A DNA stretch of 53,737 nucleotides from Lachnospiraceae bacterium. Lineage in GTDB: Bacteria; Bacillota; Clostridia; Lachnospirales; Lachnospiraceae. How positions within the stretch are numbered: the first letter of the stretch is position 1; the number at the start of each line of letters is the position of its first letter. The DNA lies in assembly GCA_017469935.1 (NCBI GenBank), contig JAFUFL010000036.1, positions 1 through 53,737 of the forward strand, read 5' to 3'. The notes below the pieces were generated by a model that was given only the letters and a program-made list of their open reading frames with translations, searched no databases and was not told the origin of the DNA. Made by a program: the position numbers and the translations under genes. Positions 1-53,737 of this stretch are shown here, piece after piece.

Positions 1-942
1 GGCCACGCTGACTATGTCAATAACATGATCACCGGTGCTGCTCAGATGGACGGCGCTATCCTTGTAGTTGCTGCTACCGACGGTGTTATGGCTCAGACTC
101 GTGAGCACGTTCTGCTTGCTCGTCAGGTCGGTGTTCCTTACATCGTAGTATTCCTGAACAAGTGCGACATGGTTGATGACGAAGAGCTCATCGAGCTGGT
201 CGAGATGGAAGTTCGTGACCTTCTGACCGAGTATGAGTTCCCGGGCGATGATCTGCCGGTTATCAGAGGTTCCGCTCTTAAGGCTCTCGAAGATCCTAAC
301 AGCGAGTGGGCTGACAACATCATGGAGCTCATGGATGCTGTTGATGATTACATTCCGGATCCTCAGCGTGAGAACGACAAGCCTTTCCTTATGCCCGTAG
401 AGGACGTATTCACAATTTCCGGTCGTGGTACTGTTGCTACAGGCCGTGTTGAGCGTGGTACTCTGAAGGTTATGGAGCCCGTCGAGATCGTTGGTATCAA
501 GGAAGAGACCATGAAGTCTGTTGCTACCGGTATCGAGATGTTCCGTAAGACTCTTGACTATGCTGAGGCTGGTGACAACGTAGGTGTCCTTCTTCGTGGT
601 ATCGACAGAACTGCCATCGAGAGAGGCCAGGTTATCGCAAAGCCCGGCACAGTTACCTGCCACAAGAAATTTACCGCTCAGGTTTACGTTCTGACTAAGG
701 ACGAGGGTGGCCGTCACACACCTTTCTTCAACAACTATCGTCCTCAGTTCTATTTCAGAACAACTGACGTTACCGGCGTTATCACTCTTCCCGAAGGCAC
801 AGAGATGTGCATGCCCGGCGACCACGTCGAGATGACCATCGAGCTGATCCACCCCATCGCTATGGAGCAGGGTCTTACTTTCGCTATCCGTGAAGGTGGC
901 CGTACTGTTGGTTCCGGCCGTGTTGCTACCGTTCTTGACTAA
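1..942 (+). CDS. tuf: Elongation factor Tu (5' end missing)
   Basis: GTPase that delivers aminoacyl-tRNA to the ribosome A site. The window opens inside the gene: the first codons read GHADYVNNM, the end of the G3 (DxxG) region, so about 80 N-terminal residues with the P-loop lie upstream. The catalytic His (His84 in E. coli) is the second residue of the fragment. Also visible are the G4 motif NKCD, the G5 region SALKALE, and complete domains II and III ending in GRVATVLD. It is followed by a strong intrinsic terminator, so tuf is the last gene of its transcript. The rpsJ operon that tuf often adjoins lies about 6 kb downstream. Confidence 0.98.
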
Positions 943-995
943 TTTCGAACGAGCAAAACAGGTCTGTTAACAGTCTGAATAATTGAACGATCCGG

Positions 996-1035
996 ATCCC
1001 GGTACTCCGTTTGGAGTACCGGGATTCTTTTTTTT
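996..1035 (+). terminator. Intrinsic terminator of tuf
   Basis: A 13-bp perfect stem (ATCCCGGTACTCC / GGAGTACCGGGAT) with a GTTT loop is followed at once by a T-rich tail. It lies 54 bp after the tuf stop codon. Confidence 0.93.
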
Positions 1036-1101
1036 GCAGCCGTGTTTGTGTATGTTTACGAATATTTAATGATTTTTGCGCTTTCAATTAGTTAGTTTTA
1101 C

Positions 1102-1130
1102 TTCAAAAACGGACTGCGGTCTGTTATAAT
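1102..1130 (+). promoter_or_regulatory. Putative sigma-A promoter of the SGNH hydrolase/alarmone synthetase pair
   Basis: TTCAAA, 17-bp spacer, TATAAT, about 75 bp upstream of the SGNH hydrolase start and after the tuf terminator. The -10 is perfect and the -35 is a partial match. Confidence 0.55.
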
Positions 1131-1203
1131 CATCTAGCGGCAAAAAAGTGTACTATTATTCTGCATTTTTTGCACGGGAACGGAAACTTCCGCGGGGAAA
1201 AAT

Positions 1204-2070
1204 ATGATAGATGAAAGAGTATGGAAAGCCGGATATGCGGCGGCAGTGGGATCGATCGTCCTGGTGGTCTTTCTGCTGGCGGCTGCATTTTTGACCGACC
1301 TGAGCGGCAGTAAGACACAAGATGAATCCGGGTCGGCACAGAGTACTTCCGGGGAAGCGCATTCTCAATCGGCTGATGGAGAAGGCGCCCGGGAGGATGA
1401 GTCGGCGGACGGGACCGGGGCGGATGAACAGTCCGATCCCGCGGCTGCGGACGGGGACCCGGGAGAATCTGCAGCGGAGATCATGGCCTTGAGCGGGAGC
1501 GACTTGTGGAGACGGTTCGACGGCGCGGTCCTCACCGGGGATTCGAGAGTGGTCGGGTTCTCCCTGTACACGGCGATTCCCGACGATCATGTAAAGGCAA
1601 GAAACGGAGCGACGATCGCGGAGCTGTCAGGGTTTTCGGAGGAGATCGCGGCGCTTGCTCCTGACCGGGTCTTTATCGCTTTCGGAATCAACGACATTAA
1701 ATCGGCCGTCGGCGGAAATACGGCTGCCGGTTACGCGGAATATGCCGGAGAAAAGATCGGAGAACTGCAGGAGGCGCTCGGCGATGCACAGATCTACGTC
1801 AATTCGATCCTGCCGGCGAGCCGGACGCTTGCGGAGAGTGATCCGGATTACCGGAAGGTGGGTGCCTACAACAGGGAGCTCAGAGAGATGTGCCGGAAAC
1901 ACGGGTGGCACTATATAGACAACGATGAGATTGCGTCAAAATATGCAGATCTGTATGTCAGTGACGGAATACATTTGGAAGCAGGCTTTTATGAACACTG
2001 GGGAAGAAACATGCTGATCGCACAGGCCGGAGTTCATAAAGATGAAGGAGGAACAGAGGTTGACAGGTGA
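1204..2070 (+). CDS. Membrane-anchored SGNH/GDSL-type hydrolase
   Basis: Predicted extracytoplasmic esterase or acyl hydrolase of the SGNH fold; the substrate is unknown, with cell-wall or glycan acyl groups plausible. The N-terminus has one hydrophobic segment (about residues 11-31), then a low-complexity Ser/Asp/Glu/Gly linker (about 33-92), then the catalytic domain. Block I is GDSR with Ser114 as nucleophile, so the usual GDSL Leu is Arg. Block III is GIND (Asn163), and block V is DGIH with Asp254 and His257. All expected catalytic positions are present. The stop lies just inside the next gene's possible coding region, which implies cotranscription with the alarmone synthetase. Confidence 0.8.
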   Translation: MIDERVWKAGYAAAVGSIVLVVFLLAAAFLTDLSGSKTQDESGSAQSTSGEAHSQSADGEGAREDESADGTGADEQSDPAAADGDPGESAAEIMALSGSDLWRRFDGAVLTGDSRVVGFSLYTAIPDDHVKARNGATIAELSGFSEEIAALAPDRVFIAFGINDIKSAVGGNTAAGYAEYAGEKIGELQEALGDAQIYVNSILPASRTLAESDPDYRKVGAYNRELREMCRKHGWHYIDNDEIASKYADLYVSDGIHLEAGFYEHWGRNMLIAQAGVHKDEGGTEVDR

Positions 2071-2803
2071 CGAGAAGTATGACATCGGCTACTACGGAAA
2101 TGATTCCATGACCGATGAGGATGTCGGACGCATTCTGCAGATCACGGAGCAGGCGGAACAGTTTGACACGATGATGATGTACTTTGACTGCGCGATGTCT
2201 CAGGTGAGGACCAAGCTTGAGATCCTCAACAAAGAGATGGCGCTGAAGAACAAGAGAAATCCTTTTGAGTACATTAAGAGCAGGCTCAAATCTCCCAAGA
2301 GCATTTACGGCAAGCTCAAGGTAAAAGGCGTTCCTTTTACTGTTGAAAATATTGAGAACACGATCAACGACGTGGCCGGAATCCGGGTGATCTGTTCCTT
2401 CATCGACGACATTTACAGCATAAGAGATTCCTTTGACGTGCAGGACGACGTCGAGATCCTCCAGGAGAAGGACTATATTTCCTCCCCGAAAGAGAACGGC
2501 TATCGGAGCCTTCATCTGATCCTTCGCGTTCCAATCTTTCTGGCGAGCGAAAAGAAGTACATGAATGTGGAAGTGCAGTTTCGGACGATCGCCATGGACT
2601 TCTGGGCCAGCGTCGAACATAAGATGAAGTACAAGAGGGAGATCAGCAACGCCGAGATCATTGTAGAGGAACTTCGCTACAGCGCGGACCTGATCAACCA
2701 GCTCGACAGGAGAATGCTCCAGATCCGCGAGAGGATCGAGCGGAGCGAGGTCCCCGAAACCGATAAGAATAAAGGATCGAAGCCGGAAGTGAAACCCGAC
2801 TGA
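2060..2803 (+). CDS. Small alarmone synthetase, GTP pyrophosphokinase (RelQ/RelP type)
   Basis: Synthesises (p)ppGpp by transferring pyrophosphate from ATP to GDP/GTP in the stringent response. It has only a RelA/SpoT synthetase domain, with no HD hydrolase, TGS or ACT domains, and about 247 residues. Family segments seen are VAGIRVICSF, the substrate loop SSPKENGYRSLHL, and EVQFRTIAMDFWASVEHK. I chose TTG at 2060 because a full AAGGAGG lies 8 bp before it. An ATG at 2042 in the same frame would add six residues but has no good ribosome binding site and would overlap the upstream gene by 29 bp. An intrinsic terminator follows. Confidence 0.9.
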   Translation: MTGDEKYDIGYYGNDSMTDEDVGRILQITEQAEQFDTMMMYFDCAMSQVRTKLEILNKEMALKNKRNPFEYIKSRLKSPKSIYGKLKVKGVPFTVENIENTINDVAGIRVICSFIDDIYSIRDSFDVQDDVEILQEKDYISSPKENGYRSLHLILRVPIFLASEKKYMNVEVQFRTIAMDFWASVEHKMKYKREISNAEIIVEELRYSADLINQLDRRMLQIRERIERSEVPETDKNKGSKPEVKPD

Positions 2804-2824
2804 GGATCATCAGGTAAAAGAAAA

Positions 2825-2863
2825 CCCTTTCCCCGCGGAATTTCCGCCGGGAAAGGGCTTTTT
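2825..2863 (+). terminator. Intrinsic terminator after the alarmone synthetase
   Basis: CCCTTTCCC and GGGAAAGGG form the lower stem, continued by GCGG/CCGC around an AATTT loop, and are followed by CTTTTTG. Confidence 0.88.
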
Positions 2864-2999
2864 GTTGATTGCTGTTATCGGTCAATGTTTGCCAGATCGA
2901 AGTACCGGCTGTCAGGCTTAAGGGTGTCCGGCTGTCGGGGGCAAAAGGCGTCCGTCTGCCGGGTGCCAAGGCTTACCCGGCCTGCCGGGATGATCGGAC

Positions 3000-3872
3000 T
3001 CATTTCGAGGCGGTCCATCTTCCGGCTGCGCCGCAGGGAAGGACCAGTCCGTTTCCGGCAACCGGGAGACCGATCTCGCCGGCCTCTACGCTTCCGCGGT
3101 GACTTTTGTCAATGGCGGTGTGCAGCAGATAGGAGAGCACGGCGGGCTGCAGCCCTGTGGTGTAGGAATTGACCAGCACGAAGAGCGGGTCGTCGGACAA
3201 AAGCTTGCAGGCATTCATGAGGAAGGGATAGATGCTGTCCTGGATCTTCCAGATCTCGCCCTTGGGCCCGCGGCCGTAGGAGGGAGGATCCATGATGATC
3301 GCGTCGTAGGTGTTTCCTCTTCGGATCTCGCGATCCACGAATTTCCCGCAGTCGTCCACCAGCCAGCGGATCGGGGCATCCTCGAGCCCTGAAATGGCGG
3401 CGTTCTCTCTGGCCCAGGTGACCATCCCCTTGGCGGCGTCCACATGGGTGACGCTGGCCCCGGCCTTGGCGGCAGCGACGGTTGCCCCGCCGGTATAAGC
3501 AAAGAGGTTGAGAACCTTCACTTTCCTCCCTGATGCAACGGCGTCCCTGATGATTTCGCTGAACCAGTCCCAGTTGACGGCCTGCTCGGGGAAGAGCCCG
3601 GTGTGCTTGAAGTTAAAAGGCTTGAGCCGGAAGGAGAGATCCTTGTAGTGGATCGTCCACTCCTCGGGGAGATCCCTGAATTCCCATTCACCGCCGCCCT
3701 TATTGCTGCGGTGATAATGACCGTTGGGGTTTCTCCATTCTCTGCCGCGCGGTGTCTTCCAGATCACCTGCGGGTCCGGGCGGATCAGCTTGTAGCCGCC
3801 CCACAATTCCAGTTTCTCGCCGTCGGAGGTATCCAATACCTGATATTCTTTCCAGGAATCCGCAATCCACAT
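3000..3872 (-). CDS. Class I SAM-dependent methyltransferase (RlmI-like rRNA methyltransferase family)
   Basis: Predicted RNA methyltransferase of the family containing RlmI and RlmK. With a TTG 18 bp upstream counted as residue 1, motif I (LNLFAYTGGATV) lies at about 128-139 and binds SAM. The DPPSYG motif at about 201-206 is the (D/N)PP(Y/F) catalytic loop of RNA/base methyltransferases. The N-terminal part (WGGYKLIRPDPQVIW, LFPEQAVNWDW) is characteristic of the family. I prefer ATG at 3872 because a GGGAG sits about 11 bp upstream, whereas the TTG at 3890 has no ribosome binding site. Its 5' end faces the tetR gene (divergent). Substrate base and position cannot be read from sequence. Confidence 0.8.
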   Translation of the reverse strand: MWIADSWKEYQVLDTSDGEKLELWGGYKLIRPDPQVIWKTPRGREWRNPNGHYHRSNKGGGEWEFRDLPEEWTIHYKDLSFRLKPFNFKHTGLFPEQAVNWDWFSEIIRDAVASGRKVKVLNLFAYTGGATVAAAKAGASVTHVDAAKGMVTWARENAAISGLEDAPIRWLVDDCGKFVDREIRRGNTYDAIIMDPPSYGRGPKGEIWKIQDSIYPFLMNACKLLSDDPLFVLVNSYTTGLQPAVLSYLLHTAIDKSHRGSVEAGEIGLPVAGNGLVLPCGAAGRWTASK

Positions 3873-4014
3873 ATTCTTTCGTGCTCCCAAATTGTTTCGT
3901 CTGTTAAAGCTTTTATGTTAAAAGGTTCTATTTATAGTAGAATAATAGTACTCAACAAAAGATACACTGAAAAAGAAGAAAACGCAACCGTGACAAAGGA
4001 TTTGAAGGTGCACT

Positions 4015-4608
4015 ATGCCAAAGAAGAACACGCGAAACACAAAAGGAAAGATCATCTCCGCAGCCTGGAAACTCTTTTATGAAAACGGGTATGACGCCAC
4101 GACCATAGAGGACATCATTTTTGCTTCGGGGACGTCCAGAGGATCCTTCTATCACTATTTTGACGGAAAAGATGCGCTGCTGGGAACGCTCGCCTATGTC
4201 TTTGACGAAAAATACGAGAAGCTCAGGGAGACCCTTGATCCATCCCTGAATGCGGCGGACAAACTGATCTTTCTCAACCACGAACTGTTTGTGATGATCG
4301 AGGACAGCATCTCGCGCGACCTTCTCTCGGGGCTTTTGTCCACACAGCTGCAGGCGCAGGGAGAAAAGCACCTGCTGGATCGAAACCGCACTTACTTCCG
4401 GATCCTGCGCGAGATCATAACGGAAGGGCAGAAGCAGGGAGACCTAAGGACGGACTGCACGGCCAGCGAGATCATCAAGGCGTACGCGATGTGGGAGAGG
4501 GCGCTCATGTACGACTGGTGCCTGTGCGGCGGCGAGTATTCCCTGGTATCTTATGCCGACAGGATGACGCCCATGTTCCTTGAAAGCTTCCGCCAAAAGA
4601 CAGAATGA
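4015..4608 (+). CDS. TetR/AcrR family transcriptional regulator
   Basis: DNA-binding repressor-type protein of 197 residues. The N-terminal helix-turn-helix reads KIISAAWKLFYENGYDATTIEDI followed by GTSRGSFYHYFDGKDALL, the hallmark TetR recognition region (about residues 12-56). The C-terminal ligand/dimer domain is variable and gives no hint of the effector. AAGGTG lies before the ATG. It is divergent from the methyltransferase and directly upstream of a symporter gene. A 28-bp perfect palindrome lies between regulator and symporter, so that transporter is the obvious candidate target. Confidence 0.92.
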   Translation: MPKKNTRNTKGKIISAAWKLFYENGYDATTIEDIIFASGTSRGSFYHYFDGKDALLGTLAYVFDEKYEKLRETLDPSLNAADKLIFLNHELFVMIEDSISRDLLSGLLSTQLQAQGEKHLLDRNRTYFRILREIITEGQKQGDLRTDCTASEIIKAYAMWERALMYDWCLCGGEYSLVSYADRMTPMFLESFRQKTE

Positions 4609-4700
4609 CAAATGTATTGACTTTCGAATGGAATATGATTTAGTGTATTGTACAGCCAAAATACAGCTTAAATAAAAGGAAATTGCAATTTAATGAGGCT

Positions 4701-4728
4701 CGGTGTATAGAATACGTTCTATACACCG
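4701..4728. promoter_or_regulatory. 28-bp perfect palindrome: candidate TetR operator and/or tetR terminator
   Basis: CGGTGTATAGAA, then TACG, then TTCTATACACCG: twelve paired bases each side. It ends 7 bp before the weak -35 (TTTTAT) of the symporter promoter, a place where a bound repressor would block polymerase. It is followed by TTCTGTATTTTATT, so in RNA it could also end the tetR transcript. The two roles cannot be separated from sequence alone. Confidence 0.6.
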
Positions 4729-4735
4729 TTCTGTA

Positions 4736-4764
4736 TTTTATTCCGGCTTCTCTTGTGCTATAAT
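4736..4764 (+). promoter_or_regulatory. Putative promoter of the putP-like gene
   Basis: TTTTAT, 17-bp spacer, TATAAT, about 75 bp before the symporter start. The -10 is perfect and the -35 weak. The palindrome at 4701-4728 abuts its upstream edge. Confidence 0.55.
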
Positions 4765-4840
4765 GCGTAATTGTCCGGGCGGAATTCCGAATGCCCGGAG
4801 AGAATAAGCGCCGCAAGGCGAGGGGAAATGGAGAAATGTT

Positions 4841-6379
4841 ATGACTTCAGCACAAATCTTGATCATTGTAACTATTGTTCTGTACATGGGGGGAATGCTT
4901 GCCATCGGCGCACTCTTCAACAGAAAAGGCGCGACCGAAACATCCGACGGCTTCTATATCGGCGGACGCTCTCTGGGACCTGTCGTCACGGCTATGAGCG
5001 CCGAGGCCTCGGACATGAGCAGCTACCTCTTGATGGGCCTGCCCGGTCTGGCCTATATCGCGGGTCTTGCGGAAGTAACCTGGACGGCCGTCGGCCTCTC
5101 GATCGGCACCTACCTCAACTTCCTCCTGGTGGCGAGACTTCTGCGCCGCTATTCTGAGAGGATCGGGGCTTTCACAATCCCGGATTTCTATTCCAGAAGA
5201 TACAAAGACGAGAAGCATGTCCTGTCCTGTATCGCGGCGATCATTATCCTGGTATTCTTTATTCCTTATACCGCGTCCGGCTTCAAAGCGGTCGGCACCA
5301 TGTTCAACAGCCTTTTCGGCTTTAATTACCACGTGGCCATGATCGTCGGCGCGCTGATCATCATCGCTTACACCACCATGGGCGGTTTCCTTGCCGTTTC
5401 CACAACGGACCTCGTCCAGAGTATTTTCATGACGATCGCGCTGATCATCATCGTGTTCTTCGGAATTGACAGAGCAGGCGGCATGGATGTAGTAGTGGAA
5501 AATGCGAAAGCTCTTCCCGGCTACCTCAATCTCACCCAGGGCTACAATGCGGCTACGGGAACGGCAGGTTCCTTCGGAATCTTCAGCATCGTGTCCACAC
5601 TGGCCTGGGGCCTTGGCTATTTTGGCATGCCTCACATCCTTCTTAGGTTCATGGGAATCCGAAATGAGGAGGAGCTGGTGCTCTCCCGCAGAATCGCTTT
5701 CGTGTGGGTCGTAATTTCCATGGGCATTGCGGTATTTATCGGTGTCATCGGCTACAGCGTATCCCTGACCGGTGCGATCCCCATGCTCACCACAAGCTCC
5801 GAATCGGAGACCGTCATCATCCAGATGGCCAACCTGATGAGCCAGAACGGCGTCATCTTCGCGCTGTTCGCAGGTATCATCCTGTCGGGTATTCTGGCGG
5901 CGACCATGTCCACCGCGGACTCCCAGCTTCTTGCGGCGGCTTCCAGTGTCTCCCAGGACCTCGTGCAGGAGTTCATGGGCATCAAGCTCACCAGCCGCCA
6001 GCAGATGAGAGCCGCCAGACTCACCGTCATCGCCATTGCGGCGATCGCCGTGATCCTGGCCTGGAACCCGAACAGCTCCGTATTCCGCGTCGTCTCCTTC
6101 GCGTGGGCGGGCTTTGGCGCAGCCTTCGGACCGCAGATGCTGCTGGCCCTCTTCTGGAGAAGATCCAACAAGCAGGGCGCGATCGCAGGCATGGTCGCCG
6201 GAGCAGCCATGGTCTTCATCTGGAAGTTCCTGATCGCTCCGATCGGCGGATGGTTTGCTATTTATGAGCTGCTTCCCGCGTTCCTGATCAGCCTCGCGGC
6301 CAACGTTATTGTTTCCAATATGACGGCGGCGCCGGAGAAGGAGATTACGGATGTATTTGATGAGGTGAGGAAGAAGTAA
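4841..6379 (+). CDS. putP: Sodium/proline symporter (SSS family)
   Basis: Integral membrane Na+:solute symporter of 512 residues with about 13 hydrophobic segments. Family hallmarks are the N-terminal SDGFYIGGRSLGP and SAEASDMSSYLLMGLPG (the substrate/sodium-site region of PutP), AFTIPDFYSRRY, and the TM8 region SGILAATMSTADSQLL. The match to PutP is stronger than to PanF or glucose-type members, so L-proline uptake is the likely role. GGAG lies 7 bp before the ATG. It is probably controlled by the TetR protein upstream, and a nested hairpin terminator lies downstream. Confidence 0.92.
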   Translation: MTSAQILIIVTIVLYMGGMLAIGALFNRKGATETSDGFYIGGRSLGPVVTAMSAEASDMSSYLLMGLPGLAYIAGLAEVTWTAVGLSIGTYLNFLLVARLLRRYSERIGAFTIPDFYSRRYKDEKHVLSCIAAIIILVFFIPYTASGFKAVGTMFNSLFGFNYHVAMIVGALIIIAYTTMGGFLAVSTTDLVQSIFMTIALIIIVFFGIDRAGGMDVVVENAKALPGYLNLTQGYNAATGTAGSFGIFSIVSTLAWGLGYFGMPHILLRFMGIRNEEELVLSRRIAFVWVVISMGIAVFIGVIGYSVSLTGAIPMLTTSSESETVIIQMANLMSQNGVIFALFAGIILSGILAATMSTADSQLLAAASSVSQDLVQEFMGIKLTSRQQMRAARLTVIAIAAIAVILAWNPNSSVFRVVSFAWAGFGAAFGPQMLLALFWRRSNKQGAIAGMVAGAAMVFIWKFLIAPIGGWFAIYELLPAFLISLAANVIVSNMTAAPEKEITDVFDEVRKK

Positions 6380-6406
6380 TTGTTGGGGAAAGCTTGCGTG
6401 CGGAGG

Positions 6407-6505
6407 GAAAGCCTGCGTGCGGAAGTGTATACCCTGTCTTCCGCTCCGGATGAAAGCGGAGAGAAAGCCTGCGTGTGGAAGTGTATACCCTGTCTTTCGC
6501 TCCGG
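6407..6505 (+). repeat. Two 43-bp direct repeats after putP
   Basis: Two near-identical units (6407-6449 and 6463-6505, period 56) begin GAAAGCCTGCGTG, contain GTGTATACCCTGTCTT and end CGCTCCGG. A shorter related piece (GGGAAAGCTTGCGTGCGG) starts at 6386. No coding function is apparent. Confidence 0.8.
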
Positions 6506-6609
6506 TTTCACGGGCGGGGAAGATAATAGTGTAAAAAAAGGCGGAGATGGCATATGGTGCCATCTCTGCTTTTTTATGCGGAGGGGCTTCCCCGCCCGTG
6601 AAACCGGAG
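6500..6609. repeat. 23-bp perfect inverted repeat enclosing the putP terminator
   Basis: The left arm (6500-6522, beginning CTCCGGTTTCACGGGC) and right arm (6587-6609) are exact reverse complements. Similarity continues outward as an imperfect match around GACAGGG. The arms flank a second, inner hairpin with T- and A-runs on either side. The nesting resembles a small palindromic intergenic element rather than a simple terminator. Confidence 0.85.
6533..6575. terminator. Intrinsic terminator of putP, bidirectional in form
   Basis: A run of seven A's, a 12-bp stem (GCGGAGATGGCA / TGCCATCTCTGC, one G-T pair) with a TATGG loop, then six T's. Confidence 0.88.
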
Positions 6610-6622
6610 TGTATGACAGGGC

Positions 6623-6742
6623 GGTTCAGAACGCGCGAAGCTTGTCCGACCGTACTAAGGGTGGTTCAGAACGCGCGAAGGGTATCCGAACACACTCAGG
6701 ATAGCTTGGTTCGCGCGAAGGGTATCCGAACACGCGCATGAT
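6623..6742 (+). repeat. Three tandem copies of a 40-bp repeat upstream of the S10 operon
   Basis: The shared core GCGCGAAG recurs at exactly 40-bp intervals (6633, 6673, 6713). Units 1 and 2 share GGTTCAGAACGCGCGAAG, and units 2 and 3 share GCGCGAAGGGTATCCGAACAC. The copies are diverged but in register. The last one ends about 20 bp before the first S10 promoter. Confidence 0.75.
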
Positions 6743-6762
6743 ATCAAGCCATAAAAACGATG

Positions 6763-6791
6763 TTGAAATCAAGCAAAAGTTCCTTTATAAT
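6763..6791 (+). promoter_or_regulatory. S10 operon promoter P1
   Basis: TTGAAA, 17-bp spacer, TATAAT. The nearest downstream gene is rpsJ, so it would give a leader of roughly 430 nt. Confidence 0.75.
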
Positions 6792-6876
6792 GTCTCTGTT
6801 TTGACACGAGTCCCCCCCACAACCCAGATTTGTGAAAAATGACAAAAATGTTTGTAGATAAATACAAAAATTGTTC

Positions 6877-6905
6877 TTGCATTTTGAAGAGACCTCGTGT
6901 ATGAT
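6877..6905 (+). promoter_or_regulatory. S10 operon promoter P2
   Basis: TTGCAT, 17-bp spacer, TATGAT. Transcription would begin near 6912 and give a leader of about 313 nt. Confidence 0.7.
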
Positions 6906-6911
6906 GAAAAA

Positions 6912-7224
6912 GCTGTGACATGATAGCTGTGAAGCGTGAGGTTGCCGCTGTGGATACGGCGGGTTTTCCGTGGAGCGAATGTCTGGGGCGCCCTGATTGG
7001 CACAGGGCCGACCCGAAAACTGACGACAAGTCACTGTACCGATTGACAGTCTGCAATTCTGCGAGTAAAAGCAAGTTTTGCGAGCAGAAAATCAGAAACG
7101 ACGTGCGAGAACCTGATCTCGAGAGATTCTTTGAGAAGAGACAGACAGGACACGCACGGGAGTGTGTACAGTCACCGCTTGTCGTACTTCATTAAAAAGT
7201 GCGAATAAGGAGGCGACTTTTTTT
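6912..7224 (+). promoter_or_regulatory. Long 5' leader of the S10 operon
   Basis: About 313 nt without a gene between P2 and rpsJ. It contains stems such as GCCCTG/CAGGGC (6990-7008) and, at the 3' end, AAAAAGT (7194-7200) that can pair with ACTTTTTTT around the AAGGAGG Shine-Dalgarno of rpsJ. Ribosomal-protein operons of Bacillota commonly use such leaders for feedback control. Which protein would bind here cannot be said from sequence. Confidence 0.55.
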
Positions 7225-7542
7225 ATGGCAAATCAGATTATGAGAATTACCCTGAAGGCATATGATCACAAGCTCGTGGATGCATCCGCGAAGAAGATCA
7301 TCGAGACGGTTAAGAAGACCGGCTCCCAGGTAAGCGGTCCCGTTCCGCTTCCTACAAAGAAGGAGGTTGTTACCATCCTTCGCGCTGTTCATAAGTATAA
7401 GGACAGCCGTGAGCAGTTCGAGCAGAGAACTCACAAGAGACTGATCGACATTATCACTCCCACTCAGAAGACAGTTGATGCTCTTCAGAGACTGGAGATG
7501 CCTGCAGGCGTAGCGATCGATATCAAGATGAAGGCTCGCTGA
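7225..7542 (+). CDS. rpsJ: Ribosomal protein S10
   Basis: Small-subunit protein of 105 residues, also the NusE subunit of antitermination complexes. It begins [16 protein letters not shown] and contains [11 protein letters not shown] and [15 protein letters not shown], the S10 signature. The start is the ATG after AAGGAGG and a T-tract; an upstream in-frame ATG at 7162 would add 21 unrelated residues. It is the first gene of the S10 cluster, but a 321-bp gap separates it from rplC. Confidence 0.98.
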
Positions 7543-7863
7543 TCAGTACAAAGCAAAGCGTACATATAATAAGTACAGCGAACAAAACAAGTTAACAGAT
7601 GCATACTCCATAATGCATTTGTAAATAAAACCTCTACTAGTATGACATCCCTTTTCGGGAGGAGGCCGCGGGAAAGAAGCGGCGATCCGATGAAGGAAAA
7701 GGAAAGGCAGGCGTCGCGGTGAGCAGTCAGACAGCAGGCTGTGAGCCGAGAGCAGGATCCGGAGGAGATCCGCAGGAGGGCGAGATGCCAAGAGCCCGAA
7801 GGAATAGCGCTGATGTCCGCTGTAGACAAAAATTAGCCGGAATTCCGGCGGAAAGAGGTAAAA
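7543..7863 (+). promoter_or_regulatory. Unusually long rpsJ-rplC spacer, probable structured leader
   Basis: 321 bp with no gene I can support. It holds small stems (TCCC/GGGA near 7651, GGATC/GATCC near 7760) and a 14-bp perfect palindrome GCCGGAATTCCGGC at 7836-7849 just before the rplC ribosome binding site. Several GGAGG-like purine runs are present. There is no convincing -35/-10 pair. A regulatory leader for the rplC-rplD part is an inference. Confidence 0.4.
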
Positions 7864-8541
7864 ATGAAGAAAGCAATTATGGCTACCAAGATCGGCATGA
7901 CTCAGATCTTCAGGGAAGACGGAACACTCGTCCCTGTTACAGTCCTTGAGGCAGGCCCCTGTGTCGTAACACAGGTCAAGACCATTGAGAATGATGGTTA
8001 TGAGGCAGTTCAGGTTGGCTTCGGTGAGGCAAAAGAGAGAATCACCACAGTCGACAAGAAGGGCAACAAGGAAGTTGCACACCGCCACGGCGTTGGCAAG
8101 GCTATGAAGGGCCACTTCGACAAGGCCGGCACACCGGTTAAGAAGCACGTTCAGGAATTTAAATTCGAAAACGCTGCAGAGTACAAGCTCGGCGACGAGA
8201 TCAAGGCTGACATCTTTGCGGAAGGCGACAAGATCGACGCTACTGCAGTTACAAAGGGTAAAGGCTTCCAGGGCGCTATCAAGAGACTGGGACAGCACAG
8301 AGGACCCATGGGACACGGTTCCAAGTTCCACCGTCATCAGGGTTCCAACGGATCTTCTTCCGATCCGAGCAGAGTCTACAAGGGCAAGGGAATGCCCGGT
8401 CACATGGGCAGCGTTCAGGTTACGATCCAGAACCTGGAAGTAGTGAGAGTGGATGCGGACAAGAATCTTATTCTGGTCAAAGGCGCTATTCCGGGACCTA
8501 AGAAAGGTCTTGTGACTCTCAAAGAGACCACCAGAGTCTGA
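7864..8541 (+). CDS. rplC: Ribosomal protein L3
   Basis: Large-subunit assembly protein of 225 residues. Family features are the N-terminal [12 protein letters not shown] and the loop [32 protein letters not shown] that reaches towards the peptidyl-transferase centre. An AGAGG-like ribosome binding site precedes the ATG. Followed by rplD after 34 bp. Confidence 0.98.
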
Positions 8542-8575
8542 GCAGTGCCTTAGATGAGAAAGGAGGACCATTCAG

Positions 8576-9199
8576 ATGGCAAACGTATCTGTTTATAATA
8601 TGCAAGGACAGGAAGTCGGCAATATCGACTTAAATGATGCGGTCTTCGGTGTAGAAGTGAACGAGAACCTGCTTCACATGGCAGTTGTTCAGCAGCTGGC
8701 AAACAATCGCCAGGGCACACAGAAGGCTAAAACCCGCTCTGAGGTTTCCGGCGGCGGAAGAAAGCCTTGGAGACAGAAGGGCACAGGCCACGCAAGACAG
8801 GGTTCCACGAGAGCTCCTCAGTGGACAGGCGGCGGCGTAGTATTCGCTCCCACTCCGCGTGACTACTCCTTCAAGATGAATAAGAAGGAAAAACAGGCAG
8901 CAGTCAGAAGCGCTCTGACCGATCGCGTTCAGCAGAACAAGGTTATCGTTCTTGATCAGCTTGCAATGAGCGAGTTCAAGACCAAAGAGTTCGTCAAGGT
9001 TATGGAAAACCTTAAGGCGGCCGGCAAGACCCTTGTAGTTATGGCTGACAAGGATGAGCACGTAGTTAAATCCGCAAACAACATCCCTGCGGTCAAGACT
9101 ACTCTTACATCCCAGATCAATGTTTATGATCTGATGAACGCCCAGACCGTGATCCTTACAAAGGACGCAGTCGCCAAATTGGAGGAGGTGTACGCATAA
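8576..9199 (+). CDS. rplD: Ribosomal protein L4
   Basis: Large-subunit protein of 207 residues lining the exit tunnel; in other bacteria it is the feedback regulator of the S10 operon. The extended tunnel loop reads TRSEVSGGGRKPWRQKGTGHARQGS and APTPRDYS. AGGAGG precedes the ATG. Its stop overlaps the rplW start (TAATG), so the two are translationally coupled. Confidence 0.98.
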   Translation: MANVSVYNMQGQEVGNIDLNDAVFGVEVNENLLHMAVVQQLANNRQGTQKAKTRSEVSGGGRKPWRQKGTGHARQGSTRAPQWTGGGVVFAPTPRDYSFKMNKKEKQAAVRSALTDRVQQNKVIVLDQLAMSEFKTKEFVKVMENLKAAGKTLVVMADKDEHVVKSANNIPAVKTTLTSQINVYDLMNAQTVILTKDAVAKLEEVYA

Positions 9200-9498
9200 T
9201 GGCAACACTGGAATACTATGATATTATTCTGAAGCCCATCCAGACAGAGAAAGCTCTGCAGGATATCGCGGAGAAGAGATACGCTTTCTATGTTCATCCG
9301 GAAGCAAACAAGTTCCAGATCAAGACTGCTGTTGAGAGAATGTTCGACGGCGCCAAGGTCGCCCGCGTGAACACTGTGAACTGCAGACCTAAGAAAAAGA
9401 GAAGAGGAATGGTCTACGGACAGACTGCAAAGCGTAAGAAAGCTTATGTTACGCTTACTGCTGACAGCAAAGAGATCAATCTCTTCACCGGACTTTGA
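9199..9498 (+). CDS. rplW: Ribosomal protein L23
   Basis: Tunnel-exit protein of 99 residues that docks trigger factor and SRP. It begins MATLEYYDIILKPIQTEKA and contains YAFYVHPEANKFQIKTAVE, both typical of L23. The start codon overlaps the rplD stop by one base. Confidence 0.97.
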   Translation: MATLEYYDIILKPIQTEKALQDIAEKRYAFYVHPEANKFQIKTAVERMFDGAKVARVNTVNCRPKKKRRGMVYGQTAKRKKAYVTLTADSKEINLFTGL

Positions 9499-9561
9499 TA
9501 AATAAAAGCGGTGCAAAATTTTGCTTGTCAAAATGAATAAGCATGAAAAGGAGAACTAATC

Positions 9562-10395
9562 ATGGGAATTAAAAAGTATACCGCATATACACCCTCCCGC
9601 AGAAATATGACCGGTTCCGATTTCGCTGAGATCACCAAGAAGACTCCTGAGAAGTCACTTGTTTTCTCTCTGAAGAAGAACGCAGGCCGCAACAACCAGG
9701 GTAAGATCACCGTGAGACATCACGGCGGCGGAAGCAGAAGAAAATACAGAATCATCGATTTCAGAAGACGCAAGGATGGAATCCCTGCAACAGTAATTGG
9801 TATCGAGTACGATCCCAACAGAACAGCTAACATCGCCCTGATCTGCTACGAAGACGGCGAGAAGGCATATATCCTTGCACCCCAGGGCCTCAAGGACGGC
9901 ATGAAGGTTATGAACGGACCTGACGCAGAAGTCAGAGTCGGCAACTGCCTCCCTCTTGAGAAGATCCCGGTAGGTACAATGGTACACAACATTGAGCTTC
10001 ACCCCGGCAAGGGCGGCCAGATGGTCCGCAGCGCGGGCGCAGCTGCACAGCTGATGGCTAAGGAAGGCAAGTATGCTACTCTGAGACTCCCTTCCGGCGA
10101 GATGAGAATGGTTCCTCTGAACTGCAGAGCAACCGTCGGTGTCATCGGCAACATCGATCACAACCTGATCAACTACGGCAAAGCAGGCCGTGTTCGCAAC
10201 ATGGGCATTCGTCCTCACGTACGAGGCAGCGTCATGAACCCCAACGATCACCCTCACGGTGGTGGTGAAGGCAAGGCTCCTGTAGGTCGTCCCGGACCGA
10301 GCACGCCTTGGGGCAAACCTGCACTTGGTTACAAGACGCGTGGAAAGAAAGCTTCTGACAAACTCATCGTTAGACGCAGAGGCGGAAAGAAGTAA
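9562..10395 (+). CDS. rplB: Ribosomal protein L2
   Basis: Core large-subunit protein of 277 residues needed for subunit association and peptidyl transfer. Signature parts are [22 protein letters not shown] near residues 46-70 and, near the C-terminus, [24 protein letters not shown], whose His lies near the peptidyl-transferase centre. AAGGAG precedes the ATG. Confidence 0.98.
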
Positions 10396-10406
10396 GGAGG
10401 ATTACC

Positions 10407-10697
10407 ATGGCAAGATCATTAAAGAAAGGGCCGTTTGCAGACAAAAGCCTTTTGAAGAAGGTAGACGCTTTGAACGCATCGGGCAGCAAAGAGGTCATCA
10501 AGACCTGGTCCCGCCGTTCCACCATTTTCCCGTCTTTTGTTGGCCACACAATTGCAGTGCATGACGGCCGCAAGCATGTTCCGGTATATGTTACAGAGGA
10601 CATGGTCGGTCACAAACTCGGTGAGTTCGTTATGACAAGAACTTACAGAGGTCACCAGGGCAACAACAAAGACGAGAGAAGATCTTCCGCCAACTGA
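10407..10697 (+). CDS. rpsS: Ribosomal protein S19
   Basis: Small-subunit head protein of 96 residues that forms a complex with S13. It begins [16 protein letters not shown] and contains [27 protein letters not shown]. It sits 11 bp after rplB, with AAGGAGG in the gap. Confidence 0.98.
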
Positions 10698-10736
10698 TCG
10701 GCCCGGAAGAGTTCACATTGAAAGGAGCGAGGAACT

Positions 10737-11135
10737 ATGGCAAACGGACATAGAACTCAATTTAAGAGAGAGAGAAATGCCCAGAAGGATACAAGACCTT
10801 CTGCAAAGCTTTCTTACGCCAGAATCCCTGTCCAGAAGGCTTGCTTCGTTATGGACGCCATCAGAGGCAAAGACGTCGCAACAGCACAGGGCATTCTGAC
10901 ATACAACAACCGATATGCTTCGGAAGTTATCCTGAAACTGCTTAACAGTGCGGTAGCAAACGCAGAGAACAACCTCGGCATGAACGCAGCAAACCTTTAT
11001 GTTGCTGAGTGCTATGCGTTTGACGGGCCTACAATGAAGAGAATCAGACCCAGAGCACAGGGCAGAGCATACAGAATTCTGAAGAGAATGAGCAACCTTA
11101 AGATCGTCCTTGACGAGAAAAAGGCAGAAGAGTAA
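10737..11135 (+). CDS. rplV: Ribosomal protein L22
   Basis: Tunnel-wall protein of 132 residues. Recognised from ARIPVQKACFVMDAIRGKDVATA and the beta-hairpin/C-terminal GPTMKRIRPRAQGRAYRILKR. The N-terminus (MANGHRTQFKRERNAQKDTRPS) is somewhat longer than in Bacillus. AAGGAG precedes the start. Confidence 0.97.
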   Translation: MANGHRTQFKRERNAQKDTRPSAKLSYARIPVQKACFVMDAIRGKDVATAQGILTYNNRYASEVILKLLNSAVANAENNLGMNAANLYVAECYAFDGPTMKRIRPRAQGRAYRILKRMSNLKIVLDEKKAEE

Positions 11136-11158
11136 TCAGGATAAGAAAGGAGCCTTAA

Positions 11159-11812
11159 ATGGGACAGAAAGTTAATCCTCATGGCCTGAGAGTCGGCGTC
11201 ATCAAAGAATGGGATTCCAAGTGGTATGCCGAGGGTGATTTCTCAGACCTGCTTGTGGAAGATTACAACATCAGAAAGTTTCTGAAGAAGAAATTATTTA
11301 ACGCAGGCATCTCCAAGATCGAGGTGGAGAGAGCTTCCGAGAGAGTTAAAGTTACTGTCTACGCTGCAAAGCCCGGTGTCATCATCGGTAAGGGCGGCCA
11401 GGAGATCGAGAAGACCAAGGCTGAGCTTCAGAAGCTCACCGGCAAGAAGATCTTCCTCGACATCAAGGAAATCAAGCGCCCCGATAAGGATGCACAGCTT
11501 GTTGCCGAAAATATTGCGAAGCAGCTCGAGGAGCGTGTTTCTTTCCGCCGCGCTATGAAGTCCGCTATGGGCAGAACAATGAAGTCCGGCGCACTCGGAA
11601 TCAAGGCAGCTTGCGGCGGCCGTCTCGGCGGAGCTGATATCGCTCGTACTGAGACCTACAGCGAGGGAACCATCCCGCTGCAGACCCTGCGCGCAGACAT
11701 CGATTATGGTTTTGCTGAGGCCAATACCACTTATGGTAAGGTCGGTGTTAAGGTTTGGATCTACAAAGGCGAGATTCTTCCTACAAAGAATACCGATTCG
11801 GCTCAGGCTTGA
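11159..11812 (+). CDS. rpsC: Ribosomal protein S3
   Basis: Small-subunit protein of 217 residues at the mRNA entry site. It begins [24 protein letters not shown]. The KH-domain signature is [12 protein letters not shown], followed by the C-terminal [22 protein letters not shown]. Confidence 0.98.
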
Positions 11813-11832
11813 GTTAAGGAGGTACGTACACT

Positions 11833-12261
11833 ATGTTAATGCCTAAAAGAGTTAAATATCGTAAACAGTTCCGCGGCAGCATGGCAGGTACCCCTACCAG
11901 AGGCACAACTGTCAGCTACGGCGATTATGGTCTGGTATGCATGGAGCCCGTGTGGATCCGTTCCAACCAGATTGAGGCAGCTCGTGTCGCCATGACACGT
12001 TACATCAAGAGATATGGTAAAGTCTGGATCAAGATTTTCCCTGATAAGCCGGTAACAAAGAAGCCTGCTGAAGTCCGTATGGGTTCAGGTAAAGGCGCAG
12101 TTGAGTACTGGGTAGCAGTAGTCAAGCCCGGCAGAGTCATGTTTGAGATTGCCGGTGTACCGGAAGAGACGGCTAAGGAAGCGCTTCGTCTGGCAGCTAA
12201 CAAGCTTCCCTGCAAGTGCAAGATCGTTTCCAAGGCACAGGTGGAAGGCGGTGCAAAATAA
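11833..12261 (+). CDS. rplP: Ribosomal protein L16
   Basis: Large-subunit protein of 142 residues near the A-site tRNA elbow. Signature segments are [37 protein letters not shown] and [16 protein letters not shown]. The stop codon overlaps the rpmC start by one base (TAATG). Confidence 0.98.
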
Positions 12262-12461
12262 TGAAGAGCAAAGCATATTTAGAGGAATTGAGAAACAAAT
12301 CTGTGGATGAGCTTTCCCAGGAGCTTGTCTCCGCTAAGAAGGAGCTCTTTAACCTCAGATTCCAGAATGCCACCAATCAGCTGAAGAATACGGCCAGAAT
12401 CACTGAGGTGAGAAAGAACATCGCCAGAATTCAGACTGTGATTTCCAGCAAGGCAGAGTAA
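12261..12461 (+). CDS. rpmC: Ribosomal protein L29
   Basis: Helical-hairpin protein of 66 residues at the tunnel exit. It contains [30 protein letters not shown] and [10 protein letters not shown]. The ATG that overlaps the rplP stop is the true start; the frame stays open further upstream only because it runs inside rplP. Confidence 0.97.
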
Positions 12462-12486
12462 TCCGGGAAGGTAAAGGAAACAAATC

Positions 12487-12741
12487 ATGGAAAGAAATCT
12501 TAGAAAAGTCCGTATCGGCAAGGTAGTCAGTGACAAGATGGACAAGACAATTGTCGTGGCTATTGAAGATCACGTGAAACATCCGCTGATTGGTAAGATC
12601 GTTAAAAAGACTTATAAGCTTCGCGCTCACGACGAAAACAACGAGTGCGGCGTCGGCGATACTGTAAAGGTCATGGAGACCAGACCGCTGTCCAAGACAA
12701 AGAGATGGAGACTGGTCGAGATCGTTGAGAAGGCTAGATAA
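12487..12741 (+). CDS. rpsQ: Ribosomal protein S17
   Basis: Primary 16S rRNA-binding protein of 84 residues with an OB fold. Signature segments are [33 protein letters not shown] and [18 protein letters not shown]. Confidence 0.97.
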
Positions 12742-12759
12742 CCAGAAAGGAAAACGAAT

Positions 12760-13128
12760 ATGATTCAGCAGGAAAGCAGACTCAGAGTCGCTGACAATAC
12801 CGGTGCAAAGGAACTGCTCTGCATCCGTGTCTGCGGCGGCTCTACAAGAAGATATGCAAGAATCGGCGATACCATCATTGCAACCGTTAAAGAGGCAACG
12901 CCCGGCGGCGTTGTCAAGAAGGGTGATGTTGTTAAGGCTGTCGTCGTTCGTACAGTCAACACAACACGCAGAAAAGACGGCTCCTACATCAGATTCGATG
13001 AGAATGCGGCTGTCATCATCAAAGATGATCTGACACCTACAGGAACCCGTATCTTTGGGCCCGTCGCCAGAGAGCTTCGTGAGAAGAAGTACATGAAGAT
13101 CCTTTCCCTGGCTCCCGAAGTATTATAA
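12760..13128 (+). CDS. rplN: Ribosomal protein L14
   Basis: Large-subunit interface protein of 122 residues. It begins [19 protein letters not shown] and contains [13 protein letters not shown] and [14 protein letters not shown], all highly conserved in L14. AGAAAGGA precedes the ATG. Confidence 0.98.
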
Positions 13129-13140
13129 GGAGGATCAAAG

Positions 13141-13452
13141 ATGGCAACGAGTAAGATCAAAGTTGGCGACACTGTCAGAGTGATCGCCGGCAAGAGCAAA
13201 GGTAAAGAAGGCAAGGTTACTGCAGTCGACCGCAAGAACGGAAGAGTTACCGTAGAGGGCGCTAACATTGTTACAAAGCACAACAAGCCTTCCATGGCTA
13301 ACCCCAACGGCGGCATCACGCAGCAGGAAGCTCCCCTGGATGCATCCAACGTTATGCTGGTTGTTGACGGACAGGTAACCCGCGTCGGTTTCAGTGTAGA
13401 GAACGGCAAGAAGGTCCGTGTCGCTAAGAAGACCGGCAAAGTGATCGACTGA
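13141..13452 (+). CDS. rplX: Ribosomal protein L24
   Basis: Assembly-initiator protein of 103 residues. The KOW motif is visible at the N-terminus ([22 protein letters not shown]), followed by [21 protein letters not shown] lies just before the ATG. Confidence 0.97.
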
Positions 13453-13473
13453 TAACGGAAAGGAGATCTACCA

Positions 13474-14019
13474 ATGTCGAGTAGACTGAAAGATCTGTAC
13501 AACACAGAAATTCGTGAACAGATGACAAAAAAGTTCGGCTACACCAACGTTATGCAGGTGCCGAAATTAGATAAAATCGTAGTCAACATGGGTGTCGGTG
13601 AGGCAAGAGAGAACGAGAAGCTCCTCGAGGCAGCTGCCAAGGATATGGAGATCATTACCGGCCAGAAGCCCGTACTGACAAGGGCTAAGAAGTCCATCGC
13701 TAACTTCAAGATCAGAGAAGGCATGCCGATCGGCTGCAAGGTCACACTTCGCGGCGACAGAATGTACGAGTTCCTTGACAGACTGGTCAACCTGGCACTT
13801 CCCCGTGTCCGTGACTTCCGTGGCGTTAACCCCAACTCCTTCGACGGCAGAGGAAACTATGCAATGGGCATCAAGGAGCAGCTGATCTTCCCTGAGATCG
13901 AGTATGACAAGATCGACAAGGTAAGAGGTATGGATATCATCTTTACCACAACTGCACACACCGATGAAGAGGCAAGAGAGCTTCTGAGACTCTTCAACAT
14001 GCCTTTTGCAAGAGACTGA
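13474..14019 (+). CDS. rplE: Ribosomal protein L5
   Basis: 5S rRNA-binding protein of 181 residues. Signature segments are [40 protein letters not shown] and [26 protein letters not shown] precedes the ATG. Confidence 0.98.
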
Positions 14020-14056
14020 TCCGGGAAACCGGTACTTAGACCATTAGGAGGAAAAA

Positions 14057-14242
14057 ATGGCTAAAACATCCATGAAAGTAAAGCAGCAGATGAAACCCAA
14101 GTTCTCCACGAGAGCTTATACACGCTGCAAGATCTGCGGTCGTCCGCACTCTGTTCTGAAAAAGTATGGCATTTGCAGAATTTGCTTCCGTGAGCTGGCT
14201 TACAAAGGACAGATCCCGGGCGTCAAGAAAGCAAGCTGGTAA
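14057..14242 (+). CDS. rpsZ: Ribosomal protein S14, zinc-binding type
   Basis: Short S14 of 61 residues. Two CxxC pairs (CKIC and CRIC) bind one zinc, so this is the zinc-dependent C+ paralog rather than the long zinc-free form. The C-terminus [11 protein letters not shown] is conserved. AGGAGG precedes the ATG. Confidence 0.97.
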
Positions 14243-14273
14243 TAGCAGACGAATAATATAGGAGGCAAATCAG

Positions 14274-14675
14274 ATGACAATGAGCGATCCGATTGCAGAT
14301 ATGCTTACAAGAATCCGTAATGCAAATACTGCGAAACACGATACAGTAGATATTCCCTACTCCAAGATCAAGTTCTCCATCGCGCAGATCCTGCTTGATG
14401 AGGGATATGTTAAGAGCGTTGACCTTGTTGACAACGGCAGCTTCAAAGACATCAGAGTTACTCTGAAGTACGGCGCTGACAAGAACGACAAGATCATCAC
14501 AGGCCTTAAGAGAATCTCCAAACCCGGCCTTCGCGTATATGCGAACAAGGAGCAGGTTCCGAAGGTACTTGACGGACTTGGAATCGCAATCCTTTCCACA
14601 AACCAGGGCGTTGTGACCGATAAGAAGGCCAGAGAGCTCCAGGTTGGCGGCGAAGTTCTTGCATTTGTTTGGTAA
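14274..14675 (+). CDS. rpsH: Ribosomal protein S8
   Basis: 16S rRNA central-domain binder of 133 residues; in E. coli it is the spc operon repressor. It begins [18 protein letters not shown], typical of Bacillota, and ends [19 protein letters not shown] 14274 has GGAGG at good spacing; a second ATG lies two codons later. Confidence 0.98.
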
Positions 14676-14718
14676 TATCGATAAACACTATTGTAAATAA
14701 CACAGGAGGTACGGGCGA

Positions 14719-15261
14719 ATGTCACGAATTGGAAGAATGCCAATCGCTATCCCTGCAGGTGTGACTGTAGATATAGCAGAAAATAATAATGTGACTGTAA
14801 AGGGCCCCAAGGGTGAACTGACCAGGGCTCTGCCGAAGGAAATGACGATTAAATTGGAGGATGGCAAGATCGTAGTTGAGCGTCCTAACGATCTCAAGAA
14901 AGAGAAATCCCTCCACGGACTGACAAGAAGTCTGCTTCACAACATGGTAGTCGGCGTGACCACAGGTTTCGAGAAGAAGCTGGAAGTCAACGGCGTAGGT
15001 TACAGAGCAGCAAAATCCGGAAATACGCTTACACTGAATTTAGGATATTCTCACCCGGTTGAGATGATCGACCCTGAGGGAATTACCTCAGAAGTGCAGG
15101 GTACTAACGTGATCATCGTCAAGGGTATTGACAAAGAAGCCGTCGGCCAGTATGCGGCAGACATCAGAGATAAGAGAAGACCGGAACCTTATAAGGGCAA
15201 GGGAATCAAGTATGCTGATGAGCACATCAGACGCAAGGTCGGTAAGACAGGCAAGAAATAA
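14719..15261 (+). CDS. rplF: Ribosomal protein L6
   Basis: Large-subunit protein of 180 residues near the factor-binding site. It begins [15 protein letters not shown] and ends with [28 protein letters not shown], the L6 signature. AGGAGG lies before the ATG. Confidence 0.98.
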
Positions 15262-15286
15262 ATAGCATAGATTTTGGAGGATAACA

Positions 15287-15655
15287 ATGGTTAAGAAGGA
15301 AAACAGAAAGGCCATTCGCGAGAAAAAGCACGCCAGGATCCGCAACCGTTTCAGCGGCACGGCGCAGAGACCGCGCCTGGCTGTCTATAGAAGCAATAAG
15401 CACATCTATGCTCAGATTATCGATGATGACGCACAGAAGACTCTGGTATCCGCCGGCACCGTTGAGAAAGAGATCAAAGAAGCCCTTGAGAATACTGATG
15501 ACATCGCAGCAGCCGAGAAGGTTGGCGAAGTGATCGGCAAGAGAGCTGTTGAGAAGGGAATCACGGAAGTCGTTTTCGACAGAGGCGGTTATGTTTATCA
15601 GGGCAAGATTGCAGCCCTTGCTGAGGCAGCTCGTAAAGCTGGCCTTGATTTCTAA
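15287..15655 (+). CDS. rplR: Ribosomal protein L18
   Basis: 5S rRNA-binding protein of 122 residues. It contains [31 protein letters not shown] and ends [26 protein letters not shown] (given as separate known blocks). TTGGAGG precedes the ATG. Confidence 0.97.
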
Positions 15656-15672
15656 GGAAGGGAGACTCACAC

Positions 15673-16182
15673 ATGAAACGTGCAATGATTGATGCAAGTC
15701 AGATGGAACTCACCGATAAGGTAGTAACCATCAAACGCGTTACGAAGGTCGTTAAAGGCGGACGTAACATGCGCTTTACAGCCCTGGTAGTCGTAGGTGA
15801 CGGTAACGGCCATGTTGGCTGTGGTCTGGGCAAAGCAACTGAAATTCCGGAAGCAATCCGCAAGGGCAGAGAAGACGCAGCAAAAAATCTTGTCAGCGTT
15901 GCTCTCGACGAGGTTTCCAGTATTTCTCACGATTATATCGGAAAGTACGGCTCTGCACAGGTTCTGCTTAAGAAATCCCCCGATGGTACCGGTATCATCG
16001 CAGGTGGTCCCGCTCGTACGGTCTGCGAACTTGCAGGAATTAAGAACATCAGAACCAAGTCCCTGGGCTCCAACAACACGCAGAACGTCGTTCTTGCAAC
16101 CATCAACGGCCTCAGCCAGCTGAAGGTTCCGGAGGAAGTTGCTGCAAGACGCGGAAAGAGCGTTGCTGACCTCAAGGGCTGA
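15673..16182 (+). CDS. rpsE: Ribosomal protein S5
   Basis: Small-subunit protein of 169 residues involved in mRNA helicase function and accuracy. The double-stranded-RNA-binding N-terminal part reads [20 protein letters not shown] then [20 protein letters not shown]. The C-terminal part contains [17 protein letters not shown]. Confidence 0.98.
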
Positions 16183-16216
16183 TTTATAGCCAAAGCAAGC
16201 CGAAAGGAGAATTGGT

Positions 16217-16432
16217 ATGCCTACAGATGTAAAAGAGACAAAGGCTGAGCCGAAAAAGCTTAAGATCACTCTGATCAAGTCTACCATCGGTGCAGTTCCG
16301 AAGAATAAAAAGATCGTGGAATCCATGGGCTTTAAGAAACTTAACAGCTTTGTGATTCTGCCCGACAACGCAGCGACCAGAGGCCAGATCCGCCAGATCA
16401 GCCACATGGTCAAGGTTGAAGAACTGGACTAA
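16217..16432 (+). CDS. rpmD: Ribosomal protein L30
   Basis: Protein of 71 residues, slightly longer than the usual 60 because of about ten charged N-terminal residues. The core KKLKITLIKSTIGAVPKNKK and LGF-type region (MGFKKLNSFVILPD) identify it. AAGGAG precedes the ATG. Confidence 0.95.
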   Translation: MPTDVKETKAEPKKLKITLIKSTIGAVPKNKKIVESMGFKKLNSFVILPDNAATRGQIRQISHMVKVEELD

Positions 16433-16444
16433 GGGAGGTATAAA

Positions 16445-16885
16445 ATGGAATTATCAAATTTGAGACCTGCTGACGGTTCCAAGCACAGCAAATACAGAAA
16501 AGGCCGCGGCCACGCTTCCGGAAACGGAAAGACCGCTGGTTACGGACACAAGGGACAGAAGGCTCGTTCCGGCGCTCCCAGACCGGGATTCGAAGGCGGC
16601 CAGATGCCTCTGTACAGAAGACTCCCCAAGAGAGGCTTCACATGCTACAACAGCAAGGACATTGTTGCGATCGACATCACAAAGCTTGAGAAGTTTGAAG
16701 ACGGTGCAACGGTTGATGTTCAGGCACTCAAGGACTGCGGTATCATCAAAGAGTCAAGGGACGGCGTCAAGATCATCGGATGCGGCGACCTTTCCAAGAA
16801 ACTCAATGTTAAGGTGAACGCTTACAGTGCTGCCGCAAAAGCTAAGATCGAGGCAGCTGGCGGTACAGCCGAAGTCGCAGAATAA
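16445..16885 (+). CDS. rplO: Ribosomal protein L15
   Basis: Large-subunit assembly protein of 146 residues. It begins MELSNLRPADGSKHSKYRKG and carries the Gly/Arg-rich segment GKTAGYGHKGQKARSG, then PGFEGGQMPLYRRLPKRGF. AGGGAGG precedes the ATG. Confidence 0.98.
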   Translation: MELSNLRPADGSKHSKYRKGRGHASGNGKTAGYGHKGQKARSGAPRPGFEGGQMPLYRRLPKRGFTCYNSKDIVAIDITKLEKFEDGATVDVQALKDCGIIKESRDGVKIIGCGDLSKKLNVKVNAYSAAAKAKIEAAGGTAEVAE

Positions 16886-17011
16886 CACAGGGAGAAAAAT
16901 CTCCACTGAGTTATTGGATGCACACGCGTACGGAAACGTAGAAGCTGCCTTGCGGCAACCCGCACGCGGCGCAGCGGCTCGTAAAGCGAGCCTTAAATTT
17001 CGGGAATCAGA

Positions 17012-17049
17012 CCGCTTTTTCCTCTGGTTCAAAATAGAGGGGGAAGCGG
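17012..17049 (+). promoter_or_regulatory. 14-bp RNA hairpin before secY
   Basis: CCGCTTTTTCCTCT pairs fully with AGAGGGGGAAGCGG (three G-U pairs) around a 10-nt loop, ending 30 bp before the secY start, within a 194-bp rplO-secY spacer. No T-run follows, so it is not a terminator. A role in secY translation or mRNA processing is inference. Confidence 0.6.
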
Positions 17050-17079
17050 CATAGCCCGTTAACCTATGAGGTCTGTGTT

Positions 17080-18393
17080 ATGTTAGAGTCTGTAAAAAAT
17101 GCTTTTAGGTTAAAAGAGGTCCGGCAAAAGCTGCTGTACACGCTTGTCATGATGATTGTGATCCGTATCGGCTCACAGCTTCCGGCTCCCGGTATTGACA
17201 GGACATACTTCAGCAACTGGTTTGCCGCACAGACCGGCGATGCATTCAGTTTTGTCGATGCATTTACCGGCGGCTCTTTTTTGAACATGTCCATTCTGGC
17301 ACTGAACATTACACCCTACATTACATCGTCGATCATCATCCAGCTTCTCACGATCGCAATCCCCAAGCTTGAGGAGATGCAGAAAGAAGGAGAAGAGGGA
17401 AGGAAGCTTCTTGTCTCCATCACCCGTTATGTCACCGTTGCGCTGGCTCTTATGGAAGCGGCTGCAATGGCGATCGGTTTCGGAAGACAGGGCCTTCTCG
17501 AAGAGTACAACGCCATCAACATTATCATGGTCATCTGTACGCTGACGGCAGGCAGTGCGTTCCTTATGTGGATCGGCGAGCAGATTACTGAAAAGGGTGT
17601 CGGAAATGGTATCTCGATCGTACTTGCTATCAATATCATATCCAGAATGCCTCAGGACATCGCAAGTCTTTTCTCTCAGTTCGTATTCGGAAAGACGATC
17701 GCCATCGGTGCGGTGGCAGCGCTGATCATCATTGCGATCATCGTGCTCATGGTTGTCATGGTCATCTTCCTCAACGACGCAGAGAGAAGGATTCCGGTGC
17801 AGTACGCACAGAAGATCCAGGGCAGAAGACTTGTCGGCGGCGCCAACTCCGTTATTCCCCTCAAGGTGAATACGGCTGGCGTTATGCCCATCATCTTCGC
17901 TTCCTCCATTATGGAGTTCCCCGTGATCATCTCCACACTGGCCGGTTACAAGGGAACGGGAATCTGGTCGGAAGTTCTCCGCTATCTTTCCTCTTCCTAC
18001 TGGTGCAATCCCAGCCAGATCAAGTATTCATTAGGTCTTGTCGTATATATCGTACTGCTGATCTTCTTCGCGTACTTCTATACGTCAATCACCTTCAATC
18101 CGCTGGAGATTGCCGACAATTTGAAAAAGCGCGGAGGTTTCATCCCGGGTATCCGTCCCGGCAAACCTACAAGTGAGTATCTTAACAGAATCCTGAATTA
18201 TATCATCTTTATCGGCGCGATCGGTCTTACGATCGTCGGTATCCTCCCTTTCTTCTTCAGAGGCGTTTTCGGCGCTTCCGTATCCTTTGGAGGAACCAGC
18301 CTGATCATCGTAGTCAGCGTTGTGCTTGAGACGATCAAGCAGATCGAGTCCATGATGATGGTAAGGAATTATAAGGGATTCCTTAACGATTGA
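17080..18393 (+). CDS. secY: Preprotein translocase channel subunit SecY
   Basis: Channel of the general secretion system, 437 residues with ten predicted membrane segments. Signature parts are IGSQLPAPGID after TM1, the plug/TM2 region NMSILALNITPYITSSIIIQLL, and RRIPVQYAQKIQGRR in a cytosolic loop that contacts ribosome and SecA. It lies in the spc part of the cluster between rplO and adk, its usual place. Confidence 0.98.
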   Translation: MLESVKNAFRLKEVRQKLLYTLVMMIVIRIGSQLPAPGIDRTYFSNWFAAQTGDAFSFVDAFTGGSFLNMSILALNITPYITSSIIIQLLTIAIPKLEEMQKEGEEGRKLLVSITRYVTVALALMEAAAMAIGFGRQGLLEEYNAINIIMVICTLTAGSAFLMWIGEQITEKGVGNGISIVLAINIISRMPQDIASLFSQFVFGKTIAIGAVAALIIIAIIVLMVVMVIFLNDAERRIPVQYAQKIQGRRLVGGANSVIPLKVNTAGVMPIIFASSIMEFPVIISTLAGYKGTGIWSEVLRYLSSSYWCNPSQIKYSLGLVVYIVLLIFFAYFYTSITFNPLEIADNLKKRGGFIPGIRPGKPTSEYLNRILNYIIFIGAIGLTIVGILPFFFRGVFGASVSFGGTSLIIVVSVVLETIKQIESMMMVRNYKGFLND

Positions 18394-18520
18394 TCTTTGG
18401 CGCATGGTCCGGAGACGGTGAAACTGATGTTTTGCCGGCTCCGGTTTGATGCGCATCGAAAAAAACTTAAGAGTTAACTGTTTTAAGCTTCAGAGCGGAG
18501 AGCTCAGAATGGAGGTTGCA

Positions 18521-19165
18521 ATGAAGATCGTTATGTTGGGAGCACCCGGAGCAGGTAAGGGAACACAAGCAGAGATGATCGCCGACAAGTATGGAATCCC
18601 GCACATCTCCACCGGTGACATTTTCCGTGCCAATATCAAGAACGGCACAGAACTTGGCAAAAAAGCAAAATCATACATGGATGCCGGAAACCTTGTACCG
18701 GATGAGCTGACCGTTGATCTCGTGATTGACAGAGTCGCGCAGCCCGATTGCGAAAAGGGATATATCCTGGACGGTTTTCCGAGAACGATTCCTCAGGCGG
18801 AAGTTTTCACAAAGCAGCTTGAGAAAAACGGTGACAAGATTGATTTCGCGATCGATGTTGAAGTACCGGACGAAAATATTGTAAACCGCATGGGCGGCAG
18901 AAGATCCTGCCCGAGCTGCGGCGCAACCTATCACATTCAGTACATCCCGCCCAAGAAAGAGGGCATCTGCGATGTATGCGGCACGGAACTTGTTCTCAGA
19001 AATGATGACAAGCCCGAGACCGTCAAGAACAGACTGAATGTTTATCATGAAGCTACACAGCCGCTGATCGACTTCTACAAGGCACAGGGAGTTCTCAGAG
19101 AGGTCGACGGAACAAAGGACATGAAAGATGTCTTTGCGGATATTGTTAAGATTTTGGAGGATTAA
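18521..19165 (+). CDS. adk: Adenylate kinase
   Basis: Catalyses ATP + AMP = 2 ADP; 214 residues. The P-loop is GAPGAGKGT at 7-15, and the NMP-binding region HISTGDIFR and DGFPRT are present. The LID carries four cysteines (Cys130, Cys133, Cys150, Cys153), so this is the zinc-binding long form of Gram-positives. ATG 18521 has GGAGG in front; an in-frame ATG at 18446 would add 25 residues with no homology. Confidence 0.97.
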
Positions 19166-19167
19166 AA

Positions 19168-19386
19168 GTGTCAAAAGCAGATGTGATCGAACTCGAAGGT
19201 GTTGTAATTGAAAAGCTCCCCAATACACTGTTTCGTGTCAAATTGGAGAACGGAGCCGTTATTCTCGCTCATATCAGCGGCAAGCTGAGACAGAATTTCA
19301 TCAGAATTCTGCCGGGAGATAAAGTTACTCTTGAAATGTCCACCTATGACCTGACAAAGGGAAGAATTATCTGGAGAGACAAATAA
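19168..19386 (+). CDS. infA: Translation initiation factor IF-1
   Basis: OB-fold initiation factor of 72 residues that occupies the 30S A site. It begins [13 protein letters not shown] and contains [28 protein letters not shown] and LTKGRIIWR. It starts with GTG, preceded by TTGGAGG, two bases after the adk stop. The map gene usually found between adk and infA in Clostridia is absent. Confidence 0.97.
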
Positions 19387-19415
19387 AAAACATCCGGAGA
19401 GATCTAAGAAAACAT

Positions 19416-19444
19416 TTGCTATCGGCATAGTCGTGTGATATAAT
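19416..19444 (+). promoter_or_regulatory. Internal promoter before rpmJ (alpha-operon promoter)
   Basis: TTGCTA, 17-bp spacer, TATAAT in the infA-rpmJ gap. It would transcribe rpmJ-rpsM-rpsK-rpsD-rpoA-rplQ independently of the S10 promoters. Confidence 0.75.
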
Positions 19445-19456
19445 TCAAAGGCTGTT

Positions 19457-19487
19457 AAGAATTCGTAATGCGAATTCTTATTTTGCG
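19457..19487 (+). promoter_or_regulatory. Hairpin in the rpmJ leader, possible attenuator
   Basis: AAGAATTCG and CGAATTCTT form a 9-bp perfect stem around TAATG, then ATTTTGCG. It begins 13 bp after the promoter -10, so it lies at the very start of the transcript. A second stem (around 19501-19522, GTCATGCT/AGCATGAT) follows. Confidence 0.5.
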
Positions 19488-19601
19488 CGTTAACAATAAG
19501 TCATGCTTTTACAGCATGATCGGATTGTTTAAAGTGCTGGCGTGCTTGAAGACCCGCTTGTGCGCCAGGGAAATTGCAGAGAATGATGAAAGGAGTAGAC
19601 T

Positions 19602-19715
19602 ATGAAAGTAAGAGCTTCCGTAAAGCCCATTTGCGATAAGTGCAAAGTCATTAAGCGCAAGGGTATTATCAGGATCATCTGCGAAAATCCGAAGCACAAA
19701 CAGAGACAGGGTTGA
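19602..19715 (+). CDS. rpmJ: Ribosomal protein L36
   Basis: A 37-residue protein too short for many gene finders: begins [20 protein letters not shown] and ends NPKHKQRQG. The zinc ligands Cys11, Cys14, Cys27 and His32 of the C-type L36 are present. AAAGGAG lies before the ATG. Confidence 0.97.
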
Positions 19716-19910
19716 GAAAGAGCCATTTGACGGCCTTCGAGGTCGCGAATTACTCTTTGATACCCTGCTGAATCTGGAAACCGCATGACAGTGACACGTG
19801 TGCGGGCTGTGACGGAATCGCAGCGGAAAGACCGGATTCGTCCGGTTGGGCTAATCGGCCCCAGTCAATCAGTAACGAATTAAGTAACTATTTAATGGAG
19901 GAGAACAAAA

Positions 19911-20279
19911 ATGGCTCGTATCGCAGGTGTAGATTTACCTAGAGATAAGCGCGTCGAAATCGGCCTGACAAGCATTTATGGAATCGGCCGTACAAGTGCA
20001 ACCAAGATCGTCGAGAAGGCAGGCGTCAACCCTGACACCCGCTGCAGAGATCTTACAGATGACGAAGTTAAGAAACTCAGCGAAGTTATCGCAGAAGAGT
20101 ATATGGTAGAAGGTGACCTTCGCCGTGAAGTCGCTATGAACATCAAGCGTCTCACCGAGATCGGCTGCTACAGAGGCATCCGTCACAGAAGAGGCCTTCC
20201 GGTTCGCGGTCAGCACACCAAGAACAACGCAAGAACCAGAAAAGGTCCCAAGAAGACCATCGCAAACAAGAAGAAATAA
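19911..20279 (+). CDS. rpsM: Ribosomal protein S13
   Basis: Small-subunit head protein of 122 residues at the subunit bridge. It begins [20 protein letters not shown] and contains [11 protein letters not shown] and the C-terminal [24 protein letters not shown] precedes the ATG. A 195-bp structured spacer separates it from rpmJ. Confidence 0.98.
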
Positions 20280-20316
20280 TATTCACTAATAAAGGGAAAG
20301 AAAGTAGGTTAGTTTT

Positions 20317-20718
20317 ATGGCAAAGCAGAATGCTGCAGCTAGAAGAAAAGCTGCAAGACGTGTCAAGAAAAACGTTGAACGCGGACAGGCGCACATCCAG
20401 TCTTCTTTTAATAACACAATCGTTACTCTGACAGACGCTCAGGGCAACGCTCTCAGCTGGGCAAGTGCAGGCGGTCTTGGATTCAAAGGTTCAAGGAAAT
20501 CTACTCCCTACGCAGCTCAGATGGCAGCTGAGACAGCTACCAAGGCTGCACAGATTCATGGACTGAAGGCAGTCGATGTATTTGTTAAGGGACCGGGTTC
20601 AGGAAGAGAAGCAGCGATCCGCGCACTCAATGCAAATGGTCTGGAGATCATCTCCATCACAGACGTAACTCCCGTTCCTCACAACGGATGCCGTCCGCCT
20701 AAGAGACGTAGAGTCTGA
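20317..20718 (+). CDS. rpsK: Ribosomal protein S11
   Basis: Platform protein of 133 residues. Signature segments are [40 protein letters not shown] and [18 protein letters not shown]. Confidence 0.98.
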
Positions 20719-20728
20719 CAAACAGTAA

Positions 20729-20882
20729 TAATTCATCACCTCAGTCTCAGAATGCTCCGCATTCCGAGACTGTGGCGGTCAGAGGCGCTGCGCGCCTTGT
20801 CCGCCCCGAAAACGTATTTATGATCAGTCTGAAGAACAAGCTCTTCATCCTGCTCAAAATCCGTTTTCGTGGTGCTGAAATA
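20729..20882 (+). repeat. Three-hairpin intergenic element, copy A (full length)
   Basis: About 154 bp between rpsK and rpsD. The ends TAATTCATCACC and GGTGCTGAAATA are near inverted repeats. Inside are hairpin 1 (CAGTCTCAGAATGC / GCATTCCGAGACTG), hairpin 2 (GGCGG..AGGCGC / GCGCCT..CCGCC) and a long stem 3 starting CCCCGAAAACG and closing CGTTTTCG. It matches copy B, read on the other strand, in order and in the hairpin loops, with compensatory stem changes. It lies inside an operon and has no T-run, so it is not a simple terminator. Confidence 0.78.
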
Positions 20883-20960
20883 GAAACATATTGGAAGAAG
20901 GCACTCATATGAGTGTTGTAAACAACAATCACGGAAATACCGTGACAGAAAGGAGCCACA

Positions 20961-21554
20961 ATGGCAGTAGATAAGACACCAGTACTGAAAAGATGCAGAT
21001 CTCTCGATCTGGACCCCACTTTCCTTGGCTATGACAAAAAGTCCAAGAGAACTCTGATCCGCAGAAGCCGCAAGATGAGTGAGTACGGCCTTCAGCTTCG
21101 CGAGAAGCAGAAAGCAAAATTCATCTATGGCGTTCTCGAGAAGCCTTTCAGAAACTACTATGAGAAGGCTGATAAGATGAAGGGCATGACCGGTGAAAAC
21201 CTGATGACCATGCTTGAGAGCCGTCTTGACAACGTTGTTTTCCGTATGGGATTCGCAAGAACCAGACGTGAGGCCAGACAGGTTGTCGGACACAAGCACA
21301 TCTTCGTTAACGGCAGATGCATCAACCTTCCTTCTTATCGCGTAAAAGCCGGTGATGTAGTAGAAGTTAAGGAAAGCTCCAAGTCTATCCAGCGCTTCAA
21401 GGATATCATGGAAGTAACAGCAGGAAGACTGACTCCCGAGTGGGTCGATGTCGACAAGGAAGCCCTCAAGGGCACCGTGAGCGCACTTCCCCGCAGGGAA
21501 CAGATCGATGTCCCTGTTGATGAGATGCTTATCGTCGAGTTGTACTCCAAGTAA
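20961..21554 (+). CDS. rpsD: Ribosomal protein S4
   Basis: Primary 16S-binding protein of 197 residues, often the autoregulator of its operon. The S4 RNA-binding domain reads LESRLDNVVFRMGFARTRRE then ARQVVGHKHIFVNGRCINLPSYRV. Consecutive small hairpins lie just upstream (CACTCATATGAGTG; TCACGG/CCGTGA), possibly part of a translational control site. GAAAGGAG precedes the ATG. The N-terminus lacks the four-Cys zinc site. Confidence 0.97.
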   Translation: MAVDKTPVLKRCRSLDLDPTFLGYDKKSKRTLIRRSRKMSEYGLQLREKQKAKFIYGVLEKPFRNYYEKADKMKGMTGENLMTMLESRLDNVVFRMGFARTRREARQVVGHKHIFVNGRCINLPSYRVKAGDVVEVKESSKSIQRFKDIMEVTAGRLTPEWVDVDKEALKGTVSALPRREQIDVPVDEMLIVELYSK

Positions 21555-21565
21555 TGCAATGAATG

Positions 21566-21595
21566 CCTGCACTGCGCGCTCGCGCGCAGGCAGGT
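21566..21595 (+). other. GC-rich hairpin between rpsD and rpoA
   Basis: CCTGC and CTGCGCG pair with CGCGCAG and GCAGG around a short loop, followed by TTTATTG. It resembles a weak terminator or processing site and would modulate read-through into rpoA. Confidence 0.5.
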
Positions 21596-21645
21596 TTATT
21601 GTACTTATTACGTAGACGATTAGCCGCGCAAAGGAGGGTATTCGC

Positions 21646-22611
21646 GTGTTTGATTTTGAAAGACCGAGCATCGAGGTCGTGGAGATCTCCGATGACAAGA
21701 AGTATGGCAGATTTGTAGTTGAACCCCTGGAGAGAGGCTATGGCATCACTCTTGGAAATTCACTGAGAAGAATCATGCTTTCTTCGCTTCCCGGTGCAGC
21801 TGTAAGCCAGGTCAAGATTGACGGCGTGCAGCATGAATTCGGCGCTATTCCCGGAGTCAAGGAAGATGTTACCGAGATCATCATGAATATTAAAGGTCTT
21901 GCTATCAAGAACAGCAGCGAGACAAACGAGCCCAAGAATGCTTATATCGAGTATGAGGGCGAAGGCGTAGTCCGTGCTTCTGATATTCAGGTTGACCAGG
22001 ACATTCAGATCATGAATCCGGATCTTGTGATCGCAACGCTGAGCGGTAAAGATACCAAGCTGTTCATCGAGCTTACGATCACAAAGGGCAGAGGCTACAT
22101 CAGCTCTGACAAGAACAAGACGCCCGATACAAAGATCGGTGTGATCCCGGTAGATTCCATCTACACACCCGTAGAGAGAGTTAACGTCACAGTCGAGAAC
22201 ACTCGTGTCGGTCAGCAGACAGACTACGATAAGCTCACACTTGACGTAACCACAAACGGCACAATCGGCCCTGACGAGGCGGTAAGCCTTGCAGCGAAGG
22301 TCCTGAGCGAGCACCTGAGCGTGTTCATCGACCTGTCCGAGAATGCCAAGACCGCAGAGATCATGGTTGAGAAGGAATATGACCAGAAGGAGAAGGTTCT
22401 CGAGATGAGCATCGACGAACTGGAGCTTTCCGTCCGTTCCTACAACTGCCTCAAGAGAGCAGGCATCAACACCGTTGAGGAACTCTGCAACAAGACCCCC
22501 GATGAGATGATGAAGGTCCGCAACCTGGGCCGCAAGTCTCTCGAGGAAGTCCTTGAGAAGCTCAAGGAACTGGGCCTGTCTCTCAACAACAGCGAGGACG
22601 CAGCTCAGTAA
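21646..22611 (+). CDS. rpoA: RNA polymerase alpha subunit
   Basis: Assembles core RNA polymerase and contacts activators and UP elements; 321 residues. The N-terminal domain has [20 protein letters not shown] then SSLPGAAV; the C-terminal domain has [21 protein letters not shown] and [11 protein letters not shown]. Translation starts at GTG 21646, 8 bp after AAGGAGG. Confidence 0.98.
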
Positions 22612-22635
22612 AGACAGCTGACGGCAATAGTTCAG

Positions 22636-22785
22636 TCAGCGGCACTTATTCAGCAATATTTTGACAGGATCCGCCGAGGTAAATCCGAAGAGTGCGAGGC
22701 GGTCGACGGCAGCGGCAAAGCCGCGAACCGGAGGGAGGTAAATCCCGAAGAGTGCTCCCTTCGGCGCTGTCATAAAGGAGGAAAA
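22636..22785 (+). other. Structured rpoA-rplQ spacer with direct repeats
   Basis: A 178-bp gap contains two direct repeats of AGGTAAATCC(C)GAAGAGTGC, each with flanking sequence that can pair. Outer arms TGACAG..CGCCGA and TCGGCGCTGTCA are partly complementary. It probably folds as a leader before rplQ. I do not recognise a known motif. Confidence 0.4.
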
Positions 22786-22789
22786 TAAA

Positions 22790-23326
22790 ATGGCAATGTA
22801 CAGAAAACTCGGTAAGAAGACGAAACTCAGAAAAGCGCTGCTCCGCAACCAGGTAACCGCTCTGATCTACAAGGGCAAGATCGTTACCACCGAGGCGAGA
22901 GCTAAGGAAGTTCAGAAGATCGTGGAGCCCATGGTCACTCTGGCTGCCAAGCACAAAGATGGCTTCGAGGAAGTCACCGTTCAGGCTAAGGTTGCCCGCA
23001 AGGACAAGGACGGCAAGCGCGTGAAGGAAGTCGTCGACGGAAAGAGAGTTACTGTTTTTGATACTGTTGAGAAGAAGGTGAAGAAAGATTCTCCTGCACG
23101 TCTCCATGCAAGAAGACAGCTTATGCGTTATCTCTATCCCGTACTGGAAGTTCCTGCAGACGGCAAGGCCCGCAAGAAGAATTCCAAGAACGTTGATCTT
23201 GTAGAGAAGCTGTTCAGCGAGTATGGCAACAAGTATGCAAACCGTAACGGCGGCTATACAAGAATCATCAAGATCGGTCAGAGACGCGGCGACGGAGCGA
23301 TGGAAGTCGTTCTTGAGTTTGTCTGA
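22790..23326 (+). CDS. rplQ: Ribosomal protein L17 (long form)
   Basis: Tunnel-exit region protein. The N-terminal core (KLGKKTKLRKALLRNQVTAL, VTTEARAKEVQKIVEPMVTL) and the C-terminal GGYTRIIKIGQRRGDGAMEV are standard L17. At 178 residues it is about 50-60 longer than the common bacterial protein, because of Lys-rich insertions around residues 65-100 and 120-140. AAGGAGG precedes the ATG. It is the last gene of the ribosomal supercluster. Confidence 0.96.
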   Translation: MAMYRKLGKKTKLRKALLRNQVTALIYKGKIVTTEARAKEVQKIVEPMVTLAAKHKDGFEEVTVQAKVARKDKDGKRVKEVVDGKRVTVFDTVEKKVKKDSPARLHARRQLMRYLYPVLEVPADGKARKKNSKNVDLVEKLFSEYGNKYANRNGGYTRIIKIGQRRGDGAMEVVLEFV

Positions 23327-23385
23327 TCACAGAGTTACTGACATACAGTAAGATTTTGATCTGAATTTTGATAGTAAGGTTTACA

Positions 23386-23413
23386 GGCCTCCGGGAATTT
23401 TTCTCGGAGGTCT
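23386..23413 (+). terminator. Weak hairpin terminator after rplQ
   Basis: GGCCTCCGGGAA pairs with TTCTCGGAGGTCT, followed only by TCTTCTGTATT, so termination is probably partial and the ECF genes may receive read-through. Confidence 0.45.
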
Positions 23414-23446
23414 TCTGTATTCACAGACATAGAATAAGAGGCGCCT

Positions 23447-24376
23447 ATGATCAAAATAGAGAAGCTGATACACGATTATATACAGAGAGACGATGAGGGC
23501 AACGCGGCAGGTACATTCCGCGCGATCGGCGGGGTCGATCTGGATGTCAGTCCCGGACAGTTTATCGCGGTCCTGGGACACAACGGATCGGGAAAGTCGA
23601 CGCTGGCCAAGCATCTCAACGCGCTGCTCTTTCCCACGGAAGGGACCGTCTGGGTGGACGGCATGGACACGAAGGACGAGAAAAATCTCTGGGAGATCCG
23701 CAGAGAGGCCGGAATGGTGTTTCAGAATCCCGATAACCAGATCATAGCGCAGGTCGTCGAGGAAGACGTGGGCTTCGGACCCGAGAATATAGGCGTTCCC
23801 ACCGAAGAGATCTGGAAAAGGGTGGAAGAGAGCCTCAAGGCGGTCGGCATGTGGGTGCACCGCAAAAAGTCTCCCAACCGTCTCTCCGGCGGACAGAAGC
23901 AGAGGGTTTCCATCGCCGGCGTCATCGCGATGCAGCCCAAGTGCATTGTCCTGGATGAGCCCACGGCCATGCTCGACCCCAACGGCAGAAAAGAAGTCAT
24001 TAACGCGGCCATGCAGCTGAACCGGACCAAAGGGATTACGATCATTCTGATCACGCACTATATGGAAGAGGCCATTAACGCCGATCAGGTCTTCGTCATG
24101 GACCGGGGAAAGATTGCCATGCAGGGTACGCCCCGGGAGATTTTCGCGCAGGTCGAGAGGATGAAAGAGCTGCAGCTGGACGTGCCGCAGGTCACGCTCC
24201 TGGCCTACGAGCTGAGGAAAAAGGGACTGAATATACCGGTCAGTATTTTGACCAAAGAGGAGCTGGCGGACGCGCTGATGGGCCCGGCCGCTGCGAGTGA
24301 GAGCGAGGGCAGCGCGGAGGATGACAAGGCGGCGCAGAGCGAGGAGAAGGAGGCACCCCATGGGAATCAAGGTTGA
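23447..24376 (+). CDS. ecfA1: ECF transporter energy-coupling ATPase 1
   Basis: Cytosolic ABC ATPase that powers vitamin uptake with exchangeable S-components. Walker [10 protein letters not shown] is at 44-52, the Q-loop VFQNPDNQ at about 91-98, the signature LSGGQ at 146-150, Walker B ends VLDEP with Asp170-Glu171, and the H-loop is ITH. The C-terminal 25 residues are Ala/Glu/Ser-rich and overlap the ecfA2 start. It forms a translationally coupled operon with ecfA2 and ecfT. ThiT, encoded at 35.2 kb, is a likely S-component partner. Confidence 0.95.
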
Positions 24377-25217
24377 CGATATAAGCTTCCTGTATGAGAG
24401 GGGAACGGCCATGCAGGTCACGGCGCTGGACCACGTCTCCGCCGAGATCCCGGACAATCAGTTTATCGGGCTGATCGGGCACACGGGATCGGGCAAATCC
24501 ACCTTTGTACAGACGCTGAACGGGCTGCTCAAGGTTACTTCCGGTCACATTTATTACAACGGAGAAGATATCGACGGCGATAAGTTTGACAAAAAGAAGC
24601 TCCGCTCGGATGTCGGCCTTGTGTTTCAGTATCCCGAGCACCAACTCTTCGAGGTCGATGTGATCTCGGATGTAATGTTCGGACCAAGGAACCTGGGACT
24701 GAGTGACGCGGAGGCAAAAAAGAGAGCCCTGGAAGCGCTGGAAAGCGTTCGGATGCCCAAGTCGCTCTACAAATCTTCTCCGTTTGATCTGTCGGGCGGC
24801 CAGAAGCGGCGCGCCGCGATCGCGGGCGTCCTTGCCATGCGTCCCAAGATCCTGATCCTGGATGAGCCCACCGCGGGCCTGGATCCCAAGGGAAGAGATG
24901 AGATCCTGGGGCTGATCGCAGGCATGAAAAAGGAGCTCAACATGACGATCATCCTTGTCTCTCACAGCATGGACGATGTGGCCCGCTACGTGGACCGCAT
25001 CATGGTCATGGGAGGCGGCAAGCTCCTCTATGACGATGAACCGGTCAAAGTATTCCGGCATGTGACCGAGCTGGAGGAACTGGGACTTGCGGCGCCGCAG
25101 ATCACCTATATCATGAAACTGTTAAAAGAGAGAGGACTCGACGTCAGCAGCGATGCCCTGACGGTAGAAGAGGCCGCGGCAGAGATCATGGCGCATCGGA
25201 GGGAACTGCATGTTTGA
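24360..25217 (+). CDS. ecfA2: ECF transporter energy-coupling ATPase 2
   Basis: Second ATPase of the ECF heterodimer, 285 residues. Walker [10 protein letters not shown] is at 40-48; the signature is LSGGQKRR and Walker [12 protein letters not shown]. The ATG at 24360 overlaps the end of ecfA1 by 17 bp and is preceded by GAAGGAGG; a longer frame upstream is Arg-rich shadow of ecfA1. The 3' end overlaps ecfT by 8 bp. Confidence 0.95.
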
Positions 25218-26010
25218 TTCAATTACACTGGGCCAATATTACCAGACAGACTCCGTGCTGCACAGACTGGACCCGCGCGTGAAGCTGGTCGGAACGTTCG
25301 TTTATCTGATCTCGCTGTTTGTCGTGGATTCTTATGTCGGCTATATTGTGGCGGCGCTCTTTCTCGCCGCGATGATCTTCTTATCCAACGTGCCCTTCCG
25401 CTACATTGTCAGGGGTATGAAGACGATCGTCTTTCTTTTGCTGATCACGGTGTGCTTTAACCTGTTCCTGACGCCGGGCGAAGTGATCTGGCAGGCGTGG
25501 ATCTTCAAGATCACCAAAGAGGGCCTGACATTCGCCATCAAGATGGCGGTCCGTCTCAGCCTTCTGATCCTGGGATCTTCGATCATGACGCTCACGACGA
25601 CGCCCACCCAGCTGACGGACGCGCTGGAGAGCCTTCTTAGGCCGCTGAAAAAGCTCCATGTGCCGGTGCACGAGATCTCGATGATGATGTCGATCGCGCT
25701 CCGCTTTATCCCGATCCTCATGGAGGAGACGGACAAGATCATGAAGGCGCAGATCGCCAGAGGCGCCGACTTTGAGAGCAAAAATCTGATCAAGAAGATC
25801 AAGAGCATGGTCCCGCTCCTGGTGCCGCTCTTTATCTCGGCCTTCCGAAGGGCCAATGACCTGGCGATGGCCATGGAAGCGCGATGCTATCGCGGCGGAG
25901 AGGGGCGCACCAAGATGAAGCCCCTGGTATATAAGGCAAACGACCGCATCGCCTATCTTGTGCTGCTGGCCTTTGCTGTTGTCTGTATTTTGACAAGAAT
26001 CTATTTCTGA
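25210..26010 (+). CDS. ecfT: ECF transporter transmembrane subunit EcfT
   Basis: Membrane coupling protein of 266 residues linking the two ATPases to S-components. It begins [25 protein letters not shown], typical of EcfT. The coupling-helix motifs are in the region QIARGADFESKN (family Ala-Arg-Gly motif) and the later AMEARCYRGG (second Ala-Arg-Gly-type motif, here Ala-Arg-Cys). Several hydrophobic segments are visible. Confidence 0.94.
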   Translation: MFDSITLGQYYQTDSVLHRLDPRVKLVGTFVYLISLFVVDSYVGYIVAALFLAAMIFLSNVPFRYIVRGMKTIVFLLLITVCFNLFLTPGEVIWQAWIFKITKEGLTFAIKMAVRLSLLILGSSIMTLTTTPTQLTDALESLLRPLKKLHVPVHEISMMMSIALRFIPILMEETDKIMKAQIARGADFESKNLIKKIKSMVPLLVPLFISAFRRANDLAMAMEARCYRGGEGRTKMKPLVYKANDRIAYLVLLAFAVVCILTRIYF

Positions 26011-26035
26011 CGGATTAGTCCAAACGTTGGTTTAA

Positions 26036-26923
26036 ATGATGAAGAGAATACTGCTCACGGTGGCCTATGACGGCACCGGGTATTCGGGATTCCAGGCACA
26101 GAAAAGCGGTGTCCCGACCATAGAGAGAGAACTGAACAGAGCGCTCACGGAGCTGACGGGCGCACAGACCGAGGTGAGCGGTGCCAGCCGGACGGACGCC
26201 GGCGTGCACGCGCTGTGCAACCTGGCGGTGTTTGACACGGAGAGCCGCATTCCGCCGGAGAAATTCGCAAATGCGCTCAATGTGCGGCTCCCCGGCCAGA
26301 TCTGTGTGCAGGAGTCCCGCGAGGTGCCCCTCGATTTTCATCCCAGGTTCTGCGACACGGTCAAGACCTACGACTATGTGATCTACAACGCGCCCTTTCC
26401 TTCTCCGCGAAGGAGCAGGTATTCCTTCTATTCCTACACGCCCTTCGATGTGGAACGGATGCGGGAAGCCGCGCAGTACCTGGTGGGGGAACATGATTTC
26501 AAGAGCTTCTGCAGCATTCACACACAGGCGCTGACTACAACGCGCACGGTGACGCGGGTCGAGGTGATCGAGAGGCCTTGTGAGGAGGAGCGGATCGCCA
26601 GGACCGCCGCTTCCGGCGCGCCGTCACCGGCCGAGGCCGCGGCGGGAGCGCCGCAGGGCAGTGCGAAATCCGCGCACAGAGGAGTTTCTCCGAGAGAGAT
26701 CGTGATCCGTGTGAGCGGAACCGGTTTTTTATACAATATGGTGCGGATCATCGCGGGAACACTCATGGAGGTCGGCCGCGGGGCGATAAAGCCGGAGCAG
26801 ATGGTCGCTATTTTGGCAGCCTGTGACAGGGGCAAAGCGGGGCCGACGGCGCCGCCGGAGGGACTTACGCTGGTGCGGTATCAGATACTTGCTGATGGCT
26901 CTGAAAAAATCATTGACATCTAA
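26036..26923 (+). CDS. truA: tRNA pseudouridine(38-40) synthase TruA, copy 1
   Basis: Converts uridines 38-40 of the anticodon stem to pseudouridine. The catalytic Asp is Asp54 in SRTDAGVHAL. Downstream are HDFKSF and GTGFLYNMVRIIAGTL, both standard. At 295 residues it is longer than copy 2 because of an Ala/Pro/Ser-rich insert at about residues 183-222 without homology. It follows ecfT closely, the common Clostridia order ecfA1-ecfA2-ecfT-truA-rplM. A second TruA is encoded at 44.4 kb. Confidence 0.95.
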   Translation: MMKRILLTVAYDGTGYSGFQAQKSGVPTIERELNRALTELTGAQTEVSGASRTDAGVHALCNLAVFDTESRIPPEKFANALNVRLPGQICVQESREVPLDFHPRFCDTVKTYDYVIYNAPFPSPRRSRYSFYSYTPFDVERMREAAQYLVGEHDFKSFCSIHTQALTTTRTVTRVEVIERPCEEERIARTAASGAPSPAEAAAGAPQGSAKSAHRGVSPREIVIRVSGTGFLYNMVRIIAGTLMEVGRGAIKPEQMVAILAACDRGKAGPTAPPEGLTLVRYQILADGSEKIIDI

Positions 26924-26941
26924 ATTTCTGCATTCTATAAT
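26913..26941 (+). promoter_or_regulatory. Consensus sigma-A promoter of rplM-rpsI
   Basis: TTGACA, 17-bp spacer, TATAAT: all twelve bases match consensus. The -35 hexamer lies within the last codons of truA, so rplM-rpsI has its own strong transcription start. Confidence 0.92.
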
Positions 26942-26947
26942 ATTCGG

Positions 26948-27025
26948 GTGCGACGGTGATGAACTGCGTCTATTTTGATGCCCAAACTCCCCGGTTTTGG
27001 ATCAGGCACCGACTGCGAATCGCAC
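26948..27025 (+). promoter_or_regulatory. Structured rplM leader (probable L13-type leader)
   Basis: Immediately after the promoter, GTGCGA-CGGTG pairs with CACCG and TCGCAC to close a multi-part structure upstream of the rplM ribosome binding site. Bacillota often carry an L13-binding leader in this position. The identification rests on position and the two pairing segments, not on a covariance search. Confidence 0.55.
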
Positions 27026-27070
27026 ACAAATGACTATCTATGACAGTTAACTGATAATGGAGGATATACG

Positions 27071-27499
27071 ATGAAAACCTATATGCCTAGCGCAGCAAAG
27101 ATCGAGAGAAAATGGTATGTAGTTGACGCTACTGATATGACCCTTGGTCGTCTTGCTTCCGAGGTCGCGAAGGTTCTTCGCGGCAAGAACAAGGCGATCT
27201 TCACACCTTTTATTGACACAGGTGATTATGTGATCATCCTCAATGCCGGCAAGGTAAAGGTTACCGGCAAGAAGCTTGATCAGAAGATCTACTTCAGACA
27301 TTCCGAGTACGTCGGCAGCGCGAAGTACACAACACTTCGTGAGATGCTCGCGAAGAAGCCCGTCAGGGTTGTCGAGAAGGCTGTCCGCGGAATGCTTCCT
27401 AAGGGAAGACTTGGCGAGCAGATGTACAAGAAGCTTTACGTTTACGAAGGCGGCGAGCACAATCACGCAGCCCAGAAGCCTGAAGAGCTTAAGTTCTAA
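27071..27499 (+). CDS. rplM: Ribosomal protein L13
   Basis: Early-assembly large-subunit protein of 142 residues. Signature segments are [36 protein letters not shown] and [25 protein letters not shown] precedes the ATG. Confidence 0.98.
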
Positions 27500-27522
27500 T
27501 CGGAGACTGAAAGGAGATAAAA

Positions 27523-27918
27523 ATGGCTAAAGCAACCACTTACTATGGAACAGGCAGAAGGAAATCCTCTGTTGCCAGAGTTTTTATGACCCCCGGTAAG
27601 GGCGAGATGACCATCAACGGCAGAACCATCGATGATTACTTCGGACTTGAGACTCTGAAGGTTATCGTGAGACAGCCCCTCGTTGAGACCCAGACTGTTG
27701 ATCAGTATGATTTCAAGATCACTGTCAAGGGCGGCGGCACAACAGGCCAGGCAGGCGCAATCCGTCACGGTATCGCACGTGCTCTTTGCGAGGCAGACGC
27801 TGAGTTCAGACCCGTTCTGAAGAAGGCCGGCTTCCTGACAAGAGACCCTCGCATGAAGGAAAGAAAGAAATACGGCTTGAAGGGCGCTCGTCGTGCACCT
27901 CAGTTCTCCAAGAGATAA
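27523..27918 (+). CDS. rpsI: Ribosomal protein S9
   Basis: Small-subunit protein of 131 residues whose C-terminal tail contacts P-site tRNA. It contains [30 protein letters not shown] and ends [23 protein letters not shown] precedes the ATG. Confidence 0.98.
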
Positions 27919-27941
27919 TCTCTTCGGAACAATGTTTATCC

Positions 27942-27975
27942 ACCCCCGAAAACGACCTGTTTTCGGGGGTTTTAT
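27942..27975 (+). terminator. Intrinsic terminator of rplM-rpsI
   Basis: ACCCCCGAAAAC pairs with GTTTTCGGGGGT around GACCT, followed by TTTTATATTTCTTTTTT. Confidence 0.93.
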
Positions 27976-27985
27976 ATTTCTTTTT

Positions 27986-28139
27986 TATTCAGCACCCCGG
28001 AAAAAAGATTATAATAAGGTTCGGGGAGCTTGCTCGCCGAAACGTTTTTAATCTTTTTTCCGGGGCGGACAAGGCGCAGAGCGCCTCTGGACGCCCACGG
28101 TCCCGAATGCGAAGCATTTGGGACGTGGGGTGCTGAATA
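27986..28139 (-). repeat. Three-hairpin intergenic element, copy B (full length)
   Basis: 154 bp bounded by perfect 13-bp inverted repeats (TATTCAGCACCCC / GGGGTGCTGAATA). It contains a perfect 16-bp stem (CCCCGGAAAAAAGATT at 27995-28010 with its complement at 28050-28065) enclosing a smaller stem, a GGCGC/GCGCC hairpin, and a long hairpin (CCCACGGTCCCGAATGC / GCATTTGGGACGTGGG). Read on the minus strand, order and sequence match copy A. It lies between the rpsI terminator and the L,D-transpeptidase gene. Confidence 0.82.
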
Positions 28140-28195
28140 GATTAAGAAACATCATTTCCGATAGGGGGCTTGGGGATGAGAACAGGGTTACATAT

Positions 28196-29635
28196 ATGAT
28201 CGAGAGAAAAAACGAAGTAAAACAAGGAGTGATCGCGGCTGTGCTGTCGGCGGCGGCGCTCGCCGGAAGTCTGTACGGGATGAAAGCGCTTGACTATCGG
28301 GGCGTCTTTATGCCCGGGACCGTGATCAACGGGGAAGACGCTTCCGGCCATACGGTCAGCGAGATGGAAGAGATACTCGGAAAGTATGATCTGGCGGTGC
28401 AATTCCGGGAAGGGAAACAGGAGCTGATCCCGGGGGAAAAAATAGACTATCACTATGTCTCCGACGGGAGTCTGGAATCGCTCATGCAGAACCAGAAGCT
28501 CTACCTGTGGGGACTCGGACTTTACAGGGAGACGCCCTACGAGATCAGTGAGGCCAAGGAGTACTCCAAGGAGAAGCTGCAGGCGATCCTTGATTCGCTG
28601 CCGCAGCTGAAGAAGGAGAATATGACGGCGCCCGAGGATGCCTGTCTGGGATATGAAGACGGGAAATTTGTGGTCACACCGGAAGTGGAAGGCACGACGC
28701 TGGATGCATCGCTCGCAAAGGAAATGATCATCGGGGCGGTCGAGTCGGAGAAGGAGACCCTGGACCTCGCCGGCGCAGAGGGAGTCTACAATTCTCCCGA
28801 GATCAGAAAGGACGATGAGGACCTCGGCAGGGAAGCAGAGCAGCTCAATGACCTGGCCGGAGCCAGGATCGTGTATGAACTGCCGGGCGGTGAGACCAAA
28901 GTGCTGGACGGTCCCATACTCAAGGATTGGCTGGAAGTCGACGACGAGGGAGATTACTATCGGGACGACGATCTCTGGGACGAGTACATCACAGATTTTG
29001 TGAAGGAGCTGGCCGACGAGGTGGATACCGTCTACAAGGAGCATCCCTTCACGACCCATGAGGGAGACGAGATCATGGTTCCCGGCAAAGGCTACTACGG
29101 CTACCGCATCGACAAAAAGAATGAGGCGGAGCGGCTGCGGGAAGAGCTGGACGGGAACGAACAGCTTGAACGCGAGCCGGTCTACTGGAGAACGGAGGCC
29201 TCGGATCCGGATGACAACCACGGATTCGGCGGGGACTACGTCGAAGTGGACTTATCACTGCAGCACATGTGGATCTACGAGGACGGGGAAGTGGTCCTGG
29301 AGACGGATATTGTTTCCGGCACGAATGATAATGAGCACAGAACCCCGGCAGGAGCCTTTTTTGCCTACGACAAAAAGAGAGATACGGTACTGCGCGGCGA
29401 CAAACAGGACGACGGAGAGTGGGGATACGAGACACCGGTCAAATACTGGATCCGTCTGACGGACACCGGAATCGGCATTCACGACGCGGACTGGAGATAC
29501 TCTTTTGGCGGAAATATCTGGCGATGGGGCGGATCCCACGGATGCATCAATACGCCTCCGAGCATGATGCCGACAGTTTTTGAGCTCATTTATGAAAATA
29601 TGCCGATTGTGGTCCATTACGGGGATACTCAGTGA
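28196..29635 (+). CDS. L,D-transpeptidase (YkuD domain) with N-terminal peptidoglycan-binding-like region
   Basis: Extracytoplasmic enzyme that forms 3-3 peptidoglycan cross-links or attaches proteins to the wall; 479 residues. A signal anchor (about residues 11-25) is followed by a long acidic region resembling PG_binding_4 repeats and by the C-terminal YkuD domain. Catalytic motif: His429 in GIHDADW, then SHGCIN with His448 and nucleophile Cys450. I chose ATG 28196. TTG/GTG codons upstream would place the start inside the repeat element and before no clear hydrophobic signal. The ribosome binding site is weak in any case. Confidence 0.88.
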   Translation: MIERKNEVKQGVIAAVLSAAALAGSLYGMKALDYRGVFMPGTVINGEDASGHTVSEMEEILGKYDLAVQFREGKQELIPGEKIDYHYVSDGSLESLMQNQKLYLWGLGLYRETPYEISEAKEYSKEKLQAILDSLPQLKKENMTAPEDACLGYEDGKFVVTPEVEGTTLDASLAKEMIIGAVESEKETLDLAGAEGVYNSPEIRKDDEDLGREAEQLNDLAGARIVYELPGGETKVLDGPILKDWLEVDDEGDYYRDDDLWDEYITDFVKELADEVDTVYKEHPFTTHEGDEIMVPGKGYYGYRIDKKNEAERLREELDGNEQLEREPVYWRTEASDPDDNHGFGGDYVEVDLSLQHMWIYEDGEVVLETDIVSGTNDNEHRTPAGAFFAYDKKRDTVLRGDKQDDGEWGYETPVKYWIRLTDTGIGIHDADWRYSFGGNIWRWGGSHGCINTPPSMMPTVFELIYENMPIVVHYGDTQ

Positions 29636-29706
29636 GAACCGACCGTGTTATAATCTAAATGAATTTTGTGCACACTAATATTGCCACATAAAGAAAAGGG
29701 GTAGTC

Positions 29707-30231
29707 ATGAAAAAGTTAGAAGATTATATCCGCACTATTCCGGATTTCCCGGAGCCCGGCATCATGTTCCGCGACATCACGACTGTTTTCCAGGATGCGG
29801 ACGGCCTGAAGCTCGCAATCGATTCCATGCAGGATCTGATCAAGGATCTCGATTTCGACGTGATCGTCGGTGCGGAGTCCCGCGGTTTCATCTATGGCGC
29901 GGCACTGGCTTACAATCTCCACAAGCCGCTGATCCTGATCCGCAAGAAGGGCAAGCTCCCTTGGAAGACCATTTCCGTGGACTATGACCTGGAATACGGA
30001 AAAGCTACGCTGGAAATGCACGTCGATGCAATTCAGCCCGGACAGAAGTGCCTGGTGGTAGATGATCTTCTGGCGACCGGCGGAACGGCGAAAGCCATGG
30101 CGCAGCTCGTCGAGAAGCTGGGTGGCGAAGTCGTGGACATGCTGTTCATGATCGAGCTGGCAGGCCTTAACGGCCGCAAGTTCCTTGAAGGCTATCGCGT
30201 GGATTCCGTGCTGGTCTATGAAGGAAAGTAA
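29707..30231 (+). CDS. apt: Adenine phosphoribosyltransferase
   Basis: Purine salvage: adenine + PRPP to AMP + PPi. It has 174 residues with the typical start KLEDYIRTIPDFPEPGIMFRD, the flexible-loop region LIRKKGKLPW and the PRPP-binding motif VVDDLLATGGTAKA. AAAGGGG lies before the ATG. In many Clostridia apt precedes rel; here the next gene is leuA. Confidence 0.97.
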   Translation: MKKLEDYIRTIPDFPEPGIMFRDITTVFQDADGLKLAIDSMQDLIKDLDFDVIVGAESRGFIYGAALAYNLHKPLILIRKKGKLPWKTISVDYDLEYGKATLEMHVDAIQPGQKCLVVDDLLATGGTAKAMAQLVEKLGGEVVDMLFMIELAGLNGRKFLEGYRVDSVLVYEGK

Positions 30232-30264
30232 TTACAATACAGTGATTTAAACAGCAGTAAAAAT

Positions 30265-30312
30265 GGGCGCTTCGCCCGGCTTAAGAGACAGCCGGGCGGG
30301 GCGCTCTTTTTT
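30265..30312 (+). terminator. Intrinsic terminator of apt
   Basis: GGGCGCTTCGCCCGGCT pairs (with G-U pairs) with AGCCGGGCGGGGCGCTC around TAAGAGAC, followed by six T's. Confidence 0.88.
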
Positions 30313-30320
30313 GGCCGGAA

Positions 30321-30419
30321 AGTGCAAATTACCCCGGAGGTGATTTGTCGGCGGGTGCAAATTACCCCAGAGGTGATTTGCCAAAAAGTGCAAATTACCC
30401 CAGAGGTAGTTTGTCGAAA
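30321..30419 (+). repeat. Three tandem 33-bp dyad repeats upstream of leuA
   Basis: Units at 30321, 30354 and 30387 share GTGCAAATTACCCC and then (G/A)GAGGT(GA/AG)TTTG. Each unit is itself an imperfect palindrome: CAAATTACC faces GGTGATTTG in units 1 and 2. The array lies after the apt terminator and ends about 30 bp before a TATAAT in the leuA leader, in the place expected for activator binding sites. It has no spacers, so it is not CRISPR. Confidence 0.85.
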
Positions 30420-30426
30420 TGTTAAA

Positions 30427-30455
30427 AAATATCATTAAAACCGAATAAATATAAT
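30427..30455 (+). promoter_or_regulatory. Candidate leuA promoter with poor -35
   Basis: TATAAT at 30450-30455 is perfect, but the hexamer 17 bp upstream (AAATAT) does not resemble TTGACA. A good -10 with a missing -35 is usual for activator-dependent promoters, and the dyad repeats end immediately upstream. Other start sites within the AT-rich 30420-30550 region cannot be excluded. I see no T-box. Confidence 0.4.
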
Positions 30456-30574
30456 CATTCTATTTGCGGCCCAACAGGAATAAAATCAAATCACGGTTTT
30501 TGATAATATTTAACTATTCATTTCAAGCCTATCCCACAAAAACCGATCTTAAATGATTGAGAGGTAATGCAACA

Positions 30575-32581
30575 ATGATGAACTACAAGAAGTACATGCG
30601 TCAGTATTTTCTTCCTCCGCAGCAGTGCATGGAGTGGGCAAAAAAGGATCATATCGAGAAGGCACCCATCTGGTGCAGCGTCGACCTGCGCGACGGCAAC
30701 CAGGCCCTGATCGAGCCCATGAGCCTTGAGGAGAAGATTGAGTTTTTCCAGATGCTGGTAAAGGTGGGCTTTAAGGAGATCGAAGTCGGTTTTCCCGCCG
30801 CCTCGGAGACGGAGTATGACTTCCTGCGTTCACTCATAGAAAGAAATATGATTCCGGACGATGTCACGATCCAGGTCCTGACACAGGCCAGAGAGCACAT
30901 CATCCGCAAGACTTTTGAAGCGGTAAAGGGCGCCCCCAAGGCGGTTGTTCATCTGTACAACTCCACCTCCGTGGCGCAGAGAGAGCAGGTATTCAAGAAG
31001 AATAAGGAAGAGATCAAAAAGCTCGCCGTGGACGGCGCAAAGCTCCTCAAAGAGCTGGCGGATGAGACCGACGGAAACTTCCTGTTTGAGTACAGCCCCG
31101 AGAGCTTCCACGGAACAGAGGTGGAGTATGCCCTGGAGGTGTGCAACGCCGTGCTGGACGTATGGCAGCCCAACCCCGAGTGGAAGGCCATCATCAACAT
31201 TCCGGCGACGGTGGAGACGGCGATGCCCCACATTTTCGCCTCCCAGATCGAGTACCTGAACAAGAATATGAAGTACAGGGACGGCGTAGTGCTCAGCCTC
31301 CATCCCCACAACGACCGCGGCTGCGGTATTGCGGACACAGAGCTCGGCATCCTTGCCGGCGCGGACCGCGTCGAGGGAACGCTGTTCGGAAACGGCGAGA
31401 GAACCGGAAACGTGGACATTGTCGCGGTGGCGATGAACCTGTTCGCGTACGGAATCGATCCGGAGCTGGATTTTTCCGATATGCCGAAGATCCGGGAGAC
31501 CTACGAGAGGCTGACGGGCATGTATGTCCATCCCAGACAACCTTATGCGGGCGACCTGGTATTCAGCGCTTTCTCCGGGTCCCATCAGGACGCCATCTCC
31601 AAGGGCATGGCATACAAAGAGCAGAACGATCCCAACAAGTGGACGGTCCCTTATCTTCCGATCGACCCGCAGGACGTCTCGAGAACGTACGATTCGGACG
31701 TCATCCGCATCAACAGCCAGTCCGGAAAGGGCGGCGTAGCGTATGTCCTGAGACAGAACTACGCGATCGTGCTCCCCGAGAAGATGAGAGAAGAGGTGGG
31801 CTACGCGGTCAAGCAGGTCTCCGACGAGACCCACAGCGAGCTGGCGCCCCAGGCTGTCTACGAGATCTTCACGGACCGCTATGTGGATTACACTCCGCAC
31901 TTTACGATCCCGGAGTGCCATTTCCGCCAGGCGGACGGCATCATGGCCGAGGCCACGATCGCCGCGGGCAACAACAGGACCGTCGTCGACGCCAACGGAA
32001 ACGGCCGTCTGGACGCCGTCAGCAATACGATCAAGCAGTATTACGGCATCAGCTACGAGCTCTCCTCCTATGAGGAGCACGCGCTCTCAAGAGGATCCTC
32101 CTCCAAGGCCATGGCCTATGTCAGCATTCTCTGCAACGGCAAAACATACTGGGGCGTAGGCATTCACGAGGATATCATCCACGCCTCCATCAACGCTTTG
32201 GTGGTTGCGGTAAACAAGCTTCCGCAGCTGCAGGACAACGCGCTGGAGAAGGACAACAGGCTGATCGCCATGCTCAATTATATCCAGGCCAACTATCAGA
32301 CCGTCACGCTCGAAGATATGGCAAAAGAGTTCCATCTCTCCACGCCCTATATCTCCAAGTACATCCGCGAGAAATCCGGCAAGACGTTCGGCGAGCAGGT
32401 AACGGCCGTCCGCATGAAGAGAGCCAAGACGCTCCTGCGAAACGGAAATATGACGATCGAGAACATTTCCTACTCCATCGGCTATCCCAACGCGGAGCAT
32501 TTCTCCAGAGTCTTTAAGAAGACCTTTGAGGTATCTCCGGCCCAGTACCGCAAGATCGCGACCAAGCAGGCGGTGTCCTGA
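30575..32581 (+). CDS. leuA: 2-isopropylmalate synthase fused to a C-terminal AraC-type DNA-binding domain
   Basis: First committed step of leucine synthesis: 2-ketoisovalerate + acetyl-CoA to 2-isopropylmalate. Residues 1 to about 430 are the catalytic barrel of the yeast/actinobacterial-type LeuA, with DLRDGNQ at 37-43 and the metal-binding HPHND (His243, His245). About 438-555 is the LeuA_dimer allosteric domain (FTIPECHF, GNGRLDAVSNTIKQYYG), where leucine binds in the family. About 562-662 is a full AraC/XylS double helix-turn-helix: TLEDMAKEFHLSTPYISKYI and TIENISYSIGYPNAEHFSRVFK, then SPAQYRK. The frame is uninterrupted, 668 residues. ATG 30575 follows GAGAGG. The fusion suggests an enzyme that senses leucine and binds DNA. 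Confidence 0.93.
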   Translation: MMNYKKYMRQYFLPPQQCMEWAKKDHIEKAPIWCSVDLRDGNQALIEPMSLEEKIEFFQMLVKVGFKEIEVGFPAASETEYDFLRSLIERNMIPDDVTIQVLTQAREHIIRKTFEAVKGAPKAVVHLYNSTSVAQREQVFKKNKEEIKKLAVDGAKLLKELADETDGNFLFEYSPESFHGTEVEYALEVCNAVLDVWQPNPEWKAIINIPATVETAMPHIFASQIEYLNKNMKYRDGVVLSLHPHNDRGCGIADTELGILAGADRVEGTLFGNGERTGNVDIVAVAMNLFAYGIDPELDFSDMPKIRETYERLTGMYVHPRQPYAGDLVFSAFSGSHQDAISKGMAYKEQNDPNKWTVPYLPIDPQDVSRTYDSDVIRINSQSGKGGVAYVLRQNYAIVLPEKMREEVGYAVKQVSDETHSELAPQAVYEIFTDRYVDYTPHFTIPECHFRQADGIMAEATIAAGNNRTVVDANGNGRLDAVSNTIKQYYGISYELSSYEEHALSRGSSSKAMAYVSILCNGKTYWGVGIHEDIIHASINALVVAVNKLPQLQDNALEKDNRLIAMLNYIQANYQTVTLEDMAKEFHLSTPYISKYIREKSGKTFGEQVTAVRMKRAKTLLRNGNMTIENISYSIGYPNAEHFSRVFKKTFEVSPAQYRKIATKQAVS

Positions 32582-32639
32582 CCCGCGACCTCAGCCGCCG
32601 GTTCTGAATCGGCGCGGCGCAAAAAGCAGTAAGACAAAC

Positions 32640-32690
32640 AAAGGCCGCGGCGAGAGACTGATCATTCAGTCTTTCGCTGCGGCCTTTTTT
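32640..32690. terminator. Bidirectional terminator between leuA and the HAD gene
   Basis: AAAGGCCGC.. continues into a long stem with GAGACTGA / TCAGTCTT and closes GCGGCCTTTTTT. The genes on both sides converge here. Confidence 0.9.
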
Positions 32691-32733
32691 ACGTATCATT
32701 CGTGCGAGAACGCCCGGAAGCGCCCGGCAGTCG

Positions 32734-33378
32734 TTATTCTTTTTCCAGCGCGCGGAATGCGGCGTCCAGGTCCTCGTAGATCCCATAGCAAATCCTGCGG
32801 ATCTCCTCGTCGGGCTCGGTCAGGTCGGGGATCATAATGGTGCGGCATCCCGCCGCGACGCCCGCGTAAATCCCGTTGCGGCCGTCCTCAAACACGTAGC
32901 ACTGAGATGCCGGGAGGCCGATCCTCTCGGCGGCGAGAAGGAAAATGTCCGGAGCGGGCTTTCCGTGCGCGACCTCTGTGCCGCTTATTACGGCGTCAAA
33001 ATAGTCATAGACCCCGGCATTGCTGAGGTTCCTCCTGATCAGGTCGGGCAGGCTGCTGCTGGCAACCGCCATCTTAACGCCGCGCCTCTTCATGCCCTCC
33101 AGGATCTCATACAGCCCTTTCTTGACAGGCACTTCTTCCTGCAGGCTTTCATCCACGAGCCGCAGACAGTCGTCGCAGAACCGCTGGGCGTCGACCTGAG
33201 GGTAGTAGGAGTGGATCACTTCCACCATATGGCTGCCGCTGGTGCCGCAGACCGCCTTGGGAAACTCGGGATTATGAGGCACGCCGTACAGATCCGCCAG
33301 GCGGACCCAGGTATCTCTGTAAACCCGTTCAGTATCAAACATCAGACCGTCCATATCGAAAATAGCACCGCTCAGCAT
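32734..33378 (-). CDS. HAD-superfamily phosphatase, beta-phosphoglucomutase-like
   Basis: Haloacid-dehalogenase-type phosphatase or phosphomutase of 214 residues. Motif I is FDMDG with Asp8 (nucleophile) and Asp10 (acid/base), motif II is VASSS, motif III Lys lies in GKPAPDIF, and motif IV is FEDGRNG. The helical cap is of the C1 type seen in PgmB-like and GphA-like enzymes; substrate cannot be assigned. ATG 33378 is preceded by AAAGGA; 16 extra upstream codons in frame lack homology and overlap a repeat fragment. Confidence 0.88.
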   Translation of the reverse strand: MLSGAIFDMDGLMFDTERVYRDTWVRLADLYGVPHNPEFPKAVCGTSGSHMVEVIHSYYPQVDAQRFCDDCLRLVDESLQEEVPVKKGLYEILEGMKRRGVKMAVASSSLPDLIRRNLSNAGVYDYFDAVISGTEVAHGKPAPDIFLLAAERIGLPASQCYVFEDGRNGIYAGVAAGCRTIMIPDLTEPDEEIRRICYGIYEDLDAAFRALEKE

Positions 33379-33403
33379 AAGATTTCCTTTCTGTATTTTG
33401 CAG

Positions 33404-33445
33404 TTACTCAGCACTCTAAATCCCAAATGCTTCTCATTCGGGAAT
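33404..33445 (+). repeat. Three-hairpin element, truncated copy C
   Basis: TTACTCAGCACT followed by hairpin 1 (AATCCCAAATGC, TTC, then TCATTCGGGAAT) matches copy B read on its minus strand. Hairpins 2 and 3 are missing. It lies upstream of the HAD gene. Confidence 0.65.
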
Positions 33446-33491
33446 AATAATTACAATTTGTTAATAATTGCCTAAATAGAGCGTTCTGCAA

Positions 33492-33520
33492 TTGAACAGT
33501 TAGTATAGATTGTATATAAT
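33492..33520 (+). promoter_or_regulatory. Promoter of the HPr-dehydrogenase fusion gene
   Basis: TTGAAC, 17-bp spacer, TATAAT, 59 bp before the start codon. Confidence 0.8.
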
Positions 33521-33579
33521 GACGGTAGCATATTATGTAGGTAACTGTCCACTGTCATTTTAAAGAAAAGGAAAAGATA

Positions 33580-34878
33580 ATGAAAAATCTGCAGTACACA
33601 GTTAAGAATCCTCTCGGAATCCACGCACGCCCTGCAGCACTCCTCGCCCAGGCATGCACCAATTTCAAGAGTGCGGTAATGATCGAGTGCAACGGCAATG
33701 TTGCATCCGGCAACAACGTCCTACAGATCCTCGGTCTGCACGCCGCCAAAGGTTCTGTGATTAATATCACTGCTGACGGCCCCGACGAGGCAGAAGCGAT
33801 CGCGAAGATCGAAGAAGTCCTGGCGGATATCGCGCCCAAGGCTAAGAAGAAAGAGGTCCTCAAGGTCGCTTTCTTCGGCACCAAGGACTATGACCGCATG
33901 TTCTTCAGCGAGCTCTCCAGAGACAAGGGAGAAGGGACCTACAACGTCGATATCAAGTATTTCAACAGCCGTCTGACGATCGAGTCCGCGAACCTGGCCA
34001 AGGGCTACGACGCCGTCTGCATCTTCGTAAATGATGAAGCTCCCAGGGAAGTAATCGAGATCCTGAGCGAGTGCGGCGTCAAGCTGATCCTTCTTCGCTG
34101 CGCCGGCTTCAACAATGTCGACGCCAAGGCGGCGGCAGAGTGCGGCATCACGGTTCTGCGCGTGCCGGCTTATTCTCCTTATGCGGTCGCTGAGCACGCG
34201 ATGACCATCCTTCAGGCGGCCAACCGCCGGATCCATAAATCCTATATCAAGGTCAAGGACAACAATTTCGCCCTGAGCGGACTCCTCGGACTGGACCTTC
34301 ACAACAAGGTGGCCGGCATCATGGGAACCGGCAGGATCGGCCAGATCATGGCGAACATCTGCAAGGGTTACGGCATGACTGTACTGGGCTGGGACGCTTT
34401 CCCGAACATGAGCCTGGAGGAGAAGGGCCTTTTGAAGTATGTCACCAAGGAGGAACTCCTCAGGAAAGCTGACCTGATCTCTCTCCATGCGCCGCTCGTC
34501 ATGGGACCGAACGGAACGTATCATCTGATCGATGACAACGCGATCGCCATGATGAAGGACAATGTAATGCTGGTCAACACATCCCGCGGACCGCTGGTCG
34601 ATCCCGAAGCGCTGATCAGAGGTCTCAAGGCGAACAAATTCCACTGCGTGGCGCTGGACGTCTACGAGGGAGAGGATCCCAACGTCTACAATGACAGGTC
34701 GGACGAGATGATCGACACGGATATCGTGGCAAGGCTGACCATGTTCCCGAACCTGATCCTGACCTCACACCAGGCCTTCTTCACGAGAGAGGCCCTGCAG
34801 GCGATCGCGGCCGTCACCATGGAGAACGCGAGAAACTTCAACGAAGGCCTGCCTTTCGGCATGTCCGAAGTGAAGTGA
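33580..34878 (+). CDS. HPr phosphocarrier domain fused to D-lactate dehydrogenase
   Basis: Residues 1-87 align without gaps to Bacillus HPr: GIHARPAA with the PEP-dependent phosphorylation site His15, and GLHAAKG. The HPr-kinase site Ser46 is Asn46. A short Lys-rich linker leads to a full D-2-hydroxyacid dehydrogenase (about 95-432) that starts KVAFFGTKDYD as D-lactate dehydrogenases do. NAD-binding GTGRIG is at 249-254, NTSRG holds Arg336, DVYEGE and TSHQAFFTREAL (His397) complete the active site. No ATG lies at the junction, so one polypeptide is made. The likely reaction is pyruvate + NADH to D-lactate; another 2-oxoacid is possible. AAAGGAAAAG precedes the ATG. Confidence 0.92.
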   Translation: MKNLQYTVKNPLGIHARPAALLAQACTNFKSAVMIECNGNVASGNNVLQILGLHAAKGSVINITADGPDEAEAIAKIEEVLADIAPKAKKKEVLKVAFFGTKDYDRMFFSELSRDKGEGTYNVDIKYFNSRLTIESANLAKGYDAVCIFVNDEAPREVIEILSECGVKLILLRCAGFNNVDAKAAAECGITVLRVPAYSPYAVAEHAMTILQAANRRIHKSYIKVKDNNFALSGLLGLDLHNKVAGIMGTGRIGQIMANICKGYGMTVLGWDAFPNMSLEEKGLLKYVTKEELLRKADLISLHAPLVMGPNGTYHLIDDNAIAMMKDNVMLVNTSRGPLVDPEALIRGLKANKFHCVALDVYEGEDPNVYNDRSDEMIDTDIVARLTMFPNLILTSHQAFFTREALQAIAAVTMENARNFNEGLPFGMSEVK

Positions 34879-34900
34879 GAAATTAGTATCCGATTGTACA

Positions 34901-34929
34901 TTGACAAGTTGCAACTCCGATAGTAGTCT
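34901..34929 (+). promoter_or_regulatory. Promoter of the TPP-riboswitch/thiT transcript
   Basis: TTGACA, 17-bp spacer, TAGTCT. The -35 is perfect and the -10 weak; the riboswitch begins about 20 bp downstream. Confidence 0.65.
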
Positions 34930-34949
34930 ATTTACTGAATCAATAAACT

Positions 34950-35053
34950 GCTGGGGGAGCAATTGCTGAGACAGCTGCCCGGTCCGTGAGAGCGGACCGG
35001 AGCAGCTGACCCTTATTACTTGAACCGGGTAATGCCGGCGTAAGGAAGCACAC
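34950..35053 (+). ncRNA. TPP (THI-box) riboswitch
   Basis: Conserved aptamer elements appear in order: CTGGGGGAGC, GCTGAGA, a variable stem (CCGGTCCG/CGGACCGG), GACCCTTATTACTTGAACCGG and GGTAATGCCGGCGTAAGGAAGC. It senses thiamine pyrophosphate and precedes the thiamine transporter gene thiT. Confidence 0.97.
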
Positions 35054-35137
35054 GGTTGATGAGTGAACAGGCAAGCCGGGAGAAGGCTCTGATTTCACGG
35101 CCTGCTTTGCTGCGCTCTGACGCTGTGAACCAACTCC

Positions 35138-35163
35138 CCTCCTGCAAAAAAGGAGGTTTTTTT
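35138..35163 (+). terminator. Riboswitch expression platform: terminator hairpin that also sequesters the thiT ribosome binding site
   Basis: CCTCCT pairs with AGGAGG around GCAAAAA and is followed by seven T's, then directly the ATG. The AGGAGG is the Shine-Dalgarno of thiT, so the same hairpin could stop transcription and block initiation. Confidence 0.75.
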
Positions 35164-35700
35164 ATGTCCAAAAGTGTAAAGGTGATTGTTTTTTGTGCCA
35201 TGAGCATCGCGCTGGCGAGTGTGACAAGCATGATCAAGGTCTTTGAGTTTCCGACAGGGGGCTCAATCACCCTCTGCTCGACGCTCTTTGCGGTCCTGCC
35301 GGGCTATTTCTTCGGCCCCGCCGTCGGGATCGCGGCAGGATTTGCACACGGGATCCTGCAGTTCATTCTGGGACCCTATATTCTGACCCCGATCCAGGTC
35401 TTTATAGACTATGGCCTGGCATTTGCCGCATTCGGTGTGTCGGGATTTTTCGCTTCCAAGAGGTTCGGACTTCTGAAAGGATACCTTGCGGCCTGCGTCG
35501 GGCGCTGGTTCTTCTCGTTTCTCTCCGGCTGGCTCTTTTTTGGCGAGTATGCCTGGGAGGGATGGAACGCGGCGGCTTATTCCGCCGTCTATAACATCAT
35601 CTACATTGTGGGAGAGGCAGTCTTCGTGGTGATCCTCATCAGTATTCCCGCAGTGGCAAACGCACTTGACAGGGTAAAGAAAATGGCCCTGGATATCTGA
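35164..35700 (+). CDS. thiT: ECF-type thiamine transporter S-component
   Basis: Thiamine-binding membrane subunit of 178 residues with about six hydrophobic helices. Family features are the N-terminal helix VKVIVFCAMSIALASVTSMI, FPTGGSITLCSTLFAVLPGY, and the substrate-site region near GRWFFSFLSGWLFFGEYAWEG and YNIIYIVGEA. ThiT uses the shared EcfA1-A2-T module, encoded 10 kb upstream. The TPP riboswitch confirms the substrate. The start is the ATG after the T-tract; 36 codons upstream in frame are riboswitch. Confidence 0.95.
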   Translation: MSKSVKVIVFCAMSIALASVTSMIKVFEFPTGGSITLCSTLFAVLPGYFFGPAVGIAAGFAHGILQFILGPYILTPIQVFIDYGLAFAAFGVSGFFASKRFGLLKGYLAACVGRWFFSFLSGWLFFGEYAWEGWNAAAYSAVYNIIYIVGEAVFVVILISIPAVANALDRVKKMALDI

Positions 35701-35722
35701 AACGATCGGAGATCATGACTGT

Positions 35723-36775
35723 ATGGGAATAAACTTCAGCAGAGTATCGGAGCTTGCCGTCCCCTGCCTTATGTTCTGGGGGATTCTGGCGGCGTCTCTT
35801 GCGCTGGACCGAAGCAGGTTCAGAAACTGCATATTCCTGCTCCTTGCGACGGTGTCGGCCGCGCCGCTTCTGTGCGCGCTGACCGGCAGCCACGAGGAGG
35901 GAACGGCCAGGGCCCTTTCGATCATAGCCTTCATGGCGCTTTTGTCCGTGCCGGGGATTCTGATCGGAAACGGCGTGACCATGTACCGCAAGGAGGGAAG
36001 GAGCCTGGCCAATCAGCTGTCCCTCATCCTCGGGATCGTGGTGGCAGTGGGAGAGCTGTGCACATTTCTGTTCTATGTTTTTCCCATATTCTGGTCGGAG
36101 GGAAACTGGCAGTTCATCACAACGGGGATGAGAGTGCTCCTGTTCATCAGCCTGTCGATCACTTATGTGTCGGTGATCTTCGCGGCGTTCATGGGATATA
36201 CGATCCTGCTGCAGCTGATCCCTCCCAAGCGAAATTTTGACTACGTGATCATTCACGGCTGCGGCCTGCTCAGGGGAAGAGAAGTGTCCAAACTTCTCGC
36301 GGACCGCATCGACAAGGCGATCGAGGTCTACCACAAGGATCCGACGCCTCCGATCCTGATTCCGTCCGGCGGAAAGGGGGACGACGAGGAGATCTCCGAA
36401 GCAGAGGCCATGGAGACGTATCTCATAGAGCACGGGATACCGGGCCGGCAGATCATCAAAGAGGACAAGTCCATGACGACCAGGGAGAACCTGCTGTTCT
36501 CGAAGAAGATCATCCGGGAGCGGGGCGGAAGCCCCTACGTCGCTCTGGTGACGAGCAATTACCATGTCTACAGGGCACTGAACCTGTGTGAGAAGATCGA
36601 CCTGGAGTGCACGGGGATCGGGGCCCATGTCGCCTCGTATTACTGGCCCAGTGCCCTGATCAGAGAGTTTGCGGCTATTATGAGCGATAAGAAGAATTTC
36701 GCGGTGTTCGCGGCGGGATGGCTCCTCACAGTGGTCCCTTTGCTGTATATGATCATGGGAAACGCCATACAGTAG
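35723..36775 (+). CDS. YdcF/DUF218-family membrane protein
   Basis: 350-residue protein. About five hydrophobic segments occupy residues 8-175, then a cytosolic or external DUF218 domain starts at FDYVIIHGCGL, with the family blocks PSGGKG, EAEAMETYLIEHGIP, DKSMTTRENLLFSKKI and VTSNYHVYRA, and a last hydrophobic segment near the C-terminus. Relatives include YdcF, SanA and ElyC, linked to envelope functions in E. coli. The precise activity is unknown. Confidence 0.85.
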   Translation: MGINFSRVSELAVPCLMFWGILAASLALDRSRFRNCIFLLLATVSAAPLLCALTGSHEEGTARALSIIAFMALLSVPGILIGNGVTMYRKEGRSLANQLSLILGIVVAVGELCTFLFYVFPIFWSEGNWQFITTGMRVLLFISLSITYVSVIFAAFMGYTILLQLIPPKRNFDYVIIHGCGLLRGREVSKLLADRIDKAIEVYHKDPTPPILIPSGGKGDDEEISEAEAMETYLIEHGIPGRQIIKEDKSMTTRENLLFSKKIIRERGGSPYVALVTSNYHVYRALNLCEKIDLECTGIGAHVASYYWPSALIREFAAIMSDKKNFAVFAAGWLLTVVPLLYMIMGNAIQ

Positions 36776-36788
36776 AAATCCGAGAATT

Positions 36789-37724
36789 ATGACAGAAAAT
36801 CGAGAGAAGACCGTCCCGAAGCGGACAAAAAAGTTCATAAAGCGGGGGATTTCCGTGATCCTTATGATCGGCGTCCTGATCGCGGCCATGCTCGAAGTGC
36901 TGACGCTTACGGAGTACAGCCCCCCCGAACGGGAACAGGTTGCCATCAACAACTTTGGCTGGGAGGCGGCAAGGCCCGGCGACAGCCTGAAAGTCCTCTT
37001 CTGGCAGATCGGATTCGCAGCGGGGGGCGGCAAGGCGGCCGATGAGGAGAGCGTTCGAAGCAACCTTTCCGGGATCGCGAGGGAGACGGCGCAGCTGGAT
37101 CCCGACGTGGTCTTTCTGCAGGAGGTCGACCGCGACGCGACAAGATCGCACCGCATCGATGAGATGATCGAGCTGGTCAACGTATTTATAGATGACCATG
37201 AGCTCGATTTTACATCCGCCTTCGCGTACAACAGAAGCGTCCTCTTCGTCCCTTATCCCATTCCGCCCACAGGACTGGTCCGGAGCGGCCTGCTGACACT
37301 GACACGACGGCAGATGGAATCGGCGGAGCGGATTCAGCTTCCAAGTGCCGATAAATGGCCGGCCAGACTGGTCGGTTTCAAGCACTGCCTGCTGGTGGAG
37401 CGCCTGCCGGTGCAAAACAGCGACAGGGAGCTCGTTCTGATCAACCTTCAGACGGACGCCGGCAGCAGCTCGCAAGGGAAGTCGGAGCAGGAGAAAGCGA
37501 TCCTCGGGTTCCTGCAGGAGGAGGCGGACAAGGGCAATTATGTCATTGCGGCCGGTGAATTGGATCAGACATTCAGCGATGCGGACGGAAGTCTTCTGAA
37601 GTATTACCCGGAGGGGGGCTGCGTCCTGTCCTCCAATATCGAAGTCCGGTCCTGCGAGAGAAAGAAAACGGGATCCGAATACGCGGGTCATGAGCCGGTT
37701 CTGCTGGAGTGCGTGCTCCGGTGA
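36789..37724 (+). CDS. Membrane-anchored endonuclease/exonuclease/phosphatase-fold protein with altered active site
   Basis: 311 residues with an N-terminal membrane anchor (about 20-40). The fold is recognised from the ordered blocks LKVLFWQIGF, PDVVFLQEVD, SGLLTLTRR, LVLINLQTDA, VIAAGELDQTF and AGHEPVLLE. In active EEP proteins these read WNIG, QE, NxHL, GDFN and SDH; here Asn is Gln, His is Gln, GDFN is GELD, and SDH is AGH. Only the metal-binding Glu of QE and the last His remain. It is probably not a normal phosphodiesterase; a binding role or altered chemistry is possible. It follows the YdcF-like gene by 13 bp. Confidence 0.65.
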   Translation: MTENREKTVPKRTKKFIKRGISVILMIGVLIAAMLEVLTLTEYSPPEREQVAINNFGWEAARPGDSLKVLFWQIGFAAGGGKAADEESVRSNLSGIARETAQLDPDVVFLQEVDRDATRSHRIDEMIELVNVFIDDHELDFTSAFAYNRSVLFVPYPIPPTGLVRSGLLTLTRRQMESAERIQLPSADKWPARLVGFKHCLLVERLPVQNSDRELVLINLQTDAGSSSQGKSEQEKAILGFLQEEADKGNYVIAAGELDQTFSDADGSLLKYYPEGGCVLSSNIEVRSCERKKTGSEYAGHEPVLLECVLR

Positions 37725-37760
37725 CGGCGCCGGCAAAGAGCCGGCCGGCGAGCTTTTGTA
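37725..37760 (+). terminator. Possible weak terminator after the EEP-like gene
   Basis: CGCCGGC pairs with GCCGGCG around AAAGAGCCG, followed by AGCTTTTGTAT. The T-run is short. Confidence 0.4.
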
Positions 37761-37869
37761 TGGCACAACAGGAAATGCCTGTGATACATAAATACATTGT
37801 TTTTAAGAGCTGATTTATGCAGTATAATTGACATATGAATCAAAACACAGGTGAAGGAGGAAATACACC

Positions 37870-38886
37870 ATGGCAATATTAGTTACAGGCGGAACAGGCT
37901 TCATCGGAAGCCACACAGTGGTTGAACTTCTGCAGGCAGGATATGAAGTAGTCATCGCAGACAACCTTTACAATTCAAAGGCTATGGTGGTCGACAGGAT
38001 CGAAGCGATCACCGGCAAGCGCCCGACATTCTACGAGCTGGATGTCTGTGATAAGCCCGCGCTGGACGCCCTTTTTGAGAAAGAGAAGATCGACGCGGTC
38101 ATTCACTTCGCAGGATATAAGGCAGTCGGTGAATCCACGAGAAAACCGATCGAATACTACGAGAACAACCTGGGTTCCACGCTGACGCTCTGCAAGTCCA
38201 TGAGAGAGCACGACTGCTTCAAGATCGTATTCTCTTCCTCTGCGACCGTCTACGGAGATCCCGCTTTTGTCCCGATCACAGAGGAGTGCCCCAAGGGCAT
38301 CACGACCAATCCTTACGGCGAGACGAAGTCCATGCAGGAGAGGATCCTCACAGATATATGGAAAGCGGACGATCGCTGGAAAGTCATGCTGCTTCGCTAT
38401 TTTAACCCGATCGGAGCGCACGAGAGCGGCATGATCGGAGAAGATCCCAAGGGAATCCCCAACAACCTGCTCCCTTACGTCGCACAGGTGGCTTCCGGCA
38501 AGCTGGAGAAGGTCCACGTATTCGGCAACGACTATGACACGCCCGACGGAACGGGAATCCGCGACTATATCCATGTCGTCGACCTGGCGAAGGGCCATGT
38601 CAAGGCAATCGAGGGTATGGAGAAGCTGGACGGCGTCAATGTCTTCAATCTGGGAACGGGACACGGCTACAGCGTGCTCGACATCATCAAGGCGTTCTCC
38701 AAGGCCTGCGGCAAGGAGCTCCCTTATGTGATCGATCCCAGAAGGCCCGGCGACATCGCGGTGTGCTACAGCGATCCCGCCAAGGCCAGGGAGATCCTGG
38801 GCTGGACGGCTGAGAAGAATCTCGAGGATATGTGCCGGGACGGCTGGAACTGGCAGAGCAAAAACCCTGACGGATACGTGGAATAA
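37870..38886 (+). CDS. galE: UDP-glucose 4-epimerase
   Basis: Interconverts UDP-glucose and UDP-galactose; 338 residues of the extended short-chain dehydrogenase family. The NAD-binding GGTGFIG is at 7-13, the Ser/Tyr/Lys set is in FSSSATVYG, Tyr149 and Lys153 (YGETK), and the UDP-sugar-binding segment RYFNPIGAHESG and RDYIHVVDLA are present. AAGGAGG precedes the ATG. No other Leloir gene is adjacent, so a role in surface polysaccharide precursors is as likely as galactose use. Confidence 0.96.
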   Translation: MAILVTGGTGFIGSHTVVELLQAGYEVVIADNLYNSKAMVVDRIEAITGKRPTFYELDVCDKPALDALFEKEKIDAVIHFAGYKAVGESTRKPIEYYENNLGSTLTLCKSMREHDCFKIVFSSSATVYGDPAFVPITEECPKGITTNPYGETKSMQERILTDIWKADDRWKVMLLRYFNPIGAHESGMIGEDPKGIPNNLLPYVAQVASGKLEKVHVFGNDYDTPDGTGIRDYIHVVDLAKGHVKAIEGMEKLDGVNVFNLGTGHGYSVLDIIKAFSKACGKELPYVIDPRRPGDIAVCYSDPAKAREILGWTAEKNLEDMCRDGWNWQSKNPDGYVE

Positions 38887-38939
38887 GCCTTCCGGGACTT
38901 TTACCGCCGGCGCGGGCGGTCATATGGAAACAACGGAAC

Positions 38940-38974
38940 AGCTCTCTGCTGCAGATGCGGCAGAGAGCTATCTT
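38940..38974 (+). terminator. Hairpin terminator after galE
   Basis: AGCTCTCTGC pairs with GCAGAGAGCT around a 10-nt loop, followed by ATCTTTG; the T-run is short. Confidence 0.55.
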
Positions 38975-39102
38975 TGTATCGAGGGGAGAGATAAAACGTG
39001 TTATTATGTGTATAACGGAAAGAAAAACTGCCCGGAACCTCGCGTCGGTCCCGGCGCGGAGCATCAGCCCGGGAAGCGGGCACAAAACCAGGGGAGGCGT
39101 AC

Positions 39103-40038
39103 GTGAAAAGAAATAAAGTTTTGATTGCCGTACTGGTAGTGACGGCGGTAATAGCGGCCGTAATCGGCGGACTGGCGCTCGCCGGATTTTTCAAACTTAC
39201 GCCTGTGAGGCTGGCCAGGAGAAGTGTAAAAGAGCTGGCCAAGGCAGAGTCCTTCGATTCCGAGATCAGCATGGAATATGAGGGGACCATAGACTTTATG
39301 GGAAAAGACGTGGAGTTTGCGCTGCGGGCGGACTGCGATTTTCAGGGAGTTACGAAATCCGGGACCAGCTATATAAACGGGACGCTGGGAACAAAACTTC
39401 CGATCCTCGGAGAACTCTCCGTACCGGTAGAGGGATATCAGCAGTACGAGGACAGCGGCCTCACCACTTACACCAGGTTCAATCAGTCGGATTGGTTAAA
39501 GAACAAGGCGCAGGCGGCGCAGCCGTCCGGGGAGGAAGTGCAGTTTGAACTTGATTCCAAAGTAGTGCTGGGCATCATGCAGAAGATCGCCGAAGGAGAG
39601 ATCAAGGCGGATCTGGCGGAAGAGACGGAGCAGCTGCGCGGCCAGGAGGTATACAAGATGAATATCTCTGTCGCCGGAGATCTTCTCAATCAGATCCTGC
39701 TGGCGGTACGGGGAAAGCAGGGGGAAAACAGTGCCGCCGCGAAAGATTTTGACATTTCGGACGGAGACGCAGCGGTTGTCCTGTATATATACAAAGAGTC
39801 GAAACTGCCGGCGAAGATGATCCTTGACTGCACCGCGCTCGGAAGGGCGGTGATCCGAAACCTTCTTAAGAACAGTTCGGCCGGTGAGACCGTATCGACC
39901 GGTACGAACAGGTTTGTGATCACGGCGGACGTCCTGGATTACAATACGATCGATGAGATCACCATCCCGCAGGAAGTGGTCTCGTCCGCGGTAGTTCCGG
40001 AGCAGTTTGACCTGCTGAGTATTTTCATAAGAAAGTGA
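39103..40038 (+). CDS. Membrane-anchored protein of unknown function
   Basis: 311 residues. A clear N-terminal hydrophobic segment (about 6-28) is followed by a domain of short beta-strand-like segments such as SFDSEISMEYEGTIDFMGKDV and a C-terminal part with KLPAKMILDCTALGRAVI. The pattern (mean sensitivity, Thr/Ser-rich strands, YKMNISVAGDLL) recalls LppX/LolA-like or DUF6612-type lipoprotein folds, but there is no lipobox Cys. I do not recognise it with confidence. Translation starts at GTG 39103, preceded by GGGGAGG. The next gene starts 6 bp after its stop, so it probably heads the LRR-VWA-MoxR operon. Confidence 0.75.
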   Translation: MKRNKVLIAVLVVTAVIAAVIGGLALAGFFKLTPVRLARRSVKELAKAESFDSEISMEYEGTIDFMGKDVEFALRADCDFQGVTKSGTSYINGTLGTKLPILGELSVPVEGYQQYEDSGLTTYTRFNQSDWLKNKAQAAQPSGEEVQFELDSKVVLGIMQKIAEGEIKADLAEETEQLRGQEVYKMNISVAGDLLNQILLAVRGKQGENSAAAKDFDISDGDAAVVLYIYKESKLPAKMILDCTALGRAVIRNLLKNSSAGETVSTGTNRFVITADVLDYNTIDEITIPQEVVSSAVVPEQFDLLSIFIRK

Positions 40039-40044
40039 CCTGAT

Positions 40045-40944
40045 ATGCCATTTACTTACAAGAAGACCGAATACCGCAGGGAAACGTGTATAGAGATCAC
40101 CGGTTTTGAAGGAACTGTCAGGACGCTCACCCTCCCGGACAGGATCGACGGCCTGCCGGTGAGAAGCATAGGAAAGCACGCTTTCGCGGGAAGAAAAGAT
40201 GTGCAGGAGGTAAGTCTTCCTCAGTCTCTGAGGAGGCTTAGCCTTTTTGCGTTTCACAATTGTTCCCGGCTCAGTACCATGTCCCTCTTCGACAGCGTCG
40301 ACGATTATTACGACGGCGTGATCCGGCAATGCGGCGCCCTCGAAGAAATCACGATCCGGGGGAGCGGCGGGACCTTTGCACTGATGAAGGAGATGCTCGA
40401 AGATAATGACAGAGCCATGAGCTTTCACCTGTACCTTCCGGAGGAGGAGATCCGTCTCTCCTTTCCCGACTATGCGCTGATCGCCTCGGAGAATACCATG
40501 GCCAGAACGATCCAGTTCGCTTATGAGGGCGGCGGCTATGCCTACAGGAACTGCGTCAGGAAAAAGGAGATAAGATTCAGGGAATATGACCGGCTGTTTC
40601 CTTTCATGGAACATGATGACCCGGATTTTGCCGCCGTGATCGCTTCGGACAGGCTCCTGTATTCCCATGACCTCGATCCGTCTTCGGCGCAGAGATATAC
40701 GGCGTTTTTGAAAGATCACGCGGCGGATGCGCTTAAGAACTTTATCCGAAAGGGACAGATGGAAAGAGTGCGGCTGATCACGGAGAACGGACTTGCGGAC
40801 GGGGAGGCTCTGTCGGAAGCTTTAAAGCTGGCTTCCGAGAGGAAAGAGACCGCTATCTGCGCGGTCCTGATGGAGGGCGGCCGTGACAGCGCGGGCAAAG
40901 GGCAGGATCTGTCCCTTCAGCTCGATGATTGGGACGACTGGTGA
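40045..40944 (+). CDS. Leucine-rich repeat (BspA-type) protein with ankyrin-like C-terminal part
   Basis: 299 residues without signal peptide, so cytosolic. Residues about 15-95 hold LRR_5-type repeats: LTLPDRIDGLPVRSIGKHAF, VQEVSLPQSLRRLSLFAFHN and LSTMSLFDSV. The C-terminal 60 residues (DALKNFIRKGQMERVRLITE, then GEALSEALKLASERKETAIC) look like helix-turn-helix ankyrin-type repeats. Both parts are protein-interaction modules; no catalytic motif is seen. Position just before VWA and MoxR genes suggests it selects a client or partner for them. Confidence 0.75.
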   Translation: MPFTYKKTEYRRETCIEITGFEGTVRTLTLPDRIDGLPVRSIGKHAFAGRKDVQEVSLPQSLRRLSLFAFHNCSRLSTMSLFDSVDDYYDGVIRQCGALEEITIRGSGGTFALMKEMLEDNDRAMSFHLYLPEEEIRLSFPDYALIASENTMARTIQFAYEGGGYAYRNCVRKKEIRFREYDRLFPFMEHDDPDFAAVIASDRLLYSHDLDPSSAQRYTAFLKDHAADALKNFIRKGQMERVRLITENGLADGEALSEALKLASERKETAICAVLMEGGRDSAGKGQDLSLQLDDWDDW

Positions 40945-41007
40945 AGAAAACGAGAGCACAAAGCAGAACAATACCTTTGACGGAACGTGAAACAGAAAGG
41001 AATCAGA

Positions 41008-42432
41008 ATGTCTGAGACCAGAGAAAAACTGGAGCAGATGGGTTTCCGGATCCTGGACGCGGTGCGCACGGAGCTCCTTTTGTCCATGCGCTTCATGGCC
41101 CCGGCCCTGGGCAGCCTGGGCTTCAAGATGGATCTGGCGACGTCGTCCGCGGGAACGGACGCGGCCTATATACGGTTCAATCCCGGCTTTCTGCTGCAGG
41201 TCTACGTGGAGAGGCCCCGCAGGATGAACCGGATGTATATACATATGCTGATGCACTGCCTCTTCCGGCACATGTTCTCGGCGTCGGAACGGCAGGATCC
41301 CGAGCTGTGGGACCTGTGCTGCGACATCGCCGCGGAATCGGTGGTGGACTCCATGACTTACGACGTGATCGCGAGGTCCCACTCGCCCTTCAGGGAGGAG
41401 TGGTATGAGCGGCTGCAGTCCGAGGTCAAAATATTGACGGCAGAGAAGATCTACGCCTGGTTTTTGGACAGAGACCGGAACTACGCGGTCGAGGAAGCCC
41501 TGCGCAGGGAATTCACGGTGGACGACCACAGCTTCTGGCAGCGGCTGGAGGACGAACAGGAGCCGGAGAAGAACCCTCCGGGGACGCCGTCAGGCGCGCC
41601 GAACAGAGACGGCGGGCAGGGGCAGCAGGAGACGGAGCAGACCTCCCGCGACCTCAAACCGGTCAGCCCCAAAGAGGACGAGTGGAAGAAAAATGCCGAG
41701 AAGATCGAGGCGGACCTGGACATAATGGGAAAGGAGAAATCGCAGGAATACGGCTCCCTGTCCCGGATCCTTCGCTTTGAGAGCAGGAAACGGACCGATT
41801 ACAGGGAGTTCCTTCAGAGATTCTCTGTTTTGCGCGAGGAGGCGGGAATCGATCCGGACTCCTTCGACTACGGGTTTTATTATTACGGCATGGAGATGTA
41901 CGGAAACATGCCGCTCATCGAGGAAAATGAACTGAGGGAGATCCGCAAGGTGGACTCGCTGGTCATCGCCATCGACACGTCGGCGTCCTGCCAGAAAGTG
42001 CTGGTGCAGCAGTTCCTGAACGAGACGGCGGACCTTCTGGCCGGCATCGGAAGCTTTTTCAAGAAGACCGAGATTCACCTGATCGAGTGCGACGACCGGG
42101 TGCAGAACGACCGTCTGATCACGGACCTGTCCCAGCTGCAGCAGTATGCGCAGGGATTTGAGGTCAAGGGCGGATTCGGGACGGATTTCAGGCCGGTCTT
42201 TAACTATATCGAAGACCTGAGGGCGGCCGGCGAGCTGGAAAACCTCAAGGGACTTATGTATTTTACGGACGGATTCGGGGAATACCCGAAGAAACCGACG
42301 GATTACGACACGGCTTTCGTGTTCTTCAGGGACGAGGAGCTCGATGACACGGGAGTGCCGGACTGGGCGATCAAGCTCTTCCTGACGCCGGACGGGATGG
42401 AAACACAAGAGAGACGCGGGGGATCAAATTGA
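41008..42432 (+). CDS. VWA-domain protein with degenerate metallopeptidase-like N-terminus (DUF2201 type)
   Basis: 474 residues. The N-terminal domain resembles the putative metallopeptidase domain of DUF2201 proteins, but the expected HExxH reads HMLMH (His79, His83), lacking the catalytic Glu. A charged Pro/Gln/Glu linker (about 180-235) follows. The C-terminal von Willebrand A domain has a complete MIDAS: DTSAS from Asp323, GGFGTDF and FTDGFGE. Such proteins work with MoxR-type AAA ATPases, and one is encoded next, overlapping the stop (TTGA). ATG 41008 with AAAGGA is preferred to GTG 40987. Confidence 0.88.
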   Translation: MSETREKLEQMGFRILDAVRTELLLSMRFMAPALGSLGFKMDLATSSAGTDAAYIRFNPGFLLQVYVERPRRMNRMYIHMLMHCLFRHMFSASERQDPELWDLCCDIAAESVVDSMTYDVIARSHSPFREEWYERLQSEVKILTAEKIYAWFLDRDRNYAVEEALRREFTVDDHSFWQRLEDEQEPEKNPPGTPSGAPNRDGGQGQQETEQTSRDLKPVSPKEDEWKKNAEKIEADLDIMGKEKSQEYGSLSRILRFESRKRTDYREFLQRFSVLREEAGIDPDSFDYGFYYYGMEMYGNMPLIEENELREIRKVDSLVIAIDTSASCQKVLVQQFLNETADLLAGIGSFFKKTEIHLIECDDRVQNDRLITDLSQLQQYAQGFEVKGGFGTDFRPVFNYIEDLRAAGELENLKGLMYFTDGFGEYPKKPTDYDTAFVFFRDEELDDTGVPDWAIKLFLTPDGMETQERRGGSN

Positions 42433-44009
42433 GTATCGGAGCAAGCATAACACTGAACATAAAAGAAGCAAAGCAGGAAGTCATCAACACGGTAAGGGCC
42501 TATCTCAAGAAGGATGAGACAGGGGCCTACGAAATACCTCCGGAGAGGCAGAGGCCCATCCTTCTCATGGGACCTCCCGGAATCGGCAAGACCGCCATCA
42601 TGGAGCAGGTAGCCGGGGAGTGCGGGATCAGCCTGATCTCCTATACGATCACGCATCACACCAGACAGAGCGCGATCGGCCTTCCCTTCATCTCCAAAAA
42701 GGAATACGGCGGGGTGGAGCACTCCGTGACGGAGTACACGATGAGCGAGATCGTGGCTTCCGTATATGATCAGATCGAGGCCTCCGGGATCTCGGAAGGG
42801 ATCCTGTTTCTGGACGAGATCAACTGCGTCTCGGAGACGCTGGCTCCGACCATGCTGCAGTTTCTGCAGTACAAGATGTTCGGAAACCACAAAGTGCCGG
42901 ACGGCTTCATCATAGTCACGGCGGGCAATCCTCCCCAGTACAACAAGTCGGTCCGGGATTTCGACATCGTCACCCTGGACCGCGTCAAGAGGATCGACAT
43001 AGAAGAGAATTTCGCCGTCTGGAAGGAATACGCCTACCAGGCGGGCATTCACGGCGCGATCCTGTCCTACCTTCAGATCCGCAGCAAGGACTTCTACAGT
43101 GTCAAAACACAGATCGACGGCAGGCAGTTCGTGACGGCGAGAGGCTGGGAAGACCTCTCAAGGATCATCAAGGTCTACGAGGAGCTGGGGATCGAGGTCG
43201 GCGAGAGGCTCTGCATCCAGTATCTGCAGGACCCGGAGATCGCGTCCGGTTTTGCAACCTATTATGAGCTGTACAGCAGATACCGCACGCTGTACAGGAT
43301 CCCCGAGATTCTGGAAGGGGCGGTCCCCGAGGAGAGCGCGGCGCTCAGAGAAGCGCCCTTTGACGAGAAGCTCAGTATTCTGGGGCTTCTCATCGACAGC
43401 CTGAACGGGGAATTCCGCTCTTACGCGGAGAACCTGAGCGTGCAGAAGCGGGTCCTGGAGGAGCTGACGGACCTCAAAACGGATTTGAAAACGGAAATGA
43501 AAAAGGCCGCGGGCGGGGCCTCGGACGGCGCTTCGCGGGAGGCCCGCGGCGCCCGTGAGCTGCTCGCGGCGCGCAGGACCATGTGCGAGAAAGAGATGTC
43601 CCGCCGGGCGAAAGCCAGGATGCTGGACAGAGAGAGCGAGAGAGTGGAGAAGAAGGTCTGCATGAGGCTCCGGGAGATGGAGAAGCTCCTTGCCCTGTAC
43701 GGAAAGGGCGACGGCCGGCAGGATTTCGGCCTCCTGAAGCGGGCCTTTGACGAGGCGGAGAGCCGCAGAAAAGAGGAGATCGCGGCGGCGGACAGGCACC
43801 TGACCAACAGCTTCCGCTTCCTGTCGGACACATTCGGCGAGGGACAGGAGATCGTATTGTTTCTGTCGGAGCTCACGGCCGGCTATTACAGCCTGAAGTT
43901 TGTAAATGAGTGCGGAAACGAGGCCTATTACAAGTATAACCGGCTCCTGCTCCTGAAGGACCGCAGGGAAGCGCTGCAGCAGGAGGCGCTGCAGCTTTTG
44001 GAGGACTGA
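42429..44009 (+). CDS. MoxR-like AAA+ ATPase
   Basis: 526 residues. The AAA+ module occupies about residues 1-260: Walker A GPPGIGKT at 48-55, Walker B GILFLDEIN (about 123-131), and a sensor-1-like VTAGNPPQYN. The rest is a helical extension with Ala/Glu/Arg-rich coiled-coil character (about 340-470). Starts with TTG, four-base overlap with the VWA gene, a strong sign of translational coupling and stoichiometric partnership. MoxR/VWA pairs act as chaperone-like complexes in metal-cofactor insertion, and related pairs occur in conflict systems. The client here is unknown. Confidence 0.88.
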   Translation: MSIGASITLNIKEAKQEVINTVRAYLKKDETGAYEIPPERQRPILLMGPPGIGKTAIMEQVAGECGISLISYTITHHTRQSAIGLPFISKKEYGGVEHSVTEYTMSEIVASVYDQIEASGISEGILFLDEINCVSETLAPTMLQFLQYKMFGNHKVPDGFIIVTAGNPPQYNKSVRDFDIVTLDRVKRIDIEENFAVWKEYAYQAGIHGAILSYLQIRSKDFYSVKTQIDGRQFVTARGWEDLSRIIKVYEELGIEVGERLCIQYLQDPEIASGFATYYELYSRYRTLYRIPEILEGAVPEESAALREAPFDEKLSILGLLIDSLNGEFRSYAENLSVQKRVLEELTDLKTDLKTEMKKAAGGASDGASREARGARELLAARRTMCEKEMSRRAKARMLDRESERVEKKVCMRLREMEKLLALYGKGDGRQDFGLLKRAFDEAESRRKEEIAAADRHLTNSFRFLSDTFGEGQEIVLFLSELTAGYYSLKFVNECGNEAYYKYNRLLLLKDRREALQQEALQLLED

Positions 44010-44011
44010 GC

Positions 44012-44350
44012 ATGGCTTTCTGGGGATACAGGCCGGTACTGCCGGAATTTGAGATGGAGGATCCCAAAGGGGATTTCAGGACCTCAGAGGTCATCGAGCA
44101 ATATCATCTGAGCGGCAGGGCTCTGTACATGCCCGGAGGCGGATTTTCGTGGAAGTATCTGCCGCTGGACAGGATCCGGGGCGTGATCCCGGGCAGAGAG
44201 AGACGGGACGAGGAGAGCGCCATGGGCGGCTATCACATAGAGCAGCCGACGATCCGCGTGATCCACGAGGGCGGCGTCGAGATCCTGACGCTGGAAAGCG
44301 CAAGAGAGGCGGACAGGCTGTTCTCACTGCTAAAGAAAAAGTATCAGTAA
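44012..44350 (+). CDS. Small protein of unknown function in the VWA-MoxR operon
   Basis: 112 residues, beginning two bases after the MoxR stop. It contains GRALYMPGGGFSWKYLPLDRIRG and ends with IRVIHEGGVEILTLESAREADRLF. The strand-rich middle and helical end resemble a small PH-like or bPH domain, but I do not recognise the family. Tight spacing says it belongs to the LRR-VWA-MoxR unit. Confidence 0.75.
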   Translation: MAFWGYRPVLPEFEMEDPKGDFRTSEVIEQYHLSGRALYMPGGGFSWKYLPLDRIRGVIPGRERRDEESAMGGYHIEQPTIRVIHEGGVEILTLESAREADRLFSLLKKKYQ

Positions 44351-44410
44351 TAATTCAGCACCCTGCATCCCGATGCGACGCATTCAGGACTGCGGGCGCC
44401 CGAGACGGCA
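44351..44410 (+). repeat. Three-hairpin element, truncated copy D
   Basis: TAATTCAGCACCC, then hairpin 1 with CGATGC/GCATTC and GGACTGCGGGCGCCC correspond to the first third of copy B read on its minus strand. The rest is lost and the ribosome binding site of the second truA follows directly. Confidence 0.65.
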
Positions 44411-44428
44411 GCGAAAGGAGGGGCACAG

Positions 44429-45178
44429 TTGAAAAATTTCAAAATGGTCGTAAGTTATGACGGGACGCGCTATTTTGGCTGGGAACATCAGCCGGACACA
44501 GAGATGACCATTCAGGGGAAGCTGGAAAAAGTGCTCAGCCAGATGCTGGAGCTCCCCGAAGGGGAGTCCGTGACCGTGATCGGCGCGGGGAGAACGGACG
44601 CGGGCGTGCACGCGAGGGCCATGACCTGCAACGTACTCCTCGATACGGACAAGTCCGAGGAGGAGGTGCAGGACTACATGAACCGGTACCTCCCGGACGA
44701 CATCAGCGTCAACAGTGTGAAGCTGGCCGCGGAGCGCTTCCACAGCCGCTTTAAGGCCATCGGCAAGACCTATCGCTACACCTGCTGGTACGGGAAGACC
44801 AAACCGGTCTTTGACAGGCGCTATGTGACCGTTCTGGACCGGCAGCCGGACCTTGCGCGCATGCGGGATGCCGCCGAGTACCTGACCGGCATGCATGACT
44901 ACAAGAGCTTCTGCGGCAATGCCAAGATGAAGAAGTCGACCGTCCGGGTCGTGGATGTGATCCGGATCGAGCAGAGCGGCAATTATATCAGATTCTATTA
45001 TCACGGCAACGGATTTCTCCAGAATATGGTCCGGATCATGACGGGGACTCTTCTGGAAGTGGGACTGGGCAAAAAAGAGCCGGAGGACATCTCGAAGATC
45101 ATTGAGGCCAGGGACCGGAGCAAAGCGGGCTTTACGGCGCCCGCACAGGGCCTGTGCCTGATGAAAGTCGACTATTGA
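44429..45178 (+). CDS. truA: tRNA pseudouridine(38-40) synthase TruA, copy 2
   Basis: Second TruA paralog, 249 residues, with the normal family length. Catalytic Asp57 lies in GRTDAGVHARA; ERFHSRFKAIGKTYRYT, HDYKSFCGN and GNGFLQNMVRIMTGTLLEVG are standard. The start is TTG with AAAGGAGGGG a few bases upstream. Compared with copy 1 it lacks the Ala/Pro-rich insert. Whether both modify the same tRNA sites is unknown. Confidence 0.94.
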   Translation: MKNFKMVVSYDGTRYFGWEHQPDTEMTIQGKLEKVLSQMLELPEGESVTVIGAGRTDAGVHARAMTCNVLLDTDKSEEEVQDYMNRYLPDDISVNSVKLAAERFHSRFKAIGKTYRYTCWYGKTKPVFDRRYVTVLDRQPDLARMRDAAEYLTGMHDYKSFCGNAKMKKSTVRVVDVIRIEQSGNYIRFYYHGNGFLQNMVRIMTGTLLEVGLGKKEPEDISKIIEARDRSKAGFTAPAQGLCLMKVDY

Positions 45179-45204
45179 TCTCCTGATGGGAGCGCGGAGG
45201 AGAG

Positions 45205-47763
45205 ATGATGATCGATAAATACAAAGATGAGTTATTGCAGTCTTTTCTGGACAACTACTGCCGCATTTATTTGATCGATCTCGAGAAGGACACGATCGTC
45301 AAAATACTGGAGGCCGAGGGGGAGAACAGGGAGGATCCTGTAAAACAGAAGAAATATTCCGAATTCAACAGGATCTACAGTTACAGCATGCTGGAACCGG
45401 AGTACAGCGCATGGCGCGAGATGATGGGCAGTATTGAGAACATCCGGAAGGTGCTGGCGGACCGAAACAGCTTTACGCTCTCCTATCAGATGAAGGACGG
45501 GAGATGGATGAAGGTGGAGAACCGCATCCTGGAAAAGCAGAGCGGCGTTCCCGTCAAAGTATTTGCCTGCATTCCCAAAGAGGAAAAGGGGCAGATGGCG
45601 GAGAACGAGAAGATCCTGAAAGAAGGTCACACTATATTCACGTCGCCTGCGGAGCGCAAGCTGAACGAGGAGAGAGAAAAGGTGATCAAAGGCGTCCTGG
45701 CCTTCGATTCTATCTCCACATTTGAGATCAATGTCACCCGTAATAAAGTGATCTCCTACATCAACCGGAATGAAGACCTGTACTACACTGACAGGGGCTT
45801 CGAAATACCCGGAGATTTTGACAGCTATACGGAGTATTGGGCCACGAGGATCCTGTCCGACAACGCGGAGCAGTTCCGGGAACTGGTGAAAAGAGAGAAC
45901 CTGATCACTATGTATGGGATGGGGGAGAGAGATCCCTGGATCGAATACATGGTGCAGGACAAGTTCGGAAACCGTATCTGGCTCCGGGAGATCATCGCGC
46001 TGTCCAAGAACGAGTTGACCGGCGACATTATGGCCGTGATCATCATACGCGATATCACGGAGCGCAAGAAAATCGAGTTCGAGAATACAAGGCGCCTGGA
46101 CCTGATCATGGGACTGACCGGCGACTATGAATCGGTCTATTTCGTGGATCTGGAGACGGACTCCTACGACATTTACAGGCGTCAGGACAGGCTCATGACC
46201 AAGTACAGCAGCATATTCCTGCCCAGTTATTCCGATTCCATAGAAGCTTTCGCCTACAAAGGGGTCTACGGGCAGGACCGGGAGAATTTCATCCGGCTTC
46301 TCAGCATTGACTCGATCCGGAAGACACTGGAGAAGAAAAACGGTTTTTCTTTCTCCTTCCGGGCCGGAAATTCGGCTTTCCCGCAGTACTATCTGGTTAA
46401 ATGCGTCAGGATCGGCAGCGGCAGGAACATACAGATTCTGCTGGGATTTGCCAACATTGAGGAGGAGAGGCAGGAAGAGCTCCGAAAGAGGAGACTTCTG
46501 GAGGACGCCCTGGAACAGGCCAGGCACGCGGCTGACGCCAAGAACACCTTCCTGTCCAATATGTCCCACGACATCCGAACGCCAATGAACGCGATCATAG
46601 GGTTTGCCAATATCGCCCGCGCGCATTCGGACGATCCGGACAGGGTCATGGACAGCCTGAACAAGATCATCGCATCCAGCAACCATCTGCTGCAGCTGAT
46701 CAACAACGTTCTGGACATGAGCCGCATCGAGAGCGGAAGAATGGTGCTCGAGGAGACCTGGGTCGATATCCGGGAGATCGTGCAGGAAGTGACGGACCTG
46801 ATCAAACCGGAAATATTATCTCACAGGCATGAGTACGAATTCCGCGTCGCCGAAAACATCCCGGATTATGTGCTCTGCGACAAGCTCAGGGTCACGCAGC
46901 TTCTGCTGAACCTTCTGAGCAACGCGGTCAAATATACCCCCAGGCAGGGCAGGGTCCGCCTGTCGCTCGCAGAGGGAATCGGAGCTCCCGTCGGGTATTT
47001 TGCCCTGGAGTTCGTCATAAGCGATACGGGCATCGGAATGAGCAAGGAATTCCAGAAGCGCATCTTCGAGCCCTTTGAGAGAGAGAACAATTCCACTGTC
47101 AGCAAAGTGATGGGAAGCGGCCTGGGCATGTCGATCTGTAAGGGAATCGTGGATTCCATGGGCGGCTCCATGACGATAGACAGCCGGCAGGGAAGAGGGT
47201 CCGTAGTCACCGTGAACCTCGCTATGCGCTACAAGAGCAGGGAGAGCGGCGAGACGCAGGCGGCGGACATACAACCCGAGGGCGCAGGGAGAGAGGCATC
47301 GTCCTCCCGCTACGCGGTGTTCAGCAAGGCGGCGGACGCGCCCGTAAAGAAGAAAAAGAGCGAGACCAGGATCCTGGTCGTGGAAGATAATGCGCTCAAC
47401 CGCGAGATCGCCAAGGAACTGCTTGAAGATGAGGGGTATCTGGTCGAGACGGCAGAGGACGGAGAGACCTCGATCAATATGATCCGAAGATCCGACCGGG
47501 GATATTTTGACGCCGTGCTGATGGACATCCAGATGCCGGGCATCGACGGCTATGAGGCGGCCAGAAGCATAAGGAAAATGCATGACAACGAGCACGCCCG
47601 GCTTCCGATCATCGCGATGACGGCGAACGCGTTTGAAGAGGACATGGAGAGAGCCCGCAGCGCGGGGATGAACGCCTATATCGCCAAACCGGTGGAGCCC
47701 GAGGCCATCAAGCTGGTCCTGGAGAAGGTGATGATGCCGCAGGATACACAGGACGACATATAA
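45205..47763 (+). CDS. PAS-containing hybrid sensor histidine kinase/response regulator
   Basis: 852 residues, no obvious membrane segment, so a cytosolic sensor. The first about 430 residues contain PAS-like modules (including one ending in IIIRDITERKK near residue 290). The HisKA domain has the H-box NMSHDIRTPMNAIIGF with His455. The HATPase domain shows LLNLLSNAVKYTP, DTGIGMS, FEPFER and GSGLGMSICKGIVD. The C-terminal receiver (about 725-845) has acidic VVEDN, phospho-acceptor Asp774 in LMDIQMPG, and Lys in IAKPVEP. No output regulator or HPt is adjacent, so the signal and target are unknown. GGAGGAGAG precedes the start; two ATGs are consecutive. Confidence 0.93.
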   Translation: MMIDKYKDELLQSFLDNYCRIYLIDLEKDTIVKILEAEGENREDPVKQKKYSEFNRIYSYSMLEPEYSAWREMMGSIENIRKVLADRNSFTLSYQMKDGRWMKVENRILEKQSGVPVKVFACIPKEEKGQMAENEKILKEGHTIFTSPAERKLNEEREKVIKGVLAFDSISTFEINVTRNKVISYINRNEDLYYTDRGFEIPGDFDSYTEYWATRILSDNAEQFRELVKRENLITMYGMGERDPWIEYMVQDKFGNRIWLREIIALSKNELTGDIMAVIIIRDITERKKIEFENTRRLDLIMGLTGDYESVYFVDLETDSYDIYRRQDRLMTKYSSIFLPSYSDSIEAFAYKGVYGQDRENFIRLLSIDSIRKTLEKKNGFSFSFRAGNSAFPQYYLVKCVRIGSGRNIQILLGFANIEEERQEELRKRRLLEDALEQARHAADAKNTFLSNMSHDIRTPMNAIIGFANIARAHSDDPDRVMDSLNKIIASSNHLLQLINNVLDMSRIESGRMVLEETWVDIREIVQEVTDLIKPEILSHRHEYEFRVAENIPDYVLCDKLRVTQLLLNLLSNAVKYTPRQGRVRLSLAEGIGAPVGYFALEFVISDTGIGMSKEFQKRIFEPFERENNSTVSKVMGSGLGMSICKGIVDSMGGSMTIDSRQGRGSVVTVNLAMRYKSRESGETQAADIQPEGAGREASSSRYAVFSKAADAPVKKKKSETRILVVEDNALNREIAKELLEDEGYLVETAEDGETSINMIRRSDRGYFDAVLMDIQMPGIDGYEAARSIRKMHDNEHARLPIIAMTANAFEEDMERARSAGMNAYIAKPVEPEAIKLVLEKVMMPQDTQDDI

Positions 47764-47773
47764 GGAGAAGAAT

Positions 47774-48514
47774 TTGAAAACTGCACTTGCAAGTGATTTT
47801 GACAACACGCTGTTCTTTATGGACACCGAAGAGAGGTTCAAGGCACAGGATATCTTTGAGATTCTCTTTTACCAGAAGAGGGGCGGATGCTTCGGGATCT
47901 GCACGGGCAGGTCCCCCGACAGCATTCTGGACACGGTGGGGAGCTTTATGCATCCCGATTTCATCATCTCGGTGAGCGGCGCGCTCATCGTTGACGGAAG
48001 TGGCAATATACTGGACAGCCACGCTCTTTCGCCGCAGACGACGCAGGCAATCATGAAGGACTTCGACAGCGAGGCCGTGATGGTCGTCCACGCGGGCGGA
48101 AAAGTCTATACCTTGGGAAAAGCCGAATATCCCCTTCAGATCTGCATAAAAGAGTTTGCGGAGCTGCCGCAGGATGCCATCTACGGCATCTCCATGCGCT
48201 TTAAAGACGAGAAGGCGGCAGCAGAGGCCGCCCTGGCCATCAAAGAAAAATACGGCGCTTATGCCGCGCCGTATCAGAATGTGAGAAATGTGGACGTCGT
48301 AGCGGCAGGCTGTTCCAAAGGGACAGGAGCCGCCAAAGTCAAGGAGCACTTCGGGATCGATAAGCTGGGCGGGATCGGAGATTCTTACAATGACCTGCCG
48401 CTCCTTCAGGCTTCCGACGTCGGATTTACTTTCCCGGACGCTCCTCAGAAACTGAGGGAAGCGGCGGACGAGATCGTTCTCTCCGTGGCGCAGGCCATCG
48501 AGAAGCTGGGGTGA
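47774..48514 (+). CDS. Cof-like HAD phosphatase
   Basis: 246 residues of the HAD C2B (Cof) type. Motif I is DFDNT (Asp8, Asp10), motif II CTGRS, and the C-terminal metal-binding motif is GDSYNDLPLL. Cap residues lie between about 85 and 180. These enzymes usually act on small phosphorylated sugars or cofactors; the substrate is not readable. TTG start 47774 follows AAGGAG at good spacing, 10 bp after the kinase stop, so it is likely cotranscribed with the kinase gene. Confidence 0.85.
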   Translation: MKTALASDFDNTLFFMDTEERFKAQDIFEILFYQKRGGCFGICTGRSPDSILDTVGSFMHPDFIISVSGALIVDGSGNILDSHALSPQTTQAIMKDFDSEAVMVVHAGGKVYTLGKAEYPLQICIKEFAELPQDAIYGISMRFKDEKAAAEAALAIKEKYGAYAAPYQNVRNVDVVAAGCSKGTGAAKVKEHFGIDKLGGIGDSYNDLPLLQASDVGFTFPDAPQKLREAADEIVLSVAQAIEKLG

Positions 48515-48597
48515 GCACGCCGGTCCCCGCAGGCGGCACACGCGAAAAGGAGTTCTTGTCCTGCGGGCAGCCGCCTCGCGTCTCGCGTGAGAATTCC

Positions 48598-50547
48598 TCA
48601 CTCCGCGAACTTTGAGAGCGCTTCTTCCCAGGCCGTCTGCTGCGGCCAGGAATCGTCGCCCAGGGTCTCCCTGAGAAAACGGAAATAGAAGGTCAGCTTT
48701 TCCTGCACGTGGCGGCCGGCAAAACACTCCTCGTACGGGGACTTTCCGGACAGAAGATTCTCCATCAGGCGGGCCCTGTCCTCCATGGGAAAGGTCTTGC
48801 TGTAGGGGTCGATAAACCAGACGTCTCCGGGGGCAGAGCCTCCCATGGCCGTGTGGTCGAGGCTTCCGGAGTACTCATAGCTCTCGCCGGTCTCGTCGAT
48901 GTAGGCGTAATAGTAGGAGAAACCTTCCGGATTCAGGCGGTTCCAGGCCTCCTCGTCCAGGGATCCTTCCCCCGCGAAACGATAGTCGGCCGCATGCGTC
49001 AGCTCATGGATCACCGTGTCGGGGCTCAGGTCATCGTAAAGATCGAAGGCGAGCTGCATGGTTCCGTTGGACTCCGTGGCAAAGGCGCCGGCATTGGAAA
49101 TATTGGTCTGCGCGTTCAGAGGGCTGAGCGTGCCCGTCAGGTAGAAGGCGATCTCTCTGTAGTACGTTCCTTTGAGGGCCTTAAAGTAGTTGTCCGGATA
49201 ATAGGAGAGAACATTTTCCAGAACGGACAGGGAGCCGTCGATCGCAGCCGGCTCCTCGAACGGCTGCGCGCTGTAATCCGCAAATTCTGCGGGGACATTG
49301 GCGCCGATCAGGACGCGGATGCCGTATTTGTCTTCCAGGGCCTCGGCTCTTTTCGTCAGATCACCGTAGTCGACGGTTTCCGGCGCGGCGTACTCGGAAA
49401 TCGAGGGCCCCTCCCACTTTTCGCCTTTGCAGGGAGCGGTGTCCCACAGGTACAAGTGCACCGGACGGCCTTCTTCATCGCTCAGGAGCCATAAGCACCA
49501 GTCCTCGCTCAGAGACAGGGGACAGGTGGAAAAGGCCAGGAAGGAATTCTGTGTGTTTTCGGAATCCGGCGCGGCGTCAGCGGTGCTGTCCGGCTCCGGC
49601 GCGGCGTCCTCCGCGCTCAGAAGGGCGATTATGTCATCCGGCAGGGTCATCTCTTTTTTGACATGGGCCGAAGGGGAACAGACGGAGACGGCGGGCTTTG
49701 TCCGGAATGTGGAACCCAGAAGGAGTCCGTCCGAACAGACGGAAAACCTGGACGGATTTATGTCGGAGAGATAATAGTCGCTCTCGCCGCCGGCCGGGTC
49801 GACATCCACGTAGACCTGCAGGGACGGATCGCGCCTGGAATAGGTGGAAAAAGTGAGCTTGCCTTCTGCTCCGCTCACGACCGGCGTGAAGGCACCGTAT
49901 TCACAAGGGAGAGTCCATGTGACAGAAAGCCCGCCGTTTTCCGTGATTTCATATAGAATGCCTCGGTCGGAGGAGAGAAGCAGACGGCCGTCAAGCCAGT
50001 AAGGCTGGCTGTCTCTGAGGTAGGCGGGAAGGACGACCGCCTCGGGGCTGCTGCCGGGCCTGTACAGAATGCCGCTCCCTGCGTCGTGAAGGATCAGAGG
50101 GTCGGCCGAGAGGAAACTGAGCTGTGAGGAGCTGCCGCTTCCCGGAACTTCTTCTATCGAGAAGGTACAAAGTTCCTTCCTGTTGAAATCGGTGAGATCG
50201 AGGAGCTGCACGGAATAACCCGAAGCGGTCCCGTCCTGCGCTTTCTCTCCCTCCAGAAGGAGAATATGAGTCTCGTCGTACATCCCGGCGCAGCAGAGAG
50301 TCTTTCCCTCCGCGGGGCGGCACGGCGCGGTGATCTCATAGAGGGCCCCCTGGCCGGAGGAGAGAGGAATCTCATAAGAGGCGAGATTCTCACAGGCCTG
50401 CCGTTTTCCCTGCGAGTGCGGCGATCCTCCGCAGGAAGCGAGCAGGATGGCGGCGGCAAGGAGCAGGCAAAACAGTGAGAAACCGCGAAATTTGTATAAA
50501 ATGCGGCACCGGTGTTCATCAGTGAGGCGTATAGTTGACATATGCAT
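48598..50547 (-). CDS. Secreted lipoprotein with C-terminal HELTH zinc-metallopeptidase motif
   Basis: 649 residues. A signal peptide ends in a lipobox LASC, so the mature protein is a lipid-anchored surface protein. The middle (about 80-380) is rich in short beta segments with repeats of the type 'WLDGRLLLSSDRGILYEI', suggesting a beta-propeller. The C-terminal part has the gluzincin motif HELTH (His514, Glu515, His518), and MEDRARLMEN near 588-597 supplies a possible third ligand Glu. Substrate unknown. ATG 50547 is preferred; a GTG 48 bp upstream is possible. It is divergent from proC. Confidence 0.72.
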   Translation of the reverse strand: MHMSTIRLTDEHRCRILYKFRGFSLFCLLLAAAILLASCGGSPHSQGKRQACENLASYEIPLSSGQGALYEITAPCRPAEGKTLCCAGMYDETHILLLEGEKAQDGTASGYSVQLLDLTDFNRKELCTFSIEEVPGSGSSSQLSFLSADPLILHDAGSGILYRPGSSPEAVVLPAYLRDSQPYWLDGRLLLSSDRGILYEITENGGLSVTWTLPCEYGAFTPVVSGAEGKLTFSTYSRRDPSLQVYVDVDPAGGESDYYLSDINPSRFSVCSDGLLLGSTFRTKPAVSVCSPSAHVKKEMTLPDDIIALLSAEDAAPEPDSTADAAPDSENTQNSFLAFSTCPLSLSEDWCLWLLSDEEGRPVHLYLWDTAPCKGEKWEGPSISEYAAPETVDYGDLTKRAEALEDKYGIRVLIGANVPAEFADYSAQPFEEPAAIDGSLSVLENVLSYYPDNYFKALKGTYYREIAFYLTGTLSPLNAQTNISNAGAFATESNGTMQLAFDLYDDLSPDTVIHELTHAADYRFAGEGSLDEEAWNRLNPEGFSYYYAYIDETGESYEYSGSLDHTAMGGSAPGDVWFIDPYSKTFPMEDRARLMENLLSGKSPYEECFAGRHVQEKLTFYFRFLRETLGDDSWPQQTAWEEALSKFAE

Positions 50548-50676
50548 ATGGTTACCTGGCAGTAGATTTCTATCTGTATTTTGACTTGTGTACACTTTCC
50601 GTTGTGTTCACTTGATTAGTAGATTACCCCTGTCGGGAACGATAGGCAAGAACGAATACATAGCACAGGAGGCAGA

Positions 50677-51489
50677 ATGAAGAAATTAGGTTTTATCGGC
50701 ACAGGAAATATGGCAGGAGCCATGATCGGCGGGATCCTGAGAAGCGGCAAGGCGAAGCCGGCGGATATCATAGGGTCGTGCCGGTCGCGGCAAAGCGCGG
50801 AGCGCGCGAGGGAGCACTACTCCATAGAGATGACTACGGACAACCGCGAAGTGGCGCGGAATGCGTCCATCCTCTTTCTGTCGGTAAAACCGCAGTTCCT
50901 GGACGGCGTGCTCGAGGAGATCCGGGACGTGATCCGCGAGGACCAGCTTGTGGTCAGTATCGTGGCGGGCCGCAGCATCGCCTATTTCAAGAAGATGCTG
51001 GGAGAGAAGGTGCGCATCGTGCGGCTCATGCCCAACACGCCGGCTCTTGTGGGCGCCGGCATGACGGCCGCCTGCTGCAGCGAAGCGGTGAGCGGCGAAG
51101 AGATGGAGATCGCAGGCGACCTGTGCAGGACGTTCGGACTGTTTGAGGTCGTTCCCGAAAACCTGTTTGATGCGGTGACCGGCGTGAGCGGAAGCTCCCC
51201 GGCCTATGTGTTCATGTTCATGGAAGCCATGGCGGACGCCGCGGTCCTGGCCGGCATGCCCAGGGCCAAGGCCTACAGATTCGTCGGGCAGGCGGTACTG
51301 GGCAGCGCGAAGATGATGCTGGATACCGGAAAGCATCCCGGGGAACTCAAGGACATGGTCACATCGCCGGCGGGGACGACGATCGAGGCGGTCAGAGTTC
51401 TCGAGGAAAGGGGTCTGCGAAGCGCGGTAATGGAGGGAACAGGCGCCTGTATAGAGAAATCTGCGCGGATGAACGCGTCAAAAGACTGA
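50677..51489 (+). CDS. proC: Pyrroline-5-carboxylate reductase
   Basis: Last step of proline synthesis: pyrroline-5-carboxylate + NAD(P)H to proline. 270 residues. The nucleotide-binding GTGNMA is near the N-terminus (about 8-13), then FLSVKPQFL, MPNTPALVGAGMTA, and the C-terminal signature GELKDMVTSPAGTTIEAVRVLEE. AGGAGG precedes the ATG. The window thus holds both proline synthesis and a proline uptake gene. Confidence 0.97.
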   Translation: MKKLGFIGTGNMAGAMIGGILRSGKAKPADIIGSCRSRQSAERAREHYSIEMTTDNREVARNASILFLSVKPQFLDGVLEEIRDVIREDQLVVSIVAGRSIAYFKKMLGEKVRIVRLMPNTPALVGAGMTAACCSEAVSGEEMEIAGDLCRTFGLFEVVPENLFDAVTGVSGSSPAYVFMFMEAMADAAVLAGMPRAKAYRFVGQAVLGSAKMMLDTGKHPGELKDMVTSPAGTTIEAVRVLEERGLRSAVMEGTGACIEKSARMNASKD

Positions 51490-51518
51490 TAATCGTTGCA
51501 TTTGTCAAACAAATGGAG

Positions 51519-51543
51519 TATCTTAATTAAGATATTTTCTTTT
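51519..51543 (+). terminator. Possible terminator after proC
   Basis: The 16-bp palindrome TATCTTAATTAAGATA is followed by TTTTCTTTT. The AT-rich stem makes it weak. A second small stem, CATTTGT/ACAAATG, lies just before it. Confidence 0.35.
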
Positions 51544-51580
51544 GATGTATTATTTGTCCGAAATTAAGGAGTTATTGAGA

Positions 51581-53158
51581 ATGAGCAGTAGTAAGGTGAC
51601 CCCGCAGAAGACGAGGCCTCCCAGAAAGAAGAGAGCTGTCAGCAAGAAGAAAGCGCAGCAGAGGAAGATTAACAGATATATCCGGATAAGCGGAAGAGTA
51701 GCCTTTATCATACAGGCGCTTCTGTCTCTGGTCATGATCGTTACGATCGGAAGAACGGGAATGCTCCCCTGGAAATACATTGTACTGATCTTTATCGGGC
51801 TCACCGTGCTTGCGGCGATCACATTTGCGATGAACCTCAAGAGGAACAGAAAAGTCCGGCTGGCGGGAACCGGGATCAGCATTATCGCGATCCTGTTTAT
51901 CCTTGTATTTACCAACTATTTCAACAGGACGATCGGACTGATCTCGGGCGGTGAGAAAGCGCTTAAGACAGACAACATGGTCGTGGTCGTAAGGGCGGAC
52001 GATCCCGCCAAGGATCTTAAGGACGCCAAGGATTATAAATACGGCCTTCATAAGGCCTCCGGCGGAAGCGAGGAGATGATCACTGACATCGAGGGAGCTC
52101 TCTCCTCCAAGATCAAGGTGGAGGAGTACAGCAGCGATATAGAAGTCGCCAGGGCGCTGCTTGACGGAAAAGTGGACGCCGCGATCTATAATAAGGCTTA
52201 TACTTCCATCATAGCGGAATCCCTCGAAAACGAAGAGTACGAAGACCAGGTCAGAGTGCTCTACCAGTACGGAATCCAGACCAGCATCGAGAAAGAGAGC
52301 GTTGATGTGGGCGAGCCCTTCAACGTGCTGATCAGCGGTATCGATGTCTACGGCGACATCTCCCAGACCAGCCGAAGCGACGTCAACATCATCGTGACAG
52401 TCAACCCTAAGACGAAAAAGGTTCTTCTGACGTCCACGCCCCGTGACTATTTTGTCCCGATTCCCGGGGTATCGGACGGCGTAAGAGATAAGCTCACACA
52501 CGCCGGAATCTACGGCGTCGACGCCTCGATGAGAACGCTCGAAGAGCTGTACGGCATCGATATCACCTATTTCGTCCGCGTCAACTTCGATACACTGATC
52601 AAGCTGGTGGACGCTATGGACGGCCTCGACGTCTATGTCGAGTATCCGTTTGACTGCTACACGGACGAATACCATTTCGACAAGGGATGGCACGACATGT
52701 TCGGCGACCAGGTGCTCGCGTTCTGCCGCGAGAGATACAGCTTCGCGGACGGCGATAACCAGCGCGGACGCAACCAGGAGCAGGTCCTCAAGGCACTGAT
52801 CGAAAAGCTCCTCTCGCCCGCGATCCTGCCGCATTATGCGGAGATCCTGGACAGTCTGGACGGATTCTTCCAGCTCAATATGCCGCAGGAAAAGATCGCC
52901 GAGCTGGTCAACATGCAGCTGACGGACAATGCAAGCTGGCAGATCCTCAAGCAGACGGCCGAGCAGGGAGAAAGCGCCCTGGAGACCACCTATTCCGCGG
53001 GCAGCACGCCGCTGTACATCATGTGGCCCGACGACGCGAGTGTTAAGACCAACACCGCGAGGATCGAGATGATCATGAGTGAAGGGTACACATCCAATGT
53101 GGAAAATACAGAGAAGGCGCAGAACGGCACAGAGAATACCGTCGCGGCACAGAACTGA
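51581..53158 (+). CDS. LytR-CpsA-Psr (LCP) family protein
   Basis: Predicted phosphotransferase that attaches anionic polymers such as teichoic acid to peptidoglycan. 525 residues. A Lys/Arg-rich start is followed by three hydrophobic segments (about 30-110), a region about 118-235 that resembles a small solute-binding fold (DGKVDAAIYNKAYTSIIAE), then the LCP domain with SRSDVNIIVTVNPKTKKV, TSTPRDYFVPIPG, KLTHAGIYGVDASM and RGRNQEQVLKALI. ATG 51581 is chosen for AAGGAG 9 bp upstream; an earlier in-frame ATG lacks one. A strong terminator follows. Confidence 0.92.
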   Translation: MSSSKVTPQKTRPPRKKRAVSKKKAQQRKINRYIRISGRVAFIIQALLSLVMIVTIGRTGMLPWKYIVLIFIGLTVLAAITFAMNLKRNRKVRLAGTGISIIAILFILVFTNYFNRTIGLISGGEKALKTDNMVVVVRADDPAKDLKDAKDYKYGLHKASGGSEEMITDIEGALSSKIKVEEYSSDIEVARALLDGKVDAAIYNKAYTSIIAESLENEEYEDQVRVLYQYGIQTSIEKESVDVGEPFNVLISGIDVYGDISQTSRSDVNIIVTVNPKTKKVLLTSTPRDYFVPIPGVSDGVRDKLTHAGIYGVDASMRTLEELYGIDITYFVRVNFDTLIKLVDAMDGLDVYVEYPFDCYTDEYHFDKGWHDMFGDQVLAFCRERYSFADGDNQRGRNQEQVLKALIEKLLSPAILPHYAEILDSLDGFFQLNMPQEKIAELVNMQLTDNASWQILKQTAEQGESALETTYSAGSTPLYIMWPDDASVKTNTARIEMIMSEGYTSNVENTEKAQNGTENTVAAQN

Positions 53159-53169
53159 ATGAATGAATG

Positions 53170-53212
53170 AAAGGCCGCCGGCCGGGAATGAGTTCCCGGC
53201 CGGCGGCCTTTT
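53170..53212 (+). terminator. Intrinsic terminator after the LCP gene
   Basis: AAAGGCCGCCGGCCGGGAA pairs with TTCCCGGCCGGCGGCCTTTT around TGAG: a very stable stem with T's at one end and A's at the other, so it could serve both strands. Confidence 0.92.
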
Positions 53213-53263
53213 CATCGCACACGGGGTGCGAAGCAATATCATTTTTTGTAACTATTCAGGTTT

Positions 53264-53737
53264 TCAGTGTTCAAATACGGATTCGTAGATTACCCGGCGC
53301 CTCTTGTTTCCTACAAACACAAATCCCATCCTGTAGACGAGAATGTAGGAGAAGAGAGCAAATCCCGTGGCGATCAGTACATCCGAGAAAGAGTGCTGTT
53401 TGAGGAACATCGTCGACAGGATGATCAGGAAACCGAAGAAGGTCATGAATATCTTGCTCGCTCTTGCCCTCACAAGCCCGGCATCTGTCTTCCACACGGC
53501 GATCATCACGCACAGGGAATTGTAAACGTGAATGCTCGGCGTCACATTTGTGGGTGTGTCGATCGCGTACAGCCTCTCACACAGATAGGTAAAGAAATTG
53601 TGTCTGGGCATCGTCTCCGGCCTCAGCAGCAGGATGTTGGGGAAGAAGACGGAGATCGCCAGGAATACCGTCATGCCGATCACCAGGAATGCGGCGGCTT
53701 CGTGATAGCTCTGTTCGTCCTGCAGAAACAGATAGAA
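53264..53737 (-). CDS. PAP2-like (phosphatidic acid phosphatase-type) membrane protein, N-terminus outside window
   Basis: The reading frame is open to the window edge, giving about 157 visible residues; the N-terminus is missing. Features are several hydrophobic segments and the ordered motifs PSIHVYNSL and KQHSFSDVL. These match the PAP2 core (Ser-x-x-His and His-x3-Asp types; His in IHVYN and in KQHSFSD). It is probably an integral membrane lipid phosphatase or inositol-phosphoceramide-synthase-like enzyme; the substrate is unknown. Confidence 0.75.
   Translation of the reverse strand, partial: FYLFLQDEQSYHEAAAFLVIGMTVFLAISVFFPNILLLRPETMPRHNFFTYLCERLYAIDTPTNVTPSIHVYNSLCVMIAVWKTDAGLVRARASKIFMTFFGFLIILSTMFLKQHSFSDVLIATGFALFSYILVYRMGFVFVGNKRRRVIYESVFEH

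Follow-up and report, generated by a model that had tools for sequence, protein, structure and literature searches.

The window, that is, the whole stretch of 53,737 nucleotides analysed here, contains a leuA gene whose single open frame encodes a 2-isopropylmalate synthase followed by an AraC-type double helix-turn-helix (HTH). The gene, its domains and the signals predicted around it are the following:

30421..30460, plus strand: predicted operator O1, an inverted repeat whose end falls at the -35 position (refitted matrix 31.8 bits, first matrix 39.4)
30480..30514, no strand assigned: predicted operator O2, a second inverted repeat overlapping the -10 and the presumed start of transcription (16.7 bits)
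30481..30486, plus strand: -10 hexamer TAAAAT, lying 60 bp from the O1 start, without the TG of an extended -10
30559-30564: plausible ribosome-binding site GAGAGG, read from the sequence
30575..32581, plus strand: leuA-araC fusion gene, 668 aa, open frame from ATG to TGA
30665..31498, plus strand: HMGL-like catalytic barrel, residues 31-308 (PF00682, 241 bits, cut-off 29)
31838..32221, plus strand: LeuA_dimer allosteric (leucine) domain, residues 422-549 (PF08502, 87 bits, cut-off 24.9)
32255..32554, plus strand: AraC double HTH, residues 561-660 (PF12833 plus modelled helices)
32643..32690, plus strand: terminator-like hairpin with a T run behind the fused leuA, read from sequence only

Pfam models recognized four domains in the single chain, in the order HMGL-like, IPMS_D2 (residues 327-392, 111 bits, cut-off 27), LeuA_dimer and HTH_18 (PF12833, residues 582-660, 73 bits, cut-off 33.6), each of them above its cut-off, and the best NCBIfam model, that of 2-isopropylmalate synthase (NF002991), matched residues 5-548 with 807 bits against a cut-off of 455. 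The AlphaFold2 model of the fused protein (mean pLDDT 85.5, pTM 0.70) has seven C-terminal helices (561-572, 579-586, 590-601, 605-623, 628-634, 640-651 and 655-667), which is the number expected for an AraC domain, and two HTH units are found within about 100 residues, as is typical of AraC/XylS DNA-binding domains. The best structural matches of this model are Mycobacterium tuberculosis LeuA structures, including the leucine-bound 3fig. The claim of the earlier note that one uninterrupted frame carries the synthase, the LeuA_dimer domain and a complete AraC double HTH was therefore correct in its coordinates and in its list of domains. The terminator-like hairpin suggests that the fused leuA is transcribed alone. 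Elsewhere in the window, an S10-Clostridia ribosomal protein leader (6921-7029) and a TPP riboswitch (34943-35063) score above their Rfam gathering scores.

All 101 HTH-bearing and all 37 HTH-less aligned rows preserve the active-site motifs DLRDGNQ, the HxH metal site (H243 and H245) and GNGERTGN without change, and from these motifs and the family model the protein of the window is predicted to be a complete 2-isopropylmalate synthase. In the regulatory domain, G475, N476, G477 and Y499 (531-533 and 554 in M. tuberculosis) are also invariant in the 101 HTH-bearing rows. Two positions that we take to belong to the leucine pocket of M. tuberculosis LeuA, A536 and A565, are D480 and S510 here, and they differ in fused and most unfused rows alike. 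With its conserved leucine-site region, the LeuA_dimer domain is predicted to bind leucine. The HTH segment (561-660) gave dN/dS values of 0.00-0.05 against eight close relatives (L308-L315), no higher than the 0.02-0.07 of the catalytic part in the same pairs, these being rough figures since dS is about 1 in most pairs, and the least constrained segment is the linker. Such values indicate strong selection on the HTH, so that one chain holds an enzyme and a DNA-binding domain that are both under selection.

A search for the LeuA plus HTH_18 architecture across Lachnospiraceae, as proposed in the earlier note, showed that in at least 89 of 397 family genomes, that of the window counted, one match runs through both parts of the protein (63-78% identity). 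Full-length fused matches were found in 16 of 61 genomes of the genus, again including that of the window, with 73-98% identity in the others; the nearest genus relative (G1100) carries the fusion at 98% identity. In a wider sample of the order, the 17 carriers among 295 genomes all belong to the same family, and in a phylum sample there are 4 among 398, one of them in another family. The best 80 loci of a scan of named genomes were mostly from Lachnospiraceae, with Lachnobacterium bovis, Roseburia porci, Coprococcus comes and Merdimonas faecis as carriers together with Butyrivibrio records, plus a gammaproteobacterium, Succinimonas amylolytica DSM 2873. The spacing from the regulatory domain to the HTH is nearly constant: in 85 of 89 fused proteins, the stretch between the positions that align with 549 and 575 counts exactly 26 residues. 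In any case, the fusion is not universal, as one genome of the same genus (G267) has only an HTH-less leuA with about 49% identity, and the HTH state requires seven changes on the tree, at least four of them on starred branches, so that gains and losses are indistinguishable.

This distribution bears on the trivial explanation that an assembly or frameshift artefact created the fusion. The genome of the window is indeed a fragmented assembly of 111 contigs, but no fewer than 88 other family genomes, several assembled as a single contig, show the same fusion, besides the almost identical copy of the nearest relative. Because one match spans both parts in so many genomes, a sequencing frameshift hiding a stop at the junction, which the earlier note named as a refutation, is excluded, the probability left to an artefact being negligible, and close relatives do carry the fusion. 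Three special loci deserve mention here: in two of them (L101 and L112) the HTH lies in a shifted frame directly behind leuA, possibly through sequencing error, a split gene or frameshifting, with the operator described below retained, and in a third one (L102) the end of the contig cuts leuA inside the HTH.

Expectation maximisation applied to the sequences upstream of 30 fused loci yielded one 40-bp motif, with the consensus ATTAAAATAAATCAATAAAAATGATTAAATTTAATCATTT and the form TTAAAn4ATCA-N7-TGATn4TTTAA followed by a conserved tail. Column symmetry favours an inverted repeat (dyad match 0.68), an arrangement that would suit a two-fold dimer, and the direct-repeat reading with half-sites in the style of AraC, whose best score was lower (0.54), was rejected. 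When the first matrix was scanned over up to 900 nt upstream of genes outside the training set, 56 of 59 held-out fused loci exceeded the 99% null, versus 5 of 41 loci chosen as unfused, and 44 of the 59 exceeded 20 bits, versus 3 of the 41. These three are precisely the special loci with HTH sequence. With a stricter cut at 4.8 bits, a score that none of 2000 shuffles surpassed, and without a locus that has only 47 nt upstream (L046), sites were present in 52 of 58 held-out fused loci versus 1 of 38 HTH-less leuA genes (L117, 7.8 bits). The HTH-bearing family loci as a whole, training set and special three included, have the operator in 83 of 91 cases, a figure that becomes 92 of 100 if nine hand-picked named rows are included. 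The eight family loci with enough upstream DNA and no site above 4.8 bits are L024, L025, L068, L085, L086, L092, L093 and L100, some of them with apparently changed spacing. Among the 80 named loci, 68 of the 72 complete fused ones with more than 150 nt upstream scored above the null maximum of the refitted matrix (1.6 bits) and 64 above 20 bits, although this count is not independent because several species repeat earlier ones. The four below 1.6 bits are L221, L234, L247 and L290, and a symmetric site of 17.2 bits is present in L234.

O1 is retained in all eight close relatives (L308-L315, 23-32 bits) while its flanks change; a ninth, L316, has too little upstream DNA. On the tree, operator and HTH change together in 3.8 of four well-supported independent contrasts on average and are never opposed, four contrasts being too few for significance as the p value of a sign test cannot fall below 0.125. 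On the other hand, three near-palindromes CAAATTACCCCRGAGGTRRTTTG, 33 bp apart and just upstream of O1 (window 30325-30413), were rejected as a conserved operator. This sequence has one further copy in the genome with two mismatches and only more degenerate copies in the 98% relative (L308), and it was absent within four mismatches from up to 500 nt upstream in L309-L316.

A site that accompanies the HTH could still belong to another transcription factor, the fused HTH being a passenger. Genomes encode many other AraC proteins, with at least 20 further HTH matches in that of the window, but strong selection on the HTH, the presence of the operator with the HTH and its absence without it, and the joint occurrence of site and gene in other lineages make this explanation highly improbable. 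Comparison thus points to a specific DNA target in the enzyme's own pathway, and the fused protein very likely binds the predicted operator. The proposal of the earlier note that the enzyme regulates its own gene gains strong comparative support from an inverted-repeat site in the leuA promoter that tracks the HTH across loci and lineages, and such self-regulation is very probable.

The range of targets was addressed with an operator model based on sequence alone, which was applied to 20 genomes with the fusion and 20 without the HTH. The best match was the leuA promoter in 20 of 20 fused genomes (E from 2.6e-10 to 5.7e-4), but many of these leuA sites had trained the model, so that the informative part is the scarcity of other strong sites together with the controls: in the 20 HTH-less genomes there was no match better than E 0.0064 and none at leuA among the matches listed. 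In the genome of the window, leuA itself is the sole match at E of 0.5 or less. One further strong separate site was found, beginning 144 bp upstream of leuB in G341 (28.3 bits), with a weaker one at the same place in a genome of the same genus (G017, 10.1 bits), and nothing above the 99% null was seen at leuB in the other 28 of 30 fused genomes examined. Two more matches were taken as chance, one in a long gap upstream of a gene that we assume to be PspA-like (G047, E 0.0036) and one among unrelated genes (G282, E 0.03). The regulation of other branched-chain genes, also suggested in the earlier note, is thus mostly not supported, with leuA alone in the window's genome and a leuB site in 2 of 30 genomes, both from one genus; leuC, leuD and the ilv genes were covered solely through the whole-genome scan of 20 genomes. 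This scarcity of sites beyond leuA and leuB indicates that the fused protein would be close to a single-target regulator.

Outside the family, the fused leuA of S. amylolytica DSM 2873 (L264) is 74% identical to the protein of the window, an apparent transfer between phyla. Its record shows a symmetric operator-like site just before the leuA start (17.8 bits at -48) and no separate O1 further upstream of the gene. A metagenome-assembled genome (MAG) named Succinivibrionaceae carries both O1 (27.8 bits) and O2 (27.5 bits), and G940, from a different family of the phylum, has O1 (48.5 bits) and a T-box, though names given to MAGs can reflect binning errors. The operator seems to move between lineages along with the gene.

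The position of O1 in the promoter is strikingly regular. In 63 of 70 loci the -10 hexamer begins exactly 60 bp from the operator start, and in 59 of 70 there is a perfect extended -10 (TGnTAnnAT), found in 3.6% of shuffles, whereas the -35 is poor, mostly with 2-4 of 6 matches, and its position coincides with the operator end. The fixed distance, the extended -10 and the poor -35 make up the geometry of a class II activator, and the fused protein likely activates from O1. In the window, O2 scores well above the 3.3 bits under which 99% of shuffles fall, and, counting this locus, a second inverted-repeat copy beats the 99% null in 33 of 70 loci, when 0.7 would be expected. It lies 57-75 bp downstream, most often 73-74 or 59, over the -10 or the presumed transcript start, and it scores above 5 bits in six of the eight close relatives (L308-L315).

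These second sites give some room to a repressor, in which leucine-bound dimers on O1 and O2 would block the promoter, an explanation that differs in sign only and overlaps the preferred one. O2 covers the -10 or the transcript start in almost half of the loci, and an extended -10 promoter can function without a -35, as these might. However, O2 was not found in 37 of the 70 loci, and the most conserved site is O1, whose fixed distance from the -10 and whose end at a poor -35 are those of an activator, so a repressor in place of an activator is on the unlikely side.

A last piece of evidence comes from the RNA leaders. An Rfam T-box was found in 31 of 38 HTH-less leuA loci (16 of 20, 15 of 17 and none in L002) but in only 7 of 40 fused loci (5 of 20 and 2 of 20), the 40 being drawn from the at least 89 known; these counts take loci singly, uncorrected for descent, and include T-boxes whatever amino acid they specify. 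The Rfam scan gave no T-box in the window or in the three loci with displaced or truncated HTHs (L101, L102 and L112), and one in L317. Loci tend to have either a T-box or the HTH system, an argument for assigning amino-acid control to the HTH system as well. The L002 locus corresponds to a second leuA in the genome of the window (1471-3174 of L002, minus strand, on contig C51), about 50% identical and without HTH, so that this genome has two isopropylmalate synthase genes with the HTH on one only. Upstream scans of L002 found neither operator nor T-box, and the gene adjoins others that presumably are cdaA-like and ybbR-like.

The near-exclusion also bears on a simpler possibility, a plain autoregulator in which the protein binds its own promoter ungated, keeping the amount of enzyme constant, while leucine acts on catalysis alone. 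In its favour, the sequence evidence all concerns DNA targeting and none of it gating, and the linker is the segment under least constraint. But the HTH stands directly behind the LeuA_dimer domain at a near-constant spacing, and a leader that is itself an amino-acid control is mostly missing where the HTH is present, which leaves an ungated protein rather improbable. Gating of DNA binding by leucine is likely, as it fits the order of the domains and the retained regulatory domain.

Altogether, the probable explanation, held with good though not full confidence, is a self-regulating leucine enzyme, in which a LeuA dimer with leucine-sensing LeuA_dimer domains would place its AraC domains on O1 in its own promoter. 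The 2-isopropylmalate synthase dimer would bind the inverted repeat through its C-terminal domains, and the bound dimer, judging from the geometry of operator and promoter, would help the RNA polymerase as a class II activator. From what is known of both families, leucine on the LeuA_dimer domain would inhibit catalysis and would also weaken DNA binding or shift it from O1 to O2, which covers the start site; leuA would then be made at low leucine and shut down at high leucine. A more ambitious version, for which the chances seem about even, is that one and the same leucine-binding event stops catalysis and moves the dimer from an activating O1 to a blocking O2, and that this unit has displaced the T-box across much of the Lachnospiraceae and moves from phylum to phylum with its operator.

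Feedback inhibition and feedback control of genes are normally two systems with two sensors, and here one leucine site may do both. The DNA target is predicted to the base, so the idea is testable at once. If true, it would illustrate the route from allosteric enzyme to transcription factor, would explain the control of leucine synthesis in common gut bacteria, and would offer a compact promoter module with a possible leucine response. Searches of the open-licence literature found no description of a LeuA-AraC fusion, in agreement with the remark of the earlier note that no leucine enzyme of this form had been described, although domain databases may list the architecture; they also found no paper on leuA, T-boxes and Lachnospiraceae together.

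Metabolic enzymes that also bind DNA and regulate genes of their own pathway are already known as trigger enzymes, among them PutA, BirA, NadR and PepA (PMC8249747). PutA targets essentially its own locus (PMC8249747), as the LeuA-AraC fusion is predicted to do. What would be new here is the DNA target of a fused leuA, the 40-bp operator, and the fusion differs from trigger enzymes in being a committed enzyme of amino-acid synthesis with an AraC-type domain directly behind the sensor of the end product. PutA belongs to catabolism, and the DNA-binding domains of BirA and NadR are of other types. The LeuA of M. tuberculosis (1sr9 and 3fig), the top match in both structure and sequence, has the same catalytic and LeuA_dimer domains; leucine is reported to bind its regulatory domain, with the signal passing through the linker (PMC10464499). 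The mycobacterial enzyme, however, ends after the LeuA_dimer domain, without a DNA-binding domain. In the AraC/XylS regulators, a C-terminal double HTH is gated by an N-terminal effector domain, and the site at araBAD overlaps the -35. Direct-repeat half-sites are found in AraC itself but are not universal in its family; compared with AraC, the fusion has a complete enzyme as effector domain and an inverted rather than a direct repeat as predicted operator. The T-box leader exerts amino-acid control on the same gene in HTH-less relatives, but it is an RNA that senses uncharged tRNA, unlike the protein-borne HTH of the fusion. Finally, Ada combines an AraC-type domain and an enzyme in one chain and regulates its own gene, but it is a DNA repair methyltransferase switched by methyl transfer, whereas the switch proposed for the LeuA-AraC fusion would be an allosteric end product.
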